From contig JADZAN010000028.1 of NCBI GenBank assembly GCA_020852815.1, forward strand, positions 62,001 to 126,000: DNA of 64,000 nucleotides, given 5' to 3'. The position numbers were made by a program, and so were the translations under genes. This stretch comes from Gemmatimonadaceae bacterium. GTDB lineage: Bacteria; Gemmatimonadota; Gemmatimonadetes; Gemmatimonadales; Gemmatimonadaceae. The notes below the pieces were generated by a model. It was given only the letters and a program-made list of their open reading frames with translations. It was not told where the DNA came from and made no database searches. Shown piece by piece: positions 1-64,000 of the stretch (its first letter is position 1; the number at the start of each line of letters is the position of its first letter).

Positions 1-631
1 CTTGCGGTCGATTCAACGTTCTTAGCTTGGTCGTGTCGCTCAGCAGGCTGGCGACGTCAACCGCCGAGCTGTCCTCGGTGCGACGAGCCGCGTCGTGGCG
101 CTGGGCGACGTCGCGCGAGACGGCGGGACGCTCATCGCCTTGCTCGACGATGGCCGACGCGAGCCCGCGTCCGGTCCACTCGCAGGGGGCGAGAACCGGC
201 AGCTCGGTCGAGAGATGCACTTGGCTCTTAGTCCGCGGCGTGCCGTCGATGGAGATGCGAAAGCGCAGACCCGGCAGTTTGGAGTGCAGGAGCCGCGCGA
301 CCGCGTCGGCGAAGGCCCCGGCGCCACTTGCGAAGTGGGCCTCGAAGTGTCCGCCATCGCGCGAGATAATGCCATCCTTCGCGTCGGCGGCGGGATCGTC
401 GTGATCCTTCAGCGGATCGTTCGAGTCGGCGGCAGGGTAGCTCTCCGAGCTTGGAGCCAACATCCAGCCGCAGCCAGCTTTTCGCGCCAACCCCGGCAGC
501 GCGATGCGCAGGGTCTCTCCTAGCAGCGCGTTTGCGCCAACCATCGCCCGCAGGCGCGGCACGGCGAAGAGCCACGTCTGTACACGCGAGAACTCGATGT
601 GGACGCGCTTAACCTTGGTGACGACGGTCAT
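1..631 (-). CDS. Cas10/Cmr2-like palm protein, N-terminal part (cut by window edge)
   Basis: An open frame of 210 codons starts at the ATG at 629-631 and runs off the left edge. It lies 37 bases after the cas8 stop in the same direction, so it is probably the third gene of the CRISPR operon. It does not look like Csb1 or Csb2, the proteins expected here. Residues 8-43 carry a strand followed by Q18, LF at 21-22, LR at 27-28 and GANALL at 32-37. That pattern recalls the start of the palm (cyclase-like) domain in Cas10/Cmr2 proteins. Near residue 150, a Cys followed by W-T-G recalls a degenerate version of the zinc-binding turn in such proteins. No HD motif is visible. The call is pattern recognition on a fragment. 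An uncharacterised Cas8 partner or RAMP protein is the alternative. The reading frame itself is well supported by its length and codon use. Confidence 0.5.
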   Translation of the reverse strand, partial: MTVVTKVKRVHIEFSRVQTWLFAVPRLRAMVGANALLGETLRIALPGLARKAGCGWMLAPSSESYPAADSNDPLKDHDDPAADAKDGIISRDGGHFEAHFASGAGAFADAVARLLHSKLPGLRFRISIDGTPRTKSQVHLSTELPVLAPCEWTGRGLASAIVEQGDERPAVSRDVAQRHDAARRTEDSSAVDVASLLSDTTKLRTLNRPQ

Positions 632-668
632 GTTGTCTTCTTCTTCATCGTAAAGACCACGAAATGAG

Positions 669-1667
669 TCATCCTCGAGTCTCCTCTCGCGCGAACGTCG
701 TGACCTTGTTCTTGCCGGACAGATCGAGATCAAACGCGAACCTACGCATCGGCAGCGGCAGATCGGCACCGGCGAGCGCAGCGCGCGCCAGCATCGGCGG
801 CAACGGATGCCCCCAGACGGCGTAGCGAACCTTGCGAGTCTCGTATTCGTCGGGCCGAGCGTGCTCGAGGCCAATCGCCGCGAGGATCTCCACCACTGGC
901 GAGGCGGCGATGGCGTCCTTTTGCGTGTTCGGTGAGTAGCCCGCGTCGATTGCCGTCCACGCACCGCGCGGATCGAAGTTGAAGCTGCCACCCATCGGTG
1001 TTACCACGTCGAAGGGCGCCCTCAGGAGGACCTCGCGTTGCTCCATCCAGAGTTGAGCCAGGCCTCGGTGCTTAAGCTCGCCGATCGATTGATGCTTCTT
1101 CGGTTTCGCGCGCACGCCCTGAAGCATCTGGGTCGCGATGCGGTAGGCCGACCGGTTTCCGGAATAGAGCTTGAAGTCATCACGCGAAAGCCACGGTGAG
1201 AAGGGACTCTTTCGAGACTCAGCCCAGTGGCTTACGACTAACCGACGACCTTCGTCCGCGAGCTGGACTGGAAGCGCGTTTCGATCGCCTTCGCCCGCGG
1301 GAAATACTGGCGTCGTGATGCGACGCTGCACCTCGCTAGAATCGTCGTCGAACTCACCACCGTCTTCACGTTCTATGGGCGTGGCGTCTTCCTCTCCGTT
1401 GTCGTCACCATCGGCTGCACCGCCTTCAACGTAGCCAATGGGTGTCAATTCGCTGATCTTCGCCTTCGCCAAGAACTCCAGGACGACCTCGAACGGGTTC
1501 TTGCCACCGTCAGCGCGAAGAACGAACGTCGCTTGCGCGTCGCTCCAGTCGAAGTGCGCCTCTACGCCGCCGAGCAGTACCTCTGCCGCCTCGAGGAAGC
1601 CCATGCAGGCGAGCACCTGGCCAGGGTTCCTGAGATCGACGAGGATGGATGCACTCATATGTGTCAT
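669..1667 (-). CDS. cas8: Type I-G (I-U) CRISPR effector protein Cas8, GSU0052 type
   Basis: A 332-residue protein expected to be the large subunit of a type I-G Cascade complex, helping target recognition and Cas3 recruitment. The N-terminus (near residues 8-24) has the LRNPGQVLACMGFLEAA signature of this Cas8 group. A mid-protein segment reads KLYSGNRSAYRIATQML, also typical. The acidic stretch around residues 70-120 is a variable insertion. The ATG at 1665-1667 overlaps the cas3 TGA by one base (TGATG), with AAGGAG a few bases upstream, so translational coupling to cas3 is likely. A longer in-frame extension upstream would run inside cas3 and lacks a comparable ribosome binding site. The small size separates it from the larger Csx17-type Cas8 used by other I-G systems. 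Cas3 followed by this Cas8 matches the Geobacter GSU0051-GSU0052 order. Confidence 0.85.
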   Translation of the reverse strand: MTHMSASILVDLRNPGQVLACMGFLEAAEVLLGGVEAHFDWSDAQATFVLRADGGKNPFEVVLEFLAKAKISELTPIGYVEGGAADGDDNGEEDATPIEREDGGEFDDDSSEVQRRITTPVFPAGEGDRNALPVQLADEGRRLVVSHWAESRKSPFSPWLSRDDFKLYSGNRSAYRIATQMLQGVRAKPKKHQSIGELKHRGLAQLWMEQREVLLRAPFDVVTPMGGSFNFDPRGAWTAIDAGYSPNTQKDAIAASPVVEILAAIGLEHARPDEYETRKVRYAVWGHPLPPMLARAALAGADLPLPMRRFAFDLDLSGKNKVTTFAREETRG

Positions 1668-4600
1668 CACGGCTGCTCCTTCTGCGCGATCGCGGCCTGC
1701 TGGTTGCGGCGCGACGCAGTCTGGTCTGCCGAGCGGAGAATCGCCTCCCACCATGCGAGCCCCCACGGCCCCCACAGTCTCGAGAGCCTTGCAGATCGAA
1801 GCGCGATCGCGCGCGCGCGCTCACTGACAATCGACGGCGGCGCATCGTCGCAGCCGCTGGTCTCGATCACTGGCCTGGCGAAACCGTGATGCGCCGCGAC
1901 GAGATGTAGAACGGAATCCTGGTCGTCTGTGCCAAGCGCCTTGAAGTCGCCATGGGCTTCAACGCAGGGCAGCGAGCCAAGCTCGTGTCGATAGCCGTCG
2001 AGGAGGTGGAAGTCGATCGGCCCTTTCGTCTTTGCGTAGGGGCGACCTTCGATCGGGGCCTTGAACGCGCGCTGCCAGCGGCCGGCCTGTTTTCCTTCGT
2101 CGTGAAGACGAGCGGACAGCACGAGCACATACGTGCGCGCCGCCCCGATGCCCAGTCGAGCCGCGATCTGTCGTGCGCACTCTACGGCGAGCGCTTGGTG
2201 CTCGCCGAGCTTCTGCGGATGATTCGCTTCTGCACGCTCTTCTTCCGTTGCCGCATCGCCCGCCCACCCATCGATCGCGAGAGCCGCAGACGGCTCACCG
2301 TCCACCATCTTCGTAACGAACACATAGCGGCGCACCCATCCTGCTCCTGGCGTCGTGCGCCACGCCGACTCGTCCTCTTCATTGGCGCCCAATTCACGAA
2401 TGCGAAACCCCGTCACCGGCACATCCGCGACGTCAGGGCGAGCGAGCCAGGTTGAGGAACAGTCGTCCGAGGCTGCTGCGATCGCGTTGCTATCGAGATC
2501 CAGGAGACCGTGGGTGAGTCCACCTAATTCCGCGTCGACCACTAGCGTCAACGATGTCAGAGATACATCGAACTGCTTGGCGGCTTCGTTCTTGAGCGCC
2601 TTGAGTTCATCGAGTTCCTTGCGCGTCCATCGCTGTTTGACCTCACCACGAGTTGAAAGTCCGACAGCAGCAATTCGCTCACCAGTCGCCAGTCCGTTGG
2701 CTTCAAGGAGCTTACCGGCGCGCTTCGACAGCCATTCACGCACGACGAACGCATCGGCCTCGAGTTGCTCGCTCGTGTGCGGAGGTGCAGCGTCGAAGAA
2801 GCGCTTCGCCGCCTTGGGGTCGAGGGGGCCGTCAGCTTGAACGGGCAGATGGCGTCGCCAGACCACAGTCGTCTGCGGCGGATCGTTAGGGCGAAAGCCT
2901 CGCAGCCACGGGTCAACGTCGGGCCTTCCGGGGTGCTCGTCGAGCGAAGTCATCGACCATGCATCGACCAGGGCGCGCGTCAGCTCGGGCCGAAGCGGCT
3001 CGGCGGACTTTGCGGCGGATAGAGCATCCGTTAGATCTGGGCGGTCACGCAGCTTCAGGAGAGCTTCGGGGCTCAAGCAGCCGCCGCCCTCCGCCACGGT
3101 GTCGAGCAGCTTTCGGAGGGCGCGGTGCCTTGCGACCTCCGCGTTGTGGCTGGCCACCGCTTTCGCGTCGGCGTCTTTGAACGCCGTGATGCTTCTTTGA
3201 GACACCGAGATCGACTGCTTCAACTCCTTAACAGCCTGCTTGCGCTTCTCTTCTGTAGCTTTGGCGTCGGTGGATGCCTTCTGGCCTTTCGGGATAGAGG
3301 CCTTCGCGCCCTGCAGGGCATGCAGGTCCTTGGTCAGCTCATCGACGCGCACTTTCGCCGCGTCGGATGCTTCGCTCTTCTTGAGGGCTGTCGTCATCCT
3401 GTCTGAGGGCGCCGGCTCACGGTCAACCACGACAACAACCTTCGCATCTCCATCACCGCGCCGATTCACGCGACCGAGCCGCTGGATCATCCGCTCCCAG
3501 GCGACGAGGTCACAGACCATGTGGTCGGCGTCCATGTCCACACCTACCTCACCTGCGCTCGTGGCAACGAGGAACGTTGGACCCTGCGGCTCGGCGCGAG
3601 TGCCGTCTTCCCGCTCCACGAAGCCATGGTCGACGAGCCACTTGGCCACCATCGTGCGCTCCAGCACTCGACGAGCGCCGACGAAGAGCTCGAAAATCGG
3701 CGGCGGCGCGCCCGTAGACGCCTTGAGCTTTCGCAGCGCGGAAGCGACCGCTAATGCGTCCTTGCGACTGTCGCAGAACACGAGGCATCGGACCCTTGCC
3801 GATCCTTGCTCCGTCAGCTGCCATGCGTGTCTGGCGAGTTCTTCGACGAGTGTGGGACCCTTGACTCTCGACGGTGCCTCGTCGGCCTCGTCAGCACTCA
3901 CACCCTCGTCCGTTCCAGCACTGGTCTTCGTCGCCGGTGCCAGATCGACAATGCGCAGCGTCTTCTTCGCGGCGAGGCGTTTCGCCACGATCGGGTGGAG
4001 TCGATCGGCCCCGGAGAGCGTCAGCGTCGCTGCATCGAGTTGGCGCCCCGTCGCCGATAGCGAGAGTACCTGGAAGGGAGGAACCAGTGCACGTAGCGAA
4101 GTGTCCTGCGGTCCGAACGCGTCTGCTCCACGCTCAACTTGTCTGAGAAGATCCTCGAAAGCAGGCACCAAGTGAGCCTCGTCGAGAACGACGAGCGCGT
4201 CTGCGCCGAGAAGTCCCGCATGGTAGGGACGCATCTTCGAGGAGACATAGCCCGAGAACAGGAGCCGCGAGCCTACCATGTCCACGGTGCCGACGATGAT
4301 GGCGGGCGACGATGGGTCCTCGAGCCACGCGCGATTGTCGACATGTTGGCCACGCAGCGTTGATATAGGCAGTCCGCGATCGTCGAGACCGAGGGCCTCG
4401 GCGACCTCTGGCTCTTTCGCCACCCACGCGCGCAGTGTCTCGGCGACCGCAGTCGCTTGATCAACCACGGCGCGACGATCGACGACGTAGACGAGTCGTC
4501 TGGGCAGCGACGCTCCGAGCGCTCGCGCGACCAACCACACGGCCATCACCGCGGTCTTTCCGAGACCAGTGGGGATATCGAGCGACGATACGGCTTCGCC

Positions 4601-4711
4601 TTCACGAAATCGGCGAAGCAACTCGATCTGCCAGGGAAAAGGCGCCTGCGACCCTGCGAGACCTAGGGCGCACCGGAGCCACTCCAGCGCTTGTTTGTCG
4701 CCAGTCTTCAT
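1667..4711 (-). CDS. cas3: CRISPR-associated helicase/nuclease Cas3, type I-G, HD domain at C-terminus
   Basis: A 1014-residue superfamily 2 helicase fused to an HD nuclease, which unwinds and degrades target DNA once the effector complex is bound. Walker A (IPTGLGKT) lies near residues 46-53 and the DEAH box near 177-180. Motif VI reads QRLGRVNRRG in the middle of the protein. The region following the helicase core is long, charged and Lys/Ala rich. The HD domain is C-terminal, with SARLHDEGK and a later AAHHG, the arrangement found in GSU0051-type Cas3 rather than the usual N-terminal HD. The start at 4709-4711 has GGAGGTGAG directly before it. An upstream in-frame ATG at 4747 would put this site inside the gene and add 12 unlike residues. 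It is the first gene of the operon visible here. No cas1, cas2 or cas4 is in the window. Confidence 0.92.
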   Translation of the reverse strand: MKTGDKQALEWLRCALGLAGSQAPFPWQIELLRRFREGEAVSSLDIPTGLGKTAVMAVWLVARALGASLPRRLVYVVDRRAVVDQATAVAETLRAWVAKEPEVAEALGLDDRGLPISTLRGQHVDNRAWLEDPSSPAIIVGTVDMVGSRLLFSGYVSSKMRPYHAGLLGADALVVLDEAHLVPAFEDLLRQVERGADAFGPQDTSLRALVPPFQVLSLSATGRQLDAATLTLSGADRLHPIVAKRLAAKKTLRIVDLAPATKTSAGTDEGVSADEADEAPSRVKGPTLVEELARHAWQLTEQGSARVRCLVFCDSRKDALAVASALRKLKASTGAPPPIFELFVGARRVLERTMVAKWLVDHGFVEREDGTRAEPQGPTFLVATSAGEVGVDMDADHMVCDLVAWERMIQRLGRVNRRGDGDAKVVVVVDREPAPSDRMTTALKKSEASDAAKVRVDELTKDLHALQGAKASIPKGQKASTDAKATEEKRKQAVKELKQSISVSQRSITAFKDADAKAVASHNAEVARHRALRKLLDTVAEGGGCLSPEALLKLRDRPDLTDALSAAKSAEPLRPELTRALVDAWSMTSLDEHPGRPDVDPWLRGFRPNDPPQTTVVWRRHLPVQADGPLDPKAAKRFFDAAPPHTSEQLEADAFVVREWLSKRAGKLLEANGLATGERIAAVGLSTRGEVKQRWTRKELDELKALKNEAAKQFDVSLTSLTLVVDAELGGLTHGLLDLDSNAIAAASDDCSSTWLARPDVADVPVTGFRIRELGANEEDESAWRTTPGAGWVRRYVFVTKMVDGEPSAALAIDGWAGDAATEEERAEANHPQKLGEHQALAVECARQIAARLGIGAARTYVLVLSARLHDEGKQAGRWQRAFKAPIEGRPYAKTKGPIDFHLLDGYRHELGSLPCVEAHGDFKALGTDDQDSVLHLVAAHHGFARPVIETSGCDDAPPSIVSERARAIALRSARLSRLWGPWGLAWWEAILRSADQTASRRNQQAAIAQKEQP

Positions 4712-5457
4712 CTCACCTCCGTATTGCCGAGCTACAGCCATGGCCAAGGCGATCGCAAAGAGTGGCCGTGTACGAAGCCCAAGCTCGGATTACGGCAAGG
4801 TCCTCGCGGGAGCCCTTGCCGATCACTCTCCCGTCACTCGTTGCGGGAGCGCGTCTCCCCATGGATTCCACCGTACAACCACGGTCTGACAGCGACAGCA
4901 CCGACGCGCCTCCACGTCCACGGACGATCGGCCTCAGGGCGTTCGCGGGGCACTGCACGCGAGACGACGGTCCGCAGCTACGATCCCGCATCCGTCGGCG
5001 CGACGGTCGAAGCGGCATCGGGATCAGCGCGATGACCTCCGCCACCCCTATCCGCCCACGCATCGCGCTCGCCCCATCCCCGGGGCCACATCGCCAGCGA
5101 CGCGCCCGCCCCGCACCAGACTGCCGGGAACGCACCAACGCCCGCACGACGGCCGAAGCGCCGGGCGGGTCGAAGTCCTTCAGATGGAATGCTGGCGACG
5201 CAGCACCCTCCGGCTGCGCCTTCCCCCACCAATCCCTATGGTCCGGCTCTCGTCGCATCCCCTCCACCATCCCTCCTCCCCGTTCCGGTCCCGCGAGCGC
5301 GTCACGCGCCGCATGGTGGCTCAGTCGAGTAGCACGACCGCGATCCAGGCGTCGAGCCCGCGATCAGCTCCGGTCATCCGCTAACTATTCGCGAAATTGC
5401 CGCGGCCGCCACAGTACACCGAAAATCCAACGCGCGCCACCCCACCCCCCATCCGCC
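4712..5457. other. 746-bp stretch without a convincing gene, upstream of cas3
   Basis: Open frames cross this stretch on both strands, but their translations are rich in Arg, Pro and Ser and lack any recognisable domain or good start. I looked for direct repeats with regular spacing and found none, so there is no CRISPR array or leader that can be called. The cas3 promoter must lie at its left end or further right, but no clear -35/-10 pair is visible. Near 5325-5385 the minus strand gives short protein-like fragments in different frames, such as GLDAWIAVVLLD just before a stop. This could be a decayed gene. Confidence 0.5.
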
Positions 5458-5856
5458 TCAACTCCCCAACACTCGCATCCCCACCGAACGCGCTGCCGTC
5501 CCCAGCGCCTTGTCATGCGTCGCCATCACGAGATCGGCGTCGCGCGCATCTCGCCAGAGCAGTGCTGTCGAGAGGTGAATCGCATCCAACATTCCAAGGG
5601 GTGTGGCGAAGGCCTCCGACGCCCGCCGCAGCACGGACCGCGTGAGTTCGACGATCTCAACCCCCTCCAGAAGCCGGTACACGGCCTCACGTCTCGGCGC
5701 GACCTCCGATGTCTCGAGTGCGCCCGTGCGCGCCAACCGATTGAGCGTACGCAGGCACTCGACTTCGGTGAGCGCACTCGCCACGGCTCCGGTCAAACGC
5801 GTCCACTCCTTGATGCGGTCGCGCGCGTTGAGTACGAGACGTAGCACGACCGACAC
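5458..5856 (-). pseudogene. VapC-type PIN-domain toxin, N-terminus lost
   Basis: A 132-residue frame beginning with GTG matches most of a VapC PIN ribonuclease. It has SALTEVECLRTL (the conserved Glu), LGMLDAIHLSTALLW (the middle Asp) and DLVMATHDKAL (the late Asp). Intact relatives start with a strand like Y-L-D-S/T-S-V-V-L-R. Here the bases before the GTG translate as stop-L-E-V-S-V-V-L-R, so the Tyr position has become TAG and the first catalytic Asp position is Glu and lies outside the frame. The product would therefore lack strand 1 and one metal ligand, and is probably inactive. A 48-codon frame sits 15 bases upstream, where an antitoxin would be expected. A PIN fold is near certain; loss of function is inferred. 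Confidence 0.7.
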
Positions 5857-5870
5857 CTCGAGCTACGCTA

Positions 5871-6017
5871 TCAACGCTCGGACTGCCGCTCGACGAGCAG
5901 CACCTCGAGGCTATCTATCGGGCGCTTCAGTGGCGTCGGCAGGCGAAAGTCGTGCAACGCACGCGTGGCGCGTCGCACGACCAGGACTTCTACCCTCTTC
6001 GGCGGTGATTCCGTCAT
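5871..6017 (-). CDS. Small hypothetical protein upstream of the VapC-like gene
   Basis: A 48-residue frame from ATG at 6015-6017 to TGA at 5871, ending 14 bases before the GTG of the PIN-domain frame and in the same direction. The peptide is basic in its first half and ends in a Leu/Val/Glu-rich segment (SLEVLLVERQSER). Position and size fit a VapB-like antitoxin or its remnant. I do not recognise an AbrB, ribbon-helix-helix or Phd motif, and there is no clear ribosome binding site. The gene may be as decayed as its neighbour, or not be a gene at all. Confidence 0.3.
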   Translation of the reverse strand: MTESPPKRVEVLVVRRATRALHDFRLPTPLKRPIDSLEVLLVERQSER

Positions 6018-6036
6018 GACCACATAAGAGCCACCC

Positions 6037-6975
6037 CTACCCCCCACTCATCGCCGCACTCGCCGCCTTGTACGCCTCCGCATTCCAGAACGCCCGCCCG
6101 CACGCATCACCACCCTGCGCAATCGACTGCGCGTTGAACGTCATGCGCTGCGCGAACGCGTTGCCGTCCAACTGCACGGTGCGTCGCTCGCCACCCGACA
6201 GCTCCGACAACACGGTCACCCCCTTGGCCGCGTCGTAGCGCACGAAGACCACGGCCTCCGACCGCAGCTTGAGCATGAAGGCCGGCGTGAGCCCGCACGT
6301 CTTGGCACCATCGGCCGCGAGCGACTCGGCGCTGCGCGCAGAGGCGGGAGTTGGCGGCGTGGCGGCCTGCGACTGGATGGCCTTGAACTTGGCCGCGAGG
6401 GCCGCGGTGTCGGTGGTGGCGCCGGCGCCACCGGCAGCTGCAGCGCCCGACCCCTTGGCGGCATTGCGCCGAAAGGTGCGCTCGGTGATGGAGTCGGCCT
6501 GACAATCCATGATCTCACGACGATGCGCGATGACCTCGTCCTTGGTCCACTCGCGTTTCGTGCAGCCATAGTCGTCGGTGTACCCGGTGTCGGCGCTCTT
6601 CCCCTCCGGCGCGGGGGGGAGGAGCAGTTGCTGCGCGGCGAGCGAATCGCAGTCGTTGGAGGTGACCACGCCGCTCTGCGTCATGATGATGGTCGGAATG
6701 GCGGCGGTGCGCACCGACACGCGCCCGCTGGTGGGGTCGGTGGTGGAGATGGCGGGGCTGGAGAGGTTGGCCGGGCCCAGGTAGCCGGTCTTGATCCCTT
6801 CGAAGCAGGTGAGCCACTGGCCATCCTGCACCCGCAGCCGCCCGCGCACGGTGTACGTCTTCCCCTTGGCGGCCTTCTTGAGTTTGTCCATCAGTCCCTG
6901 CCCCTGCGCGGACTCGGCGAGAGTGACCAGCGCAACGGCGGACACCGCCAGGCGCAACGCGAACCAGCGTCTCAT
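6037..6975 (-). CDS. Secreted hypothetical protein
   Basis: A 312-residue protein with an N-terminal signal peptide (MRRWFALRL followed by a hydrophobic stretch and an AQG cleavage region), so it is exported. The start at 6973-6975 has GGAGG five bases upstream. An in-frame ATG 21 bases earlier lacks this. The mature part has a Lys-rich segment (MDKLKKAAKGK), several Cys residues, an Ala/Gly-rich linker near the middle and a C-terminal domain with two more Cys residues. No known family is recognised. It is monocistronic as far as can be seen, with the degenerate toxin locus downstream and a 200-bp gap upstream. Confidence 0.8.
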   Translation of the reverse strand: MRRWFALRLAVSAVALVTLAESAQGQGLMDKLKKAAKGKTYTVRGRLRVQDGQWLTCFEGIKTGYLGPANLSSPAISTTDPTSGRVSVRTAAIPTIIMTQSGVVTSNDCDSLAAQQLLLPPAPEGKSADTGYTDDYGCTKREWTKDEVIAHRREIMDCQADSITERTFRRNAAKGSGAAAAGGAGATTDTAALAAKFKAIQSQAATPPTPASARSAESLAADGAKTCGLTPAFMLKLRSEAVVFVRYDAAKGVTVLSELSGGERRTVQLDGNAFAQRMTFNAQSIAQGGDACGRAFWNAEAYKAASAAMSGG

Positions 6976-7176
6976 CCCAACCTCCGTGGAGTGCAAGACC
7001 AGTCAAAGGCCGGCAGTTGCGACTGCCGGACGACGCTCATCATGATGCACCGGCCGACGGGGGTTGACAACGCCCCGTGTCCCGCGGAGTCCCTCCTGAC
7101 CCAAACCGGGGCCCCGATACCTACCCCGGAGTGGCTGGACGGTAGCGTAGAGACCGGTTGAATGGGAGCGTAGACC

Positions 7177-8754
7177 CTACCGCCCCACCACCCCCCGCCG
7201 AATCGCCCTCCCCGGCAACGCCCCCCGCACCAGCTCACCAGCTCGAATCACCGGCACGCCGTTCACCACCACGTGCCGCATCCCCACGGAACGCTGGTTG
7301 GGCGCGGTGTACGTCGCCTTGTCGCTGACGGTGGCCAGATCGAACACCACCACGTCGGCGTCCTTCCCCACCTGCAAGCGCCCCTTTGCCTTCATCTGCG
7401 GCACGCTCTGCTCGAGGATCCTGGCGGGCGTGAGCGAGACGCGCCGGAGCCCCTCGCGCAGCTCGACCTTCTTGCGCTCGCGCACGTAGTCGCGCAGGAA
7501 GCGCGAGAAGGTCCCGGCGCTGCGCGGGTGCGCGAAGGCCTCGCTGGGGAGCGGCCACACATCGTCGGTGATGGTCTTGCCCTGCACGGTCCACGGCATG
7601 GCGTCGGACGCGATGGCGCCGCCGGGAAAGAGCACGGCCTGGTCGAGGTACGACTGGTCCTGCGGATTCTGCTCGGGACGCATGAAGTGGACGACGATGA
7701 ACGTTCCCGGCGCCTTCTCCTGCACCTCGGCCAAGGTGGAATCGTTGTACGGCTTGCCGTTCACCTCGATGTCACTCGCCCGGGCGCCGCCCATGCGCTC
7801 GCGCCAGTTGCCGCGGAAGATCTCCGCACCTACAACAGTGCTGCCGGCGGCGTAGGGATAGGCCTCGGTGGTCACCTTCACGCCGCGCGATTGCGCCCCG
7901 CGAATGAGCTCGGCTACCAACGGGATGTCGCGCGTGCTGGTGCTGTTGAGGTGACTGATGTGCATGTGCGCCCCGGTGCTCGCCGCCAGCGAGACCAGCT
8001 CCTCATACGCCTCGAACGACGACTGCGGCTCGATGACGCTCAGGTAGCGGATGTGCGTGAAGGTGGGGACGTCGTACTTCCTGGCCAGTTGCGCGAGCGC
8101 GAAGTACTCCTTGCGCCCGTAGCCGGGGGCGTAGCCGGCCAGCACGCCAATCCCGATGGCCCCCTCCTTGAGCCCCTGCTCCACACGCGCCATGATGCGC
8201 GCCGTTTCCTCGGGCGAGGCAATGGTGTACTGCCACCCCTTCTTGCGCTGCGCGTTCTGGAAGAACGAGATGTCGCCGTCGGGCTCCACGTGCTCCTTCT
8301 CGGCGATGCGCCCGAAGAGCCACGACGCCGAGAAGCCGTAGTTGATGGGGCGCCCCTCCTTGGCGACCTGCTCGTAGGCATGCGCCACGGGGAGCGTTCC
8401 CGCTTCGAGTTCGAGCGCGGTGGTCACGCCATCGAAGGCCTGCATGCGTGCCGCGGCCAGGTACTGCCCGTGCGCGTGCAGGTCGATGAAGCCCGGCGCG
8501 ACGACGAGCCCCCTGGCATCGAGCGTGTCCTTGCCGCGCAACGGCGTGGTGGAGATGGCGGCGATGGTTGCCCCGCGCACACCGACCCAGCGCGTGGCAT
8601 CGAGCCCGGTCTCGGGGTCGACGACGCGCCCGCCGGCGATGACGAGGTCGTACGTGGTCCCTTGGGCGGCGAGCGGCGAGGGGGGCGCCGAGGCGAAGGC
8701 CGACAAAAGAAGGGCCGCACAAGCGGCAAATGGGGCGGGAGCGACTGGGCGCAT
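7177..8754 (-). CDS. Secreted amidohydrolase, N-acyl-D-amino-acid deacylase (D-aminoacylase) family
   Basis: A 525-residue metal-dependent amidohydrolase with an N-terminal signal peptide ending near LAAQG. It starts with the small beta-sandwich strand YDLVIAGGRVVDPETG typical of the family. The metal-site motif is GFIDLHAHGQY, near residue 90, where simpler relatives have D-H-H/D-x-H. A THIRY segment and HISHLNS follow, the latter supplying further His ligands, and a late IASDAMPW supplies the catalytic Asp. The C-terminus ends with the usual KGRLQVGKDADVVVFD stretch. It probably removes acyl groups from N-acyl-D-amino acids or cleaves related amides in the periplasm; the substrate cannot be read from the sequence. 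It is divergent from the acyl-CoA synthetase gene, with 185 bases between them. Confidence 0.88.
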   Translation of the reverse strand: MRPVAPAPFAACAALLLSAFASAPPSPLAAQGTTYDLVIAGGRVVDPETGLDATRWVGVRGATIAAISTTPLRGKDTLDARGLVVAPGFIDLHAHGQYLAAARMQAFDGVTTALELEAGTLPVAHAYEQVAKEGRPINYGFSASWLFGRIAEKEHVEPDGDISFFQNAQRKKGWQYTIASPEETARIMARVEQGLKEGAIGIGVLAGYAPGYGRKEYFALAQLARKYDVPTFTHIRYLSVIEPQSSFEAYEELVSLAASTGAHMHISHLNSTSTRDIPLVAELIRGAQSRGVKVTTEAYPYAAGSTVVGAEIFRGNWRERMGGARASDIEVNGKPYNDSTLAEVQEKAPGTFIVVHFMRPEQNPQDQSYLDQAVLFPGGAIASDAMPWTVQGKTITDDVWPLPSEAFAHPRSAGTFSRFLRDYVRERKKVELREGLRRVSLTPARILEQSVPQMKAKGRLQVGKDADVVVFDLATVSDKATYTAPNQRSVGMRHVVVNGVPVIRAGELVRGALPGRAIRRGVVGR

Positions 8755-8939
8755 GGCGGGGGTACTGGAGGATGGGTGGCGCGGGAGAGAATGCCGCTGC
8801 CGCCAGCGCTCCGCCAGAGCACCGGGCGCCGCACCCGGGCGCGGCTGCCGTTAGGCGCCGGGATTCTCCCGCTGGCGCCTCACGGCACCACGGCGCATCG
8901 TGGAGCACGCCGTAGCATTCGCCCTGACCGCCCACTCCG

Positions 8940-10883
8940 ATGCGCAACTCCCTGCACGAAGGCCTGCGCGACGCGTACGAGCGCATGTACGAGGATGCGA
9001 GGCGCGACCCGGAATGGTTCTGGGGGCACGCGGCGCGGCAGATCCACTGGGACGTGCCCCCGCCCACGGTGCTGGACGCGACGCGCGCGCCGTTCTATCG
9101 GTGGTTCACGGGCGGGATGCTCAACACGTGCTACAACGCCATCGACCGGCACGTGGAGAACGGGCGCGGCGAGCAGGCGGCGGTCATCTACGACTCGCCG
9201 GTGACGGGGGTCAAGCGCACGATCACCTTCCGTGAGCTGCAAGACGAGGTGGCCCGCTTTGCCGGTGTGCTGACCTCGCTGGGCGTTGCCAAGGGCGACC
9301 GGGTGGTGATCTACATGCCGATGACGCCCGAGGCCTTGATTGCGATGTACGGCTGCGCGCGCATTGGCGCGGTGCACTCGGTGGTGTTTGGCGGCTTTGC
9401 CTCGCACGAGCTGGCGGTGCGTATCGAGGATGCCGCGCCTACGGTCATCGTCTCCGCCTCGTGCGGGCTGGAAGTGAGCCGCGTGGTGGACTACAAGTCG
9501 CTGCTCGATCGCGCGATCGAGTTGTCGTCGCACAAGCCGGCGCACGTGATAGCGCTGCAGCACCCGCAGCGGGAATGCGAACTCCTCCCCGGGCGCGACC
9601 ACGACTGGCACGTGTTGATGGCGAAGGCGCGCCCAGTCGGGTGCACGCCGGTGCAGGCCACCGACCCGCTCTACATCCTCTACACATCGGGAACAACCGG
9701 CAAGCCCAAGGGGATCGTGCGCGACAACGGCGGGCACGCGGTGGCGCTGCTCTGGTCAATGCAGCACGTGTACGACATGGACCCGGGGGAGGTGTTCTGG
9801 GCGGCGAGCGACGTGGGGTGGGTGGTGGGACACTCGTACATCGTCTACGCCCCGCTCCTGTTGGGGTGCACGACGATCATCCACGAGGGGAAGCCGGTAG
9901 GGACGCCCGACGCGGGCGAGTTCTGGCGCGTGATCCAGGAGCACGCGGTGAGCGTTCTCTTCACCGCCCCCACCGCCGTTCGTGCCATCAAGAAGGAAGA
10001 CCCGCTGGGGGAGCACTACAAGCGCTACGACACCTCGTCGATGCGGGCGTTGTTCCTGGCGGGAGAGCGCCTGGACCCCGACACCTACCACTGGGCGCGC
10101 GCCCTGGTGGGGCGCCCCGTGGTGGACCACTGGTGGCAGACGGAGACGGGGTGGCCGGTGGCTGCGAACTGTTTGGGGGTGGAGCAGCTCCCGGTCAAGC
10201 CGGGGTCGCCCACCAAGCCGGTGCCCGGCTACGTCGTCGAGGTGGTCGACGAGGCTGGGAACGTCCTCCCCGCGGAGAAGGAAGGCGCGGTCACCATCCG
10301 CCTCCCGCTCCCCCCGGGGACGCTCCTCTCGCTGTGGGGGGACGACGAGCGATATCGCGCCACGTACCTGGACAAGTTTCCGGGGCGTTATCTCACCGGC
10401 GACGGCGGCTACATCGACGAGGATGGCTACCTGTTCATCATGGGGCGCATCGACGACGTGATCATCGTCGCCGGCCACAACCTCTCCACGGGGAGCATGG
10501 AGCAAGCGCTCGCCGCCCACCCTGACGTGGCCGAGTGCGCGGTGTTCGGCGTGAAGGACGCGCTCAAGACGCAGCTCCCGCTGGGGCTCGTGGTGCTCAA
10601 GGCGGGGGTCACGCGCAGCCACGACGCCATCTGCGACGAGTTGGTGCAGGGGGTGCGCAGCGCGGTGGGGCCGGTGGCCAACTTCAGGAAGGTGGCGGTG
10701 GTGGCGCGCCTTCCCAAGACGCGCTCGGGCAAGGTGCTACGCGGCACGATGCGCAAGATTGCCGACGGCGACGCGTATGCCGTCCCGCCGACGATCGACG
10801 ACCCGGCCACGCTGGACGAGATCCGTGCAACGCTGCAATCGTTAGGGTACGCTCGCGACAGCGGGACGCCGATTGGCGGGTAA
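8940..10883 (+). CDS. prpE: Propionyl-CoA synthetase (AMP-forming acyl-CoA ligase)
   Basis: A 647-residue adenylate-forming enzyme that activates a short-chain acid, most likely propionate, to its CoA thioester via an acyl-AMP. The P-loop motif TSGTTGKPKG is at residues 249-258. Next come ASDVGWVVGHSYIVYAPLL and VDHWWQTETGWP. The YLTGDGGYIDEDGYLFIMGRIDDVI hinge region follows, and the C-terminal PKTRSGKVLRG carries the catalytic Lys. Overall similarity favours PrpE/ACSS3-like enzymes over acetyl-CoA synthetase, though acetate use cannot be excluded. The length is normal for the family. It is followed after 36 bases by a HAD phosphatase gene in the same direction, and the two probably share a transcript ending at the terminator near 11.65 kb. 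Confidence 0.9.
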   Translation: MRNSLHEGLRDAYERMYEDARRDPEWFWGHAARQIHWDVPPPTVLDATRAPFYRWFTGGMLNTCYNAIDRHVENGRGEQAAVIYDSPVTGVKRTITFRELQDEVARFAGVLTSLGVAKGDRVVIYMPMTPEALIAMYGCARIGAVHSVVFGGFASHELAVRIEDAAPTVIVSASCGLEVSRVVDYKSLLDRAIELSSHKPAHVIALQHPQRECELLPGRDHDWHVLMAKARPVGCTPVQATDPLYILYTSGTTGKPKGIVRDNGGHAVALLWSMQHVYDMDPGEVFWAASDVGWVVGHSYIVYAPLLLGCTTIIHEGKPVGTPDAGEFWRVIQEHAVSVLFTAPTAVRAIKKEDPLGEHYKRYDTSSMRALFLAGERLDPDTYHWARALVGRPVVDHWWQTETGWPVAANCLGVEQLPVKPGSPTKPVPGYVVEVVDEAGNVLPAEKEGAVTIRLPLPPGTLLSLWGDDERYRATYLDKFPGRYLTGDGGYIDEDGYLFIMGRIDDVIIVAGHNLSTGSMEQALAAHPDVAECAVFGVKDALKTQLPLGLVVLKAGVTRSHDAICDELVQGVRSAVGPVANFRKVAVVARLPKTRSGKVLRGTMRKIADGDAYAVPPTIDDPATLDEIRATLQSLGYARDSGTPIGG

Positions 10884-10919
10884 CGCTCCCGCCCCCTTCC
10901 CTTCTCCCTCACGCTTCGC

Positions 10920-11597
10920 ATGTCGCTCCTCAAGTGCCAAGGCTTCCTCTTCGACATGGACGGGGTCCTCGTCGACTCGCACGCGGTGGTCGAGCGCACC
11001 TGGCGGCGCTGGGCGGCGCGTCACGGGATGGACAGCGACGCGATCGTCCCGATTGCGCATGGCCGGCGAGCGAGCGACACGCTGCGCGACATTGCCCCAC
11101 ACCTCGACATTGCCGCCGAGACGGCGTGGATCGACGACGTGGAGCGCAACGACACGGATGGCGTGGTGGCGATGCCGGGGGCGAGCGCGCTCCTGACGCA
11201 CCTGCCGGGGCTGTCCTGGGCGATCGTGACATCCTGCTCGGACGCATTGGCGCGCGCGCGACTCACGGCCGCCGGGCTCCCGATCCCGCGCGTCCTCATC
11301 GCCGCCGAGCGCATCACGAACGGAAAGCCTGCACCTGACGGCTATCTCGCGGGGGCACGCGCGCTGGGGGTGGCAGCGTCCGACTGCGTGGTCTTCGAGG
11401 ACTCGCCGCCGGGGATCGCAGCGGGGATTGCCGCGGGGGCACGCGTGGTGGGGGTGGCGACGACCTTCCCCGCCGAGCAGCTGACGGCGGCCACGCGCAT
11501 CGTGCGCGACCTCTCCGAGGTGCGCATCGGGCGCGATCACGGCGCGCAGCCGGTGCTGGGCGGGGGCGACGTCTTTCACGTCCTGCTGGGGGGGTAG
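10920..11597 (+). CDS. HAD-superfamily phosphatase (beta-PGM / sugar phosphatase type)
   Basis: A 225-residue HAD subfamily IA hydrolase, predicted to act on a small phosphorylated metabolite in the cytoplasm. Motif I is FLFDMDGVLVDS with the nucleophilic and general acid Asp residues. Motif II Ser/Thr lies in AIVTSCSD, motif III Lys in NGKPAPD, and motif IV is VVFEDSPPGI. The cap is helical and placed between motifs I and II. Closest in feel are glycerol-phosphate and 2-deoxyglucose-6-phosphate phosphatases; the exact substrate is unknown. It follows prpE by 36 bases and ends just before a strong terminator. Confidence 0.88.
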   Translation: MSLLKCQGFLFDMDGVLVDSHAVVERTWRRWAARHGMDSDAIVPIAHGRRASDTLRDIAPHLDIAAETAWIDDVERNDTDGVVAMPGASALLTHLPGLSWAIVTSCSDALARARLTAAGLPIPRVLIAAERITNGKPAPDGYLAGARALGVAASDCVVFEDSPPGIAAGIAAGARVVGVATTFPAEQLTAATRIVRDLSEVRIGRDHGAQPVLGGGDVFHVLLGG

Positions 11598-11624
11598 CGA
11601 CGGTTGGATGGGCGGTTGATGAAG

Positions 11625-11661
11625 GCGGGGCGGTCCGTGGAACGGGTCGCCCCGCTTTTTT
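11625..11661 (+). terminator. Rho-independent terminator after the prpE-HAD pair
   Basis: The 8-bp arms GCGGGGCG (11625-11632) and CGCCCCGC (11648-11655) flank a 15-base loop and are followed by six T residues. It starts 28 bases after the HAD phosphatase stop codon. Confidence 0.85.
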
Positions 11662-11762
11662 CGCGCTCCGCGGCGCCGTGAATCCGCGCCGCGCCGCGCA
11701 CGTACGGCCACGAACCCGGCGACGCCTGTCGTTGCCGGCTTCACCCGCAAGCGGAGTACACG

Positions 11763-12887
11763 ATGGGGAGGAATCCGGGACGGTTGGGCAGGGTGGTCCG
11801 GTTCGTGGGCAAGACTGTCATGCTGCTGCTGGTCGTTGGTGTGGCGTGGGGGGCGGTGTCGTATGTGAGATCGGGCAACGACTGTCCGCAGCCCGGCGGC
11901 GCACGAGCGGCGGTCGCGATGCAGGCGTATGTGCACTGCGAGTACGGCCCGCCCAGCGTGTTGCGGCTGGAGACGCTCGCCAAGCCAGCGCCCAACGACT
12001 CGCAGGTGCTGGTGCGCGTGCACGCGGTCTCGCTCAACCCCGCCGACTGGCACACCATGCGGGGGACGCCGATGATCGCGCGTCCGTCGATGGGGTGGCG
12101 CGTCCCGTCCGATATCGTCGCCGGGACCGACTTTGCGGGGGTGGTGGAGTCGGTGGGGCGTGCGGTGACGCGCGTCCAGCCGGGCGACACGGTGTTTGGC
12201 GCCGGCAACGGATCCTTCGCCGAGTTTGTCGTGGCGCGCGAGTCGCGCGTGATGAAGAAGCCAAGGCGCATCACCATGGAGCAGGCGGCGGCGATCCCCG
12301 TGGCGGCGATCACCGCGCTGCAGGGGGTACGCGACCAGGGGCGGGTGCGCGCCGGGCAGCGCGTGTTGGTGAACGGCGCTTCGGGTGGCGTGGGGACGTT
12401 CGCGGTGCAGGTCGCCAAGTCGTTAGGCGCAGTCGTCACCGGGGTGTCCAGCGGTCGCAACGTGGCGCTCGTGCAGTCGCTGGGCGCCGACCGGGTGATC
12501 GACTACACCAAGGCAGACTTCACCACGCAGCCCGAGCGCTACGACGCCATCATCGACATGGTGGGGAACCACCCGTTGGGCGCGCTGCGCCAGGTGCTGA
12601 CGCCGACCGGGACCTATGTCATGATCGGCGGCCCATCGGGGCGCTGGCTCGACCCCATGCCGCGCGCCGCGGCGACTGTGATCCGCTCATGGTTCGGCCG
12701 CCAGCCCATGCGTTTCTTCATCGCCTCGTTCAACGAGCCAGACCTGCGCACGCTGCAAGCGCTCGTCGACTCGGGGGGCGTGACGCCGGTGGTGGATCGG
12801 ACGTACACGTTCGACCAACTCCCCGCAGCGATGGCGTACCTGGAGACGGGGAGGGCGCGGGGGAAGGTGGTGGTCAGCGTTCCCTGA
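11763..12887 (+). CDS. Membrane-anchored MDR-family NAD(P)-dependent oxidoreductase
   Basis: A 374-residue medium-chain dehydrogenase/reductase resembling zinc-free quinone oxidoreductases. An N-terminal hydrophobic helix (TVMLLLVVGVAWG, residues about 20-32) precedes the catalytic part, which is unusual for the family and suggests anchoring to the inner membrane. The GroES-like part includes HAVSLNPADWHTMRG and DFAGVVESVG. The nucleotide-binding part has NGASGGVGTFAVQVAKSLGA. Zinc ligands of classical alcohol dehydrogenases are not seen. Orthologues in soil bacteria are often annotated as NAD(P)-dependent alcohol dehydrogenases of unknown substrate. The start has GCGGAG upstream. It is monocistronic. 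Confidence 0.85.
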   Translation: MGRNPGRLGRVVRFVGKTVMLLLVVGVAWGAVSYVRSGNDCPQPGGARAAVAMQAYVHCEYGPPSVLRLETLAKPAPNDSQVLVRVHAVSLNPADWHTMRGTPMIARPSMGWRVPSDIVAGTDFAGVVESVGRAVTRVQPGDTVFGAGNGSFAEFVVARESRVMKKPRRITMEQAAAIPVAAITALQGVRDQGRVRAGQRVLVNGASGGVGTFAVQVAKSLGAVVTGVSSGRNVALVQSLGADRVIDYTKADFTTQPERYDAIIDMVGNHPLGALRQVLTPTGTYVMIGGPSGRWLDPMPRAAATVIRSWFGRQPMRFFIASFNEPDLRTLQALVDSGGVTPVVDRTYTFDQLPAAMAYLETGRARGKVVVSVP

Positions 12888-13219
12888 ACGCCAGGTGCCA
12901 TCTGGCAGATTGCCGCGGGCTCGCTGACGCGCCGGTGCTGGTGCGGCGGCGACAACTAGTCAGACGACATCTCGCAGGGTGCTCAAGAGGGGTGATTCGT
13001 CTGCACTCGCAGCTGCGACGAGCGAAGCCGAACGTGGCGCACCTCTCCCATCGGGGAATCCCCATGCGCGGCGTCGAGTCCCAGTTGTCCGTCCCGTTCA
13101 GCTTCGTCGATCTGCAACAGCGGGACCTGATGGACCACTCCCTGCGGGAGACGCACGCGCCGGCAAGGCGTGGACTGTATCCGAGCCCTCAGCACGGCGG
13201 CCTGCGGAACCACTCCGGA
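12888..13219. other. 332-bp intergenic region, nothing identified
   Basis: The stretch between the MDR gene and the convergent small lipoprotein gene holds only short frames with Arg/Gln/His-rich translations. I see no clear terminator hairpin with a T tract, no RNA gene and no repeat. Confidence 0.5.
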
Positions 13220-13606
13220 TCAGCTGCTCGGCTGCAAGAGTGCGGTCACGTTGGTAGTGATGGTCTGGCTACAAGTTCCCCCTGTGCTCCCGACCTCGAC
13301 ACGCTCGCTCCATGTAGTGTACCCTGTAGCAGTCACGGTCACTTGATACGGGCCAGGCCTGTCTGCCGCGAGATCGAGTGGGGTAGGTGGGGGATCGGTG
13401 AGCTTCCCCGTCCGCGAACGCGAGGGTGCGGTGAGCTGCGCCACCGTGACCGTTGCGAGGGAGTTGATGTCGGCGTTCGTCCGGGCGTCGCGAATGCTCA
13501 GCCTCAGGCCGTCAACGCCCGTCCCAGCACAGTCGTCGGTTGCACTCCCACACCCCCACAACATGGCGAGAGGCAACAGTATGGCAGTGCGAGTCAATGT
13601 GAACAT
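13220..13606 (-). CDS. Small lipoprotein with a carboxypeptidase-regulatory-like beta domain
   Basis: A 128-residue protein with a lipoprotein signal peptide: a short basic start, a hydrophobic core and the lipobox L-W-G-C. The mature region ends with a beta-sandwich pattern, PGPYQVTVTATGYTTWSERVEV, like CarboxypepD_reg or PEGA repeats. Two further Cys residues could pair. It is expected to be anchored in the outer or inner membrane, facing the periplasm or outside. The start at 13604-13606 is preceded by GGAG at seven bases; an earlier in-frame ATG has no such site. Function unknown. Confidence 0.72.
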   Translation of the reverse strand: MFTLTRTAILLPLAMLWGCGSATDDCAGTGVDGLRLSIRDARTNADINSLATVTVAQLTAPSRSRTGKLTDPPPTPLDLAADRPGPYQVTVTATGYTTWSERVEVGSTGGTCSQTITTNVTALLQPSS

Positions 13607-13903
13607 CTCACGCTCCAAACTCGAAGTCAGAACACGGAAACGTTACTGTCTTTCATTCGCCAGGCAATCGGGCGCAATCCTACACAGCCCCAGCAATAGC
13701 TTCGTCGCACCGTATCCCACGCATCAGCGGCGAGGCACTCTTGCGATCTCGTCGAAAGATGTTGGCAAGATCGACGCTCGCGGTTTTCATCGGCCTTCGG
13801 ATCCAGCGCGCGCCTCCTCGCCATCTCGGCATGCCCATGCAGTCGACGGATGAGCGCAATCGACTGGAAGTGACTCTCAATCTCATCAGGTCCCAGCAGC
13901 CGG
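13607..13903. other. 297-bp intergenic region, nothing identified
   Basis: The region between two minus-strand genes is lower in GC than its surroundings. Overlapping short frames on the minus strand (for example 13627-13824) give peptides without a recognisable domain. It could be a decayed gene, but I cannot name one. Confidence 0.4.
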
Positions 13904-14416
13904 CTACCGCTTCTTCCCCAGGATCGTCCCTCGGCAATTGTCGGCCCCGCAATGACACGGAAAGCGCTTCTTGGCCGCGCTCGTGTGGCGCTCCTCGAGG
14001 ATGTAGGCGTAGTCGTACGCCAGCTCCTCCCCCGTCACGATGTCGCGGATGGTCTCGATCCAGATGCGCCCGTCGTCGATCACGGCGTCGCAGTTGGGAT
14101 CGCAGGAGTGGTTGATCCAGCGCGCCTCGTTCCCGTTCACGGCGGCGTCGACCACCACGTCGTCGTCGATGGCAAAGAGGAAGGTGTGGTGCCGCTCCCC
14201 CGCCACGTCGGGGTAGCGCGACTCGGCTTGGGCGGGGGTGAGGCGCTCGCCGGCGTACTCGATGAGGCGGACCCCCGGGGGGATGTAGCGCGTGGCGAAG
14301 GCCCCCATGCCCTGGATGGGCGAGTGACGGACCTCGAAGGGGAGCGCGGACGACTCGCCCCCGTGGTCTGGCGTGGGCGCTTTGCCGCCGGCCGTGAAGT
14401 GTGGATGGCTGGCCAT
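13904..14416 (-). CDS. SET-domain protein lysine methyltransferase
   Basis: A 170-residue protein that is almost entirely a SET domain, the S-adenosylmethionine-dependent lysine methyltransferase fold best known from eukaryotic histone methylation. It has GMGAFATRYIPPGVRLIEYAGE at the start of the domain, then the RWINHSCDPNC motif that forms the cofactor pocket, then GEELAYDY with the catalytic Tyr. It ends with a post-SET cysteine cluster, CHCGADNCRG, which together with the pocket Cys can bind zinc. All signature residues look intact, so it should be active. The target in a bacterium is unknown. The start chosen is the ATG near 14416; an upstream ATG adds 13 residues without a better ribosome binding site. 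Confidence 0.88.
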   Translation of the reverse strand: MASHPHFTAGGKAPTPDHGGESSALPFEVRHSPIQGMGAFATRYIPPGVRLIEYAGERLTPAQAESRYPDVAGERHHTFLFAIDDDVVVDAAVNGNEARWINHSCDPNCDAVIDDGRIWIETIRDIVTGEELAYDYAYILEERHTSAAKKRFPCHCGADNCRGTILGKKR

Positions 14417-14550
14417 GGCCGGAAGATAGGGGCGACTCGCGCCGGGGGGCGCCAAACGCTTACGATTAGGGACCCCGCGACGGTCGGTGCCGCATGGCGC
14501 GCATGGCGAGTCGGGGGACCGCGTTTCCCCACACCAATCAGGAGCCGGGG

Positions 14551-14727
14551 ATGAACGACAAGCAGTTGCAGGCGTTGGTGAAGAAGAACGCCGCCAAGGC
14601 GGCCAAGGTGAGCCAGAAGCGCTCCGCCTACACCGACCCCACGCTCGCGGCGACGCGCCGTCCCGACCAGGGCGACGACTCCGACGCGCAGAAGATCTTC
14701 AAGGAGATGAAGAAGCGCGAGTTCTAG
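14551..14727 (+). CDS. Small Lys-rich hypothetical protein
   Basis: A 58-residue protein starting at ATG 14551 with CAGGAG upstream. It is highly charged (about one Lys in five residues) and predicted to be soluble and partly helical or disordered, ending KEMKKREF. It ends nine bases before the Sco-PCuAC gene, so it may be the first gene of that operon. No family is recognised. An earlier in-frame ATG at 14494 would add 19 residues, but the ribosome binding site supports the shorter form. Confidence 0.65.
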   Translation: MNDKQLQALVKKNAAKAAKVSQKRSAYTDPTLAATRRPDQGDDSDAQKIFKEMKKREF

Positions 14728-14736
14728 CGCTGCCCC

Positions 14737-15867
14737 ATGTTCCCTTCCCATCGATGGCTCGCCGGGCTCGCACTCGGCGGCGTGCTGGTGCTTTCCGCGT
14801 GTAGTCCGCGCGGTTCTGGTGAGAATGCCGGCGGCGCCGAGGTGGGCGCCAGCGACTTCCGCGGCGTCATCACGTCGCCCCCGCGCGAGAAGCCGGACTT
14901 CACGCTGACCGACTTCAACGGGAAGCCGTTCAACTTCCGGCAGGACACGCACGGCAAGGTGGCCCTCCTCTTCTTCGGCTACACGCACTGCCCGGACGTG
15001 TGCCCGTTGCACGTGGCGAACGTGGCCGCGGTGCTCAAGAAGCTCCCGTTCGAGGCACGCGAGGCGATTCGCTTCGTCTTCGTGACTACCGATCCGGAGC
15101 GGGACACGCCGGAGCGGCTCAAGGAGTGGCTGGGGAACTTCGACTCGACGTTCATCGGATTGCGCGGATCGGTGGAGGAGGTGAACCGCATCCTCTACAC
15201 GATGCGCATGCCGCCCATCGACCTGTCGCAGAAGCCGACGGCGGGCGAGGCGCAGTACCTCGTGGGACACGCGGCGCAGGTGGTCGCCTTCGGGCTGGAC
15301 GGCTACTCGCGGTTGGAGTACCCGTTCGGTATCCGTCAGGAGGATTGGGCGCACGACCTTCCCAAGCTGGCGCGCGGCGAGCTTCCCACGGGCGAGGCGC
15401 CCTCGGGGCCCGGCGCCGTCGAGCTCAAGCCGATGACCGAGGCCGATGCGCCGGCGGTGGCGATTCGCGTGGCGGCGGCGCTGATGCCGCAGCCCGCAAC
15501 GACGACCGAGGGGGCGGTTTACGCAGTGCTGCGCAACGGCGCCGCCGAGGACACGCTGTACGAAGTGGTGAGCGATGCGGCGGCGCGCGCCGAGGTGCAC
15601 GAGACCATGGCGGGTGAGCACGGCAAGATGGGGCACATGATGCGCGTCCCCGAGGTGGTGGTGCGCCCGGGCGAGACGCTGCAGTTCGTCCCCGGACAGC
15701 GGCACGTGATGCTGTTCGACTTCAAGCAGCGTCCGGCCATTGGCGACGCCGTCTCGGTGCGTCTGCGATTCCGCCGGGCGGGGGACGTGGTGGTGGCGGC
15801 CAACGTGGTCGCGTACGCGGACGTGGAGCGAATGCTCGCCGCGGCCGCATCGACGCTCAGGCAGTAG
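14737..15867 (+). CDS. Sco1/SenC-PCuAC fusion lipoprotein, copper delivery to cytochrome oxidase
   Basis: A 376-residue lipoprotein (lipobox L-S-A-C, Cys22) that joins two copper chaperones. Residues about 50-215 are a Sco1/SenC thioredoxin-fold domain. It has CPDVC at 85-89, where two Cys bind Cu(I), the later His in YLVGHAAQ, and the TTDPERDTPERLK segment of the family. Residues about 225-370 are a PCuAC (DUF461) domain with VHETM, GHMMRV and a late RHVMLF, the His/Met set that binds Cu(I). The two are usually separate proteins that act in sequence to build the CuA site of cytochrome c oxidase, so one polypeptide would link transfer steps. CtaG follows after 16 bases, which supports this role. 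Confidence 0.9.
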   Translation: MFPSHRWLAGLALGGVLVLSACSPRGSGENAGGAEVGASDFRGVITSPPREKPDFTLTDFNGKPFNFRQDTHGKVALLFFGYTHCPDVCPLHVANVAAVLKKLPFEAREAIRFVFVTTDPERDTPERLKEWLGNFDSTFIGLRGSVEEVNRILYTMRMPPIDLSQKPTAGEAQYLVGHAAQVVAFGLDGYSRLEYPFGIRQEDWAHDLPKLARGELPTGEAPSGPGAVELKPMTEADAPAVAIRVAAALMPQPATTTEGAVYAVLRNGAAEDTLYEVVSDAAARAEVHETMAGEHGKMGHMMRVPEVVVRPGETLQFVPGQRHVMLFDFKQRPAIGDAVSVRLRFRRAGDVVVAANVVAYADVERMLAAAASTLRQ

Positions 15868-15883
15868 CGGGGGGGGGGCGTCG

Positions 15884-16672
15884 ATGCAGTTCTGGTGCTC
15901 GGCAACGCCCACGGCGTGGACGTGGGAGTGGACGGCGTACGTCGGCGTGTGGGGGTTCATCGTCCTCCTCGTCGCGTCGGTAGTCGCGTGGAACCGGTGG
16001 GCGGCGCGGCGCGCGGGCGAGGCGGTGGCGCCACTGCACCCGCTTTTCCTGCTTGGGGTGCTCCTGCTGTGGCTGGCGCTCGACTGGCCCATTGGCCCGT
16101 TAGGCGCGTCGCACCTGGCGAGCGCCCACATGCTGCAGTTCCTCCTCATCGGGCTGGTGTCGCCGCCGCTGTTGCTGCGCGGCGTGTCGCCGGCGGCGCA
16201 GCGATCGCTCGCGGGGAATGCATTCGTGGAGAAGGTGACCTCGCCCATTGTCGCGCTCGTCCTGTTCAACGTGACCGTCCTGGCGACGCACCTTCCGTTC
16301 GTGGCCGACGCGCTGATGCCGTCGCAGCTCGGCTCGATGGCGATCGATTTGGCGTGGCTGGCGACCGGTCTCTGCTTCTGGTGGCCCATCGTGCTCCCGC
16401 TCCCGGTGCGCGAGAAGTTCCCGCCGCCGGTGCGGATGCTGTACTTGATTGGGGGGTTGATGTTCTCGCCCATCATGTTCGGGCTGGCCGGCTTCCTGGC
16501 GTACAGCGAGACGCCGATGTACGCGTGGTATGAGCTGGCTCCGCCGTTGGCCGGGATCACGTCGCGCGACGATCACCAGGCCGCGGGGGCGCTGATGAGC
16601 ATTGGGGGGGCGGTGGTCGCCTTCGTCGGCATCTCGGTGATCTTCTTCAACTGGTCGAAGACAGAGGGATGA
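15884..16672 (+). CDS. ctaG: CtaG-family cytochrome c oxidase assembly membrane protein
   Basis: A 262-residue polytopic inner-membrane protein with about seven hydrophobic helices, matching the caa3-type oxidase assembly factor CtaG (Caa3_CtaG). Conserved features include HxxQ-like SAHMLQFLLIGLVSPPLLLRG in an early helix, the THLPFVADALM loop and a His-containing C-terminal part (DDHQAAG). It is thought to help insert copper into oxidase subunits. It follows the Sco-PCuAC gene by 16 bases. Its end overlaps the next gene by four bases (ATGA), so the three form an operon. The start ATG at 15884 comes after a G-rich run, which may serve as ribosome binding site. Confidence 0.88.
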   Translation: MQFWCSATPTAWTWEWTAYVGVWGFIVLLVASVVAWNRWAARRAGEAVAPLHPLFLLGVLLLWLALDWPIGPLGASHLASAHMLQFLLIGLVSPPLLLRGVSPAAQRSLAGNAFVEKVTSPIVALVLFNVTVLATHLPFVADALMPSQLGSMAIDLAWLATGLCFWWPIVLPLPVREKFPPPVRMLYLIGGLMFSPIMFGLAGFLAYSETPMYAWYELAPPLAGITSRDDHQAAGALMSIGGAVVAFVGISVIFFNWSKTEG

Positions 16673-19059
16673 GGGACGCGCTCCGGCTGTCGCTGCAGCT
16701 GGCGGTCGTGCTCGTGGCGCTGCCGGCGGGGGCGGCGGGGGCGCAACAGCGGAGTTACCACGCACGGCATCGCGAGACCACGGCCGACGTTCCGCGGCTC
16801 GATGCCGCGCCGGTGGTGATTGACGGCGTACTGGACGAGGCGGCGTGGAAGGAGGCGGCGCTCCTCACCGGCTTCTCCAACTATCTCCCGATCGACAACC
16901 TCCCGGCCGACGACTCCACCGAGGTCTACATCTGGTACACGAGCCGCGACGTGTACTTCGGGGTGCGGGCCTTCGAGACGCACGACCAGGTGCACGCGAC
17001 GCTGGCGGCGCGCGACAAGATCGACAGCGACGACTATATCCAGCTCGTTCTCGACCCGTTCAACGACCGGCGGCGCGCCTTCATCTTCGGCGTGAACCCG
17101 TTAGGCGTGCAGGCCGACGGCGTGCGCAGCGAAGGGTTCAACCCGCCGCAGCCGCGGGGGCAGACCTTTGGCGGCAACCCGCCGGCCAACATCGACCTGT
17201 CGCCGGACTTCGTCTTCGAGAGCAAGGGGCGCTTGATCGAGCACGGGTACGAGATCGAGGTGCGCATCCCGCTCAAGAGCATCCGCTTCCAGGGGAGCGA
17301 CGCGCAGCAGTGGGCGCTCAACGTGATCCGCTACGTGCAGCACACGGGGTACCAGCAGACGTGGATGCCGACGCGGCGCGGGGCGGCGTCGTTCCTGGTG
17401 CAGTCGGGGACGTTGCGCGGCATTCGCGGGTTGGAGCGCGAGGTGGTGACCGAGGTGAACCCCGAGTTCACCGAGTCGCTGGCGGGGGAACCGTCAGGCG
17501 CAAGCGACGCATCGTGGCGCTATGGTTCGCGGGCCAACCTTGGCGGGAACGTGCGGCTGCGCCTGGCCCCCAACTTCACGCTCAACGCCACCATCCGCCC
17601 AGACTTCTCACAGGTGGAGGCCGACGCGGCGCAGGTGCCGGGTGACACGCGCTTTGCCCTCTTCTTCCCCGAGCGTCGCCCCTTCTTTCTGGACGGGAGC
17701 GAGTACTTCGACGCCCCCAACAACCTGATGTACACGCGGCGCATCGTGCAGCCCGATGCCGCGGCCAAGCTCACGGGGCGCGTGGGACGCACGACGCTGG
17801 CCTGGATGGGGGCGCTCGACGCCAGGTCGGAGTCGATCGACGGCAGCAACCGCCCGCTGGTCAACCTGCTCCGTGTGCGGCGCGACATCCTCACCGCCTC
17901 CACCATGGGGCTCTCGCTCTCCGACCGCACGGAGGGGAGCCGCTTTTCGCGTGTAGGGCTCGCCGACACGCGCGTCGTCTTCCGCAAGGCGTACTCGTTC
18001 AACGCCACGGTGGGAGGGAGCGCAACGCGCGAGGGGGGCGCGGTTGCCACGCGGACGGCGCCGCTCGTGGACCTGGGGATCAACCGCACCGGGCTGCGCT
18101 ACGGGCTGCGCTACACCTTCTCGGCCATCGCGCCGGACTTCGAGGCGGTGAACGGCTACGTTCCCCGCAACGACTACGTGAGCGCCTCGTTCTACAACCG
18201 CTTCTCGGTGTATGGCCGGCCCGGCTCCTTCGTCGAGAGCTTCCTGGTACGGCAGGGGCTCGATGCCCTCTGGCTGTACGACAGCTTCTGGGACGGGAAG
18301 GCGGTGCAGGAGACGAAGCTGCAATTCGAGACGGTGACGAACATTCGCGGCGGGTGGGTGGTGAGCATCACCCCGGTGCGCGAGACGTGGCGATTCGACG
18401 AACGGAACTACACGAGCTACGCCACGCTGCGCGAGCGCGCCGCGGGGAGCGGGAACTACGACACGCTCGCCTTCGCGACCTCCCCGGTCACGGCGACCTT
18501 TGTGGGGCTCTTCCGCGTGAACACGCCGCAGTTCCGGTCGTGGACCGGTCGCTTCAGCGCCTTCGTGGGAAAGGACGTCGATTTCTTCGAGACGGCACCG
18601 GCGCGCCGCGCCGACTTCACCGCCGAAGCCGACTTCCGTCCCACCGGTCAGTTGCGCCTGACGGGATCGTACCTGTACTCGCACTACGCGCGCTGGCGCG
18701 ACGGCTCGACCCTCTCGCGCGCCAACGTGCCGCGGCTCAAGGCCGAGTACCAGCTCACGCGCGCGCTCTTCCTGCGCCTCGTGGGGCAGTACGACGCCAG
18801 GCGCCGCGACGCGCTGCGCGACCCGGCCACCGATCGCCCCATCGTCATCACCACCGACGGCGCCAGCGAACTCGCGGTGGCGACCACCACGCGCGACTTC
18901 CGCATGGACTGGCTGGTGTCGTACGTCCCCAGCCCGGGGACCGTCTTCTTTGCCGGCTACGGCAGCTCGCTCACCGAGCCGCGCCCGTTTCGCTTTCGCC
19001 AGTTGGAACGCGTGCGCGACGGCTTCTTCGTCAAGCTCAGCTACCTGCTGCGTCGTTAG
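16669..19059 (+). CDS. Secreted CBM9-like / DUF5916 outer-membrane protein
   Basis: A 796-residue exported protein with a signal peptide ending near AGAQQ. Residues about 35-200 are a family 9 carbohydrate-binding-like domain, with IDGVLDEAAWKEA at its start and a DDYIQLVLDPFNDRRRAFIFGVNPLG segment. The rest matches DUF5916, whose alternating aromatic/polar strands suggest an outer-membrane beta barrel; DTRFALFFPERRPFFLDGSEYF is its hallmark. Such proteins are common in Gemmatimonadota and Bacteroidota, with unknown cargo. Its ATG overlaps the ctaG TGA, so it is translationally coupled to copper-assembly genes, an odd partner. Its last 23 bases overlap the convergent cobalamin-binding gene. 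Confidence 0.85.
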   Translation: MRDALRLSLQLAVVLVALPAGAAGAQQRSYHARHRETTADVPRLDAAPVVIDGVLDEAAWKEAALLTGFSNYLPIDNLPADDSTEVYIWYTSRDVYFGVRAFETHDQVHATLAARDKIDSDDYIQLVLDPFNDRRRAFIFGVNPLGVQADGVRSEGFNPPQPRGQTFGGNPPANIDLSPDFVFESKGRLIEHGYEIEVRIPLKSIRFQGSDAQQWALNVIRYVQHTGYQQTWMPTRRGAASFLVQSGTLRGIRGLEREVVTEVNPEFTESLAGEPSGASDASWRYGSRANLGGNVRLRLAPNFTLNATIRPDFSQVEADAAQVPGDTRFALFFPERRPFFLDGSEYFDAPNNLMYTRRIVQPDAAAKLTGRVGRTTLAWMGALDARSESIDGSNRPLVNLLRVRRDILTASTMGLSLSDRTEGSRFSRVGLADTRVVFRKAYSFNATVGGSATREGGAVATRTAPLVDLGINRTGLRYGLRYTFSAIAPDFEAVNGYVPRNDYVSASFYNRFSVYGRPGSFVESFLVRQGLDALWLYDSFWDGKAVQETKLQFETVTNIRGGWVVSITPVRETWRFDERNYTSYATLRERAAGSGNYDTLAFATSPVTATFVGLFRVNTPQFRSWTGRFSAFVGKDVDFFETAPARRADFTAEADFRPTGQLRLTGSYLYSHYARWRDGSTLSRANVPRLKAEYQLTRALFLRLVGQYDARRRDALRDPATDRPIVITTDGASELAVATTTRDFRMDWLVSYVPSPGTVFFAGYGSSLTEPRPFRFRQLERVRDGFFVKLSYLLRR

Positions 19060-19816
19060 GCGCGGCGCGCACCCGCTCGACGATCGCCTCGGCGTAGTCG
19101 ATGCCGGCCGGTGTGCGCGAGCCGTGCCACGAGAGCAGCTCGCCGTCCACGAGGGCAAAGCGCGCGGGGGCCCACCCGGTCGCCGCCACCAGCTCCGCCA
19201 CGTGCCGCTCGCCGAAGGGAAAGGGCTCGCTGGTGAGGAAGACCACGTCGGGCGCCGCCAGCCGCAACTCGTCGAGCGAGAACGCGGGATAGCGGTCGCC
19301 CCGGTCGCCAAAGACGTTGCGAGCGCCGCCCAGCTCGAGCATGGCGCTGATGAAGGTGTCGTCGTTCACCGTCATCCACGGCTCGCGCCAGATGCAGCAG
19401 GCGTGTGACACCGGGTCGCGCGCCGAGGCGGCGCATGCGACGCGCGCCGCGCGCTGTTCGATGTCGGCGGCAATGCGCTCACCGTCCGCATCGCGCGCGA
19501 TGGCAGCCGCAATGTCCCGCACCATCTGCGGCACGTCGCGCACGGTGCGCGGCATCGACGTGTGCACGGCGAGGCCGGCGGCGCGCAGTGCCAGGGCGTC
19601 CTCGCGGCGATTCTCCTCCTCGTTCATGAGGACGAGGTCGGGGGCCAGCGCGATGATGCGCGCGAGGTTGGGGTTCTTCGTCCCGCCCACGCGCTCGATC
19701 CCCTCCACCCACGGCGCGGGGTGGATGCAGAACCTGGTGCGCCCCACCACCTGGTCGGCGGCGCCGAGGTCGTGTACCAGCTCCGTGAGCGACGGGCAGA
19801 GCGAGACGATGCGCAT
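19037..19816 (-). CDS. Cobalamin-binding / BtuF-like helical-backbone metal receptor
   Basis: A 259-residue protein of the periplasmic-binding-protein class with a rigid helix backbone (BtuF, FhuD type). It begins MRIVSLCPSLTELVHDLG, then VVGRTRFCIHP and a PDLVLMNEEENRREDALALRAAG stretch. A late PDVVFLTSEPFPFG completes the two-lobe pattern. Unlike true BtuF it has no signal peptide, so it probably stays in the cytoplasm; such short forms are often labelled cobalamin-binding protein. No BtuCD transporter lies nearby. A start 33 bases upstream is possible but adds Cys- and Arg-rich residues. It is downstream of the HD-GYP regulator in the same direction, separated by a short repeat array. Confidence 0.82.
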   Translation of the reverse strand: MRIVSLCPSLTELVHDLGAADQVVGRTRFCIHPAPWVEGIERVGGTKNPNLARIIALAPDLVLMNEEENRREDALALRAAGLAVHTSMPRTVRDVPQMVRDIAAAIARDADGERIAADIEQRAARVACAASARDPVSHACCIWREPWMTVNDDTFISAMLELGGARNVFGDRGDRYPAFSLDELRLAAPDVVFLTSEPFPFGERHVAELVAATGWAPARFALVDGELLSWHGSRTPAGIDYAEAIVERVRAAPNDAAGS

Positions 19817-19870
19817 GCCGTAGCGTAAGCACCGGACACAAGCCGGCACAGGGCGCGCCGCGGCCGGCAG

Positions 19871-19930
19871 CGCAGCTCAGCGCAGCTCAGCGCAGCTCAG
19901 CGCAGCTCAGCTCAGCTTAGCTCAGCTCAC
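19871..19930. repeat. Tandem 10-bp repeat, unit CGCAGCTCAG
   Basis: Four exact copies of CGCAGCTCAG (19871-19910) are followed by degenerate CTCAG-type copies up to about 19930. The array sits between two minus-strand genes and runs into the stop codon of the HD-GYP regulator. Each unit contains AGCT and GCTCAGC-like inverted parts, so the RNA could fold into small hairpins. The spacing has no unique spacers, so it is not a CRISPR array. Confidence 0.9.
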
Positions 19931-21082
19931 CGTGCTGGCCGTCTCGACTTGCGTCGACATGGCCCGCAGCGGGCTCCGCTCGGCTTCCGACTGCGCCTCT
20001 TCGCCAAAGCGGTCGCGCGTGGCGAGGATCTGCGGGAGGGCGAGCATGAAGGCGTCGACGCAGTCGGGATCGAACTGCTTCTCGCGCCCCGTGCGGATCA
20101 GCGACAGCGCCTCGTCCAGCGACCAGGCGCGCTTGTACGGGCGGCTGGACATGAGGGCGTCGAAGACGTCGGCGACCGCCACGATGCGTCCCGCCAGCGG
20201 GATGTCGTCGCCCTGGCGCCCGTGCGGGTAGCCGGCGCCGTCGTAGCGTTCGTGGTGCGACAGGGCGATCTCGGCCGCGAGCTGCAACAGCTCCGACTGC
20301 GACCCGGACAGGATGCGATGCCCAATGACGGTGTGCTGCTGCATCATCGCGAACTCCTCGCCGCTGAAGCGTCCCGGCTTGAGGAGGATGTTGTCGGGGA
20401 TGCCGATCTTCCCCACGTCGTGCATGGGGCTGGCCAGGAAGATCTGCTCGCACTCGCCTTCGCCGTGCCCCAGCGCGCGCGCGATGTGGTCGCTGAAGTG
20501 CGCGATGCGCATGATGTGCGACCCGGTTTCGACGTCGCGGAACTCGGCGGCACGCGACAGGCGCAGGACGATCTCGCGCTCGCGCTCGACGATGGAGGCC
20601 GTTGCCAGGCGCACCTCGCGCGCGAGGTGATCCGAGCGGCGCTGCAGGGCGCGCTGGCCATCGCTCACGGCCAGCATGTTGCGCACGCGGGCGCGGACCT
20701 CCGGCGCGTCGAGCGGCTTGGTGAGGTAGTCGTTGGCGCCGGTCTCGAGCGCCTTGTAGCGGATGTCGCGATCTTCGAGCGCGGTGATCATCATCATCGG
20801 GACGTCGCGCGTGCGCGGATGCGCGCGCAGCGCGCGCAGCAGCGACAGCCCGTTCATCTCCGGCATTTCGTAGTCGGTGATGAGGACGTCGAGGTCGTGG
20901 GTGCGACACCATGCCAGCGCGGCCGACGGGTCGTCGAAGGTCTGCACCTCGACCGGCCCGACCGCCTCCACCAGGGTGCGCATCAGCGCCAGGCCGAAGG
21001 TATCGTCGTCGACGATGACCACCACTTGCGGCGCTTCGCGCGCCGGTGTGAGGCTGGACGGGCGAATGCCGGCTGCGCTCAT
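19922..21082 (-). CDS. HD-GYP response regulator, predicted cyclic-di-GMP phosphodiesterase
   Basis: A 386-residue two-domain regulator. Residues about 18-135 are a receiver domain, with the acidic VDDD cluster near 24-27, phospho-acceptor Asp70 in ITDYEMPEMNG, and the Lys in YLTKPLD. Residues about 170-365 form an HD-GYP domain, with the first His in ETGSHIMRIAHFSDHIA, HDVGKIGIP at 221-229, ALSHHERYDGAGYPHG, and VADVFDALMSSRPYK. All metal-binding motifs look intact, so it should hydrolyse cyclic di-GMP when phosphorylated. The ATG at 21080-21082 overlaps the TGA of the upstream hybrid kinase (ATGA), a strong sign that the kinase is its partner. Its stop codon lies at the start of a repeat array. 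Confidence 0.92.
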   Translation of the reverse strand: MSAAGIRPSSLTPAREAPQVVVIVDDDTFGLALMRTLVEAVGPVEVQTFDDPSAALAWCRTHDLDVLITDYEMPEMNGLSLLRALRAHPRTRDVPMMMITALEDRDIRYKALETGANDYLTKPLDAPEVRARVRNMLAVSDGQRALQRRSDHLAREVRLATASIVEREREIVLRLSRAAEFRDVETGSHIMRIAHFSDHIARALGHGEGECEQIFLASPMHDVGKIGIPDNILLKPGRFSGEEFAMMQQHTVIGHRILSGSQSELLQLAAEIALSHHERYDGAGYPHGRQGDDIPLAGRIVAVADVFDALMSSRPYKRAWSLDEALSLIRTGREKQFDPDCVDAFMLALPQILATRDRFGEEAQSEAERSPLRAMSTQVETASTVS

Positions 21083-24000
21083 GCGGCCCCGATCGCCACG
21101 GCCCGCACGCGGTCGAGTGCCTGGCGTACCGACGCGACGCTCTCCTGCAGCGACGACCAGTCGCCGGCCTGCGCCCACTTCTCGGCCTGGGCACCAATGG
21201 CCGAGAGCTCCACGGCTCCCGCGCTCCCGCACGAACCCTTGAGCTTGTGTGCGTGGCGCCGCACCCGGTCGGGGTCGCCAGATGCAACGGCGTCGGCGTA
21301 CGCATCGACCAGCGGCGTGGTGAGCGAGACGAACATCGCCAGGAAGTCGGCCACGCGCCGCGGTTCATCGCCCACGATCGAGCGCAGCTGGCGCACGTCG
21401 AGGACGTTGGGGGCGGTGGGCGCGGCTGGGGCGGCGAGCGTTGCGGGGGCGGCGGGGGGGGCGGGCGCGGCGGGGGGAGCCGCGACCACGGGGTTCGAGG
21501 CCGGCGTGAGGTGGGCCACGAGGTGCGGCGGCGCCCATCGTTGCACGATGTCGTACAGCCCGGTGCGCGTCACCGGCTTGGCGAGGTAGTCGTCCATGCC
21601 GCCGTCCAGGCAGCGCTGCCGGTCGCCCCGCATGGCATTGGCGGTGACGGCCACGATGGGGGTGTGCCGGCCGAGCGGTGTTTGCATCTGGCGAATGCGC
21701 GCCACGGCCTCGAAGCCGTCCATCACCGGCATCTGCACATCCATGAGGATGAGGTCGAACGGGTGCTCGCTCGCCAGCTGCACGCCCTCCGCCCCGCCTT
21801 CGGCCAGCATCACGCGACAGCCAATGCGCCGCAGCATCTCGCGCGCCACGTGACGGTTGATCTCGTTGTCGTCGACCACGAGCACCAGCGGCGTGTCGTG
21901 CGCCGCGCGCGGCGCCTCGTGCACGCCGGGCGAGAAGGCGGGCGTCGCCGGCCGGCTCTCCGCGACGGCGGGTGCCGCGGCCAGCGCATCGTTGCCACAC
22001 GTCGCGCACCCATCGGCGCCGATGGCGCGGCGGTACTCGGCCAGCGAATGGCGCGTCACCAGGGCGCGCTCCGGCGCGTCGCGCTCGACGCGCCAGGCGT
22101 GGAAGACGGCATCGTGGATGTCGTTGGCGTGCAGCGGCGGGGCCAGGTACGCCGTGAACCCCACGTCGAACAGGCGGCGCGCGTCGCCCGGCATGCCCAG
22201 CGTCACGAGGATCACGAGCACGGTCTCGGCCACCAGCGGGTCGCGCTTGATGACGCGCGCCATGGCCTCGCTCTGCAGGTCGCTGGTGCGATCGTTCACC
22301 AGGCACACGCCAAACGGTCGCCCCACGCGCGCCTCGGCGCGGAGCATGCCGATCGCCTCGGCCGGCGTCCCCACCGTGACCACCTCCAGCCGCAGGCGTT
22401 GCAGCTCCTCCGACAGCCGCAACCCCGAGTCGGGGTCGTCGTTCACCACCAGCGCCCGCACTCCGTCCAGCTCCGTCACCGGAGGGACCACCTCGGGCAC
22501 GCACGACGACGCCACCGCGGGGAGCGGGATGCACAGCGTGAAGCGGCTCCCCTCGCCCAGCCTGCTCTCCAGCTCGATGCGCCCGTTCATGAGCTGCGCC
22601 AGATGGCGGCTGATCGACAATCCCAACCCGGTGCCGCCGTGCCGGCGCGTGGAGGCACCGTCCACCTGCGTGAACTTGTCGAGGATGTCGACCATGCGAT
22701 CCTCGGGGATCCCGATCCCCGTATCCTCGACGGCAAAGCGGAGGTAGTCACCCTCGCCGAGCGAGACCTCCAGCGAGACGGCCCCCTGCGGCGTGAACTT
22801 GAGCGCGTTGCTCAGGAGGCTCATGAGGATCTGGCGCACGCGCCCCGGATCGCCCACCACGCGCGTCGGCACGTTGGCATCGATCGAGAGCGAACTGGCC
22901 AGGAGCTTGGCCTTCGCCTTGGGCTCGAACAGTCGCCAGGTCTCGCGCACCGTCGTGGCGAGGCAGAACTCCATCGGCTCCAGGGCAAGATCGCCGCTCT
23001 CGATGCGCGAGGTGTCGAGCAGGTCGTTGATGAGCGAGACCAGCGATCGCCCGGCGTCGAGCATGCTCCCCGCGTAGCCGCGCTCGCGCGGGCGCAGGTC
23101 TCCCTCGAGGAGGAGCTGCGTGAGCCCGAGGATCGCGTTCATCGGCGTGCGAATCTCGTGGCTCATGTTGGCGAGGAACTCGTCCTTGGCGCGCGACGCG
23201 GCTTCGGCGGCATCGCGCGCGCGCTCGAGCTCGAGTTCCTTGGTCTTGAGTTCGGAGATGTCGCGCACGAAGCCGGCCATGCGCTCCGGCTTGCCGTTCT
23301 CTTCCCACGTGGCCTGCCCGTGCAGCTGCACCCAGCGGTAGGTACCATCGCCATGCCGCACCCGACACGTCTCGCGGAACGGATGGCGCGCCTTGAGGTG
23401 CGCACTGACGGCGTTCCAGACCTGCGTGCGGTCGTCGGGGTGCACGAGTGCATCGAGCGACTCGATGCGCTCGAGGAGCGTCTCGGCCGTGGCGCCGACA
23501 ATCTCGTACAGACGCGGCGACATGAAGACATGTCCGGATCGCGGCGTCCAATCCCAGAGTCCGTCGGCCGAGCCAAGGATGGCCAGTTCGAAGCGTTCCT
23601 GCGACTCCTGCAAGGCGCGTTCGGCTGCCTTGCGCTTGGTCACATCGCGCACGATGGCCAGCAACTCGCCGGTCTCGAGGGGGATGACGCGCAGCTCGAG
23701 TTCTCGCGGCGGGCCGTCGCCCCAGACGTTGGAGAACTCCATGACAGGGCCCATGCGCGCCTTGCGGCCCGCGCGCGTCTCGCGCGCTTCGCGCACTGCG
23801 GCGACGATCTGCGCGCCGAGCGCTCCGTCAGGCGCAAGGACGTCGGCCACGCGTCGTCCGACCGCTTCATGGATGGAACACCGCAGTGCCTCGGGCCACG
23901 GCGTGCGGACGTCCAGCACCTCGTCGTTGAAGCCGATGTGGAGGACAAAGTGGGGGAGCGCGCGCAGCATGGAGGCAGTCTTCGCCTCGGCGCGACGCAG

Positions 24001-24174
24001 GCGCTCCGACAGCTCTTGCGTGGAGCGCTCCAGCGAACGCTCAAGCTGGGCGCGATCGGCGTCACCCTGCGCATACGTGGCATCGACCGCCGACACGAAG
24101 TCGGCGATCGCAGGGGGGAGCGATTCCGCACTCCCGAAGGCGCGATGAAGCTGGCGAGCAAGGAGCGGGTGCAC
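21079..24174 (-). CDS. Hybrid sensor histidine kinase: PAS-PAS-HisKA-HATPase-REC-REC-Hpt
   Basis: A 1031-residue phosphorelay kinase. There is an N-terminal coiled region, then two PAS domains (about 62-180 and 190-310), HisKA with His339 in NMSHEIRTPMN, and HATPase with DTGIGIP near 484 and GTGLGL near 514. Receiver 1 (about 570-685) is degenerate around the acceptor (CLVNDRTSD). Receiver 2 is canonical, with Asp812 in LMDVQMPVMDG. A Pro/Ala-rich linker leads to a C-terminal Hpt domain with His976 in HAHKLKGS. No transmembrane segment is visible, so it senses inside the cell. The start is a GTG at 24172-24174 with GAGGAG seven bases before it. The stop overlaps the HD-GYP regulator start, so the Hpt domain probably passes phosphate to that regulator. 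Confidence 0.92.
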   Translation of the reverse strand: MHPLLARQLHRAFGSAESLPPAIADFVSAVDATYAQGDADRAQLERSLERSTQELSERLRRAEAKTASMLRALPHFVLHIGFNDEVLDVRTPWPEALRCSIHEAVGRRVADVLAPDGALGAQIVAAVREARETRAGRKARMGPVMEFSNVWGDGPPRELELRVIPLETGELLAIVRDVTKRKAAERALQESQERFELAILGSADGLWDWTPRSGHVFMSPRLYEIVGATAETLLERIESLDALVHPDDRTQVWNAVSAHLKARHPFRETCRVRHGDGTYRWVQLHGQATWEENGKPERMAGFVRDISELKTKELELERARDAAEAASRAKDEFLANMSHEIRTPMNAILGLTQLLLEGDLRPRERGYAGSMLDAGRSLVSLINDLLDTSRIESGDLALEPMEFCLATTVRETWRLFEPKAKAKLLASSLSIDANVPTRVVGDPGRVRQILMSLLSNALKFTPQGAVSLEVSLGEGDYLRFAVEDTGIGIPEDRMVDILDKFTQVDGASTRRHGGTGLGLSISRHLAQLMNGRIELESRLGEGSRFTLCIPLPAVASSCVPEVVPPVTELDGVRALVVNDDPDSGLRLSEELQRLRLEVVTVGTPAEAIGMLRAEARVGRPFGVCLVNDRTSDLQSEAMARVIKRDPLVAETVLVILVTLGMPGDARRLFDVGFTAYLAPPLHANDIHDAVFHAWRVERDAPERALVTRHSLAEYRRAIGADGCATCGNDALAAAPAVAESRPATPAFSPGVHEAPRAAHDTPLVLVVDDNEINRHVAREMLRRIGCRVMLAEGGAEGVQLASEHPFDLILMDVQMPVMDGFEAVARIRQMQTPLGRHTPIVAVTANAMRGDRQRCLDGGMDDYLAKPVTRTGLYDIVQRWAPPHLVAHLTPASNPVVAAPPAAPAPPAAPATLAAPAAPTAPNVLDVRQLRSIVGDEPRRVADFLAMFVSLTTPLVDAYADAVASGDPDRVRRHAHKLKGSCGSAGAVELSAIGAQAEKWAQAGDWSSLQESVASVRQALDRVRAVAIGAA

Positions 24175-24468
24175 GCTCACTCCTCGCACAACGTGGTGAC
24201 GGACATCGTCTGGCTGTGCACGTGGCGGAACGGACGACGAGGCTGAAGGGGTTGGCACATGGTGCCGAGCGTGAGTTCGCCTTCGGGCGAAGCTCGCTCT
24301 CCCAAGTCTCGACCGACCGGTCACTGCGCTGGAGCCCGGGAGTGCATGCAAAAGGGGGGGCGCGACCCGGGCATTCCCCGAACGGCAAAGCGGCGCCCCC
24401 GCGAGGAGGGCGCCGCATGCGACGGGCTGACTGCTGTGTGCGGCGCGGTGGGCTGCGCCTTGGTGATA
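24175..24468. other. 294-bp region between the kinase and susD genes
   Basis: The region between two minus-strand genes holds the presumed promoter of the kinase operon (right of 24174) and a hairpin that may end the SusCD transcript. Frames crossing it translate to Arg/Pro-rich peptides. I see no gene and no clear -35/-10 pair. Confidence 0.5.
24390..24416 (-). terminator. Possible terminator downstream of the first susD gene
   Basis: A perfect 9-bp inverted repeat, GCGGCGCCC (24390-24398) and GGGCGCCGC (24408-24416), has a 9-base loop and lies about 55 bases past the susD stop. Read on the minus strand it is followed by only three T residues, so it may work with Rho or simply protect the RNA end. 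Confidence 0.5.
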
Positions 24469-25728
24469 TCAGTAGTTCGGGTTCGTCTGCTTTTCGGAGA
24501 GCGGTGTGGCAAAGCAGAGGCTGCGCCCGGGGAGCTCCTCGAGCGGTTCGAGCGCCCCCGGACGATTCAGGGCGGCCCAGCGGCGCAGGTCGCCCAGCCG
24601 GCGCCCTTCCAGCCAGAGTTCGATCCCCCGCTCGCGCTTGAGCGCTGCCCAGGCCTCGGTGGCGTTGGCCGCCGTTCGAGGCGCGAGGTTGAGCGCCAGG
24701 CGTCGCGCGTTGATGATCGTCATCGCCGCCGCGAAGTCGCCGCCCACGAGCTTGGCTTCGGCTTCGATGAGGCGCATTTCCCAACCCGACGAGAGGTTGA
24801 TGCCCGCCACGCGATCGGGGTACTTGGTCTGGAAGTACCAGCGCACGCGCCCCAGGTTGCCGACCGCGGCGTCGCCCACGAGCACGGTGAGGCTCGAGTC
24901 GAACGGGACGCGCGGATCACGCGTTGCCTTGCGATAGGCATCGTTAGGGGTGTTCCAGACGGTGTGCGCGCGATAGGGCTGGTTGGCGCCCGCCCAGTAG
25001 ATGCGATTGTACTGATCCAGTTCGGTCTGGTAGTACGGCATCTTGTAGGTGAAGGCGTTGTTGGTGATGACCGCGGCATCGGTGGCGGCGCCGGCAAGGT
25101 TCCCCTTGTCCAGGCGCACCGACGCGCGTCCCGCGGTTGCCGCCTGCGCCAGCGTGGTGTTGCCGGCCGCGGTGGCCACCGTGATGGCCTCGGTGAAGGC
25201 CGCCTCGGCGCGATCGAAGTAGACCGTGTAGTTCTGGGGGGCGCCGCCGTTGATCACGGCCTCGCAGAAGTTCTCCCCCAGGTGGCGGTTGGAATACCCG
25301 GCCCAGACCAGGGCCTGGGCATGCTGCGCATTGTTTGCCGCAGCGGCGCCCAGCACCGCCTTGGCGCGCGCCACGGCGTCTTCGGCCGTCCAGCGCGAGC
25401 GCTGGGCGTAGTTCCACCATGTGTCGCCGTCGTCGTCGGCCAGGTTGCCCGACTGTGCGCGGACGGAGATCCCGAACGAATCGGTGGAGCCGGCGGGATG
25501 CAGCTCACGGGCAACGGCGCCCCCCGTGTACGACGTCCAGTTGAGCGCTTCGGCCAGGTCGCGCCCCGCGCCGTTCACCAGCGAGGCGAGGGCACCGACG
25601 TTGTTGAGCTGGTCGGCCTGGATGGGGCCGGGGTTCACCGCGTCGAGCGTGCACCCGGAGAGCGTCGCGGCCAGGGCGGCGACGGCGGCAGCGCGAGTGA
25701 TGGTCGAGGAATTCGTCATGAGTGTCAT
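24469..25728 (-). CDS. SusD/RagB-family nutrient-binding outer-membrane lipoprotein
   Basis: A 419-residue surface lipoprotein that works as a lid and substrate-binding partner for a SusC-type TonB-dependent transporter. The signal peptide ends in the lipobox L-S-G-C, followed by TLDAVNPGPIQ, typical for SusD. The middle has helical TPR-like segments. The C-terminus has MRLIEAEAKLVGGD, then AALKRERGIELWLEGRRLGDLRRW, the hallmark of the family. It starts 12 bases after the susC stop in the same direction, so the pair forms an operon in the usual order. The cargo cannot be told: no glycosidase gene is adjacent. Confidence 0.9.
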   Translation of the reverse strand: MTLMTNSSTITRAAAVAALAATLSGCTLDAVNPGPIQADQLNNVGALASLVNGAGRDLAEALNWTSYTGGAVARELHPAGSTDSFGISVRAQSGNLADDDGDTWWNYAQRSRWTAEDAVARAKAVLGAAAANNAQHAQALVWAGYSNRHLGENFCEAVINGGAPQNYTVYFDRAEAAFTEAITVATAAGNTTLAQAATAGRASVRLDKGNLAGAATDAAVITNNAFTYKMPYYQTELDQYNRIYWAGANQPYRAHTVWNTPNDAYRKATRDPRVPFDSSLTVLVGDAAVGNLGRVRWYFQTKYPDRVAGINLSSGWEMRLIEAEAKLVGGDFAAAMTIINARRLALNLAPRTAANATEAWAALKRERGIELWLEGRRLGDLRRWAALNRPGALEPLEELPGRSLCFATPLSEKQTNPNY

Positions 25729-25740
25729 TGGCGTCTCCTC

Positions 25741-28659
25741 CTAGAACGACATGCGGAGGGAGGTCAGGAACACGGCCGGTGCCGGGATGTGCTCCGAGAT
25801 GTAGCGCACCGTGGCGTTGAAGCCGTCGTTCCCCGACATCTCGGGGTCAAACAGCGGCATGCCGTAGTTCTTGCGGAAGATGTTCTGGCCGGAGAAGACG
25901 AGCGAGCTGCTCGCGGTCCCGGGGACCAGCTTGCCCAGCGGCACGGTGACGGTGATGTCGCGCACCTTGAAGAAGTCGGCCTTGAAGATGAACATGTCCT
26001 GGCGGACGTTGGCCGGGATGCAGGTGAGCGTCTCGCGCACCGTGATCGGCTTGCCGCCCGCAATGTTCTTGTAGGCATCGAAGCAGGTGGGCCAGAGCAC
26101 CGAACGCGACAGCGCCTGGTACGACGCATCCTCGTTGATGTAGTGGCCGGCCTGGTACTCGCCGCGCGCCGAGATGGTGATGTTGCGCCAGGTGCGCAGG
26201 TTGAAGTTGCCGCCAATGATGCGCGTCGGTTGCGCCGGCCCGAAGTCGTAGTTGGAGGAGGTGTCCGGGGCCACGCCGCGGGCGTCGGGGTTGCGGATGA
26301 TCTTGCCGCGCAGCACCGGCGCCGCCTTCCCTTCCACCACCCAGCCATAGTTGCCGACCGTGAACGACGGCGCACCGCCAAGGCTGATGACCTTGGAGTT
26401 GTTGGTGCTTACGTTGAGTCCGGCGGTGAGGCCGAACTTGGGACGCTCGATGATCGTCCCCGTGACGGCCATCTCGATCCCCGACTTCTCCATCTCCCCA
26501 ACGTTGCGCAGCGTGTTGGCGAGGAAGCCGTTGGTCGGGATGGACCGCACGCTGAACAGCGCGTCGGTCGTGGTGGCCTTGAAGTACGTGAAGTCGACGC
26601 CCAGGCGCCCCTGCAGGATGCTCTCGTCGAAGCCGAGTTCGAGCTCGGTGGTGCGCTCGGGGCCGAGTTCTGCGTTGCCCAGGTTGCTGGGACGCACCGC
26701 GGTCGCCGTCCCCCAACCCACCTGGTTGTAGGTGCGCACCGCGGCAAAGGCGCCCGGCGCGCGCCCGGCCTGCCCGTAGGCGGCGCGGAGCTTGAGCGTG
26801 CCGAACTTCTCATCCCAGAAACCTTCGTCCGACACGACCCACGACCCCGAGACCTTGGGGTAGAACTGGAAGCCGAAGTCCTTGCCGAAGGCGCTGTTGC
26901 CGTCCAGGCGCCCGCCCACCGTCACGAAGTACCGGTCCTTGAAGCCGACCAGCGCCTGCGTGAACGCGCCGCCGGTCACCACACGCTGGCGGTTCTCGTC
27001 AGCCAGCTTGATGCCGCCCGACGCCACCGTGGGCGGTGACGGCGTCGCGAAGTTCTCCGAGTACGCCACCACGTCACCCACCAGCGAGTTCACGTACTGC
27101 GTCCCGCCCGAGGCCGTGATCTTGAGGTCGTTGCCGATGTTCAGCTCGTAGTTATTGACCCAGTCCATGCTCAGCGTGTTGTTGGCCCAGCGCTGGTTCT
27201 GGATCACGCCTAACGGGACGGCCGGGAAGCCGAACGGGCGCACGTTGCGGTTCTCCAGCGCCGCGCGGTCGTAGCCGAGCGTGAAGCGCGACGAGAAGCG
27301 CGCAATTGGCGTCCACGTCGCGGTGGTGCCGAGGATCGCACGGTCGATGTAGCTGTCCAGTTGCTGCTGGAAGACCCTGGCGATCGTGTCGGGGCTCGCG
27401 TTGCCGAAGTAGTTGCGGTCACGACGGAACGCGTTGAGCGTGACACCCTGCGCGTTGTTGCCGGCGGGCGTCTGGTTGACGAGCGAGTTGGTGTACGCGC
27501 TGCTCCAGTTCACCGCCACGTTCTTGATGGGGGCGAAGTCGAGGTTGGCGCGGATCTGGTACTTGCGCTCCCGGTCGTTGGGGAGCACGCCGTCGGTGTT
27601 GTCGGCGTTGGCCGAGAGGAGGTACTTGAGGTTTTCCCCCTGCCCGCCCGACACCTGCGCCGAGGCGCCATAGCGCATGGCGTAGTTCTCCGGCCCGAAG
27701 CGCTCCGACTTCACCCCCTTCATGTTGGTTGACGAGTGACGCAGGAACGGATCCATGAAGAGGAGCGGCGCCGAGTCGGTGCCGAACTTCTGCAGCGTGC
27801 TGAAGCCCGAGTTGAGCTGCACGTTCCACTTGGCCGCGCCCTGCGCGCCACGCTTGGTGAAGATCTGGATCACGCCCGCCGCCGCGTCGGTGCCGTAGAG
27901 CGTGGCCGCCGCCGCTCCCTTCACCACCTCGATGCGCTCGATGTCGTCGGGGTTGATGTCGTTGAGCGGCGAGCCATACGCGTTGGCGCCGCGCTGCGTC
28001 GTCCCCGTGAAGATGCCGTTGCGCGGATACTCATCCGAGCGCGTACGCACCCCGTCGATGAAGATCAGCGGCTGGTTGGTGAGCGCGACCGAGGTCGACC
28101 CGCGCAGGCGGATCGCCGAGCCGGCTCCCGAGTTCCCAGTGGCGCCGCCGACGTTCACCCCCGCCATGCGACCGGCGAGCATGTTCGACAGGTTGCTGGG
28201 CACCTCGGGCATCTCCGACACCTTCACCGACCCGATGGAGTTGCCCACCTCGCGCTTGCGCGCCGAGCCGCCGGTCCCCGTCACCACGACCTCGTCGAGC
28301 GAGATGGCGCTCTGCGTGAGGCCGAAGTCGGCGGTCACCGACCCGCCCGCGCTCACCGACACCGACTTCTCGGTGGGCTGGTAGCCAATCAACCGTACGC
28401 GCACCACCTGCGTCCCCGCGGGGACCGCGGCGATGGAATACGTCCCGTCGGCATTGGTGAGTGCCCCGAGCTGCGTGTTCGCCACGAAGACCTGGGCGTT
28501 GCCGAGCGGTGAACCCGACGCGGCGTTCGTCACCTTGCCGCGAATGGTCCCCTGCCCTTGCTGTGCCCACGCAGACCCGGGAACGGACGCGATCAGCATC
28601 GCGACCGCCAGCCCGAGGCCGCTGTACCAGCGACCCAACGTTCGACAACTCTTGTGCAT
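25741..28659 (-). CDS. SusC/RagA-family TonB-linked outer-membrane transporter
   Basis: A 972-residue outer-membrane transporter. After the signal peptide (cleavage near AWAQQ) comes a CarboxypepD_reg domain (about 37-115, IRGKVTNAASGSPLGNAQV). The plug follows, with RLRGSTSVALTNQPLIFIDGVR, INPDDIERIEVVKGAAAATLYGTDAAAGVIQIFTKRG, and then the long beta barrel ending in an aromatic residue (TSLRMSF). It takes up a bound oligomer, sugar or peptide with energy from TonB. The start chosen has GTGAGGT upstream; an earlier in-frame ATG lies inside a Pro/Arg-rich leader that is unlikely to be translated. It is first in an operon with the susD-like gene. Confidence 0.92.
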   Translation of the reverse strand: MHKSCRTLGRWYSGLGLAVAMLIASVPGSAWAQQGQGTIRGKVTNAASGSPLGNAQVFVANTQLGALTNADGTYSIAAVPAGTQVVRVRLIGYQPTEKSVSVSAGGSVTADFGLTQSAISLDEVVVTGTGGSARKREVGNSIGSVKVSEMPEVPSNLSNMLAGRMAGVNVGGATGNSGAGSAIRLRGSTSVALTNQPLIFIDGVRTRSDEYPRNGIFTGTTQRGANAYGSPLNDINPDDIERIEVVKGAAAATLYGTDAAAGVIQIFTKRGAQGAAKWNVQLNSGFSTLQKFGTDSAPLLFMDPFLRHSSTNMKGVKSERFGPENYAMRYGASAQVSGGQGENLKYLLSANADNTDGVLPNDRERKYQIRANLDFAPIKNVAVNWSSAYTNSLVNQTPAGNNAQGVTLNAFRRDRNYFGNASPDTIARVFQQQLDSYIDRAILGTTATWTPIARFSSRFTLGYDRAALENRNVRPFGFPAVPLGVIQNQRWANNTLSMDWVNNYELNIGNDLKITASGGTQYVNSLVGDVVAYSENFATPSPPTVASGGIKLADENRQRVVTGGAFTQALVGFKDRYFVTVGGRLDGNSAFGKDFGFQFYPKVSGSWVVSDEGFWDEKFGTLKLRAAYGQAGRAPGAFAAVRTYNQVGWGTATAVRPSNLGNAELGPERTTELELGFDESILQGRLGVDFTYFKATTTDALFSVRSIPTNGFLANTLRNVGEMEKSGIEMAVTGTIIERPKFGLTAGLNVSTNNSKVISLGGAPSFTVGNYGWVVEGKAAPVLRGKIIRNPDARGVAPDTSSNYDFGPAQPTRIIGGNFNLRTWRNITISARGEYQAGHYINEDASYQALSRSVLWPTCFDAYKNIAGGKPITVRETLTCIPANVRQDMFIFKADFFKVRDITVTVPLGKLVPGTASSSLVFSGQNIFRKNYGMPLFDPEMSGNDGFNATVRYISEHIPAPAVFLTSLRMSF

Positions 28660-28982
28660 CACGACCTCACTGGAGAGGAGTGGGGGGGGAAGTTGCGTCC
28701 GCGCGTGAGACCTGACGGCGCCGTGGCAGGACCTTGGTGGTCCGGTTCGATACCGCAAATCCTGCGAATGACCGGCGGGTGGTGCGCCGAACGTCGGCGG
28801 CGCGCAAGGAACCAGAGGAGAGAAACCCGACCGCCGGCAGGCCGCTCGGAGCGCCGCATAGCATCGGGGCGAATGGAACGGCTGTCAACCGCACGAATGC
28901 ACATGTTCCCGCTCAATCGCACCCGCAACGCACCGAGCGCTGGTTCGTCTACGTATAGTTGCCTCCCATCGAACGCTCCCCC
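28660..28982. other. 323-bp divergent promoter region
   Basis: This stretch separates the divergent susC-like gene and the large TPR/HD-GYP gene, so promoters for both should lie here. A TATAGT hexamer at 28954-28959 fits a -10 element for the plus-strand gene, but no good -35 is seen 16-18 bases before it. No gene, repeat or RNA fold is evident. Confidence 0.45.
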
Positions 28983-31900
28983 GTGTCCGCACCCCTCCCC
29001 ACGTCGCCCGAACTCGAGGCGCTCCTCGACCAGGGGCGCCTCGCGGAGCTGCGCGGGCAGGACCAGGTGGCGCGCGACCTGTACGAGCGGGCGCTGCACT
29101 CGCTCGCCGCCGGCACCCCGGCGTGGACGATCGCCCGCCTCCTGCTGGGGGTGGGGCGAACGCACATGGCCACGCGCAACGCCGGCGCCGCCCTCGATTG
29201 CGTGGAGGCGGTCCTCGCCCTCCCCCAGGAGCATGGGATGGACGTCGCCATCGCCGAGGCGCTGGAGCTGCGCGGTCGCGTCCGATGGCGTGAGGGGATG
29301 ATTGCCGCCGCCGGTGAGGACTTCACCGATGCGCGCCAGCGCGCCCGCCTCGCCGGACGCCCCGCGCTCGCGGCCCTGGCGGCTACACACCTGGGCGACC
29401 TCGCCCTCCTGCGCGGCGACATTTCGGGGGCGATCTCGCTGGCCGAGCTGGCACTCAGCGAATACCGCACCGCTGGCGACGAGGCGCTGGCCGGGCTCAC
29501 CGCGGCCCGTCTCGCCACGCTGTACGCGGACGCCAAGCGGTGGAATGCCGCCGAACAGGCCTTCGCCGACGCCGCGGCCTCGGCCACGCAGCGCCGCGAC
29601 GACCACCTACTGGCGCTGCTCGAGATCGCGCGCGCCGAGATGGCGCTCGACCGCGCCAACGTGGAGCGCGCCTCCGCCTCGGCCGATCGCGCCCTCGAGA
29701 TCGCGCGGCGGCTCGATGACCCGCAGCTCTCGGCGCGCGCCGTGATCGTCGCCGGCGTGGTGGCGCGAGAACTCGGCGACCACGCGCGCGCCGACCGCAT
29801 GCTCGAACAGGGCGACCGCCAGGCGCAAGAGCTGGACGACCTGCTGCTGATGGCCGAGATCGCGCGCGAGCGCGCCGACCTCCATGCGCGCAGCGAACGG
29901 CACGTCGACGCGCTGGCGGCGCTCAATCGCGCCTATCGCGCCCTGGCGCAGTTGCGGGTGCGCGGCGCCGATGGCGATGCCACACGTCGCCTGCGCCGGC
30001 TGGACGAGGGCTTCATCGACGTCGTGCGCCGCTGGGCCCAGCGCATCGAGTCGAAGGATCACGCCACCGCCGGGCACTGCGACCGTGTGGCCGACGTCAC
30101 GTGCGAGATTGCCCGCCGCATGGGGGTCGAGTCGCATGCGCTCGTCTGGTACCGCGTGGGCGCCTACCTGCACGACATCGGGAAGCTCGAGGTCCCGCCG
30201 TCGATCCTCAACAAGCAGGGGCGCCTCACCGCGGAAGAGTGGGCCGTGGTCAAACGACACCCTGCAGCCGGCGCGGCAATGCTGCGCGGCGTCGACTTCC
30301 CGTGGGAAGTGCGCCCCATCGTCGAGTCGCACCACGAGTGCTGGGACGGCTCCGGCTACCCGCACGGGCTGGCCGGCGAGGAGATCCCGCTCGCGGCGCG
30401 CATCTTCACCGTCGCCGACGTCTACGACGCCCTCGTCTCGCGCCGCTCGTTCAAGGCGCCGCTGTCGCATCACGAGGCGCTGGAGGTCATGCGGCGCGAC
30501 GTGGGGCGCCAGTTCGATCCCGCCGTCTTCAAGGTCTTCGACGAAGTGGTCCGCGAGGGAATCGCCATTCCCGGCGTCACCTCGGCGGCCGCTCTTCCTG
30601 CACGAGCCGAGACGCGCGAGCCGCCGCTCCTCGACGATGCGCTCACGTCGGTCCCCGACCGCGTCTCGTGGACGCAGCGCGCCACGCGCCTCCTGGCCGC
30701 GCGCCCGGGGCAGGCGCACACGACGTCGCTCCTCCTCATCGACATCGATCACCTGTCGCGCGTCAATGCGACGTACGGGCGGCTGCAAGGCGACGACCTG
30801 CTGTGGGCCGTGGCCAAGGTGCTGCAGCGCGGGATGCGCTCGGGCGACTTGATTGGGCGGCGAGGGAGCGACGAGTTCGTGATCCTCCTCCCCGCCACGC
30901 CGCCGGAGCTGGCGCTGGAGATTGCCGAGCGGCTGCGCGAGGCGTGCGCCCGCCTGCGCTGTGCGCGGCGCGACGCGTCGGACGAGGAGATCGCGATCTC
31001 GGTTTCGGTGGCGGTGGCCACCACGCCGCAGGATGGAGAGACGATCGAGTCGCTGCTGGCCGCCACCGACCGCGCGCTGTACCGCGCCAAGCGCGATGGG
31101 CGCGATCGCGTGGTGGTGGCCGACCAGGCCGATGCGCACGCCGCGCGGGCGCGCCTCGACTTCGACGCGTTTGTCGCGCGCGAGGACGAGATCCGGTCGC
31201 TGGTGAGCCAGCTCGACCTGGCCAGCCGCGGCGATGCGCGCCTGGTCTCGCTGGTGGGTGAGGAAGGGATCGGGAAGACGGCACTCGTCAGGCACCTGGA
31301 GCCCGAGATCCGGCTGCGCGCGGGGACGATGATCACGGCGCAGTGCCTCGACGGCGACCAGGGGACGCCGTACGCGCCGTGGACCGACGTCATCGGGCGG
31401 TTGCACGCGTTAGGCATGCTGGCGCTCAAGGAATGGCGCGCGCTGCCGCAGCTCATCCCCGACATCCCGCCGCCCCCCGAGGGCGACGACTGGGCGCTCA
31501 CCCCCTCGCTGCTGCAGGAGGAGCTGGTGCGCGCGGTGCGGCGCGTGGCGCGCGAACGCCTGCTGGTGATCGTCTTCGAGGACATGCAGTGGGCCGACAA
31601 CGCGAGCTGGGGGGTGCTGGACGCGCTGTTGGGGGCGCTCGACACGGAGCGCCTCTTCATCGTCGTCACGCTGCGCCCCGACGAGGCGCGCGGCGCCGCC
31701 GACTGGCGGCGACGCCTCACGCAGCGCTCGCGCGCCAGCCAGATGTCGCTGCGGCGGTTTAGTGCCGAGGAACTGCGGCGCTGGACGCAGGTGGTCTTCC
31801 GCGACGCCGACCCGGGCGACGAGTTCCCCCGCATCCTGTATGAGTACACGGAGGGGATTCCCCTGAGCGTGGTGCAGGTGCTGCGCGCCTTTGCCGAGGC

Positions 31901-33689
31901 GGGGGGGATCTGGTACGGCGGTACGCGCTGGGAGTGGCGCCCGCTCACCGGCGGCGCGATTCCCCCGGCCATTGCCTTCATCCTGGAGCGACGGCTGCAA
32001 CGCCTGTCGCCCGCGGCGCGCGCGATCCTCACCACGGCGGCGGTCCTCGGCGCACCGTTCGACCTCGAGTTGCTCCTGGCGACGGCCAACGTTCCCGAGC
32101 AGCAGGTCACCGCGGCACTCGACGAGGCCGAGGGGGCCGGCGTCGTGGCGCGCGACGCTACGGCCGACGCCAACAGCGACGCCCACTGGCGCTTCACGCA
32201 CACGCTCCTGGCCGAGGCCATCACCCGCGACGTCCCCGAGCGCAAGCGCCAGCGCATCCACGAGGTGGCGGCGCGGCTGCTGGAGCTGCGCACGCCGTCG
32301 GCCGTGGAGTCGATTGCCGCGCACTATCACGCGGCGGGGCTCGACACCGAGGCGTATCGCTATGCCCTGGCCGCCGCCGAGCGCGCCGCGAGCGGCTTTG
32401 CCCACGACGCGGCGCTGTCGGCGCTGCAGGTGGCGCAGCGCCATGCCCCGTCGGCGCGCAACCTGGCCGAGCTGCGTGTGCGGCTGGCGACCACCGCGTT
32501 CGAGTCGGGGCGTTACGCCACCGCCGAGACCTGGTGCGACCTGGCGCTGGAGTGGATGAGCGGCGAGCCGGGGCTCGACGACTCGGTGGCGGCGCGCAGC
32601 CTGCGCGAGCGCATTCGCGTGCACCGCGGCAAGCCGCCGCTGCGCGCCATCGAGGCGCTGCGCACCCTCCTCCTCGAGTCGCCCGACGCCGACTCCACCA
32701 CGCGCGCCGGTGTGCAGCTGGCGGCGGCGCGCCTCGCCGCCAGCGTCTGCGACTGGCACCTGACGGCCACGCTGGCGCGCAAGGCGATCGACAGCGCGGG
32801 GATCCGCGGCTCGCTCGCCCAGCGCGCCGAAGCGCACCGCCTGCTGGCGCTGGGGCGCTACGACCACGCCCCGGCCGAGGCCTTCGCCTCGGCACGCGAG
32901 GCCATTGCCGACGGGACCGCGACCGGCGACCGCGCGGTGACCGCCCTGGCTCGGTTGACGTTAGGCGAGCTGTACCTCCGTGCCGGCCACCTGCCCCACG
33001 CCGAGGAATCGCTGGGCGAGGCGCTCGATGCCGCGCGCGGCGCGCACGCTGCCCCCTTGGCCGCCGGCGTCTCCCGCGCCCTGGGCGAGCTGCGGTTGCG
33101 CCAGGGCAACTTTGGCGAGGCCGTCCAGTGGCTGGGCGACGCCGAGCGCATCTTCACCGCGTTAGGCGACGCGTCGGAACAGGTGCGCACCACGCTCGCC
33201 GCGGCGCACATTGCCCGCGAACAGGACGATCGCGAGCGCGCGCACACCCTCTACGACGCGGCGGCCAGCTCGGCGCGCACGCTCGACGTGACCTGGATCG
33301 AGCTGACCGCGCTGGCCGGCGCCGCGCTCACCAATGGTGGCCCCGACGCCCCCACCACCCGCGCACGCTGGGAGCGCGCCAACGAACTCATTGCCAGCGC
33401 CACTCCCGACTGGTGGTTTCCCGGGCGCGAGCTGGTGGATGCGGTGACGTTGCAGATGGCGCTCGGCGCGGGTCACAGCGGTGCCGCCTTTGACCAGTTT
33501 GCCCGCGCCATCCGGCGCTTCGATGCCGTCGATCCCTACGCGGGGGCGTGGCTCGTGGCCGAGTGCGCCGACGACCTCGAGCGCGCCGGCCTTCCCGCCA
33601 TCGCGGTTACGCGAAGGCTGGCATCGGAGCGGGCGCGGGCGTTGGCGTTCGGGTCACTGGCGGGGCGGTTGGGGGAGAGCGCGGGGTAG
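28983..33689 (+). CDS. TPR / HD-GYP / GGDEF / STAND-ATPase / TPR fusion protein
   Basis: A 1568-residue cytoplasmic protein with an unusual domain chain. Residues about 10-330 are TPR-like helices. About 340-525 form an HD-GYP domain with HDIGK at 397-401, ESHHECWDGSGYPHG near 448-462 and VADVYDALVSRRSFK. About 570-715 form a GGDEF domain with DIDHLSRVNATYG and the signature GSDEF (628-632) in place of GGDEF, preceded at the correct distance by RSGD, an inhibitory-site RxxD. About 730-1080 form an AAA/NB-ARC-like ATPase with Walker A GEEGIGKT (759-766) and VIVFEDMQWADNASW (Walker B), as in MalT-like regulators. The remainder is TPR repeats. It could both break down and make cyclic di-GMP under ATP and partner control. 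No DNA-binding domain is visible. The start is uncertain: GTG 28983 or TTG 28959. Confidence 0.9.
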   Translation: MSAPLPTSPELEALLDQGRLAELRGQDQVARDLYERALHSLAAGTPAWTIARLLLGVGRTHMATRNAGAALDCVEAVLALPQEHGMDVAIAEALELRGRVRWREGMIAAAGEDFTDARQRARLAGRPALAALAATHLGDLALLRGDISGAISLAELALSEYRTAGDEALAGLTAARLATLYADAKRWNAAEQAFADAAASATQRRDDHLLALLEIARAEMALDRANVERASASADRALEIARRLDDPQLSARAVIVAGVVARELGDHARADRMLEQGDRQAQELDDLLLMAEIARERADLHARSERHVDALAALNRAYRALAQLRVRGADGDATRRLRRLDEGFIDVVRRWAQRIESKDHATAGHCDRVADVTCEIARRMGVESHALVWYRVGAYLHDIGKLEVPPSILNKQGRLTAEEWAVVKRHPAAGAAMLRGVDFPWEVRPIVESHHECWDGSGYPHGLAGEEIPLAARIFTVADVYDALVSRRSFKAPLSHHEALEVMRRDVGRQFDPAVFKVFDEVVREGIAIPGVTSAAALPARAETREPPLLDDALTSVPDRVSWTQRATRLLAARPGQAHTTSLLLIDIDHLSRVNATYGRLQGDDLLWAVAKVLQRGMRSGDLIGRRGSDEFVILLPATPPELALEIAERLREACARLRCARRDASDEEIAISVSVAVATTPQDGETIESLLAATDRALYRAKRDGRDRVVVADQADAHAARARLDFDAFVAREDEIRSLVSQLDLASRGDARLVSLVGEEGIGKTALVRHLEPEIRLRAGTMITAQCLDGDQGTPYAPWTDVIGRLHALGMLALKEWRALPQLIPDIPPPPEGDDWALTPSLLQEELVRAVRRVARERLLVIVFEDMQWADNASWGVLDALLGALDTERLFIVVTLRPDEARGAADWRRRLTQRSRASQMSLRRFSAEELRRWTQVVFRDADPGDEFPRILYEYTEGIPLSVVQVLRAFAEAGGIWYGGTRWEWRPLTGGAIPPAIAFILERRLQRLSPAARAILTTAAVLGAPFDLELLLATANVPEQQVTAALDEAEGAGVVARDATADANSDAHWRFTHTLLAEAITRDVPERKRQRIHEVAARLLELRTPSAVESIAAHYHAAGLDTEAYRYALAAAERAASGFAHDAALSALQVAQRHAPSARNLAELRVRLATTAFESGRYATAETWCDLALEWMSGEPGLDDSVAARSLRERIRVHRGKPPLRAIEALRTLLLESPDADSTTRAGVQLAAARLAASVCDWHLTATLARKAIDSAGIRGSLAQRAEAHRLLALGRYDHAPAEAFASAREAIADGTATGDRAVTALARLTLGELYLRAGHLPHAEESLGEALDAARGAHAAPLAAGVSRALGELRLRQGNFGEAVQWLGDAERIFTALGDASEQVRTTLAAAHIAREQDDRERAHTLYDAAASSARTLDVTWIELTALAGAALTNGGPDAPTTRARWERANELIASATPDWWFPGRELVDAVTLQMALGAGHSGAAFDQFARAIRRFDAVDPYAGAWLVAECADDLERAGLPAIAVTRRLASERARALAFGSLAGRLGESAG

Positions 33690-33840
33690 AAGCGGTCTTA
33701 CCAGACGAAGCGGCCGACTGATACTCCCTACAGGCCACCATACTACCTCGCCGACGCTTCCTGGACAGCGAAGGTCGCCGGCGCGTCGGCGACCAATCAT
33801 TCTTCTGAGGGCAGTACGAGCAGTCAAGCACCTGAGAGGG

Positions 33841-34638
33841 ATGATGTCCCAGTGCAGCTGGCGGCTGAGGTTTCTCCTCCGCTTCGTGAGTGTGGTCCTT
33901 GGCGTGAGTATCGCAAGCCTGGCCGGCGGGTGTCAGTCGCCGGCGCCCCCGCCCATCGCGCCCCTGGCGCCAGACTCCGGTGCGCGGATCGCTCGAGAAG
34001 CGCGGGCCCGCCGTGACGCCCTCCGCCAGCTGCCAACATACCCGGGGGTCGCGGACGCCATTATCGCGCTCGACATTGCTGGCGGAGTAGTCGAGGCGTT
34101 GGGACAGGCTGCACTGTGGCCGGTGCGGGTCGGCGACAAGCTCGACACGCTTTATGCGGTCAGCTATTTCGGGACGCCGCCGTCGAGTGTCTGCAACGCA
34201 GCGCCGGCCCCCGGGCAGACGCGCGCACCGCAGTGCGTCGAGGCGTATTCAATCATCGCGTGGTCCCGGCGCCCAGAGGCCGGTCGCTTGCTGCTGCTCG
34301 ACGTGCGCAAGGGCGAGACCCGCGTGGTGCCCTACGGCTTCGACCAAGTCCACGTACAGTGGTGGGATCCGGGTGGTCCGACCATGCTGATCGGGCAATC
34401 AGGCGTCATCGCGAGCGCTCCGTCGCGCGGCACCGCGTCGTGCGGGACCGTCACCTTCACCTGGCGTGGCCTAAGGGGAAGCTGCACCGTCGGGCGCGTT
34501 GCCGTCGGGGGAGACGCGAGCCTGCAGGTGGTATCCTCAGCGCCAATAGGAGAGCGACGCCTGCAACTCGTGAGCGCACGTCTGCCGATGGCCTTCGTGC
34601 AGTTGGCCGCACCGGCAGCGTCTCTCCCCACGCAATAG
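33841..34638 (+). CDS. Lipoprotein of unknown function
   Basis: A 265-residue protein with a lipoprotein signal peptide (hydrophobic core, lipobox A-G-G-C near residue 31). The mature part begins with a Pro-rich tether, then a mixed alpha/beta domain with Cys pairs in VCNAAPAPGQTRAPQC and SCGTVTFTWRGLRGSC that could form disulphides. GAGAGGG precedes the ATGATG start. No domain is recognised. It stands alone between the large fusion gene and the cupredoxin gene, all in one direction, but 150 bases separate it from the former. Confidence 0.75.
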   Translation: MMSQCSWRLRFLLRFVSVVLGVSIASLAGGCQSPAPPPIAPLAPDSGARIAREARARRDALRQLPTYPGVADAIIALDIAGGVVEALGQAALWPVRVGDKLDTLYAVSYFGTPPSSVCNAAPAPGQTRAPQCVEAYSIIAWSRRPEAGRLLLLDVRKGETRVVPYGFDQVHVQWWDPGGPTMLIGQSGVIASAPSRGTASCGTVTFTWRGLRGSCTVGRVAVGGDASLQVVSSAPIGERRLQLVSARLPMAFVQLAAPAASLPTQ

Positions 34639-34713
34639 GCCCTGCATCCCTTACTGGCGCCAGCGATCCGGATGCCAAAGTTTAGGCGACCTTCACCGGC
34701 CGGAGGAACGCTC

Positions 34714-35667
34714 ATGCCGTATCGCCTGCCGTTCGCGCCAGTCGCCAAGCGCTCACCTTCGCTCGCGCTCGCACGCGCGCATGCACTCACCGTTGCAAAC
34801 GCGCTCGCCGCGACACTTTCCCTCGCGGGGGCGCTCGCCGCGCAGACACCAGTGACTTCCGCGCCGCCGCAGGGAGTCCAACGACCCGCAGCCGGCGCGC
34901 GGGCGGGGGGGATCCAGGGCTCCGAGTTGGTCATCGTGGTGAAGGACAAGGGCTTCGAGGCCGCCGAGCAGGTGGATGCAGGGCTCGTCAACGTGCGGCT
35001 GTTCAATCGCTCCAGCGCGCAGCAGCACTTCAGCATCCTCAAGGTCGACCGCCTCGACCGCCTCGATCAGATCTCCGAGTACCTGAAGGGAGGCGACTGG
35101 AACGTCCCATGGATCAACCGCATGGGCGGGCCGGAATCGACGCCTTCGGGGGGCGTGTCGTCGGTGTCGATGGTCCTCGAGCCCGGGCGCTACGTGATTG
35201 CCCAGCTCCCGGTGAACCCGAATCCCGGCGGGCCCCTCATCCTGAGCGAAGTGAAGGAGCTGTCGGTGACCCGTCGCCCCGGCTCCAGCGGCTCGGCGAC
35301 GCTCCCTTCGGCCGAGCTTCGGCTCAAGATGTTCGAGTGGAACTACACGCTCGAAGGGCCGCTCAGCGCCGGGCGTCGCACCATTCGGGTGGATAACACC
35401 GGACAGTTCGAGCATCAGGTCTGGATCGTTCGCCTGCTCGAGGGAAAGGGGCTGGCCGATGCGGTGAAGTGGGCGGAGAAGCCGGCAGGGGCGCCGCCGT
35501 TCGAGGGAGTGGGGGGGACGACGAACCTGGCGCGGGGGCGCTCGGTGAACGTCACGGTCGATCTCCTCCCTGGCGACTACGCCCTGCTCTGCGTGTCGTA
35601 CAACCCGCTCTCCAAGCACCTGCACTCACAGCACGGGATGATCAAGGCAGTCCGGGTGACGCCGTAG
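34714..35667 (+). CDS. Secreted two-domain cupredoxin-like protein
   Basis: A 317-residue exported protein with a long signal peptide ending near LAAQT. Residues about 80-190 look like a cupredoxin fold without metal ligands (GLVNVRLFNRSSAQQHFSILKV, then GRYVIAQLPVNP). Residues about 200-317 repeat the same pattern with ligands of a type 1 copper site: His in FEHQVWIV, Cys in YALLCVSYN, His in LHSQHGM and the following Met. It may carry electrons or copper in the periplasm. The start at 34714 has GGAGGAA upstream; the earlier in-frame ATG at 34672 lacks it. The cupredoxin fold is a pattern call, so the metal content is inferred. Confidence 0.75.
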   Translation: MPYRLPFAPVAKRSPSLALARAHALTVANALAATLSLAGALAAQTPVTSAPPQGVQRPAAGARAGGIQGSELVIVVKDKGFEAAEQVDAGLVNVRLFNRSSAQQHFSILKVDRLDRLDQISEYLKGGDWNVPWINRMGGPESTPSGGVSSVSMVLEPGRYVIAQLPVNPNPGGPLILSEVKELSVTRRPGSSGSATLPSAELRLKMFEWNYTLEGPLSAGRRTIRVDNTGQFEHQVWIVRLLEGKGLADAVKWAEKPAGAPPFEGVGGTTNLARGRSVNVTVDLLPGDYALLCVSYNPLSKHLHSQHGMIKAVRVTP

Positions 35668-35919
35668 CCTGAGACTGGCGTGGTCGGACCGCGGCCGATG
35701 CTCTCCGGCGCCCAGCCGGTTTGGGTAGGGCGGGCCCCACCAATCGGGTGACCCCGCAGAATCCTGTTTGCAGGATCTTGACGCCTCGCCACCAAGCGGT
35801 AGCGTGCCACCCGCGCCGCGAACGCCTGATCCCGCGTTCGTGGCGTGGTCTCATCGCGCCCGCCTCTGCCACAGGCGCGGGCGCCCTCCCTGTAAACCCC
35901 GAAGCAGCTGGAGGAACCC

Positions 35920-38900
35920 ATGCATCAGGTGCAGTTCGAACCTCGGCGCGGGCTTCGTGCCCTCGCCTCCCCCCTCGCGGTGCTCGCGGCCCTGGCGTTC
36001 ACGACACCCCTCCCTCGCGCGGTCCAGGCGCAACAACCCCAGATCACCGGGCGTGTGACGGCGGAGGATGTGTCAGAGCCGCTGTCCGACGTCCGGGTCG
36101 TGGTTGTCGGGACGTCGGTCTTCACGGTGACCAACGCGCAGGGGACGTACACGTTGCGCGGACTTCCGGCCGGGAGCTACGAGGTGCGCGTCCTGCGGGT
36201 GGGCTACGCGGAGCAGAAGAAGGCGGTGGCCGTGTCGGCTGGCGGCCCCGCGGTCACGCTCAACTTCGCGATGGTGCGCACGGTGGTGCAGCTGCAAGCG
36301 GTGGTCACCACCGCCACCGGTGAGCAGCGCCGCGTGGAGCTGGGGAACTCGGTGGCCACGATCGACGCCGCCAAGACGGTGGAGAGCGGGAGCGTGAAGA
36401 ACATGGGTGACCTGCTGGTGGCCAAGGCCGCCGGCGTGCAGATCCTCCCCGCGAACATGACCGCTGGCGGAAGCCGCGTCCGCATTCGCGGGACGTCGTC
36501 GCTCTCGCTCTCGAACGATCCGATCTACGTGATCGACGGCGTGCGCATGACCAGCACCGGCGGCACCGGGATCGGCGTGGGCGGGACGGCGCCGAGCCGG
36601 GTGAACGACATCAATCCCGAGGAGATCGAGAACATCGAGGTGGTGAAGGGGCCGTCAGCGGCAACGCTGTACGGCACCGACGCCGCCAACGGGGTGGTGG
36701 TCATCACCACCAAGCGCGGGCGCGCCGGCGCCGCGCGGTGGAACGTGTACGGCGAGCAGGGGGTGATCCAGGACAAGAACGACTACCCCTCGACCTACGC
36801 CATCCTTGGGCATGCGCCGGCCACGCCGACGGTGGCGCGCCGCTGCTGGCTGTACGAGACCGCCCTCGGCACCTGCGTCGAGGACAGCACGGCGGTCCTC
36901 AACCTCTACAAGGACAAGGACCTTTCTCCCATCAAGGATGGGTGGCGCTGGCAGGGGGGCGCGCAGGTGTCGGGCGGCACCGATGCCGTGCGCTACTTCG
37001 TCAGCGGTGAGTACGAGAGCGAGGCCGGGCCGCTGGGGATCCCCGACTACGACCGCCGCCGCTTCGACTCGCTGCAGGTGCGCATCTACGACTACATGAA
37101 CCGCCCCAACGTGGCGATCAAGGGGTCGTATCGCGCCAACCTCAACATCGCGCCCACGCCCAAGCTCGACCTCGGCGTCACCTCCAACTTCATCAAGCTC
37201 AACCAGCGGCTGCCGCAGGTCGACAACAACGTCAACTCGTTCTGGTACAACGGGACGGTGGGCTACGGCTACAAGAACGCGGGCCCCAACTACACGGCGC
37301 GCGGCTCGTTAGGCCAACCGCTGCAGGGATGGAACCTCTTCACCCCGGGCGACATCTTCCAGTACAGCACGCAGCAGGAAGTGCAGCGCACCATCAACGC
37401 GGCCACGGCCAACTGGCGTCCGTTCTCGTGGATGCAGAACCGCGCCGACATCGGGCTCGACCTCTCCGACCGCGTCGACTTCCAGCTGTGCCGCTTTGGC
37501 GAGTGCTCCGATTTCGGCACCAACCGCCTGGGGCGCGCCGTCGACGTGCGCGCCGACATCCGCAACATCACGGTGAACCTGGGGTCGACCGCCACCTGGC
37601 AGTTCGCGCCGTGGCTCAACTTCAAGACGACCGGCGGCGTGCAGTACGTGAACTTCTCGTTCAAGACCGCCACGGCGCAGGGCTCCACCCTTCCGCCGGG
37701 CGCCGAGACGCCGTCGGCCGGGACCATCCCCGCCGTGGGGTCGGGTACGACGCTGCAGAAGACGCTGGGGCTCTTCGTCGAGGAGCAGGCGTCCATCAAC
37801 GACCGCCTCTTCCTCACGGCCGCCGTCCGCACCGACCAGAACTCGGCGTTCGGCACGGAGTTCCAACGCGTGTACTACCCCAAGGGGTCGCTCTCGTGGG
37901 TCGTCTCCGACGAGAGCTTCTTCCCCAAGCTGTCGTGGCTGTCGTCGTTGCGCCTGCGCACGGCGTTCGGCGCCTCCGGCGTGCAGCCGGGCCCCAACGA
38001 TGCATTGCGCACCTTCGCGGTCGCGACGACCAACATCGCCGGTTCCGAAGTCGCCGGGCTCCGCTCCAGCCTGCTCGGCAACACCAAGCTCAAGCCCGAG
38101 CGCACGCAGGAACTCGAGTTCGGGACCGATTCGCGCTTCTTCAACGACAAGGTCAACCTCGAACTCACGTACTACAACAAGACGTCGAGCGACGCGCTCA
38201 TCGCCCAGACCATCGCCCCGTCCGCCGGATCGGCGGCCACGACGGTGCTGGCCAACCTGGGTGAAGTGCGCAACTCGGGGTACGAGGCGCTCCTCAGCGC
38301 GCAGCTCCTGGCGCGCAGGCTTGTCTCCTGGGACCTGACGATCTCCGCGTCGCGCAACAGCAACGAGTTGCTCACGCTGGGCACCGACGCCGCGGGCAAG
38401 CCCATCCCGCCCATCATCGGCACGTCGACGCAGCAGCGCCCGGGCTATCCGCTCAACGGCTACTGGCAGCGCAACTTCTCGTACAACGATGCCAACAAGG
38501 ACGGGATCATCGTCCCGGCCGAAGTCACCATCGCCGACTCCATCACGTACCAGGGCTACTCGCAGCCGCGCCTCGAACTCTCGTTCGTGAACGGCCTCGA
38601 CCTGTTCAACCGTCGCGTCCGCATCTCGTCGCTCATTGACCACAAGAGCGGCTACAAGGTGCTCAACTCCGAGCAGCAGTTCCTCTGCCAGCAGTCGCTG
38701 TCGTGCAAGGCGACGTCGAGCCACGACGCCACGCTGTTCGAGCAGGCTCGCGCGATTGCCCAGCGCTTCAAGACGCCACAGACCACCGCCGGCTACATGG
38801 AAGAGGTGTCGTTCACCCGCATTCGCGAGGTGTCCGTCACGTACAACGTCTCGCCCGAATGGTCGCGCCGCCTCTTCAAATCGCAGAGCGTCGGCATCGT

Positions 38901-39045
38901 CGGCGCCGTCCGCAACCTTGCCATCTTCTCCGACTGGACCGGCGTGGACCCGGAACAGAACTACGGCGAGGCCAACCTCCAGCAGACACTGCTGACCGCG
39001 GGCCCGCCGCGCTACTTCACCGTGCGCGTCAACGTGCGTTACTGA
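35920..39045 (+). CDS. SusC/RagA-family TonB-linked outer-membrane transporter (second copy)
   Basis: A 1041-residue outer-membrane transporter. A signal peptide ends near VQAQQ. The CarboxypepD_reg domain follows (about 40-125, ITGRVTAEDVSEPLSDVRV). The plug has VRIRGTSSLSLSNDPIYVIDGVR and INPEEIENIEVVKGPSAATLYGTDAANGVVVITTKRG, and the large barrel ends YFTVRVNVRY. GGAGGAA stands five bases before the ATG. It differs in length and loops from the copy at 25.7-28.7 kb and so should carry another substrate. The susD-like gene follows after 24 bases. Upstream is a 250-bp gap that includes a small inverted repeat (ATCCTG/CAGGAT at 35761-35776) of unknown meaning. Confidence 0.92.
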   Translation: MHQVQFEPRRGLRALASPLAVLAALAFTTPLPRAVQAQQPQITGRVTAEDVSEPLSDVRVVVVGTSVFTVTNAQGTYTLRGLPAGSYEVRVLRVGYAEQKKAVAVSAGGPAVTLNFAMVRTVVQLQAVVTTATGEQRRVELGNSVATIDAAKTVESGSVKNMGDLLVAKAAGVQILPANMTAGGSRVRIRGTSSLSLSNDPIYVIDGVRMTSTGGTGIGVGGTAPSRVNDINPEEIENIEVVKGPSAATLYGTDAANGVVVITTKRGRAGAARWNVYGEQGVIQDKNDYPSTYAILGHAPATPTVARRCWLYETALGTCVEDSTAVLNLYKDKDLSPIKDGWRWQGGAQVSGGTDAVRYFVSGEYESEAGPLGIPDYDRRRFDSLQVRIYDYMNRPNVAIKGSYRANLNIAPTPKLDLGVTSNFIKLNQRLPQVDNNVNSFWYNGTVGYGYKNAGPNYTARGSLGQPLQGWNLFTPGDIFQYSTQQEVQRTINAATANWRPFSWMQNRADIGLDLSDRVDFQLCRFGECSDFGTNRLGRAVDVRADIRNITVNLGSTATWQFAPWLNFKTTGGVQYVNFSFKTATAQGSTLPPGAETPSAGTIPAVGSGTTLQKTLGLFVEEQASINDRLFLTAAVRTDQNSAFGTEFQRVYYPKGSLSWVVSDESFFPKLSWLSSLRLRTAFGASGVQPGPNDALRTFAVATTNIAGSEVAGLRSSLLGNTKLKPERTQELEFGTDSRFFNDKVNLELTYYNKTSSDALIAQTIAPSAGSAATTVLANLGEVRNSGYEALLSAQLLARRLVSWDLTISASRNSNELLTLGTDAAGKPIPPIIGTSTQQRPGYPLNGYWQRNFSYNDANKDGIIVPAEVTIADSITYQGYSQPRLELSFVNGLDLFNRRVRISSLIDHKSGYKVLNSEQQFLCQQSLSCKATSSHDATLFEQARAIAQRFKTPQTTAGYMEEVSFTRIREVSVTYNVSPEWSRRLFKSQSVGIVGAVRNLAIFSDWTGVDPEQNYGEANLQQTLLTAGPPRYFTVRVNVRY

Positions 39046-39069
39046 ACCCAAACGGCCGAGACCATCACC

Positions 39070-40452
39070 ATGACAACGATCATTTCGCGTCATCGTGGGA
39101 TCCTGACCGCCGGGGTCATGATCCTCACCGCCGCCATCATCGGCGGCTGCAGCAACTTCCAGGACCGCCTCCTCGCGGCTCCCGATCCGGACGTCATCAA
39201 CCCATCGTCGGTGAACTCCGCCGCCGGTGCCGAAGCCATGCGCATCGGCGCGCTCTCGCGCTTGCGCAACATCACGGCAGGAGGCGAGGGGGCCTGGATG
39301 CTCGGCGGGCTGCTGGCCGATGAGTGGAAGTCCGGCGATACCTTCCTGCAGCGCAACGAGACGGACCAGCGCATCATCCAGGAGAACAACGCCAACGTCC
39401 AGGGGATGATGCGCGAGATCTATCGCGTGCGCACCTCGGCGCGCGAGGCGCTGGGCGTGCTCAAGTCGTTCGTGCCCGGGACGCCGGCGTACCAGGGGCA
39501 GATGTACTGGTCCATGGCCATCGCCGAAGTCACGCTCGCCGAGTCGTTCTGCAACGGCACACCGCTCGGCGATGCCTCCACCGGCGCGCCGGTCTATGGT
39601 CCACCGCTCACCAACCAGGCGGTGTTCCAGCTCGCGCTCGCACACGCCGACAGCGCCGTGACGCTGGCCAGCGGGACCGACGCGACATCGACGGCGATTC
39701 GCAACGCCGCGGCCGTGACCAAGGCGCGCATCCAGCTCGCCCTGGGACAGTTCACCAACGTGGCGGCGACCGTGAGTGCGGTCCCCACGAGCTTCCAGCA
39801 CCTGGCGACGTTCGCGCTCACCTCGGGCGACAACCAGATCTGGAGCCTGAACACCAGCCAGAAACGGTGGGTGGTGGGCGACTCGTTCGACGTGGGCGGG
39901 CGCATCACCAACGCCCTTCCGTTCGCCTCGTCAGGCGATCCGCGGGTGAAGGTGACGGGGAACTCCTCGGCGTCGTCGCCGGCGGGGAAGGCGTTCGACG
40001 GCTCGACCAGCTTCATCTCGCTCCTCAACTTCGGCCGGTCGGAGTCGACGCCGATCGTGTCGGGGCTCGACGCGCGGTTGTACGAGGCGGAAGCGCTGTT
40101 GCAGGCCAACAACTACACGGGGATGATGACGGTCCTCAATGGGCTGCGGGCCGCGCCACCCAACCTCGGGACGTTCACCCCGGCGGCGATGGCGGCACTT
40201 GGCGCTCCCGCCGACCGGAATGCCGCGATCGACGTGTACTTCCGGGAAAAGGCGTTCTGGACCTTTGGGCGCGGCCAACGCCTGGGTGACCTGCGGCGCC
40301 TCGTGCGTCAGTACGGCCGCGCGCAGGCCAACGTCTTCCCCTCGGGGCAGTTCTTCAAGGGCGGCAGCTACGGGAGCGATGTCAACTTCCCCGTGACCGT
40401 CGACGAGCAGAACAACCCGGACTTCAAGGGGTGCATCGACCGCAACGCCTGA
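39070..40452 (+). CDS. SusD/RagB-family outer-membrane lipoprotein (second copy)
   Basis: A 460-residue surface lipoprotein paired with the SusC-like transporter 24 bases upstream. The lipobox is I-G-G-C, followed by SNFQDRLLAAPDPDVINP, typical of the family. The N-terminal half is helical, with repeated Ala-rich TPR-like segments. The C-terminus carries ARLYEAEALLQANNY and FREKAFWTFGRGQRLGDLRRLVRQYGR, the SusD hallmark. It ends KGCIDRNA, which differs from the first copy. A good terminator lies about 50 bases past the stop, so the pair is a closed two-gene operon. Confidence 0.9.
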   Translation: MTTIISRHRGILTAGVMILTAAIIGGCSNFQDRLLAAPDPDVINPSSVNSAAGAEAMRIGALSRLRNITAGGEGAWMLGGLLADEWKSGDTFLQRNETDQRIIQENNANVQGMMREIYRVRTSAREALGVLKSFVPGTPAYQGQMYWSMAIAEVTLAESFCNGTPLGDASTGAPVYGPPLTNQAVFQLALAHADSAVTLASGTDATSTAIRNAAAVTKARIQLALGQFTNVAATVSAVPTSFQHLATFALTSGDNQIWSLNTSQKRWVVGDSFDVGGRITNALPFASSGDPRVKVTGNSSASSPAGKAFDGSTSFISLLNFGRSESTPIVSGLDARLYEAEALLQANNYTGMMTVLNGLRAAPPNLGTFTPAAMAALGAPADRNAAIDVYFREKAFWTFGRGQRLGDLRRLVRQYGRAQANVFPSGQFFKGGSYGSDVNFPVTVDEQNNPDFKGCIDRNA

Positions 40453-40501
40453 CGGGGTGATTGCCGTCGCCGCTGCACAACTGGAATCACGCAACGACAA
40501 G

Positions 40502-40530
40502 CGCTCCGGCCGCATGGCCGGGGCGTTTTG
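40502..40530 (+). terminator. Terminator after the second SusCD pair
   Basis: An inverted repeat with arms CGCTCCGGCC and GGCCGGGGCG (one G-T pair) has a 4-base loop and is followed by TTTTG. It starts about 50 bases past the susD-like stop. Confidence 0.85.
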
Positions 40531-40669
40531 TCATGGTTCCACCGATGCGCGCATGGCGAACGGTACAACACCTTTTGCTTTGTGCACGTTCGAGTAGAGT
40601 TGTTCCTCAGCAGCACCGGCGCGCGTGGTGATCGTGCGTCGGCATTCCTAAACGTTTCATGACCCTTTC

Positions 40670-43600
40670 ATGACTCGCCCATTCGTCCATCGGCGTTTCA
40701 ACCGCTTGGCCCTCGCGTGGCTGACGGCGGCCGCCCTTCCCGTCACGTTGCCGGCGCAGGGCTCGGCGCCGTTCGAGGCGGATTCCACCACGCTCGCGGC
40801 GTTCCGGTGGCGCCTCATTGGCCCCGCCAACACGATGGGGCGCATTTCCGACATCGCGGGGATTCCGTCGCCCTCCAAGACGCTCTTCGTCGCCGCCGCG
40901 GCGGGGGGGATCTGGAAGTCGACCAACAGCGGCACCACGTGGCGCCCCGTCTTCGACAACCAGCGCGTGATCTCGATGGGGATGCTCGCCATTGCCCCTA
41001 GCGACACGATGCAGGTGTGGGCGGGGTCGGGCGAGCCCAACTCGCGCAACTCGATCTCGCCGGGCGGCGGCATCTACAAGTCGACCGACGGCGGGCTCAC
41101 CTGGAAGCTGATGGGGCTGGAGAAGACACAGACCATCGGGCGCATCGTGGTGCACCCCACCAACCCCAACATCGTCTACGTTGCCGCGTTAGGCGCCATC
41201 TGGAACGCCAACAAGGAACGCGGGCTGTACAAGACCATCGACGGCGGTACCACGTGGGAGCTGGTCAAGTTCATCTCCGAGAAGGCGGGTGTGGTCGATG
41301 TGCAGCTCGACCCGGCCAACCCCGACGTTGTCTGGGCGGCGAGCTACGAGCGCGTGCGCGGCCCCTACTTCCTCAAGTCGGGCGGCCCGGGGTCGGCGCT
41401 CTGGAAGTCGACCGACGCCGGGAAGACGTGGACGGAGGTGAAGGGGGGCGGCTTCCCCGAGACGCTCAAGGGGCGCATCTCGATCGCCATCGCCCAGTCC
41501 AACCCCAGGGTGATGTACACGATGGTGGAGGCCGACACCGCGCCGAACGCCAAGCCGGACAAGACTAAAAAGCCGCAGGAGAAGCCGAGCGGGCTCTATC
41601 GCTCGGCAGACGGCGGCGTGACGTGGGAGCGCACCAACAACGAGAACGTGCGCCCCTTCTACTACTCGCAGGTGCGCGTGCACCCGCGGAACCCCGACCG
41701 CGTCTACTGGTCGTCGACGCCGGTGAAGGTCTCGGACGACGGCGGCAAGACGGCGAAGAACGCCACCGTGGGCGTGCACGTGGACCACCACGCCATGTGG
41801 ATCGACCCTAACGATCCGGATCGCATGGTGGTGGGGAACGACGGCGGCATCGCCATCTCCTACGACCAGGGCGGGAGCTACGACGTCCCCAGCACGCTCC
41901 CCGTCTCGCAGGCGTACAACGTCTCGTTCGACATGTCGGTGCCGTATCGCGTGTGCACGGGGCTGCAGGACAACGGCTCGTGGTGCGGCCCGTCGCGCCG
42001 CAAGCAGGGCGGGATCACCAACGCCATGTGGGCCACCGTTGCCGGGGGCGACGGCTTTGTCACGCAGCAGGACCCCACCGACCCCAACACCATCTACGCC
42101 GAGTCGCAGGGCGGGAACATCTCGCGCTTCAACTTCGCCACGAGCGAGCGCGTGTCGCTGGTGAAGCCCAACTGGCGCCCGCGCTACCAGCAGTGGGAAG
42201 ACTCGATCCTCACCGAGCGCCCCGACACCACGGCCTCGATGTCGAAGGAGCAGAAGAAGCGCATCGACGCCTTCCGCGCGCAGCAGAAGACCGACTCGGT
42301 CGCCTTCGACCTGCGCTGGAACTGGAACACGCCGTACATCATCTCCGCGCACAACCCGTCGGTGCTCTACTTCGGCGCCAACCGCGTGCTCAAGAGCACC
42401 AAGCGCGGCGACGAGATGTACCCCATCTCCCCCGACCTGTCCTACGCCGACACGATGAAGGTGCGCGTGTCGACGCGCACAACCGGCGGCATCACGACCG
42501 ACGCCACCGGCGCCGAGACGTACGGGACGATCGTCTCGCTGGCCGAGTCGCCCATTCGCCCGGGAATCCTCTTTGCCGGCACCGACGACGGGCGTGTATG
42601 GGTCTCGAAGAACGATGGCGGGACGTGGGACGAGCTCTCGAAGAACTTCCCGGGGCTCGCGCCTAACGCATACGTGAGCGAGATCGAGCCGTCGCCGCAC
42701 GACTCCATGTCGGTCTTCGTGACGTTCGACAACCATCGCGTCGGCGACTTTGCGCCGTACGTCTACGCCTCGTCGGACTTTGGCAAGTCGTTCAGGTCCA
42801 TCGCCGCCAACCTCCCCACCGGCGGCCCGGACTTCGTGCACGTCATCAAGCAGGATCCGTCCAACCCCGATCTCCTCTTCGTCGGGACCGACGTGGGCGT
42901 CTTCGTCTCGCTCAACAAGGGGCAGAGCTGGCAACGCTTCATGTCGGGGCTCCCCACCGTCCCGGTCAACGACCTCAAGATCCACCCGCGCGACAAGGAA
43001 CTCATCGCCGCAACGCACGGCCGCTCGGTCTACGTCGTCGACATCGCCGCGTTGCAGCAGCTCAAGCCGGACGTGGTCGCCGCCGAGGCGTATCTCTTCA
43101 AGCCCAGAACGGCGTTCCAGTTCGGCGAGATGGCGTTCGAAGGGCAATCGGTGGGGCACCAGTTCTTCCAGACGCCCAACACGCAGTACGGCGCCGAGAT
43201 TTCGTATCGCCTGTCGACCCGCGGACAGGGGCAGGTGCGCGTCGTGATCCAGGATGTCACGGGCGACACGATTCGCACGCTCAACGGCCCCTCGACCCTG
43301 GGGACGCACAAGGTCACGTGGGACTATCGCGGCAAGGCGCCGGCGCCGCCGCCGCTCTCGCCGGCCGGCAAGCGCGACTCGATCCTCACCGCGCGCCGCG
43401 CCGACTTCGTCTTCGACTCGTTAGGGAAGGCGGGGATGGACACCGTGGCGCTCGGTCGCTTCCGCCGCATGCTGCAGGGGGGCGACATGCAGCAGATGGC
43501 GCAGATGTTCATGGGCGGCGGGATGGGGCAGTCGACGGTCTGGAATGCGCGCCCGGGTGAGCAGGCTGCCGCTCAGCGCGGTGGAGGCGGTGGAGGGCGC

Positions 43601-43873
43601 GGTGCGGCGGCCGGCGCCGCCGCGGCCGCAGGAATCACCGATCCCAACGTCGCCTTCCAGATCGTCCAGCTCCTCAATCCTCGTGGGGGTGGGGGAGGCG
43701 GAGGCTTCAACATCCCCGGTGCCCCGCGCACGCAGGCCCCCATCGTCCAGCCGGGCGACTACCTGGTCTCGATCACCGTGAACGGGAAGACGCTCAAGCA
43801 GACGCTGCGCGTCGAGCGCGCCAGCGGCTCGGGCGTGGTCTCGTCGTTCTTCGAGGAGGACGACGGGCGCTGA
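40670..43873 (+). CDS. Secreted VPS10/BNR-repeat beta-propeller protein with Gly-rich tail
   Basis: A 1067-residue exported protein, signal peptide ending near LPAQG. Residues about 40-800 form VPS10-like beta-propeller blades marked by repeated Asp-box motifs (WKSTNSGTTW, YKSTDGGLTW, YKTIDGGTTW, WKSTDAGKTW, YRSADGGVTW, WVSKNDGGTW). Such proteins are often annotated as glycosyl hydrolases or sialidase-like, but no catalytic set can be confirmed. After residue about 800 comes a beta-rich region with STLGTHKVTWDYRGKAP. The C-terminal 200 residues contain an Ala/Gly-rich stretch with runs of five to seven Gly. The gene stands alone, 130 bases past the SusCD terminator, and is followed by its own hairpin. 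Confidence 0.88.
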   Translation: MTRPFVHRRFNRLALAWLTAAALPVTLPAQGSAPFEADSTTLAAFRWRLIGPANTMGRISDIAGIPSPSKTLFVAAAAGGIWKSTNSGTTWRPVFDNQRVISMGMLAIAPSDTMQVWAGSGEPNSRNSISPGGGIYKSTDGGLTWKLMGLEKTQTIGRIVVHPTNPNIVYVAALGAIWNANKERGLYKTIDGGTTWELVKFISEKAGVVDVQLDPANPDVVWAASYERVRGPYFLKSGGPGSALWKSTDAGKTWTEVKGGGFPETLKGRISIAIAQSNPRVMYTMVEADTAPNAKPDKTKKPQEKPSGLYRSADGGVTWERTNNENVRPFYYSQVRVHPRNPDRVYWSSTPVKVSDDGGKTAKNATVGVHVDHHAMWIDPNDPDRMVVGNDGGIAISYDQGGSYDVPSTLPVSQAYNVSFDMSVPYRVCTGLQDNGSWCGPSRRKQGGITNAMWATVAGGDGFVTQQDPTDPNTIYAESQGGNISRFNFATSERVSLVKPNWRPRYQQWEDSILTERPDTTASMSKEQKKRIDAFRAQQKTDSVAFDLRWNWNTPYIISAHNPSVLYFGANRVLKSTKRGDEMYPISPDLSYADTMKVRVSTRTTGGITTDATGAETYGTIVSLAESPIRPGILFAGTDDGRVWVSKNDGGTWDELSKNFPGLAPNAYVSEIEPSPHDSMSVFVTFDNHRVGDFAPYVYASSDFGKSFRSIAANLPTGGPDFVHVIKQDPSNPDLLFVGTDVGVFVSLNKGQSWQRFMSGLPTVPVNDLKIHPRDKELIAATHGRSVYVVDIAALQQLKPDVVAAEAYLFKPRTAFQFGEMAFEGQSVGHQFFQTPNTQYGAEISYRLSTRGQGQVRVVIQDVTGDTIRTLNGPSTLGTHKVTWDYRGKAPAPPPLSPAGKRDSILTARRADFVFDSLGKAGMDTVALGRFRRMLQGGDMQQMAQMFMGGGMGQSTVWNARPGEQAAAQRGGGGGGRGAAAGAAAAAGITDPNVAFQIVQLLNPRGGGGGGGFNIPGAPRTQAPIVQPGDYLVSITVNGKTLKQTLRVERASGSGVVSSFFEEDDGR

Positions 43874-43896
43874 CCCCGGGCGCACGCTCGGTACAG

Positions 43897-43928
43897 ACGG
43901 CCCCCGCCCATTCGTGGACGGGGGCCGT
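43897..43928 (+). terminator. Terminator-like hairpin after the VPS10 gene
   Basis: A perfect 10-bp inverted repeat, ACGGCCCCCG (43897-43906) and CGGGGGCCGT (43919-43928), has a 12-base loop and begins 24 bases past the stop codon. The T tract is short (TTCCGTT), so termination may be partial. Confidence 0.7.
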
Positions 43929-44125
43929 TCCGTTGGAACACCGGTCGTCTCAGCGTTTAGTGATAAGGTTGTCGCGGGGGCTGCCGCGCGTGACATTTGG
44001 GATCATTGCACGAAGTCTCCCGTCGCGCTCGCCCCACCGCCCCCGCGCCCCCTCCACCCTCGTCCCAGCGGTGCGCGGTCTGGCCGTTGCGCCGCTCTCC
44101 GTTCGTTCCATCAAGGACTCGGTCA

Positions 44126-45730
44126 GTGCTGCACTCGACCCATCGTTTCGGTCCTCGTCGCATGGCGCCGCTGCTGGTAGCGGCGTCCGTCCTCGTGCTC
44201 GGCGCGGGAGCGCTTGGGGCACAGCAGCGCACGCCGCCAAGAAAGGCGCCCGCCAAGCCACCGGTCGTCGCCCCCAAGGCGGGGGGCGAGAAGGGCGATA
44301 GCGCCGCCGCCCCCAAAGTCGAGGCATCGCCGGCGCCGAAGATCGCCATCGCATCCATTACCGGCACCGTTTTCGACTCGCTGCACGGTGTCCCGCTCTC
44401 GGCGGCCACGGTGAGCATCGAGGGGACCGATCGCCTCGCCATCACCACGGAGCGTGGTGTCTTCCGCATCGACAGCATCCCGCCGGGCACGCATCGCCTC
44501 AAGGTCGACCACATCGTGCTCGACTCGCTGGGCATTGCCATGATCACGGCGCCGTTCGAGCTCAAGGACGGCTCGGCGGAGATGATGACGCTGTCCATTC
44601 CGTCGTCGCAGACGCTGGTCGAGGTGTCGTGCCCGGCCGCCAGGCGCAACCTGGGGCCAGGGGCCGTGATCGGCCGCCTGCTGGACGCCGATGACGATCA
44701 CCCGGTGGAAGGGGCGCGCGTCTCGGTAGCGTGGCTCGAGATGTCGCTCAATGCCGGGCTGCGAAAGATTCCGCGCGTGCGCGAGGCATTGAGCGGTGCG
44801 GACGGCGTGTTCCGCATCTGCGGGCTTCCGGCCAACTTCGAGGGAACACTGCAGGCGATCCTCAAGGGGGTCACCACCTCGGAGGTACGCGTGAAGGCCG
44901 AGGGGACGCCGCTGGTGGTGCAGGGCCTTCGCATCGGGAACGCGAACACCGTCGTTGCCGCCAACGACTCATTGGCGCTCAAGCGACAGAAGGAAGCGGC
45001 CACCGGGCCGACTTTCTCCGCGGCGCGCCTGCACACGGGGAACGCCGTCCTCAACGGGCGCGTCACCAATGCCGCGGGCGCCGCGGTGGTCGGGGCGCGC
45101 GTCGACGTGATCGGGACGCCGGGTGCAACGCTCACCAAGGAGAACGGTGAGTTCTCCATTGCCAACCTGCCGTCGGGGACGCAGTCGGTGGTGGTGCGAC
45201 AGATCGGCTTTGCCCCCGAGGAGCGCGCCGTCGACCTGTCGACGCGCGCCCCCACGCGTCTCGAGGTGAAGATGACGCGCGCCGCGCAGGTGATGAACAC
45301 CATCGTCGTGAAGGCCGATCGCGAGGTGGGGCTCGAGAAGGTCGGCTTCTCCACGCGCAAGAAGGTGGGGGGTGGCTACTTCCTGGACGGCGACGAGATC
45401 CTCAAGCGCGCCCCCAACATGCTCACCGATGTCTTCCGCTCGATCCCGGGGCTGCGTGTGGTACCCTCCGGCAACGGGATGGACTACACCGTGGAGAGCG
45501 CACGCGCCGTCACGGGAAGCTGCGTCAAGTACTGGGTGGACGGCGCGCCGTTCGAGGCGGTCTTCCCCGGCGACGTGGATCGCATCCTGCCGCCTAACGA
45601 AATCGCGGCCATCGAGGTGTACAACGGCGTCTCGGTGCCGGCGCAGTTCCAGGCACCGGGCCAGAGTTCATGCGCCGCGGTGGTGCTGTGGAGCAAGACG
45701 CGCGTGGACCGGCCGCTGGGGAAGAAGTAG
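44126..45730 (+). CDS. Secreted CarboxypepD_reg / TonB-plug-like protein without beta barrel
   Basis: A 534-residue exported protein. The chosen GTG start has AAGGA upstream and gives a signal peptide ending near LGAQQ; an in-frame ATG at 44162 is also possible. A Pro/Lys/Ala-rich linker leads to a CarboxypepD_reg domain (ITGTVFDSLHGVPLSAATV), then a second related region. A third CarboxypepD_reg domain is clear (LNGRVTNAAGAAVVGARVDV). The last 130 residues look like a TonB-receptor plug (PNMLTDVFRSIPGLRV, then PPNEIAAIEVYNGVSVPAQF) ending in AAVVLWSKTR. In real receptors a beta barrel of several hundred residues follows; here the gene stops. Plug-only proteins of this kind may act as periplasmic partners of TonB or transporters; that is conjecture. 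Confidence 0.82.
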   Translation: MLHSTHRFGPRRMAPLLVAASVLVLGAGALGAQQRTPPRKAPAKPPVVAPKAGGEKGDSAAAPKVEASPAPKIAIASITGTVFDSLHGVPLSAATVSIEGTDRLAITTERGVFRIDSIPPGTHRLKVDHIVLDSLGIAMITAPFELKDGSAEMMTLSIPSSQTLVEVSCPAARRNLGPGAVIGRLLDADDDHPVEGARVSVAWLEMSLNAGLRKIPRVREALSGADGVFRICGLPANFEGTLQAILKGVTTSEVRVKAEGTPLVVQGLRIGNANTVVAANDSLALKRQKEAATGPTFSAARLHTGNAVLNGRVTNAAGAAVVGARVDVIGTPGATLTKENGEFSIANLPSGTQSVVVRQIGFAPEERAVDLSTRAPTRLEVKMTRAAQVMNTIVVKADREVGLEKVGFSTRKKVGGGYFLDGDEILKRAPNMLTDVFRSIPGLRVVPSGNGMDYTVESARAVTGSCVKYWVDGAPFEAVFPGDVDRILPPNEIAAIEVYNGVSVPAQFQAPGQSSCAAVVLWSKTRVDRPLGKK

Positions 45731-45756
45731 CGTCGACAGCAAGTCTCAACGTGATA

Positions 45757-45783
45757 AAGGGCGGCCACATGCGGGCCGCCCTT
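45757..45783. terminator. Bidirectional terminator between convergent genes
   Basis: A perfect inverted repeat, AAGGGCGGCC (45757-45766) and GGCCGCCCTT (45774-45783), has a 7-base loop and lies between the plug-protein stop and the convergent CDF transporter stop. It can serve both strands. Confidence 0.85.
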
Positions 45784-46712
45784 CATTGTTTCCGGCGCTT
45801 TCCCTCGTACGGCTCCATGTGGATCAGCACCCCCTGCGCCTTGGGGACGGCGCCACGAATGGCGCTCTTCACCTTGCCGCTCACGATGTGCGCATCGTGC
45901 AGCGAGAGGGTGGGCTCGGACTGCACGTGGAGGTCGACGTGCAGTCCGGTGCCGGCGCGCCGCACCTTGAGCTTCTCCACGGCAAGTACGTCGGGGACGC
46001 CGAGCGCGGCGAGTCGCACCCGCTCCACCACTTCGGGGTTGGGGGCCCGGTCCATGAGGTCGAAGATGGCGGGGCGCACGAGGATGAGGGCGTTGATGGC
46101 GATGACGATCGCGGCGACGAGCGCGGCCCAGTCATCGGCCGACTCCCACCCCTTTCCCTTCCACAAGGCGATCGAGATTCCAACGAACGCGGCGACTGAG
46201 GTGATGGCGTCGCTTCGGTGATGCCATGCGTCGGCCTTCACCGCCGTGCTCTCTTCCTCGTTGCCCACCTGGAAGACGCGCCGAAAGAGCGTCTCCTTGA
46301 CCAGAACCACGACGATCAGGACGACGAGCGTGAACGGAGCCGGCGCATGGTGCGGTGTCCGGATCTCGCGCACGGCCTCGATCGTGATCCCGATGGAGGC
46401 GGCGAGGAGGAGGAGGGCGACGATGGCCGCGGCGAGCGACTCCGCCTTTCCGTAACCGAAGTGAAACTCGTCGTCCGCCTCACGCGAGGCGATGCGAAGC
46501 CCGCCCCAGACAATGGCCGACGAGAGGATGTCGGACGTCGACTCGACCGCGTCGGCCACCAGGGCGTACGAGTTTCCGAGGATCCCGGCGACGAACTTCA
46601 CGAGGGCCAGCACGGTGTTGACCAGGAGGCCGAGCTGGGCCGTCTGGATGCCGCGATGAGGCTGCCCCGCCGCTGGGGAGGGCGCGGCGTGCGGTAGCGA
46701 TGATTCCGTCAT
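45783..46712 (-). CDS. Cation diffusion facilitator (CDF) metal exporter
   Basis: A 309-residue inner-membrane protein that exchanges divalent metal (Zn, Fe, Mn, Co or Cd) for protons. Six hydrophobic helices are followed by a C-terminal cytoplasmic domain (EVVERVRLAALGVPDVLAVEKLKVRR, then HVDLHVQ). Metal ligands in helix 2 are ADAVESTSD, an ExxxD in place of HxxxD or DxxxD; in helix 5, DAWHHRSD gives HxxxD. The altered helix 2 ligand may shift metal choice. It ends in the bidirectional terminator and is 24 bases downstream of the M48 protease gene, so both may share a transcript. Confidence 0.9.
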   Translation of the reverse strand: MTESSLPHAAPSPAAGQPHRGIQTAQLGLLVNTVLALVKFVAGILGNSYALVADAVESTSDILSSAIVWGGLRIASREADDEFHFGYGKAESLAAAIVALLLLAASIGITIEAVREIRTPHHAPAPFTLVVLIVVVLVKETLFRRVFQVGNEEESTAVKADAWHHRSDAITSVAAFVGISIALWKGKGWESADDWAALVAAIVIAINALILVRPAIFDLMDRAPNPEVVERVRLAALGVPDVLAVEKLKVRRAGTGLHVDLHVQSEPTLSLHDAHIVSGKVKSAIRGAVPKAQGVLIHMEPYEGKRRKQ

Positions 46713-46736
46713 GGGTCGTGACGTAGCGTTGGCGCG

Positions 46737-48209
46737 CTACTCCACTACCACGCGCTTGACCAGCGTTCCCGACGGAATGGACGCCGTTGCATCGACGCCA
46801 TTGATGAGCGCGATGGTCGCCACCGGGACCGCCGAGGGATACTGCGTGTTGAAGTCGTTCAGCGTCATGGCGCGCGGGAGCGAGACCAGGCGCACGCGCA
46901 TCGGCTTGGCAGCGAGCGCCGCGGGATCGGTGAGGCGCGCGAACGATCCGATCGTTCCGCGGAACGCCCCATCGTACGTCCCGAACGTTTGCTGCGGCGT
47001 GATGGCGAGGAAGCGATAGGTGTTTCCGTCGAGCTGGATGAAGGCCACGTATCCGGCGAGCACCGTGCCGTCTTCCGTCTGTCCGCTGAACTGCCCCACT
47101 GCCGCAGGGAGTCCGTTGATCGCGCTCGTGCTCGTTGCCCCCGCCTTCACTCCCTGCTGGCCGAGGAACTGGGAGAGGAGCGTTTGCGGCGCGGCGTTCT
47201 CCGAGAGCTCGAGGACGATCTGCGCGTCGCCCTGGGCGCTGGCGGTGATCACGGCCGATGCGGTGTTCTGCGCCTTCCACCCGCTGGGGAGGGTGAAGCG
47301 GAACTTGAGCGTGGGGTGGAGGAAGGCGCCGGCGTTGAAGTAGCCCTGTCGCGGATCGTCGCCGAAGACCATTCCGTCGAGCGTGCGCAGGAAGACGTTG
47401 CGCTCGATGCGCTTGGCGGCTGCAACGGTGGGGCCTGCCTCGGCGATGCGTTCGGCGGTGCGCGCCACGCGGTTGCCGGGGTCGGGGTGCGTGGAGAGCC
47501 ATTCCGGGGTGCCGCGATTCCCGCCGCCGCTCACGCGCTCGAGCGTCTTGAACATCTCTCCCATCTCGTGCGGGTCGTAGCCGAGTCGCGTCATGTAGCG
47601 AAAGCCCAGGCCGTCGGCCTGCGTCTCGTCGTCGCGCCCGTACTTGAGGGAGAGGAGTCCGAGCCCCTGGGAGGCGATCCCGCTGAACTGCTGCAGCTCT
47701 GGGCGCACGATCATTCCTACCGTAAAGAGCCCGCCCAGGAGTTGTTGCTTGGAGAGTTGGGAGACCGAGTGCTTGGCGGTGACGTGTCCCACCTCGTGCC
47801 CCAGGACCGAGACGAGCTGCGCCTCGGAGTTCATGTGGGTGAGGATGCCGCGCGAGACGAAGATCGGTCCGCCGGGGAGGGCGAAGGCGTTGACGATGGG
47901 ATCGTCGACCACGGTGAACGACCAGGGGAGGCCGGGGCGCTCGCCGTTCTTCGCCACCTGTTGTCCCAGCGAGTTCACGTAGCGCTGCACGTTGCTGTCG
48001 GGGTAGATCCCCATCTGGGCCGCGGCGGCCTTGGCGCCGTCGAGCCCCATCTGGATCTCCTGCGACTCGCTGACGAGCGAGAGTTCGCGCTTCCCGGTGG
48101 CGGGATTGACGGCGCACGCGGCGAGACCGGCGAGGGCGGCGCCGGAGAGGGCGAGCAGCGCGAGGGCCGCTCGGAGGCCGCGGGGACGGTGGCGGCGAAT
48201 GATGGGCAT
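46737..48209 (-). CDS. M48-family lipoprotein metalloprotease
   Basis: A 490-residue lipoprotein (lipobox L-A-A-C, Cys32) with a peptidase family M48 domain at about 60-270. Zinc-binding HEVGH lies at 138-142 and the third ligand Glu in DETQADGLGFRYM. SMART features such as FALPGGPIFVSRG and EWLSTHPDPGNRV match BepA/YfgC-like and Loi-type proteins, which clear misassembled outer-membrane proteins. The C-terminal 200 residues are a separate beta-rich domain (HPTLKFRFTLPSGWKAQN), seen in many homologues. It is upstream of the CDF exporter gene. Confidence 0.9.
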   Translation of the reverse strand: MPIIRRHRPRGLRAALALLALSGAALAGLAACAVNPATGKRELSLVSESQEIQMGLDGAKAAAAQMGIYPDSNVQRYVNSLGQQVAKNGERPGLPWSFTVVDDPIVNAFALPGGPIFVSRGILTHMNSEAQLVSVLGHEVGHVTAKHSVSQLSKQQLLGGLFTVGMIVRPELQQFSGIASQGLGLLSLKYGRDDETQADGLGFRYMTRLGYDPHEMGEMFKTLERVSGGGNRGTPEWLSTHPDPGNRVARTAERIAEAGPTVAAAKRIERNVFLRTLDGMVFGDDPRQGYFNAGAFLHPTLKFRFTLPSGWKAQNTASAVITASAQGDAQIVLELSENAAPQTLLSQFLGQQGVKAGATSTSAINGLPAAVGQFSGQTEDGTVLAGYVAFIQLDGNTYRFLAITPQQTFGTYDGAFRGTIGSFARLTDPAALAAKPMRVRLVSLPRAMTLNDFNTQYPSAVPVATIALINGVDATASIPSGTLVKRVVVE

Positions 48210-48409
48210 GGCGGGGGTGCGAACGGGTGGCCCGGTGCGATCCGGGTCGAGCGGGTTTGCCGTGTTGAAAGGAAACCGGGAAGGTGGCTGCCGTCGAGAC
48301 TTGGGCGCGCGTGTCGCGCCCTGGCAGCGCCGTGGAAGCGCCCTTCCCCTTTCGGGACTGGCGTCCTACGTTGGCCTCCCGAACCCGTCCCAACCACGAC
48401 GTTGCTCAC

Positions 48410-49138
48410 ATGCTGCATCTCTCTCGTACCCCTCGCGCCGTCCGTAGGGTCGGCGCCTCGAGTCTTTGCACCGTGGCCGTGCTGGCGGCCCTAGCCGTGG
48501 TCATGAGCGTGCCGCAGCCGCTGGAGGCGCAGGAGAAGGCGGGGGCGTGGGTATCGCTGTTCGACGGCAAGACGATGGCGGGGTGGCGTGGCTACCGACA
48601 GAAGTCGGTGCCGGCCGGGTGGCAGGTGGTGGGCGGGGCGATCACGCGTGTGGGACAGGGGGGTGACATCATCACCGACGGCCAGTTCGCCGACTTCGAG
48701 CTGGAGCTGGAGTGGAAGGTCGATTCCGTGGGGAACAGCGGGATCTTCTACCGCGCCACCGAGTCGACGGAGCGCATCTTCGAGAACGCGACCGAGATGC
48801 AGGTGCTGGACAACGTGCGCCATCCCGACAACAAGACGCCGTTGACGCTGGCGGGGGCCAACTACGGATTGTATCCGGCGCCGGCCGACGCGGCCAAGCC
48901 GGCGGGCGAGTGGAACGCCGTCCGTATCGTGGCCCGGGGGGCGCACGTGGAGCACTGGCTCAACGGGAAGCAGCTCTTCGCCTACGAGATGTGGAGCGAC
49001 GACTGGAAGCGGCGTGTTGCCGGGAGCAAGTTCGCGCAGTGGCCGTCGTACGGGCTGTCGCGCAAGGGGCACATCGGGCTGCAGGACCACGGCGACCGCG
49101 TGCAGTTCCGCAACATCCGCATTCGTCCGCTGACGTGA
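48410..49138 (+). CDS. DUF1080 protein, 3-keto-disaccharide hydrolase family
   Basis: A 242-residue secreted protein (signal peptide ending near LEAQE) made of one DUF1080 concanavalin-like fold. Conserved features are WVSLFDGKTMAGWRGY, DFELELEWKVDSVGNSGIFYR, EMQVLDN, and EWNAVRIVARGAHVEHWLNGKQL. Known members cleave 3-keto-glycosides after a separate enzyme has oxidised the sugar at C3. A Gfo/Idh/MocA oxidoreductase, a family with sugar 3-dehydrogenases, follows two genes later with a nucleoside-type MFS permease between, so a keto-sugar pathway is likely. The ATG at 48410 is chosen because it directly precedes the signal peptide; the longer frame would add 42 unlike residues. Confidence 0.85.
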   Translation: MLHLSRTPRAVRRVGASSLCTVAVLAALAVVMSVPQPLEAQEKAGAWVSLFDGKTMAGWRGYRQKSVPAGWQVVGGAITRVGQGGDIITDGQFADFELELEWKVDSVGNSGIFYRATESTERIFENATEMQVLDNVRHPDNKTPLTLAGANYGLYPAPADAAKPAGEWNAVRIVARGAHVEHWLNGKQLFAYEMWSDDWKRRVAGSKFAQWPSYGLSRKGHIGLQDHGDRVQFRNIRIRPLT

Positions 49139-49238
49139 GCGTATCGCGCGCCCGGGTGCAATCGTTCCCACCGCGCGCTGATCGATGGATGCACCTGCGC
49201 TGTGGCGCTTCCCCTTCATCCTTCACCACTCCCACCGG

Positions 49239-50471
49239 ATGTCCACGCGATTCTCCCTCTCGCTCATGATGTTCCTCCAGTACTTCATCTGGGGGAGCTG
49301 GTTTGTCACGATGGGGACCTACCTGGGGCAGGGACTCCATTTCGAGGATGCGCAGATTGGCCTGGCGTACGGCGCCACGGCGATCGCCGCGCTGGTCTCC
49401 CCGTTCTTTGTCGGGATGGTGGCCGACCGCTTCTTCGCCTCGGAGAAGCTGCTGGCCATTTTGCATCTGGCGGGGGCGGCGCTGATGTACCTCGTGTCGA
49501 AGCAGACGACGTTCGGGACGTTCTATCCGCTCCTGATCGCCTACGCGCTGTGCTACATGCCCACGCTCTCGCTCACCAACTCCATCTCGTTCCACCACGT
49601 AAAGGATCCGGCGAACGACTTCCCGCTGATCCGCGTGCTGGGCACCATCGGCTGGATCGTGGCGGGAATCGTGATCGGGAAGGTGCTCAAGGCCGACGCC
49701 CTCGCCACGCCGATGCTCGTGGCCGCCGGCGCCTCGGCGTTGATGGGGCTCTTTGCCTTCCTGCTCCCGCACACGCCGCCCAAGGGGGCCGGGGCACCGT
49801 TCAGCATTCGCGACGCCTTCGGGCTCGATGCCTTGCAGCTCCTCAAGGATCGTGACTTCCTGGTCTTCACGTTAGGCTCGTTCCTGCTCTGCATCCCGCT
49901 GCAGTTCTACTACTCGTTCGCCAACCCCTTCCTCAACGAGATCGGCGCGCCGGAGCCGGCCTTCATCCAGACCTTCGGGCAGATGTCGGAGATCGGCTTC
50001 ATGCTCCTCCTCCCGTTCGCGCTCAAGCGCCTGGGAATCAAGGTCATCATGCTCACCGGGATGCTGGCGTGGGCGCTGCGCTACCTGGCGTTCAGCAATG
50101 GCGACGCGGGGAGCGGGATGTGGCTCATTTACGCCGGGATCCTGCTGCACGGCATCTGTTACGACTTCTTCTTCGTGAGCGGGCAGATCTACACCGACGA
50201 GAAGGCAGGACCAAAGATCCGCGCCGCGGCACAGGGCTTCATCAACTTCGTCACCAACGGGGTGGGCTACTTCATTGGCGCGTTTGTCTCGGGCGCCGTG
50301 GTGGGGAAGTACTCGACCCCCAACCCCTCGTGCGCGGACACCGCCACCGACTGTCTCAAGGTCGTGCACGACTGGCCGGGGATCTGGCTCGTCCCCTCCC
50401 TCGGCGCCGCCGTGGTGTTCGTGATCTTCCTCTTCCTGTTCCGCCCGCGTACGCAGGGCGCGGCCGCATAA
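49239..50471 (+). CDS. MFS permease, nucleoside:H+ symporter (NupG-like) family
   Basis: A 410-residue inner-membrane transporter with twelve hydrophobic segments. The N-terminal part ([24 protein letters not shown]) and the [22 protein letters not shown] loop match the NupG/XapB/YegT group. [13 protein letters not shown]-like and later [21 protein letters not shown] segments are also typical. In Bacteroidota and relatives these permeases often sit with DUF1080 and Gfo/Idh/MocA genes, where they more likely carry sugars or keto-sugars than nucleosides. The ATG at 49239 starts the first helix cleanly. Confidence 0.87.
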
Positions 50472-50520
50472 CAGCGCCGCCACGACCCCTCGTCCCCAGC
50501 CTTCGCTAGGTCAGGCTTCT

Positions 50521-50560
50521 CGTCCTCTCGTCTTCTCGTCTTCTCGTCTTCTCGTCTTCT
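50521..50560. repeat. Tandem octamer CGTCTTCT, five copies, directly before an ATG
   Basis: Five units of eight bases run from 50521 to 50560; four are exactly CGTCTTCT and the first is CGTCCTCT. One C separates the array from the ATG of the Gfo/Idh/MocA gene, so it fills the place of a Shine-Dalgarno site. The same octamer in the same phase lies before the second Gfo/Idh/MocA gene near 59.7 kb. Confidence 0.95.
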
Positions 50561-50561
50561 C

Positions 50562-51899
50562 ATGAGTGATTCCATCTCCCGTCGCGACTCCATCAAGCAG
50601 ACCGCGGCGAGCGTTGCCGCCTTCACCATCCTTCCGCGCCACGTGCTGGGCAAGGGACACCGCGCGCCGTCCGATACGCTCAACGTTGCGTGCATAGGCG
50701 TGGGCGGAATGGGGTTCAACGACGTGAAGGGGTTCGCGCACGAGAACGTGTATGCGCTCTGCGATGTCGACAGCCGCAACCTGGAGCGCGCCGCGCGCGC
50801 CTTCCCGCAGGCCAAGCTGTTCAAGGACTATCGCGAGCTGTTTGCCAGGGAGGGGGCGAACTTCGACGTGGCGGCGGTGTCGACCCCCGACCACTCGCAC
50901 GCGCCGGCCACGATGATGGCGCTCAAAGCGGGAAAGCATGTCTACACCCAGAAGCCGCTGGCGCGCACGGTGGGTGAAGTGCGCGCCCTCAAGGACGAGG
51001 CGGCGCGCCGGCCCAAGCAGTCGACGCAGATGGGGAACCAGGGGCATGCCGGCGAGGGGATCCGCCAGATCCGCGAGATGGTCGAGGCGGGGCTCATCGG
51101 GACGGTGCAGCGCGTGGAGTTCTGGACCAATCGCCCCATCTGGCCACAGGCCATCACGCGTCCCACCGAGATGCACTACGTCCCGCCAACGTTCGACTGG
51201 GATCTCTGGTTAGGCCCGGCCGCCGAGCGTCCGTTCCATCCGGGATACGCGCACTTCAACTGGCGCGGCTGGTGGGACTTCGGGACGGGGGCCATGGGGG
51301 ACATGGCGTGCCACATCATGGACGCCTCGTTCTGGGTGCTGGGGCTCAAGTACCCGACGCGCGTGATTCCCGAGTCGACCGGGCTCTTTGCCGAGACGGC
51401 TCCCAAGATGTCGCGCATCACGTACGAGTTCCCGGCCGCCAACGGACGTCCCGCCGTCACGCTCACCTGGCGCGACGGGAGCCTGTATCCGCCGCGCCCC
51501 GAGGAATGGGGGATGGCGCGCGACTGGGTCCCCGATGCCGACGGCGGGCAGTTGTGGATCGGCGACAAGGGGACGCTCATTGCGGGCACCTACGGGCAGA
51601 ACCCCGAGCTGTGCGATCCGGCCAGGCAGGCAGCACTGGTGAAGGCGATGCCCGCCAAGAAGTACGCGCGCACCGAAGGGGTCTACAAGGAGCTCACCAC
51701 GGCGATCCGGGGTGGTGGGCAGCCGGGTTCGAACTTCGCGGGTTATGCGGGGCCGCTGACCGAGATGATCGTGTTAGGCAACCTGGCGGTGCGCTCGGGG
51801 CGGACGATCGAGCTGGACCCGGCGACCGGCGTGCTCAAGACGGGGGGGATTCCGCCGGAGTGGATCATGCCGACGTATCGCAGCGGGTGGTCGTTGTAA
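50562..51899 (+). CDS. Tat-exported Gfo/Idh/MocA-family oxidoreductase
   Basis: A 445-residue NAD(P)-dependent oxidoreductase that probably acts on sugars or keto-sugars. It starts with a twin-arginine signal (SRRDSIKQTAASVAAF), so it is exported folded with its cofactor. The Rossmann part has VACIGVGGMGFNDVKGF, CDVDSRNLERAARAFP, VSTPDHSHAPATMMALKAGKHVYTQKP (catalytic Lys region). The C-terminal half has WWDFGTGAMGDMACHIMDASFWVLG. A polypyrimidine octamer array stands just before the ATG and no ribosome binding site is seen. It follows a MFS permease by 90 bases and is closed by a strong hairpin. Confidence 0.9.
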   Translation: MSDSISRRDSIKQTAASVAAFTILPRHVLGKGHRAPSDTLNVACIGVGGMGFNDVKGFAHENVYALCDVDSRNLERAARAFPQAKLFKDYRELFAREGANFDVAAVSTPDHSHAPATMMALKAGKHVYTQKPLARTVGEVRALKDEAARRPKQSTQMGNQGHAGEGIRQIREMVEAGLIGTVQRVEFWTNRPIWPQAITRPTEMHYVPPTFDWDLWLGPAAERPFHPGYAHFNWRGWWDFGTGAMGDMACHIMDASFWVLGLKYPTRVIPESTGLFAETAPKMSRITYEFPAANGRPAVTLTWRDGSLYPPRPEEWGMARDWVPDADGGQLWIGDKGTLIAGTYGQNPELCDPARQAALVKAMPAKKYARTEGVYKELTTAIRGGGQPGSNFAGYAGPLTEMIVLGNLAVRSGRTIELDPATGVLKTGGIPPEWIMPTYRSGWSL

Positions 51900-51927
51900 C
51901 GTCCCACCTGCGGTCGGAGGATGGCAG

Positions 51928-51963
51928 ACAAAGCGGGCGGCGCGAATGCGCCGCCCGCTTTGT
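51928..51963. terminator. Bidirectional terminator, 16-bp perfect stem
   Basis: ACAAAGCGGGCGGCGC (51928-51943) and its exact complement (51948-51963) flank the loop GAAT. It lies between the convergent Gfo/Idh/MocA and small lipoprotein genes, and overlaps the latter's stop codon by one base. AAA and TTT tracts flank the GC stem on both sides, so it can end transcripts in both directions. Confidence 0.92.
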
Positions 51964-52508
51964 TACTGCGCGACCGTCAACACGGTTGGCGTGGCCTCCA
52001 GCGGATCCGCGTTCTCCGCGCTGCTAGTGGCAGCGCTTCCACGAAGCGAGGCCGTCACCCGATACACGCCCGCGGGAACTATCGCGCCAGTGTCGTTGCG
52101 CCCGTCCCAGCGCACATCGAGCACCCAATCATTGCCCGGCTCGAGTGTGCGCGCGTGCGAGATGAGGACGACGGATGGCGACTTGAGCGAGTGCCAGACG
52201 ACTGCATTCGTGCTGTTGGATGTGATGACGACGTCGAGATCGGGAGTATCGGGGGTCGATCCGGAGTAGTTCAGGACGCGTCCCGATTGGCCGGCGTTGA
52301 TGACGCGCACGGTAAAGTTTGTCCCTTGTCCGACCTTGGCGGCATTTGGATGCGTGACCGTCAGGCGGACGGTGCCCTGGGCGGGGGGCGTGGGCGCCGC
52401 ACATCCATTGGCCGCCACCATCATCGCGAGAGCTGTGACCAGGGGGCGAATGGTGGTGCGACGGATTGTTGGTGTTGGGATGCGGGGTCGCATGGCGCCA
52501 ATATTCAC
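51963..52508 (-). CDS. Small lipoprotein with BsuPI-like beta domain
   Basis: A 181-residue lipoprotein with a lipobox (A-N-G-C, near residue 36) after a hydrophobic stretch (LVTALAMMVA). The mature part resembles the BsuPI intracellular-proteinase-inhibitor fold: VRVINAGQSGRVLNYSGSTPD, then VVWHSLKSPSVVL, then WVLDVRWDGRNDTG and VPAGVYRVTASLRG. It is probably an envelope protein; a protease-inhibitor role is only a possibility. A start five codons later is also possible. Confidence 0.7.
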   Translation of the reverse strand: MNIGAMRPRIPTPTIRRTTIRPLVTALAMMVAANGCAAPTPPAQGTVRLTVTHPNAAKVGQGTNFTVRVINAGQSGRVLNYSGSTPDTPDLDVVITSNSTNAVVWHSLKSPSVVLISHARTLEPGNDWVLDVRWDGRNDTGAIVPAGVYRVTASLRGSAATSSAENADPLEATPTVLTVAQ

Positions 52509-52534
52509 TTCCTACATCCCCACAACAACCACCC

Positions 52535-53548
52535 CTACGGCCGATCAGGATACGCAAACGGCGCCAGCCACACACGCCACTGGCGATCGATGTCCGACGG
52601 ATCAGCCGTAAAGGAGCGCGCCGCGGCGAGCGCGCCAATCACGTTCCCGCCGGTGAGCGCGGTGCGCACTACGTCCCTCATGAAGTCCGGGCCCTCGCGC
52701 TTGGAAATGAACTGGAGCAGTGAGTACGTCGCCGCCGCGTAGCGCATGCGTCCTTCCAGCGGCGGGAGCCTGCCACGCCCGAGGCGCCCACCCAGTCGCG
52801 CCGAGGCTTCGAGCGGCGGCTGTCCCCCGGCGTCGCCATCGCGCACGAAGGGCGCCAGGCATGCGGCGTCGCACGAGCCGGCGCTCCACATCTCCGCAAC
52901 CGACGGGAGCGAGTCGCGCTGCAGCGCCAGCTGCGTGAGCCATAGCTCGTGCACGGGCGACTCGGCCACCCCTTGCAGCAGCCCCAGGCGCAACCACGCC
53001 GGGACCGACTCGCGCGACATCCAGCCGAGGGTGGAGCTGTCTGTGGGGACCAGGTCGCGCACCAGACTTGCCATCCACTCGCGCGCGGTGGCCAGCACCA
53101 CCGCCGATGCCACGTGCATGGCCTCGGGGACTCGCGGGCGTCCACCGTCGTCGCGCCGCAGCGAGACCGGGAATGGCGCGAGCTGTCGCGCCCCCACGCG
53201 CACGGAGACCTGGACGGCGCGCTGGTCGCTCTCCAGGCGAACGACCGCCTCGGCGGGGCGCTCGCCAAAGAGGCGATCGTAGGCGCGCGCGGCGGCGTTG
53301 AGTTCGACGCGAGTCTCCTCCACCAGGTCGCGCCGATTGGAGAACAGAATGAAGCCGACGCCGCGGGTGGAGTCGGGGACCGGGAGGAGTTCGGTCTCGC
53401 GCAGCGACGGCGCTCTCCCGATGGGACCGCCGCCTATCGCGGTCGAGGGACCGGCCAGGCAGCCGGCGCTGACGAGGGGGGCGGCAATAACGGCGGCGGC
53501 AGCCAGCTTCGAGGCGGCGCGCCGCACGCGAGGATTGATGAGAGGCAC
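52535..53548 (-). CDS. Lipoprotein, possibly degenerate peptidase-MA-like
   Basis: A 337-residue lipoprotein (lipobox S-A-G-C near residue 26) beginning with GTG at 53546-53548. The layout recalls peptidase-MA-like proteins, in which HExxH is followed by a P-x-W-L-x-E-G segment. Here the matching places read LATAREWMASLV and SVPAWLRLGLLQGVAE, so the His/Glu zinc motif is missing. Near the end, YAAATYSLLQFISKREGPDFMRDVVRTALTGG matches the usual C-terminal helices. It is therefore either a dead protease homologue or a different family. It lies 26 bases upstream of the BsuPI-like gene in the same direction. The start lacks a good ribosome binding site. Confidence 0.68.
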   Translation of the reverse strand: MPLINPRVRRAASKLAAAAVIAAPLVSAGCLAGPSTAIGGGPIGRAPSLRETELLPVPDSTRGVGFILFSNRRDLVEETRVELNAAARAYDRLFGERPAEAVVRLESDQRAVQVSVRVGARQLAPFPVSLRRDDGGRPRVPEAMHVASAVVLATAREWMASLVRDLVPTDSSTLGWMSRESVPAWLRLGLLQGVAESPVHELWLTQLALQRDSLPSVAEMWSAGSCDAACLAPFVRDGDAGGQPPLEASARLGGRLGRGRLPPLEGRMRYAAATYSLLQFISKREGPDFMRDVVRTALTGGNVIGALAAARSFTADPSDIDRQWRVWLAPFAYPDRP

Positions 53549-53643
53549 GGGCGAGTGGCGGGAGGGAGCTGGCGCGATGCGCGCTCGATGGACGATAACC
53601 AGACACCGTCCGCCGGGTGTACCCGGCCGCGCCACTCGCTGCG

Positions 53644-54804
53644 CTATTTCCGCACGATGGCCTCGCGCACGGGCTGGCCGGCCCTCGGGTTCCGCGCGTT
53701 CCAGTCGTGGCCGAGTAGTGCGGCGACCGTGGCGGCCACCTGCGACTGGGTGACTGGGGTTCCGGCGGTGCGTTCGCCTAACGCCGGCGTGTCGGGGCCG
53801 ATGATCGCCATCCAGATGTGCTCGGCCCCGTCGACGTCCTGGCCGTGGTCGCGCCACGCGTCGGGGCCACTCCCGCGCCCGTGGTCGGTGGTGATGATGA
53901 AGGTCGTGGTGCCGCGGTACTGCGGCATGGCCTGCATCGTCTTCCACAGCTCGCCGATGAAGGCGTCCACCTGGTGCGCGGAGCGGAGGAGGAGGTCGTA
54001 CATCCCCGAGTGCGCCCATTCGTCGGTCTCGCCATAGCCAACGAAGAGGAGGCGCGGTTTGCGGCTGGCGACGAGTTCCCTGGCCGCCATCTGCATCGGT
54101 GCATCGAAGGCGTTGTTCTCCCACATGCGGACGGAGCTGCGGTACCACTCGTCGACGAACTGCATCCGCGCCGTCGGGGTGCGGACGCTGGCGAAGGGTT
54201 CATCCCATCCGTCGAGCACGGGGAAGCGGGCGCGATCGCGATTGAGGATGCGCCGGAAGGCATCCCACGTGGCCACGGCGGCGACGCGCCCCGCGAGTGA
54301 TGGTTGCGAGGCAAGCCACTCGAAGACCGTCTCGTTCGGGTTGGGCGGATAGTCGTTGGAGTCGATGCGCGGATCGAAGGCGCCGGTGAAGATCTCGTTG
54401 TAGCCGGGGTACGAGAACTTCATGGTGTTGGTGATGTGGGCGTCGCCGCCCTTGGTGCGATTGCCGTAGATGACGCCCTGCCTGGCGACCGTTCCCCACA
54501 GGAAGGGGAGGAGCGCCTCGCGGCGCGCATCCGGCGTGTCGCGCCAGAAGTCGCGGAGGAGGGCGGTGGTGTCGCGCACCCCACCGGGCTTGCGGCTGAC
54601 GAGGGCACGCTCGGCGCCGGTGAACACTTCCTGCCAGCGCAGCCCGTCGGTGACGATGAGGACGACATTGCGGGTGCGGGGCTGCGCCGCGGCGGCGCGC
54701 GCGTGAAGCGCGCACAGCGTGACAGACGCGGCGACGATGGCGATGAGGCGGGAGATGCGCATGCGAGCGATTGACCTGTCGATTGGCCTAAAGGGAAGCG
54801 GCAT
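53644..54804 (-). CDS. Secreted alkaline-phosphatase-superfamily protein (phosphodiesterase type)
   Basis: A 386-residue exported metallo-enzyme resembling nucleotide pyrophosphatases/phosphodiesterases. A signal peptide (RLIAIVAASVTLCALHARA) is followed by NVVLIVTDGLRWQEVFTGA, with metal-binding Asp and nucleophilic Thr. Then come YPGYNEIFTG, LLFVGYGETDEWAHSG (Asp and His ligands) and FIITTDHGRG (Asp-His). It may cleave phosphodiesters in the periplasm. The ATG at 54802-54804 overlaps the TGA of the upstream amidohydrolase gene (TGATG), so the pair is coupled; an internal ATG at 54762 would also keep the signal peptide. Confidence 0.85.
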   Translation of the reverse strand: MPLPFRPIDRSIARMRISRLIAIVAASVTLCALHARAAAAQPRTRNVVLIVTDGLRWQEVFTGAERALVSRKPGGVRDTTALLRDFWRDTPDARREALLPFLWGTVARQGVIYGNRTKGGDAHITNTMKFSYPGYNEIFTGAFDPRIDSNDYPPNPNETVFEWLASQPSLAGRVAAVATWDAFRRILNRDRARFPVLDGWDEPFASVRTPTARMQFVDEWYRSSVRMWENNAFDAPMQMAARELVASRKPRLLFVGYGETDEWAHSGMYDLLLRSAHQVDAFIGELWKTMQAMPQYRGTTTFIITTDHGRGSGPDAWRDHGQDVDGAEHIWMAIIGPDTPALGERTAGTPVTQSQVAATVAALLGHDWNARNPRAGQPVREAIVRK

Positions 54805-56270
54805 CAGAAGAGCCCCACCTTCCCCTTCACCGAGGCAATGAGTTTCTGCGGATCGTAGCCCACGCCCTGCCGGAAGACCAACTCGACGTTGCGCACGTCG
54901 CCGATGCGCGCCGACGGGTCGCCGTTGATCACGACGAGATCGGCCTGCTTGCCGACGGTGAGGGAGCCGGTGAGTGCGGCACGCCCAAGGTAGGTGGCGC
55001 CATTGAGCGTCCCGACCTTGATGGCCTCCACCGGTGAGAAGCCCGCCTCGACCAGGAGTTCGAGCGCACGCTGGTTGGAGTAGCCGGCAACCACCCCACC
55101 GCCACCGGTGGGGTCCGTGCCCACGACGAGCAGCCCGCCGGCGCGCGCGAAGGCGACCTCCATCGCCATCCCCTTGGGGAGGGCAGTGGCGTAGATGCTG
55201 CGCGGGGCCTTGGCCAGGTTGGCCTGCATCTGCTCGAACTGCTCGCGCAGCTGCGGCGTGAGGACGTCGATCCCCGGCGGCATGGGACGGTTGGGGGCGA
55301 AGGTCTCGAAGACGGTCATCGTCGAGGTGATCGCCACCTTCCGCTTCACCAGCTCGGCCACCAGCGCGGTGAACTCGGGCGAGGTGGGCTCCAGCGCCAT
55401 GAGCGACGGGATCCCGCCCTGCCGCGGGCACTCATCCGGCTTCTTGTCGGCGACGAAGTCGGTCGAGGCGAGGAAGCCGTGTTCGAGGTCGTCGATGCCT
55501 AACGCCGCGGCCTCGCGGTAGGTGACCGAGCACAGGTGCCCGGTGACCTTCATCCCGCGCTTGTGCGCCTCGGCGATGGCGGCGCCCAGGACGTCGCGGC
55601 GAATCTGCATGTAGGCCTTGAACGACGTCGCCCCCTGGTCGGCCCACCAGTTCACGAAGCGGCGTGCCTCGTTGGGCGTCTCGAGCGATCGCATCTGCCC
55701 AAAGGGATTGGCGCCATTCAGATAGGGCGCGGTGGCGTCGATCCACGGCCCCGGCTTGTCGCCGCGGGCGATGGCGCGCGCGATGTTCAGCTCACCGTAG
55801 CCGTTCATGTTGCCGCCGGTGCGCATCGACGTGACGCCGCCCGCCAGGTAGAGGCGCGAGAACGACTCGGTCACGTTGCCGTACACCCCGGGACCGGTGG
55901 GATAGAACAGGTGCTCGTGCACCATCACCAGCCCCGGGATGACCGACTTCCCTGTCATGTCGCGCACCAGCGCCCCGCTGGGGATGGGGGTCGAGGCGCT
56001 GGCCCCGAGCGCGACGATCTTCCCATCGCGGATGACGAGCGTCTGAGCGTCGCGCGCCGGCGCACCGGTGCCATCGATCACGCGCACGTTGGTTAGGGCG
56101 AGGAGCGACGTGTCGACGGCGACGTACTGGCGCGTGTTGGCGGAGAGCGTTGGGCGCTGGGCGAGTGCCACGCCGGCAGGAGCACACGGCATGACTGCGG
56201 CCAGCGTGAGCGGCGCGATCAGCGCGCGCAGGGCAAAGGGCGATTGGGAGCGCGAGGTGATTCGAGGCAT
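54804..56270 (-). CDS. Secreted amidohydrolase, imidazolonepropionase/prolidase-like
   Basis: A 488-residue exported amidohydrolase, signal peptide ending near VALAQ. The entry strand is LALTNVRVIDGTGAPARDAQTLVIRDGKI, the first metal motif VIPGLVMVHEHLFY (HxH), then MKVTGHLC and DLEHGF for further His ligands. GTDPTGGGG holds the catalytic Asp, and the C-terminal end is GSLTVGKQADLVVINGDP. It probably hydrolyses a cyclic amide or dipeptide. Its stop overlaps the start of the phosphatase-superfamily gene. Upstream is a 13-bp tandem repeat array. Confidence 0.88.
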   Translation of the reverse strand: MPRITSRSQSPFALRALIAPLTLAAVMPCAPAGVALAQRPTLSANTRQYVAVDTSLLALTNVRVIDGTGAPARDAQTLVIRDGKIVALGASASTPIPSGALVRDMTGKSVIPGLVMVHEHLFYPTGPGVYGNVTESFSRLYLAGGVTSMRTGGNMNGYGELNIARAIARGDKPGPWIDATAPYLNGANPFGQMRSLETPNEARRFVNWWADQGATSFKAYMQIRRDVLGAAIAEAHKRGMKVTGHLCSVTYREAAALGIDDLEHGFLASTDFVADKKPDECPRQGGIPSLMALEPTSPEFTALVAELVKRKVAITSTMTVFETFAPNRPMPPGIDVLTPQLREQFEQMQANLAKAPRSIYATALPKGMAMEVAFARAGGLLVVGTDPTGGGGVVAGYSNQRALELLVEAGFSPVEAIKVGTLNGATYLGRAALTGSLTVGKQADLVVINGDPSARIGDVRNVELVFRQGVGYDPQKLIASVKGKVGLF

Positions 56271-56341
56271 GAGGGGATGCGTGGGGGACGGTGCGAGCGC
56301 ACGCGAGACGTTATCGCTCCCCCACGGTCACGGTCAAACCC

Positions 56342-56443
56342 GGCGCGCAACTACCGCGCGCGACTGCGGCGCGCACCTACCGCGCGCACCTACCGCGCGC
56401 ACCTACCGCGCGCACCTGCCGCGCGCGACTGCGGCGCGCACGG
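56342..56443. repeat. Tandem 13-bp repeat, unit ACCTACCGCGCGC
   Basis: About seven units. The core is three exact copies of ACCTACCGCGCGC followed by ACCTGCCGCGCGC, flanked by variants such as GACTGCGGCGCGC that occur on both sides. It fills the gap between the amidohydrolase gene and the DUF3568 lipoprotein gene. The GCGCGC blocks are self-complementary, so the array can form hairpins or slip. There are no unique spacers. Confidence 0.92.
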
Positions 56444-56464
56444 GTCGCGCCCCTCCGCCGATCG

Positions 56465-56860
56465 CTACCTGGCCAGCATCCCGTTCAGGATCGTCTTGGC
56501 GAGTTCCTTGTCGTAGTCGACGGCGTTCTTCCTGGCGATGACTTCGACCTTCGTCGTGGCCTCTGTGTCGCGCTCGAGCTCGACCGTCACATCCTGCTCG
56601 CCCTTCTTCCCCAGCAGGCGGCGCTTGCGGCCGTTGTCCTCGATGCTGCGCCCGGTCTCGGCGACGCCGTTCTGGCCGAACGAGGTGACCGCGCGATCGA
56701 ACACCTGGTCCACGGTCCCCCCAACTTCGGACGAGGCACCGCGGTTGGTGTACGCGATGGCGCCGGCGGCGCCCGCCCCCGCGGCCGCGAGAAAGCAGCC
56801 GCTGAGGGCGATAGGTGTGCTGGCCAGGACGAGTCGAAGGGCGATGAGGCGGGGACGCAT
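56465..56860 (-). CDS. DUF3568-type small lipoprotein
   Basis: A 131-residue lipoprotein: basic start MRPRLIALRL, lipobox L-S-G-C, then FLAAAGAGAAGAIAYTNRGA, a glycine-zipper-like hydrophobic stretch common in DUF3568. The rest has RSIEDNGRKRRLLGKKGEQDVTVELERD and KTILNGMLAR at the end, a small alpha/beta fold. The start at 56858-56860 has GGAG seven bases upstream. Function unknown, outer envelope expected. Confidence 0.8.
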   Translation of the reverse strand: MRPRLIALRLVLASTPIALSGCFLAAAGAGAAGAIAYTNRGASSEVGGTVDQVFDRAVTSFGQNGVAETGRSIEDNGRKRRLLGKKGEQDVTVELERDTEATTKVEVIARKNAVDYDKELAKTILNGMLAR

Positions 56861-56976
56861 ACACGGCTCCATGGGTGAGGGGTTCCCCTTCGACATACCC
56901 CATGGCCGCATGGGCGTGCCCGGTTGGCGAGGCGTTAGGCGGCCCCGGCCATTGGAGCCCGGCTCGGCACCGCGAG

Positions 56977-58434
56977 CTACGGTGCGTCCAGGTGCAGGGC
57001 GAGGGTCGAGAGCCGCAGCGGACCCAGCGTGGACGCCAGCGTGAGCCGGAACCGATCGGCGCGCGCGGTTTCGAGGTGCGCTAACCATGTGTAGCCGATG
57101 GTGGTGCCACGCGCGGCCTCGCGCCAGCGGCCATCCTCCTGGAGCGACAGCGACCAGCGTTCCACCACCTGCCCCAGGGCGATCGGTTCCTGCAATCGCA
57201 ACACGTTGCATCTCACGGGACGAGGGAGGACGAGTTCGATCGTCGCCTCGGTCGCGCCGTCGGGGGCGGTCCACCAGCGTGCGCCATCGCCGCTCACGAC
57301 GGCGCCGGCGTCATGCCCCCCGGCGCGCACCTGCCCGCCGCGTGCGAGGTCGCGCGAGAGCATGGCGCGCCGCCGCGCCCCAAACGCGGCCAGCGCGCGT
57401 GCATCCGCCGAGTGCAAGAGCCCGTCGCGCGTGGGCGGAAGGTTGAGCAGGAGCTTGCTGTTGCGCCCCACCGACGTGAAGTAGAGTTCCATCAGGTTGT
57501 CGGCGGAGCGAACCTTGTCGTCCTCGGCGGGGTGCCAGAACCATCCGGGGCGAATGGAGACGTCGGTCTCGCCGGGGCGCCAGACGCTGCCATGGGGATC
57601 GCCGCGCTGCAGCAACTCGCCGACGCCCGGCGCATCGTAGCCCGCATAGGGGACGCTCGCCGGGTCGATCGTGCTCCAGCACGTCTCGCCGGCGACCCCC
57701 TTCTCGTTGCCGATCCAGCGCACGTCGGGGCCGGCATCGGAGAACATGACGGCGCCGGGTTGCAGCCGGCGGACCAGGGCGTGAATGCGCGGCCAATCAT
57801 AGGCCTGGCGCTTCCCGTTGGGTCCCTCGCCATTGGCGCCATCGAACCAGACTTCGGCCACCGGCCCGTACTGCGTGAGGAGTTCCTCCAACTGTGCGCA
57901 GTAGAAGTCCATGTAGCCCGCCCCGCTCCCGTAGCTGGGCTCGTGCCGGTCCCACGGCGAGAGATAGACTCCGAGCTTGAGGCCATCGGCGCGGCAGGCG
58001 TCGGCCACCTCGCGCACCACATCGCCCTTCCCGTCGCGCCACGGCGACGATGCAACCGAGTGGTTGGTGCGCCTGGACGGCCAGAGGCAGAAGCCGTCGT
58101 GGTGCTTGGCGGTGAGGATCAGCGACCCGAAGCCCGCCTCGCGCGCCACGCGGGTCCAGGCGCGCGCGTCGAAGCGCGACGGGTTGAAGATCGACGGCGA
58201 TTCCGTGCCGTCGCCCCACTCCTTGTCGGTGAAGGTGTTGACCGTGAAGTGGGTGAAGAGGGAGAGCTCCTCGCGCTGCCAGGCGAGCTGCGCCGGTGTG
58301 GGGACCGGACGGGCGGCGCGCGACGCGGCGCCGACAGGCGCAACGCGCGCACGAGCGCCACGGTGCAGGGCCCCGGTGCCAAGCGCGGCCGCGCCCGCGG
58401 CACCCGCGGTGATGAGGAAGTCGCGCCGATCCAT
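56977..58434 (-). CDS. Tat-exported GH29 alpha-L-fucosidase
   Basis: A 485-residue glycoside hydrolase. A twin-arginine signal (MDRRDFLITAGAAGAAALG) begins it. The GH29 domain has LSLFTHFTVNTFTDKEWGDG, LILTAKHHDGFCLWPS, LKLGVYLSPWDRH and VAEVWFDGANGEG, where Asp is the nucleophile. FTSVGRNSKLLLNLPPTRDG ends the core, and the last 120 residues look like a beta-sandwich (ATIELVLPRPVRCNVLRLQEPI), as found with carbohydrate-binding modules. It should release fucose from glycans or plant polymers. Ten bases separate it from the upstream Gfo/Idh/MocA gene, so they are likely co-transcribed. Confidence 0.92.
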   Translation of the reverse strand: MDRRDFLITAGAAGAAALGTGALHRGARARVAPVGAASRAARPVPTPAQLAWQREELSLFTHFTVNTFTDKEWGDGTESPSIFNPSRFDARAWTRVAREAGFGSLILTAKHHDGFCLWPSRRTNHSVASSPWRDGKGDVVREVADACRADGLKLGVYLSPWDRHEPSYGSGAGYMDFYCAQLEELLTQYGPVAEVWFDGANGEGPNGKRQAYDWPRIHALVRRLQPGAVMFSDAGPDVRWIGNEKGVAGETCWSTIDPASVPYAGYDAPGVGELLQRGDPHGSVWRPGETDVSIRPGWFWHPAEDDKVRSADNLMELYFTSVGRNSKLLLNLPPTRDGLLHSADARALAAFGARRRAMLSRDLARGGQVRAGGHDAGAVVSGDGARWWTAPDGATEATIELVLPRPVRCNVLRLQEPIALGQVVERWSLSLQEDGRWREAARGTTIGYTWLAHLETARADRFRLTLASTLGPLRLSTLALHLDAP

Positions 58435-58444
58435 CCGTGCGCCC

Positions 58445-59689
58445 CTACCCTTCCGCCGCCGGGTTCCACGCCCCGCGCGCCACCGCGGGGACAAACGCGT
58501 CGATGCCGCGCGGCGGGAAGGCGAGCGTGCGCCCCATCTCCGCGCTCTGGTACGCCGCCATGAGGATGCGCACCACGTCGATGCCGTCGTCGAAGGTGAG
58601 GCGCGGCTTCTCCTTTCCCAGGAAGGCGCGCACGAAGTGGCGGTTCTCGTCGGTGTAGCCATAGGCGTGGTACTCCTGCGGCACCACCGGCATGACCCCC
58701 TGCTCGGCGTTCTGCTTCTCCACCAGGTCCTCGCCCGCCTTTCCCGTCACCTGGCGCGAGAAGAAGAGCTGCAACCCGCTGTCGAGCGACGACCACTTCA
58801 TGGAGTACTCGGGGCCCAGCAGCTCGGCCGACAGCCGCAATCCGGCGCCGACGAACGACCACGACGTGCTGGCCTCGCCAATCACGCGATGCCCGTCGGC
58901 GGTCTCGAACTCGATGGTCATCGAGGCGAAGTCCTCGGACGGGGTGTTGCGATAGTCGACCGCCTTGCCGAAAGTCTGCTTGAGGTGCCTGGCGTACGGC
59001 GGGCGGCTCCACTTGAGCGAGGCGATGTGCGCGGTGATGCGCACCGGCTGCACGGTGCGGTACGACTCGCCCGGCTTGGTGAGGAGGTGCCGCACGACGA
59101 GCGCCGAGTGGCACATCATGTCGTTGAGGACCCCGCCCCCTTGCAGCTTCCCCTGCCAGAACCACGGTGTATGCGGTCCGCTGTGCTCTTCGGCGGCACG
59201 CGCGAGGTAGGGGCGCCCGGTGGTGGCGGCGCCGCGCGCCCAGAGCAGCGCATGCCCGGCCGACACGTGCGGCGCGAAGATCTGGTCCTCGAGATAGCCG
59301 TGCATGAGCCCGACCGACTCGACCAGCGCCTTCACCCGCTTGGCCTCGGCCACATTGCGCGCCAGCGGTTTTTCGCAGGCAATCCCCTTGAGCGTCCCTT
59401 TCCCGCGGGCGATGGCGTCGACGATTTCCTCGACGTTCTCGATGCGCGCGTGGTTGGGGCCGCAGAGCCAGATGGCGTCGATGGCCGGGTCGGCGACCAT
59501 GGCCGCAATGCTCTTGTAGGGGCGGGCGGCGCCGACGTCGAGCTCACGGGCCAGCGACGCGGCGCTGGCGGCGCTGCGATGGTTGGGGCTCCACACGCCG
59601 AGGACATCGGCGTCACGCACACCGCGCCATCCTTGGATGTGGAAGCGCGTGATGAAGCCGGAGCCTACGAAAGCCACGCCGAGGGACAT
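58445..59689 (-). CDS. Cytoplasmic Gfo/Idh/MocA-family oxidoreductase
   Basis: A 414-residue NAD(P)-dependent oxidoreductase. The start MSLGVAFVGSGFITRFHIQGW gives the Rossmann motif at once, so there is no signal peptide. Later come IDAIWLCGPNHARIENVEEIV and GIACEKPLARNVAEAKRV (catalytic Lys), then GGGVLNDMMCHSALVVRHLL with the active-site His. Next to the GH29 gene it may oxidise fucose or a related sugar. CGTCTTCT octamers lie just before the ATG in place of a ribosome binding site, and further upstream is a very C-rich tract. A longer frame upstream would encode a Pro/Ser run from these repeats and is unlikely to be used. Confidence 0.9.
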   Translation of the reverse strand: MSLGVAFVGSGFITRFHIQGWRGVRDADVLGVWSPNHRSAASAASLARELDVGAARPYKSIAAMVADPAIDAIWLCGPNHARIENVEEIVDAIARGKGTLKGIACEKPLARNVAEAKRVKALVESVGLMHGYLEDQIFAPHVSAGHALLWARGAATTGRPYLARAAEEHSGPHTPWFWQGKLQGGGVLNDMMCHSALVVRHLLTKPGESYRTVQPVRITAHIASLKWSRPPYARHLKQTFGKAVDYRNTPSEDFASMTIEFETADGHRVIGEASTSWSFVGAGLRLSAELLGPEYSMKWSSLDSGLQLFFSRQVTGKAGEDLVEKQNAEQGVMPVVPQEYHAYGYTDENRHFVRAFLGKEKPRLTFDDGIDVVRILMAAYQSAEMGRTLAFPPRGIDAFVPAVARGAWNPAAEG

Positions 59690-59692
59690 GAG

Positions 59693-59724
59693 AGAAGACG
59701 GGAAGACGAGAAGACGAGAAGACG
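59693..59724. repeat. Tandem octamer CGTCTTCT (minus strand), four copies, directly before an ATG
   Basis: Four eight-base units, three exact AGAAGACG (the complement of CGTCTTCT) and one GGAAGACG, sit three bases before the ATG of the second Gfo/Idh/MocA gene. Unit, phase and position match the array at 50521-50560 on the other strand. Confidence 0.95.
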
Positions 59725-59725
59725 A

Positions 59726-59755
59726 GGGGGGCGGGGGGGGGCGGGAGGTTGGGGG
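59726..59755 (+). other. G-quadruplex-prone tract (C-rich on the transcribed sense)
   Basis: Runs of 6, 9, 3 and 5 G residues separated by one to five bases fit the usual quadruplex pattern on the plus strand. The minus-strand transcript here would be a C-rich leader leading into the octamer array of the Gfo/Idh/MocA gene. The tract lies between that gene and the PP2C stop codon. Confidence 0.75.
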
Positions 59756-59759
59756 AGTG

Positions 59760-60671
59760 CTATGGGGTGGCGGTGGGGGTGGTGCGGCGGATGGCTCGGC
59801 CGACGAGGATCGTGATGTTGTCGCGGCCGCCGCCATCGAGGGCGTCCTGCAGCAGCGCGTTGCACGCCTCGCGCGCCGAGGTCATGGCGAGGAGGCGATC
59901 GCGGATGCGCTCGTCGCTCACATGGCGGGTGAGGCCGTCGCTGCACAGCAGGTGCACCATCCCCCACTCGTTCTGTACACCGGTCACCACCGGCGTCGAT
60001 TGCTCGCCACCGATCGCGCTGGCCAGCACGTTGGAGAAGCGTGCGATCTTCTGGTCGGTGCGGGTCAGCACGCCCATGTCGATGAGTTCCTGCGCGATGG
60101 TCTGGTCGCGCGTGACCTGCGTGAGGACGCCGTCGCGCATGAAGTAGTAGCGCGAATCGCCCACCTGCAGCAGGTAGATTCGGGGCCAGACGCCCAGATA
60201 GAGCGTGAGCGTCGTCGCCATCCCCTTGCGCCCGGGAAGCGCAGCGCTGCGTGCGTTGAGCTCCTCGTGTACGCGCAACGCCGCCGCTTCCAGCGTGCGG
60301 CGGAAGGTCTCATCGTCGCCGGCATCGGCGGTGTAGAAGCACTGGGCACTGTCGCTCACATAGCGCGAGACGGCGTCGAGTGCGAAGCGCGACGCTTCCT
60401 CGCCGGCCATTCCGCCACCGACGCCATCGGCAACCATTGCCAGGAAGGCGAGGCGATCCGTTTCGCGCGTCGTCCCGCTGGTTTCGGGGAGCGACGTGAG
60501 GTGCACGCGCATCTGGCGGTGCAGCGAGGCCACCAGGAAGTGATCCTGGTTCTCCGGGCGCACCTTGCCGGGGTGCGTGAGGCCAAAGACGTCGATCTCG
60601 TCGTCGCGCGGCTTGCGGACGACGCCGAGTTCGATGGCGTGCTCCTCACTGGTCGCCATGGCCGTCTCCAT
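59760..60671 (-). CDS. PP2C-family serine/threonine protein phosphatase
   Basis: A 303-residue metal-dependent protein phosphatase, likely reversing a Hanks-type Ser/Thr kinase that is not in this window. Motifs in order: FGLTHPGKVRPENQDHF, LAFLAMVADGVGGGMAGEEAS (metal Asp), KGMATTLTLYLG, IYLLQVGDSRYYFMRDG, HLLCSDGLTRHVSDE and GGGRDNITILVGR (late Asp). All metal ligands appear present. The domain fills the whole protein; there is no membrane segment. Start either at 60671 or four codons later. The 18-base gap to the upstream serine hydrolase suggests one transcript. Confidence 0.92.
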   Translation of the reverse strand: METAMATSEEHAIELGVVRKPRDDEIDVFGLTHPGKVRPENQDHFLVASLHRQMRVHLTSLPETSGTTRETDRLAFLAMVADGVGGGMAGEEASRFALDAVSRYVSDSAQCFYTADAGDDETFRRTLEAAALRVHEELNARSAALPGRKGMATTLTLYLGVWPRIYLLQVGDSRYYFMRDGVLTQVTRDQTIAQELIDMGVLTRTDQKIARFSNVLASAIGGEQSTPVVTGVQNEWGMVHLLCSDGLTRHVSDERIRDRLLAMTSAREACNALLQDALDGGGRDNITILVGRAIRRTTPTATP

Positions 60672-60689
60672 TGGTTGGCGCGGGGCGCA

Positions 60690-62102
60690 CTACGGGCTGG
60701 TCCCCACCAGCGCCTGGTACACCAGCGTGGGGAAGCGATCCCGGATGTCGGTACGGTTGGGAATCTGCTGCACCATGAAGACGACGACCAGCTTCTCCTT
60801 GGGGTCGACGCGATAGGACGAGCCGTAGGCTCCGCCCCAGCCGTACGTCCCCTGTGCGCTGAGGCCATTCGCGCCGAAAGCATCGGTCGTCTCGAAGCCG
60901 AGTCCGAAGCCGAGTCCAGCGGAGGAATGCAGGGTGCCAACGAGATTCGTCGTCATGAGCTGGACCGTGCGTGGGGCGAGGATGCGTACACCGTCCAGTT
61001 CGCCGCCGTTGAGGAGCATTTGCAGGAAGCGGGCGTAGTCGCGCGCGGTGGAGACGAGCCCAGCGCCACCGGCAAACGAGCGCCGCGGTCCGTCGACGTA
61101 GTGTCCCTGGCCGCGGGCGCCATCGGCGGCGCGCACCACGGTCCCGTCGCCGCCGCTGCCGTAGACCGCGGTGAGGCGGTTGCGCTTGGCCGCCGGGACG
61201 TAGAAGAAGGTGTCGGTCATGCCTAACGGGGCGGTGATGCGGTCGGCGATGTAGGCGTCGAGCGCCATCCCCGACGCCTTCTCCACCACGCACCCCAGGA
61301 TGTCGGTGTTGTAGCCGTAGACCCACGCCTCACCCGGCTGGGCCACGAAGGGGAGCGACGCCAGGCGCTCCATCGTCTCGCAGACCGGCTCGTCCTTGTC
61401 GGCGGTGTACCAGCCGAAGCCGGCGGCGGGGCCCAGGCCACGCGCTTCGTACAGTTTGGCCACGTGCGACTCGGTCCCGTAGGAGATCCCGGCCGTATGC
61501 GTGAGGAGGTCGCGGATGGTGATGGCGCGCCTGGCGGGGACAATTGCCACGCCGGTGTCAACCTTGACGGCGACCGTGGTGCGCGCGTAGGCGGGGAGGT
61601 AGCGCGACACCGGGTCGCTGAGGGCAATCTTCCCTTCCTCGACGAGGGTCATGATCGCCACGCTGGTGATGGCCTTGCTCTGCGAGGCGATGCGGAAGAG
61701 CGCGTCGGGGGTCATGCGGCGCCCCGCCTCCATGTCGCCCCACCCCACCGCCTTCTCGTACGCCACGCGCCCGTTGCGCAGCACGAGCGCCACCGCGCCC
61801 GCAACCTTGTGCTCGTCGACAAACGACTGCAGGAAGCGATCGATGCGCGCCAGGCGCTCGGCCGAGAAGCCGTTGCTTCCCTTTGCGGCTGCCGGTTGTG
61901 CGGGACGCCAGAACGGACGCGTCGCTTCTCCCTTGGCCGTGGACGCCGACTGCGCGGTTGCCGGTCGCGCCAGGAGCGGCGCGAGCGCCGACGCCAAGGC
62001 AAGGAATGCCGCAGCGTGGCGTGCGGCGCCGGCGCATCGCCGCGCGGAGGCGCCAGGTGCAACGTTGGCCATCGGGTGCGAGCGCGAATGGGGCGATGAC
62101 AT
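60690..62102 (-). CDS. Secreted beta-lactamase-fold serine hydrolase (class C / esterase group)
   Basis: A 470-residue exported hydrolase with a signal peptide ending near ATAQS. The SxxK motif is SQSK at 140-143, with the nucleophilic Ser. YGYNTD supplies the YxN motif, and a late GWGGAYGSSYRVD replaces the KTG/HxG box. Such proteins include esterases, D-aminopeptidases and PBP-like enzymes; true beta-lactamase activity is not implied. It is flanked by PP2C and TesB genes on the same strand. A second ATG ten codons in is also possible. Confidence 0.88.
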   Translation of the reverse strand: MSSPHSRSHPMANVAPGASARRCAGAARHAAAFLALASALAPLLARPATAQSASTAKGEATRPFWRPAQPAAAKGSNGFSAERLARIDRFLQSFVDEHKVAGAVALVLRNGRVAYEKAVGWGDMEAGRRMTPDALFRIASQSKAITSVAIMTLVEEGKIALSDPVSRYLPAYARTTVAVKVDTGVAIVPARRAITIRDLLTHTAGISYGTESHVAKLYEARGLGPAAGFGWYTADKDEPVCETMERLASLPFVAQPGEAWVYGYNTDILGCVVEKASGMALDAYIADRITAPLGMTDTFFYVPAAKRNRLTAVYGSGGDGTVVRAADGARGQGHYVDGPRRSFAGGAGLVSTARDYARFLQMLLNGGELDGVRILAPRTVQLMTTNLVGTLHSSAGLGFGLGFETTDAFGANGLSAQGTYGWGGAYGSSYRVDPKEKLVVVFMVQQIPNRTDIRDRFPTLVYQALVGTSP

Positions 62103-62135
62103 GGCGAACCGGTGCGTGTACGGGTGGGAGGCGCG

Positions 62136-63005
62136 TTATCCCTTGGGGGCGCGAATGCGGATGAGCCCTTCCTGCGCGACCGACGCCACGAGGACTCCGC
62201 CTTGCGTGTAGATCGAGCCACGCACGAAGCCGCGCGCCCCCGCGGCAGCCGGCGAGTCCATCACATACAGCATCCACTCGTCGGTGCGGAAGGGGCGGTG
62301 CATCCACACCGAATGATCCAGCGAGGCGATCTGCAACGATCGCGACCGGAAGGCGACGCCGTGCGGACCGAGCGCCGTGGGGAGAAGCCCGTAGTCCGAC
62401 GCATAGGCGAGGACGGCCTGATGGATGATCTGGTCGTCGGGGAGCCTGCCAATCACGCGGAACCAGACCTGTCGCGACGCCGGCCGCACCTCGGCATCGA
62501 ACGGGTCGTTGGGGGTCACGGGGCGAAAGTCGATCGGGCGGTCCTGCGTGAGCACCGGGCGCAGCGACTCCGGGATGCGGTCCGCCATCTCGCGGATGAG
62601 CGAGAGTTCCGGCGCCAACTCGTCGGGCGCTACCACTTCGGGCATCGGCTGCTGGTGTTCCATCCCCGGTTCATCCACATGGAACGAGACCGAGAGATTG
62701 AAGATCGCCTGCCCGTGCTGGATGGCGGTCACGCGCCGCGTGGTGAACGAGTTGCCGTCGCGCAGGCGGTCGACGAAGTAGACGATCGGCGCGGCCAGGT
62801 CGCCGGGGAGGATGAAGTAGCCGTGTACCGAGTGCGCCTCGCGCTCTCCCTCGACGGTGCGCCGCGCGGCGACGAGTGCCTGGGCAAACACCTGCCCGCC
62901 AAAGACGCGTCCCGTCCCCAGGTTGCGATTGCGTCCGCGATAGATGTTGACCTCGAGCGGTTCGAGGTCGAGCAGGGCCAGCAGTTCTTCGGTCGCGGAT
63001 GACAT
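62136..63005 (-). CDS. tesB: Acyl-CoA thioesterase II
   Basis: A 289-residue double-hotdog thioesterase that hydrolyses medium and long acyl-CoA in the cytoplasm. Family features: LLDLEPLEVNIYRGRNRNLG near the start, GRVFGGQVFAQALVAA, HSVHGYFILPGDLAAPIVYFVDRLRDGNSFTTRRV in the first hotdog. ASDYGLLPTAL and ASLDHSVWMHRPFRTDEWMLY (catalytic Asp) are in the second, and YTQGGVLVASVAQEGLIR at the end has the catalytic Gln. The length matches E. coli TesB. The ATG at 63003-63005 is chosen because it aligns with TesB starts; the longer frame adds about 100 unlike residues. Confidence 0.94.
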   Translation of the reverse strand: MSSATEELLALLDLEPLEVNIYRGRNRNLGTGRVFGGQVFAQALVAARRTVEGEREAHSVHGYFILPGDLAAPIVYFVDRLRDGNSFTTRRVTAIQHGQAIFNLSVSFHVDEPGMEHQQPMPEVVAPDELAPELSLIREMADRIPESLRPVLTQDRPIDFRPVTPNDPFDAEVRPASRQVWFRVIGRLPDDQIIHQAVLAYASDYGLLPTALGPHGVAFRSRSLQIASLDHSVWMHRPFRTDEWMLYVMDSPAAAGARGFVRGSIYTQGGVLVASVAQEGLIRIRAPKG

Positions 63006-63208
63006 GGCGAGGCGTGAGGATTTCGGGGAGGTCGATGGCGAACATACCGACCGCCCCCGCTCGCGCGCCACGCCCCGTGCGAGCCAGCCGGCGCACACTG
63101 GGAGGTCGTCGGTGGCGAGCGCCTGTGCGGTGTCTGTCCGCGCGTGGGAACCGCAGTCTATCCCCCGGAGTAAGGGTTTAGATTGCGACGCCGAAACTTG
63201 AGGAAGCC

Positions 63209-64000
63209 ATGATGCGGTCCGCCCCTTCGACATCCTTGCTGCGCCACCGCCTGCGATCGCTGATCGTGGCCGGAGGCGTTGCCGTCGTGTCGCAGGGGCC
63301 GCTGGCCGCGCAGGCACCGCTTGCCGCGCAGCCGCCGGCGACGGGGAGCGTGGCGCGCGCGCTCGCCTTTGGGATCGGCGAGAGCATGGTCTACGACGTG
63401 AAGTTCGGGCTGTTCAACGTCGGGACGGCGCGCATGGAAGTGGTGGGGCTCGACACCGTTCGCGGGCGCAAGGTGTGGCACACGAAGCTGGAGATCACCG
63501 GGGGCATTCCCGGCTATCGCGTGCACGACGTGCTGGAGAGCTGGATCGACGTCGAGACGTTCAACTCGCTGCGGCATCGGCAGGCGACGGTCGAGGGGAA
63601 GCGCGAACGCACCAGGGTCTACGACATCTTTCCCGAGCGCGGCGTCTATCGCGAGCAGGGCAAGGGGGAGTTCCCCACGGTGACCAACCCGCTCGACGAG
63701 GGGGCGTTCATCTTCTTCGTGCGCAACCAACCGTTGGAAGTGGGAAAGCAGTACGACTTCCCGCGCTACTTCATCCCCGACCGCAACCCTGTCACCGTCA
63801 TCACGGCGCGCAAGGAATCGCTCACGGTGCCGGCGGGGACGTTCCAGACGATCGTCATCAAGCCGATCATCAAGTCCAAGGGGGTCTTCTCGAAGAACGG
63901 ACGCGCCGAGATCTGGTTCACCGACGACGACCGGCGGCTGATGGTGCGGATGGAGACGCACGTCGTCTTCGGGACGATCTCGTTGCAGCTCCGCGAGTTC
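63209..64000 (+). CDS. DUF3108-domain secreted protein (cut by window edge)
   Basis: The first 264 residues of an exported protein, open at the right edge. ATG at 63209 has GAGGAA upstream; the signal peptide is hydrophobic to about residue 35. The mature part matches DUF3108: GESMVYDVKFGLFNVGTARMEV, then VWHTKLEITGGIPGYRVHDVLESWID, DEGAFIFFVRNQPLEVGK and ITARKESLTVPAGTFQTIVIKPI, and near the cut GRAEIWFTDDDRRLMVRMET. Family members are predicted periplasmic beta proteins of unknown role. The gene is divergent from tesB across 203 bases. Confidence 0.88.
   Translation, partial: MMRSAPSTSLLRHRLRSLIVAGGVAVVSQGPLAAQAPLAAQPPATGSVARALAFGIGESMVYDVKFGLFNVGTARMEVVGLDTVRGRKVWHTKLEITGGIPGYRVHDVLESWIDVETFNSLRHRQATVEGKRERTRVYDIFPERGVYREQGKGEFPTVTNPLDEGAFIFFVRNQPLEVGKQYDFPRYFIPDRNPVTVITARKESLTVPAGTFQTIVIKPIIKSKGVFSKNGRAEIWFTDDDRRLMVRMETHVVFGTISLQLREF

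Follow-up and report, generated by a model that had tools for sequence, protein, structure and literature searches.

A small SET-domain protein in a bacterial family, the Gemmatimonadaceae, and its candidate substrates

The SET-A gene and its active site

SET-A (P0001) is a small, 170-residue protein encoded by a Gemmatimonadaceae bacterium in the window, the whole stretch of 64,000 nucleotides that was analysed. The original prediction had placed an intact SET-domain gene at positions 13904-14416, and an open reading frame lies exactly there on the minus strand. Its match to the Pfam SET family (PF00856) spans residues 36-136 and reaches 82.5 bits against a cut-off of 22.4 (E = 3.4e-23), which excludes chance as the source of the assignment. 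The gene, its motifs and its divergent neighbour are arranged as follows:

13904..14416, minus strand: SET-A gene, 170 aa (P0001), ATG start (open reading frame, Pfam, alignment and model)
14303..14311, minus strand: GxG motif G36-M-G38, invariant in the 23-row and 41-row alignments
14102..14113, minus strand: N102-H103-S104-C105 motif (alignments and 75-locus motif count)
14009..14017, minus strand: Y134-D135-Y136 (23-row alignment and 75-locus count)
13934..13957, minus strand: post-SET Cys cluster C154-x-C156-x4-C161 (alignments and 75-locus count)
13907..13915, minus strand: C-terminal K-K-R, closing the short RGTILxKKR tail that SET-A proteins typically have (sequence)
14551-14727, plus strand: 58-aa Lys-rich open reading frame, divergent from SET-A

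An alternative in-frame TTG codon upstream of the ATG would give a protein of 183 residues. The SET core of P0001 corresponds to residues ~27-163, and residues 1-22 are variable and modelled with low confidence. The Pfam scan of P0001 yields the SET domain together with a sub-cut-off PRDM2 PR domain, and further domains, including ankyrin, are absent from it. The majority of the base differences between SET-A and three of its relatives are at third codon positions (11, 8 and 48 changes at positions 1, 2 and 3 for L026), as would be expected of a coding frame under purifying selection.

P0001 reads RWINHSCDPN and ELAYDY and thereby fits the SET active-site motifs R(F/W)INHxCxPN and ELxYDY. From what is known of the SET family we take G36-M-G38 to be the S-adenosylmethionine (AdoMet)-binding loop. 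The NHSC motif presumably forms the AdoMet pocket, and its cysteine (C105) is expected to act as a zinc ligand, the fourth beside the post-SET cysteines. Y136 is the expected catalytic tyrosine and Y134 the expected F/Y-switch position, an assumption carried over from work on KMT2A and SET7/9. The GxG glycines, N102, H103, C105, C109, the YDY motif and C154, C156 and C161 are invariant in the 23-row alignment, with S104 nearly so, and in the 41-row alignment G36, G38, N102 to C105, C109, Y136 and the three post-SET cysteines are invariant and Y134 and D135 nearly so. The search of both alignments for a lost catalytic residue found none missing from P0001. The predicted zinc ligands C105, C154, C156 and C161, which are those of the KMT2-like post-SET class, are likewise present and invariant in both.

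Motif counts over 75 SET-A and SET-A-like loci give the same picture. NHSC is kept in 74 of them, the exception being L163 which has NHAC, and YDY is kept in all 75. The GxG motif is found in 75/75 loci with a widened pattern and in 61/75 with a stricter one. CxCG-x3-C is kept in 73 loci; of the two misses L208 is without the first post-SET cysteine, and L192 keeps the three cysteines and is without the glycine. The NHSC pocket, the tyrosine motif and the post-SET cysteine cluster that had been read from the window are thus all present and nearly always conserved.

In searches against solved structures the best match to P0001 is human KMT2A/MLL1, both with the single sequence (E 2.2e-28, best 60 of 130 chains) and with a profile (E 1.1e-37, best 60 of 129 chains), and the best 60 chains of either search include none named as bacterial. 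An AlphaFold model of P0001 built from 41 sequences has a mean pLDDT of 83.4 and is confident over the domain; residues 1-22 fall below 50, and residues 71-80 are the least certain block of the core with a mean of 67. Foldseek places MLL1 at the top of the matches to this model (E 1.6e-14, TM 0.70, 40% identity), and the 50 matches listed are SET domains of the KMT2/Set1, SETD2, NSD and ASH1L kinds. P0001 is therefore predicted by its model to adopt the SET (pseudo-knot) fold. The SET domain of KMT2A/MLL1 (PDB 2w5y, 7u5v, 7w67) shares with it the SET core, NHSC, YDY, the post-SET cysteines and the switch tyrosine. The differences are that P0001 is only about 40% identical to KMT2A and has no other domain found in it, and that nucleosomes are not expected in its host. 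MLL1, moreover, requires accessory subunits. In sequence identity P0001 stands nearer to the SET proteins of other bacteria (44-82% in the 41-row alignment) than to KMT2A. Taken from its sequence, P0001 is very probably an AdoMet-dependent lysine methyltransferase which acts inside the bacterium.

Distribution, descent and gene neighbourhood

The host genome is a 5.38-Mb draft with five SET matches. On host contig C2 (about 119 kb) an open reading frame at 6057-7892 on the minus strand (L059) combines a D-Ala-D-Ala-ligase-like ATP-grasp domain (PF07478, 1.1e-23) with a SET match (PF00856, 3.4e-10). This odd ligase-SET fusion aligns over nearly its full length in two other genomes, G002 (87% over 469 aa) and G010 (57% over 471 aa). 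Host contig C41 (37 kb, L060) holds two more, divergent SET matches separated by about 11 kb.

Among 40 relatives of the host, a SET match is present in 24/24 genomes of its own family, in none of nine genomes of family f2 and in two of seven of family f3. A phylum-wide draw finds SET matches in 182 of 395 genomes, this set of 395 being taken as common to the SET, SWIB and HC2 scans. The family of the host (Gemmatimonadaceae, f1) accounts for 139 of 140 sampled genomes, a count made by hand from listings and partly by subtraction, as are the other counts for this family; one genome (G299) has none and another (G053) has a weak match (1.2e-5). Outside the family SET matches occur in seven genomes of the sister families f2 and f3 and in 36 genomes of other families of the class. 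The SET-A subfamily itself is found in about 64 of the 140 genomes, with one copy broken by a contig end. A second clear kind, SET-B, is about 45-57% identical to the SET-A of the window. The genome scan as a whole holds at least 583 SET relatives. The original prediction had described a eukaryote-like lysine methyltransferase whose bacterial members are scattered. Its first part agrees with the motifs and with the KMT2/MLL class of the nearest structures, whereas the second part does not hold for SET-A, given the near-complete coverage of the sampled family and the number of relatives.

In a quick tree, in which 48 of the 109 inner branches are drawn open, the 31 SET-A rows all come from this family or phylum and form one clade with an SH-aLRT of 93. 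The clade lies near SET-A-like genes from other Gemmatimonadota families. SET-B rows are mixed with those from Myxococcota, Rhodospirillales and others, and KMT2A, the one eukaryotic row, sits on a very long branch. The distribution of the gene and the SET-A clade fit vertical inheritance, and the best reading of these sequences is that SET-A is an endogenous gene which is passed on vertically with the bacterial family. SET-A as phage cargo was considered and rejected. A collection of 50,697 phage records contains no SET-A match at E 1e-5, and only distant matches are found among plasmids, where 48 of 72,556 records match, all at below 60% identity, 44 of the 48 coming from Paraburkholderia, Caballeronia or Burkholderia.

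The surroundings of SET-A were compared over the 75 loci with gene calls from a simple codon-position scorer and not from a trained gene finder, so that some genes may be missing from the neighbour tables or be split in them. The SCO1, SWIB, dehydrogenase and L131 topoisomerase neighbours were scanned with Pfam, and the helicase and BirA neighbours were named by reading their sequences. Conservation of the neighbours does not reach beyond small groups of loci, and since none is general over the 75, SET-A seems to be a stand-alone gene. Its commonest neighbour is a DEAD-box-like helicase, which lies inside the fetched stretch in 26/75 loci from four genera, that of the host not among them. An obligate partnership with this helicase was rejected, as it adjoins SET-A in only 22/75 loci, all from genera g14 and g23. 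The recurrent neighbours include no recognised SWIB gene or H1-like cluster.

In the host the divergent side of SET-A carries the 58-aa basic open reading frame and a SCO1/PCuAC protein. A SCO1/PCuAC cluster is near SET-A in five of the 75 loci, three from the host genus and two from genus g37. The 58-aa Lys-rich protein has no match in Pfam or NCBIfam. Of 41 genomes of the order 35 have a relative of it, and 21 of these 35 are without SET-A. Among 20 loci searched it adjoins SET in three, all from the host genus. It forms a widely kept family of its own. Its candidacy as a SET-A substrate was dropped because the pairing is local and the relatives are widely kept without SET-A.

Lysine-rich tails and candidate substrates

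A Lys/Arg-rich C-terminal tail was defined as one of at least 25 aa with K+R at 30% or more. None of the 65 SET-A loci of the family carries a long basic C-tail (L192 lies outside the pattern). Such a tail is present in 5/15 SET-B proteins, in 1/10 SET-A-like proteins of other families and in 18/66 of the relatives outside SET-A from the genome scan, a set in which Gemmatimonadota SET-B types are counted and which shares members with the 15. In L202, from a genome (G045) of another family of the class, a SET-A-like domain is followed by a very long Lys/Arg-rich tail, which makes this protein a link between the tail-less SET-A and its tailed relatives.

Two proteins with H1-like basic tails were found in the host genome. 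One is a SWIB protein (L225; PF02201, 1.5e-24) with an N-terminal tail of KKAA-type repeats, and the other (L228) is acidic and has no Pfam match:

543-1334 of host contig C9, plus strand: L228 acidic protein, 263 aa, with a strongly acidic first half and a Lys/Ala H1-like, KKAA-type C-tail

A KKxxKK pattern in the DNA occurs at three places in the host and at none in the reversed control. Only the one on C9 lies inside a Lys-rich open reading frame; the other two (L227) are in a stretch without one. HU was considered as a tailed substrate and set aside, the one HU found in the host (L069) having no Lys-rich tail.

Linkage of a SET gene to a tailed topoisomerase is seen only in proteobacterial relatives. 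The SET genes of Burkholderiales and Myxococcota are 44-59% identical to P0001 among the matches listed; several have Lys-rich C-tails, and the genes around them differ and include a topoisomerase that often ends in SWIB. A topoisomerase directly adjoins the SET gene in 13 of 80 loci from Burkholderiales and unplaced Proteobacteria. Eight of the 13 have a Lys/Ala stretch and a SWIB-like end, two are complete without SWIB (L130, L135) and three are cut by the end of the locus. A BirA-like gene, read from sequence, is found in 11 of the 13. One of these topoisomerases has been checked with Pfam:

3-2954, minus strand: L131 topoisomerase, with a Lys/Ala-rich stretch and a C-terminal SWIB domain, beside a SET gene

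The host SWIB protein matches the end of PRK14724, an NCBIfam model of topoisomerase III, and the existence of this model means that a topoisomerase III-SWIB fusion was already known. No paper on SWIB with topoisomerase III in bacteria was found in the literature searched.

Co-occurrence tests of the idea that basic tails are the substrates are mixed or negative. SWIB matches are found in 131/140 genomes of the Gemmatimonadaceae, 57/255 others and 0/14 control genomes. Outside the family no link was seen between SWIB and strong SET matches (7/18 with against 50/237 without, p = 0.14) or any SET match (11/43 against 46/212, p = 0.55), and SWIB with a basic N-tail is present in all six of the f2 and f3 genomes examined that had no SET match in the comparison of 40 relatives, although one of these tails is very short. 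The H1-like family HC2 weakly tracks any SET match outside the Gemmatimonadaceae (13/43 against 16/212, p = 1.5e-4) and strong SET matches (5/18 against 24/237, p = 0.04), both with kinship ignored. In family f6 no HC2 match is found in 11 genomes despite strong SET matches. Within the Gemmatimonadaceae HC2 matches are present in 80/140 genomes; in a smaller sample they were found in 15/25 of this family and 0/16 others, but five turn up in f2 in the larger draw. As a marker HC2 performs poorly, since only 22 of the 395 genomes exceed the cut-off and many matches contain stop codons. Some of the matches are the tails of SET or SWIB proteins themselves (e.g. G199:C104, G353:C15). The match in the host (6.6e-4) is under the cut-off and shows no Lys-rich open reading frame; of the 12 HC2 stretches fetched four lack such a frame, that of the host included.

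Proposed function and its alternatives

It is proposed that P0001 is a single-domain SET lysine methyltransferase and that its substrates would be the host's own nucleic-acid-binding proteins with H1-like Lys/Ala tails, a reading drawn by analogy which is a real but tentative possibility. As is usual for this enzyme family, P0001 would bind S-adenosylmethionine, the substrate lysine would enter a channel beside Y136, and the tyrosine at switch position 134 would lead mainly to the addition of one or two methyl groups. With less certainty, the candidate substrates would be the SWIB protein with its KKAA-type N-tail and the acidic protein with its KKAA-type C-tail. Methylation of the tails could tune their binding to DNA or to partners, and a SET-B protein with a basic tail of its own may be held on the DNA by that tail. 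In a broader version, this would amount to a family-wide endogenous chromatin-like system in which SET-A is free in the cytoplasm, the tailed SET-B is tethered to DNA, and both methylate the H1-like tails of SWIB and other nucleoid proteins, thus regulating the packing of DNA; this version is rather unlikely.

The nearest parallel for methylation of H1-like tails is found in Chlamydia, whose cells likewise combine a SET protein with H1-like and SWIB proteins and where action on H1-like tails has been proposed. The cpnSET protein of Chlamydia pneumoniae is reported in a review to bind Hc1 and Hc2 and to methylate Hc1 (Murata 2007, via PMC3980110). NUE of C. trachomatis methylates itself, likely at the adjacent K209/K210, and did not methylate Hc1 (PMC2904774), and methylation of Hc1 is disputed even within Chlamydia. 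A 'chromatin' set of SET, SWIB and topoisomerase is proposed for the Chlamydiae in another paper (PMC6426960), and the topoisomerase-SET-SWIB gene set of the proteobacterial relatives resembles it. What sets the host apart from Chlamydia is that searches for TssK and YscJ/FliF recognised no type VI secretion TssK and no injectisome-type gene.

An endogenous SET methyltransferase could instead act on an abundant housekeeping protein such as a ribosomal protein, EF-Tu, an RNA helicase or another enzyme, which is also possible if somewhat doubtful. Many bacterial methyl-lysines are indeed found on proteins of translation, SET-A has no DNA-binding tail, and the DEAD-box-like helicase lies near the gene in part of the SET-A loci. 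The adjacency to this helicase is, however, confined to g14 and g23, and even its wider occurrence in four genera leaves out the genus of the host. Furthermore, SET enzymes which act on ribosomal proteins, of the Rkm and SETD6 type, to our knowledge lack a post-SET cluster, unlike P0001.

The KMT2-like domain of P0001 would suit a secreted nucleomodulin with host histones as its target, the role reported for NUE, RomA/LegAS4 and BaSET. Legionella RomA/LegAS4 is reported to be secreted and to act on host histones. The same is stated for BaSET of Bacillus anthracis in a 2014 review (PMC3980110). The sole NCBIfam match of P0001 is to the LegAS4 model (LegAS4/AnkI), at 37.6 bits and thus far below its cut-off of 550, and the Pfam scan of P0001 shows no ankyrin domain. 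SET is present in nearly the whole sampled family; going by their titles, its named members are mostly MAGs. The host genome has no match to type VI TssK (PF05936), and its only YscJ/FliF match is one 522-aa frame which is probably the flagellar FliF. Taken together, a role as a secreted effector is very unlikely. Slightly more remote still is a SET fold without methyltransferase activity that works as a binding domain; residues 71-80, the weakest block of the core model, would leave some room for it, but an enzyme that had lost catalysis would not be expected to retain its catalytic motifs in almost every one of the 75 loci.

Bacterial SET proteins have long been known. The 2014 review puts the number of bacterial genomes with SET hits above 500 and makes the case for an origin in bacteria (PMC3980110). 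Their near-universality in one family is less expected. No paper on a SET protein of Gemmatimonadota was found in the literature searched, which leaves most subscription journals outside it. On bacterial SET together with nucleoid and lysine-rich proteins the same literature yielded only papers on pathogens, judged by their abstracts. Discussion of bacterial SET proteins has mostly treated them as weapons turned on the chromatin of a host, and what they act on within bacterial cells is a matter of debate. A family that carries SET almost universally, next to SWIB and H1-like tails, would be a clean place to ask of what use these enzymes are to the bacterium, and whether histone-tail methylation in some simple form also occurs in organisms other than eukaryotes.

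Follow-up and report, generated by a model that had tools for sequence, protein, structure and literature searches.

Repeats at gene borders have long been known from distant phyla, and no function has been assigned to them. The closest described examples are the GGGAATC and GGGGA(T/C)T heptamers of Xanthomonas and Nostoc, whose purine strand is the non-coding strand before open reading frames (ORFs) and the coding strand after them, with some arrays overlapping stop codons; the study left their function open and examined quadruplexes as the structure they most likely form (PMC4692102). In the Beggiatoaceae, TAACTGA heptamers lie directly before start codons that have no ribosome binding site; S1 is among the candidate readers, and MacGregor proposed that S1, Csp or Csr proteins bind these leaders (PMC4679880). 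Mycobacterial interspersed repetitive units (MIRUs), another class of dispersed repeat, insert at start codons (PMC12548453). The long simple sequence repeats, including the cyanobacterial STRR, are intergenic arrays with units of 5-11 nt, among which heptamers are the commonest (Mrazek 2007, as summarised in PMC4679880).

The arrays considered here were found in the genome of a member of the Gemmatimonadaceae. The window (the whole stretch of DNA that was analysed, 64,000 nucleotides in length) contains two tandem arrays of the octamer CGTCTTCT, each placed immediately before a gene. The relevant features are as follows.

50521..50560, + strand: octamer array 1, five units (CGTCCTCT followed by 4 x CGTCTTCT), then one C, then the ATG at 50562
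59693..59724, - strand: octamer array 2, four units (CGTCTTCT, CGTCTTCT, CGTCTTCC, CGTCTTCT), then CTC, then the ATG at 59689
50491..50520, + strand: decayed copy of a 30-bp unit, CGTC-CCCAGCCTTCGCTGGGGCAGGC-YTCT, directly 5' of array 1
50562..51899, + strand: Gfo/Idh/MocA oxidoreductase gene led by array 1 (Pfam PF01408; start backed by orthologues)
58445..59689, - strand: second Gfo/Idh/MocA oxidoreductase gene, led by array 2 (Pfam PF01408; start backed by orthologues)
49239..50471, + strand: nucleoside H+ symporter (MFS), upstream neighbour of array 1, its stop codon 49 nt before the array
59760..60671, - strand: PP2C-type protein phosphatase, upstream neighbour of array 2, its stop codon 35 nt before the array

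Array 1, with five units, stops 1 nt short of its ATG, and array 2, with four, stops 3 nt short of the other, as the original prediction had it. Its statement that the same octamer occupies both sites holds for the repeat and not for every unit, since unit 1 of array 1 and unit 3 of array 2 each have one T-to-C change. Both genes do belong to the Gfo/Idh/MocA family (PF01408 E-values of 1.4e-16 and 7e-17), the orthologues of two congeneric species align from the same ATG, which supports both start codons, and the leader of neither oxidoreductase contains a purine-rich Shine-Dalgarno-like stretch, again as predicted. The orthologue of the 58445..59689 gene in one of these species (G001) also has an octamer array at its start. 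When up to two mismatches were allowed, two-unit matches numbered 7 in the window, against 0.03 expected from shuffles.

To place these two arrays in context, the genome of the window (G000, a 5.38-Mb assembly) was compared with those of the other two species of its genus (G001 and G002) and of more distant relatives, with one genome per species. Exact two-unit matches number 183 in this genome and 347 and 242 in its two genus mates, and there are none in 57 further relatives, 33 of which represent other genera of the family; a reversed control pattern had no matches in the same searches of the three genus members and the 57 relatives. A scan of public genomes with a three-unit pattern returned, among named records, mainly metagenome genomes of Gemmatimonadetes or Gemmatimonadaceae and, outside the Gemmatimonadota, scattered records only. 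Dispersal of the octamer is genus-specific among the relatives checked.

Eighty arrays were collected from this genome by reading individual stretches, and genes were predicted with a purpose-built caller based on a periodic Markov model. Intergenic arrays account for 69 of the 80, with 29 facing a start codon and 40 facing the stop codon of a gene on the opposite strand; of the remaining 11, about five lie at the extreme end of a called gene, and the arrays of about four loci fall inside a predicted reading frame. In the three species pooled, the 3' end of the pyrimidine strand falls within 12 nt of a coding sequence (CDS) in 97 of 115 intergenic arrays, against 23.8 expected for random place and strand and a maximum of 40 in 20,000 simulations. 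The same is true of 57 of the 69 arrays in gaps of at least 120 nt (6.3 expected), in none of which does the opposite end of the array come within 12 nt of a CDS. The median distance from array to border is about 6 nt, and some stop codons share bases with the array (for example T|AG). Arrays were present in 97 of 504 intergenic regions of the three species, a figure that is not a frequency because stretches were often picked for their arrays. The octamer border pattern is real, strongly non-random and not peculiar to oxidoreductases, for the bordered genes are functionally mixed and often housekeeping (atpD, ychF, rpiB, L25, sdhB, lepA, sucD, fliQ and flgG), and the association with the Gfo/Idh/MocA family suggested by the window is coincidental. 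A genome-wide tie between octamer and gene borders, as opposed to random scatter, is thus borne out, while an element specific to start codons is not, the stops of opposing genes being abutted at least as often. Because the border is either a start codon or, equally often, the stop of an opposing gene, the arrays become pyrimidine 5' leaders (CGUCUUCU) or purine 3' trailers (AGAAGACG) in the mRNA. Exceptions to this polarity are a few arrays in short operon gaps that have the purine strand 5' of a start.

It had also been proposed that the arrays replace the ribosome binding site of the two oxidoreductase genes. When 4-nt Shine-Dalgarno (SD) matches at -18 to -4 were compared with a control window, array-led genes showed no excess (14% versus 14%), in agreement with the idea that their starts lack SD sites. 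Array-free lead genes are, however, mostly without such sites too (21% versus 11%), tight-operon genes reach 54% versus 19%, and the class Gemmatimonadetes, with SD sequences in 22% of genes, is among the lowest (PMC10783764). The missing SD site is therefore usual for the host and not a product of the array. The 16S rRNA, from which the anti-SD end would be read, was searched for in this assembly and not found. An rpsA-matching S1-type sequence is present, in pieces at contig ends. No clear -10 peak lies upstream of the leader arrays. A leaderless origin of the leaders was considered and rejected, since the TANNNT peak 5-9 nt before the start is small in non-array lead genes (16 of 302) and there is none in array flanks.

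The polarity of the arrays has a counterpart in predicted RNA structure. When the array, the spacer and 45 nt of CDS were folded as found and with the array reversed in place, the reversal took start contexts from -13.6 to -19.6 kcal/mol, the native form being the weaker fold in 20 of 24 genes, and stop (3') contexts from -17.7 to -23.0 kcal/mol, with the native form weaker in 28 of 37. The strand that is found would leave the message open, which would provide one symmetric reason for polarity at both gene ends. The relation between folding and polarity is nevertheless a correlation, and it may be that the array does no more than follow the strand bias of gene edges.

The arrays themselves are built to a narrow plan. 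In all three species the end phase is fixed, with CT followed by whole units, most often ending at CGTCYTCT; before the four-unit arrays, C stands at -2 in 47 of 48 and T at -1 in 46 of 48. Exactly four units are present in 48 of 79 arrays (61%) of this genome, while counts in G001 are broader (2 to 26, mode 4) and in G002 are most often 3-4. Upstream of many arrays in this genome lies the 30-bp variant unit, in which the octamer is split by a palindromic 22-bp hairpin (CGTC-CCCAGCCTTCGCTGGGGCAGGC-YTCT). Copying around the genome is likely, because many loci have the same unit and the same end phase, and in this respect the suggestion of a mobile mini-repeat appears well founded. A preferred C/T pattern among the four units, sought as the fingerprint of one master copy, was not evident. 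The four-unit mode and fixed phase are not predicted by plain slippage plus tolerance.

At about 80% coding DNA identity between the three species, the position of an array is conserved while its copy number and its unit, CGTCTTCT or the heptamer CCCGTCT, turn over. Where a border has an array in G000, an octamer or heptamer array is present in a relative in 20 of 30 cases, versus 2 of 53 for borders without (Fisher p 6e-10), a comparison for which array-bearing genes or arrays served as queries to obtain the stretches of the relatives, and neighbouring borders as controls. The atpD gene carries 8 octamers, 5 octamers or 3 heptamers (CCCGTCT) depending on the species, and similar exchanges of unit or number occur at ychF, L25, lepA and the first gene of the window. 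At several loci the promoter or terminator between two arrays can be recognized by eye as ancestral, and the arrays therefore lie in the orders promoter, array, start and stop, array, terminator-like hairpin. At sdhA-sdhB, G001 has GTACAAGTGAACGTC, in which stop and start overlap, whereas in G000 an array separates two ATGAACG copies; this array reads as an insertion with a 7-bp duplication. The complement of the octamer contains GAAGAC and the heptamer array contains CGTCTC, both of which are recognition sequences of type IIS restriction enzymes, possibly by coincidence.

Set beside the described systems, the octamer most resembles the Xanthomonas and Nostoc heptamers (PMC4692102). Both are dispersed, intergenic, short-period arrays, preferably of about four units, whose pyrimidine strand runs into the gene at both of its ends, and both are mostly kept between the same genes, mixed and housekeeping, across species, two of them in the published case, while length and sequence change. 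The octamer differs in having a unit of 8 rather than 7 and no G runs, so that it is not quadruplex-capable, in its tighter border distance (a median of about 6 nt here versus 50-nt bins there), and in the 7/8-nt unit swap at orthologous borders, the fixed end phase and the SD-poor host. The TAACTGA repeats of marine Beggiatoaceae, cyanobacteria and Bacteroidetes (PMC4679880) resemble it in part, lying a few nucleotides from the starts of mixed and essential genes that mostly have no SD site; they are, however, heptamers of another sequence with stop codons in the forward frames, and in the Beggiatoaceae genome they are found mainly at starts, in contrast to the 29 starts and 40 opposing stops of the octamer. 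A dispersed repeat at start/stop junctions also recalls the MIRUs (PMC12548453), with sdhA-sdhB as one clear octamer case of a duplicated ATGA-type junction. A MIRU has a small ORF coupled by a 4-nt overlap, whereas (CGTCTTCT)n, read directly, contains no ATG, GTG or TTG and no stop codon on either strand, in any frame. With the long simple sequence repeats and STRR the octamer shares intergenic, short-unit arrays, and it differs from them in its unit and in a near-absolute border rule and polarity. Within the polar gene-border repeats of the Xanthomonas/Nostoc type, the octamer is a variant that obeys the border rule, lacks the G runs of a quadruplex and exchanges with a heptamer that has them. 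In three species, the same borders thus carry interchangeable 7- and 8-nt units, one quadruplex-capable and the other not. Position, polarity and little RNA structure are thereby set apart as the features that seem to count, and the exact unit and the quadruplex as those that do not.

The reading that we favour, with a probability of roughly 0.55, is that the arrays represent a dispersed minisatellite cassette that an SD-poor lineage tolerates, or uses as unstructured, untranslated spacer in leaders and trailers. The cassette would have the form CT(CGTCYTCT)n, where n is mostly 4 in the genome of the window, and would occupy untranslated sequence right against the CDS, placed either before the start, with the pyrimidine strand in the mRNA, or just after the stop, with the purine strand in the mRNA. 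It probably spread by copying, whether by transposition or by template switching, and would have been kept only where it is harmless or helpful, namely between a stop and its terminator or in the interval from transcription start to start codon, where it would act as an unstructured spacer. In leaders, the unstructured C/U-rich tract may permit SD-independent initiation, probably via protein S1 and a readily accessible start codon, as would suit a lineage in which SD sites are little used. The leaders of atpD, ychF, rpiB, L25 and others, which carry no SD site, are ready test cases for initiation on C/U-rich leaders in a low-SD phylum. A purely translational role is insufficient, since stops are bordered as often as starts, and at least the 3' arrays need another reason. 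The reading is also weakened by the purine-strand exceptions in short operon gaps, the arrays within reading frames, the sharp four-unit mode with its fixed phase, and the lack of a clear -10 peak before leader arrays.

The main rival to the unstructured-spacer reading is a selfish mini-repeat that inserts at stop/start junctions as MIRUs insert at start codons (PMC12548453), brings the host no benefit and owes its polarity to insertion chemistry or target. The fixed end phase, the sharp four-unit size, the stop codons that share bases with the array and the ATGAACG duplication flanking the sdhA-sdhB insert all speak for such an element; we nevertheless consider it unlikely as the whole account, since positions are mostly conserved at about 80% coding identity, so that few insertions are recent, units of period 7 and 8 swap at one position, which does not resemble a single insertion event, and there is no common target sequence beyond the border and a duplication at one locus only. 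A specific regulon would invoke a reader of the CGTC that recurs every 8 nt, such as S1, a cold-shock-like or other RNA- or DNA-binding protein or a small RNA, which co-controls the array-led genes; purine 3' arrays by terminators could themselves act as small RNAs pairing with pyrimidine leaders. The exact complementarity of leader and trailer arrays, the trailer arrays that at several loci separate the stop codon from terminator-like hairpins and the S1, Csp or Csr proposal for TAACTGA leaders (PMC4679880) are in keeping with this idea, which is made quite improbable by the mixed, often housekeeping functions of the genes, by orthologues that exchange the octamer for a heptamer of other sequence and spacing, and by another genus of the family that has many different period-7 units in the same layout.

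That expression might vary with copy number through slippage was part of the original prediction, and near-perfect tandem repeats whose number differs between orthologues (8 versus 5 octamers at atpD) are what such a phase-variable switch would look like. The sharp mode of four in this genome, the essential and housekeeping genes concerned, the arrays that lie behind stop codons and the untranslated location, with no obvious effect on reading frame or promoter spacing, tell against it and leave it very improbable. Scarcely plausible, finally, is a G-quadruplex or i-motif element as proposed for the Xanthomonas and Nostoc heptamers: the polarity rule is the same as for the published repeats (PMC4692102), and the heptamer GGGAGAC at some orthologous borders does place a GGG every 7 nt, yet the octamer, whose purine strand has no GGG run, is found at these very borders with an identical polarity and likewise prefers four units. 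For the octamer itself the quadruplex was rejected, with 0 GGG runs in four octamers versus 5 in four heptamers plus CCC.

Arrays with other units extend beyond the genus. The heptamer CCCGTCT was found in some other genera, and in the best-sampled related genus (G007) 45 of 48 intergenic tandem arrays have a period of 7, with many different units and dozens of arrays at gene borders. Beside a right-hand CDS the arrays are rich in pyrimidines (11 of 13 above 0.6, none below 0.4), and beside a left-hand CDS they are rich in purines (13 of 18 below 0.4, one above 0.6), in a count that, like the octamer analysis, mixes the reading directions of the neighbouring genes. One could imagine a general process in the Gemmatimonadaceae that writes arrays of 7- or 8-nt period at borders, with a fixed polarity and a unit particular to the lineage or locus, so that many genes receive pyrimidine leaders and purine trailers as a main non-SD initiation signal, perhaps with pairing between messages; we hold this to be improbable.

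In some intergenic regions of G007 (L284-L288, L307-L316) the left arm is an inverted copy of the right arm, and in a 150-nt intergenic region of G014 (L290) an 11-mer array, AGAGAGACAAC, follows one gene and recurs farther along in inverted form. Measured locus by locus, inverted matches between left and right arms reach 12% in G022 versus 1.2% in the null, 7% in G000 versus 1.9% (null maximum 7.1%) and 5% in G002 versus 2.9%, so that such matching is not established for the genus of the window. An intergenic region at 6464-6786 of stretch L062 holds a repeat of the form AATTGGGGTCAGAGTCAGCGAACCAAATTCTCG together with inverted copies, TGACTCTGACCCCAA.

The window and its surroundings contain further repeats. 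A decamer array, CAGCGCAGCT x 6.2 (window 19868-19929), abuts the stop codon of the gene at 19922-21082 (- strand) and is a border array with a different unit, and a 13-mer array, GCGCGCACCTACC x 7.6 (window 56343-56441), is intergenic and lies beside the stop codon of the gene at 56465-56896 (- strand). Upstream of the window (G000:C28:41107-47623), a 36-bp repeat, GCTTCAATGGAGCCCCGCTCTAACGAGCGAGGAAGG, recurs in 85 exact copies at a spacing of ~72-75 bp and forms a CRISPR-like array.
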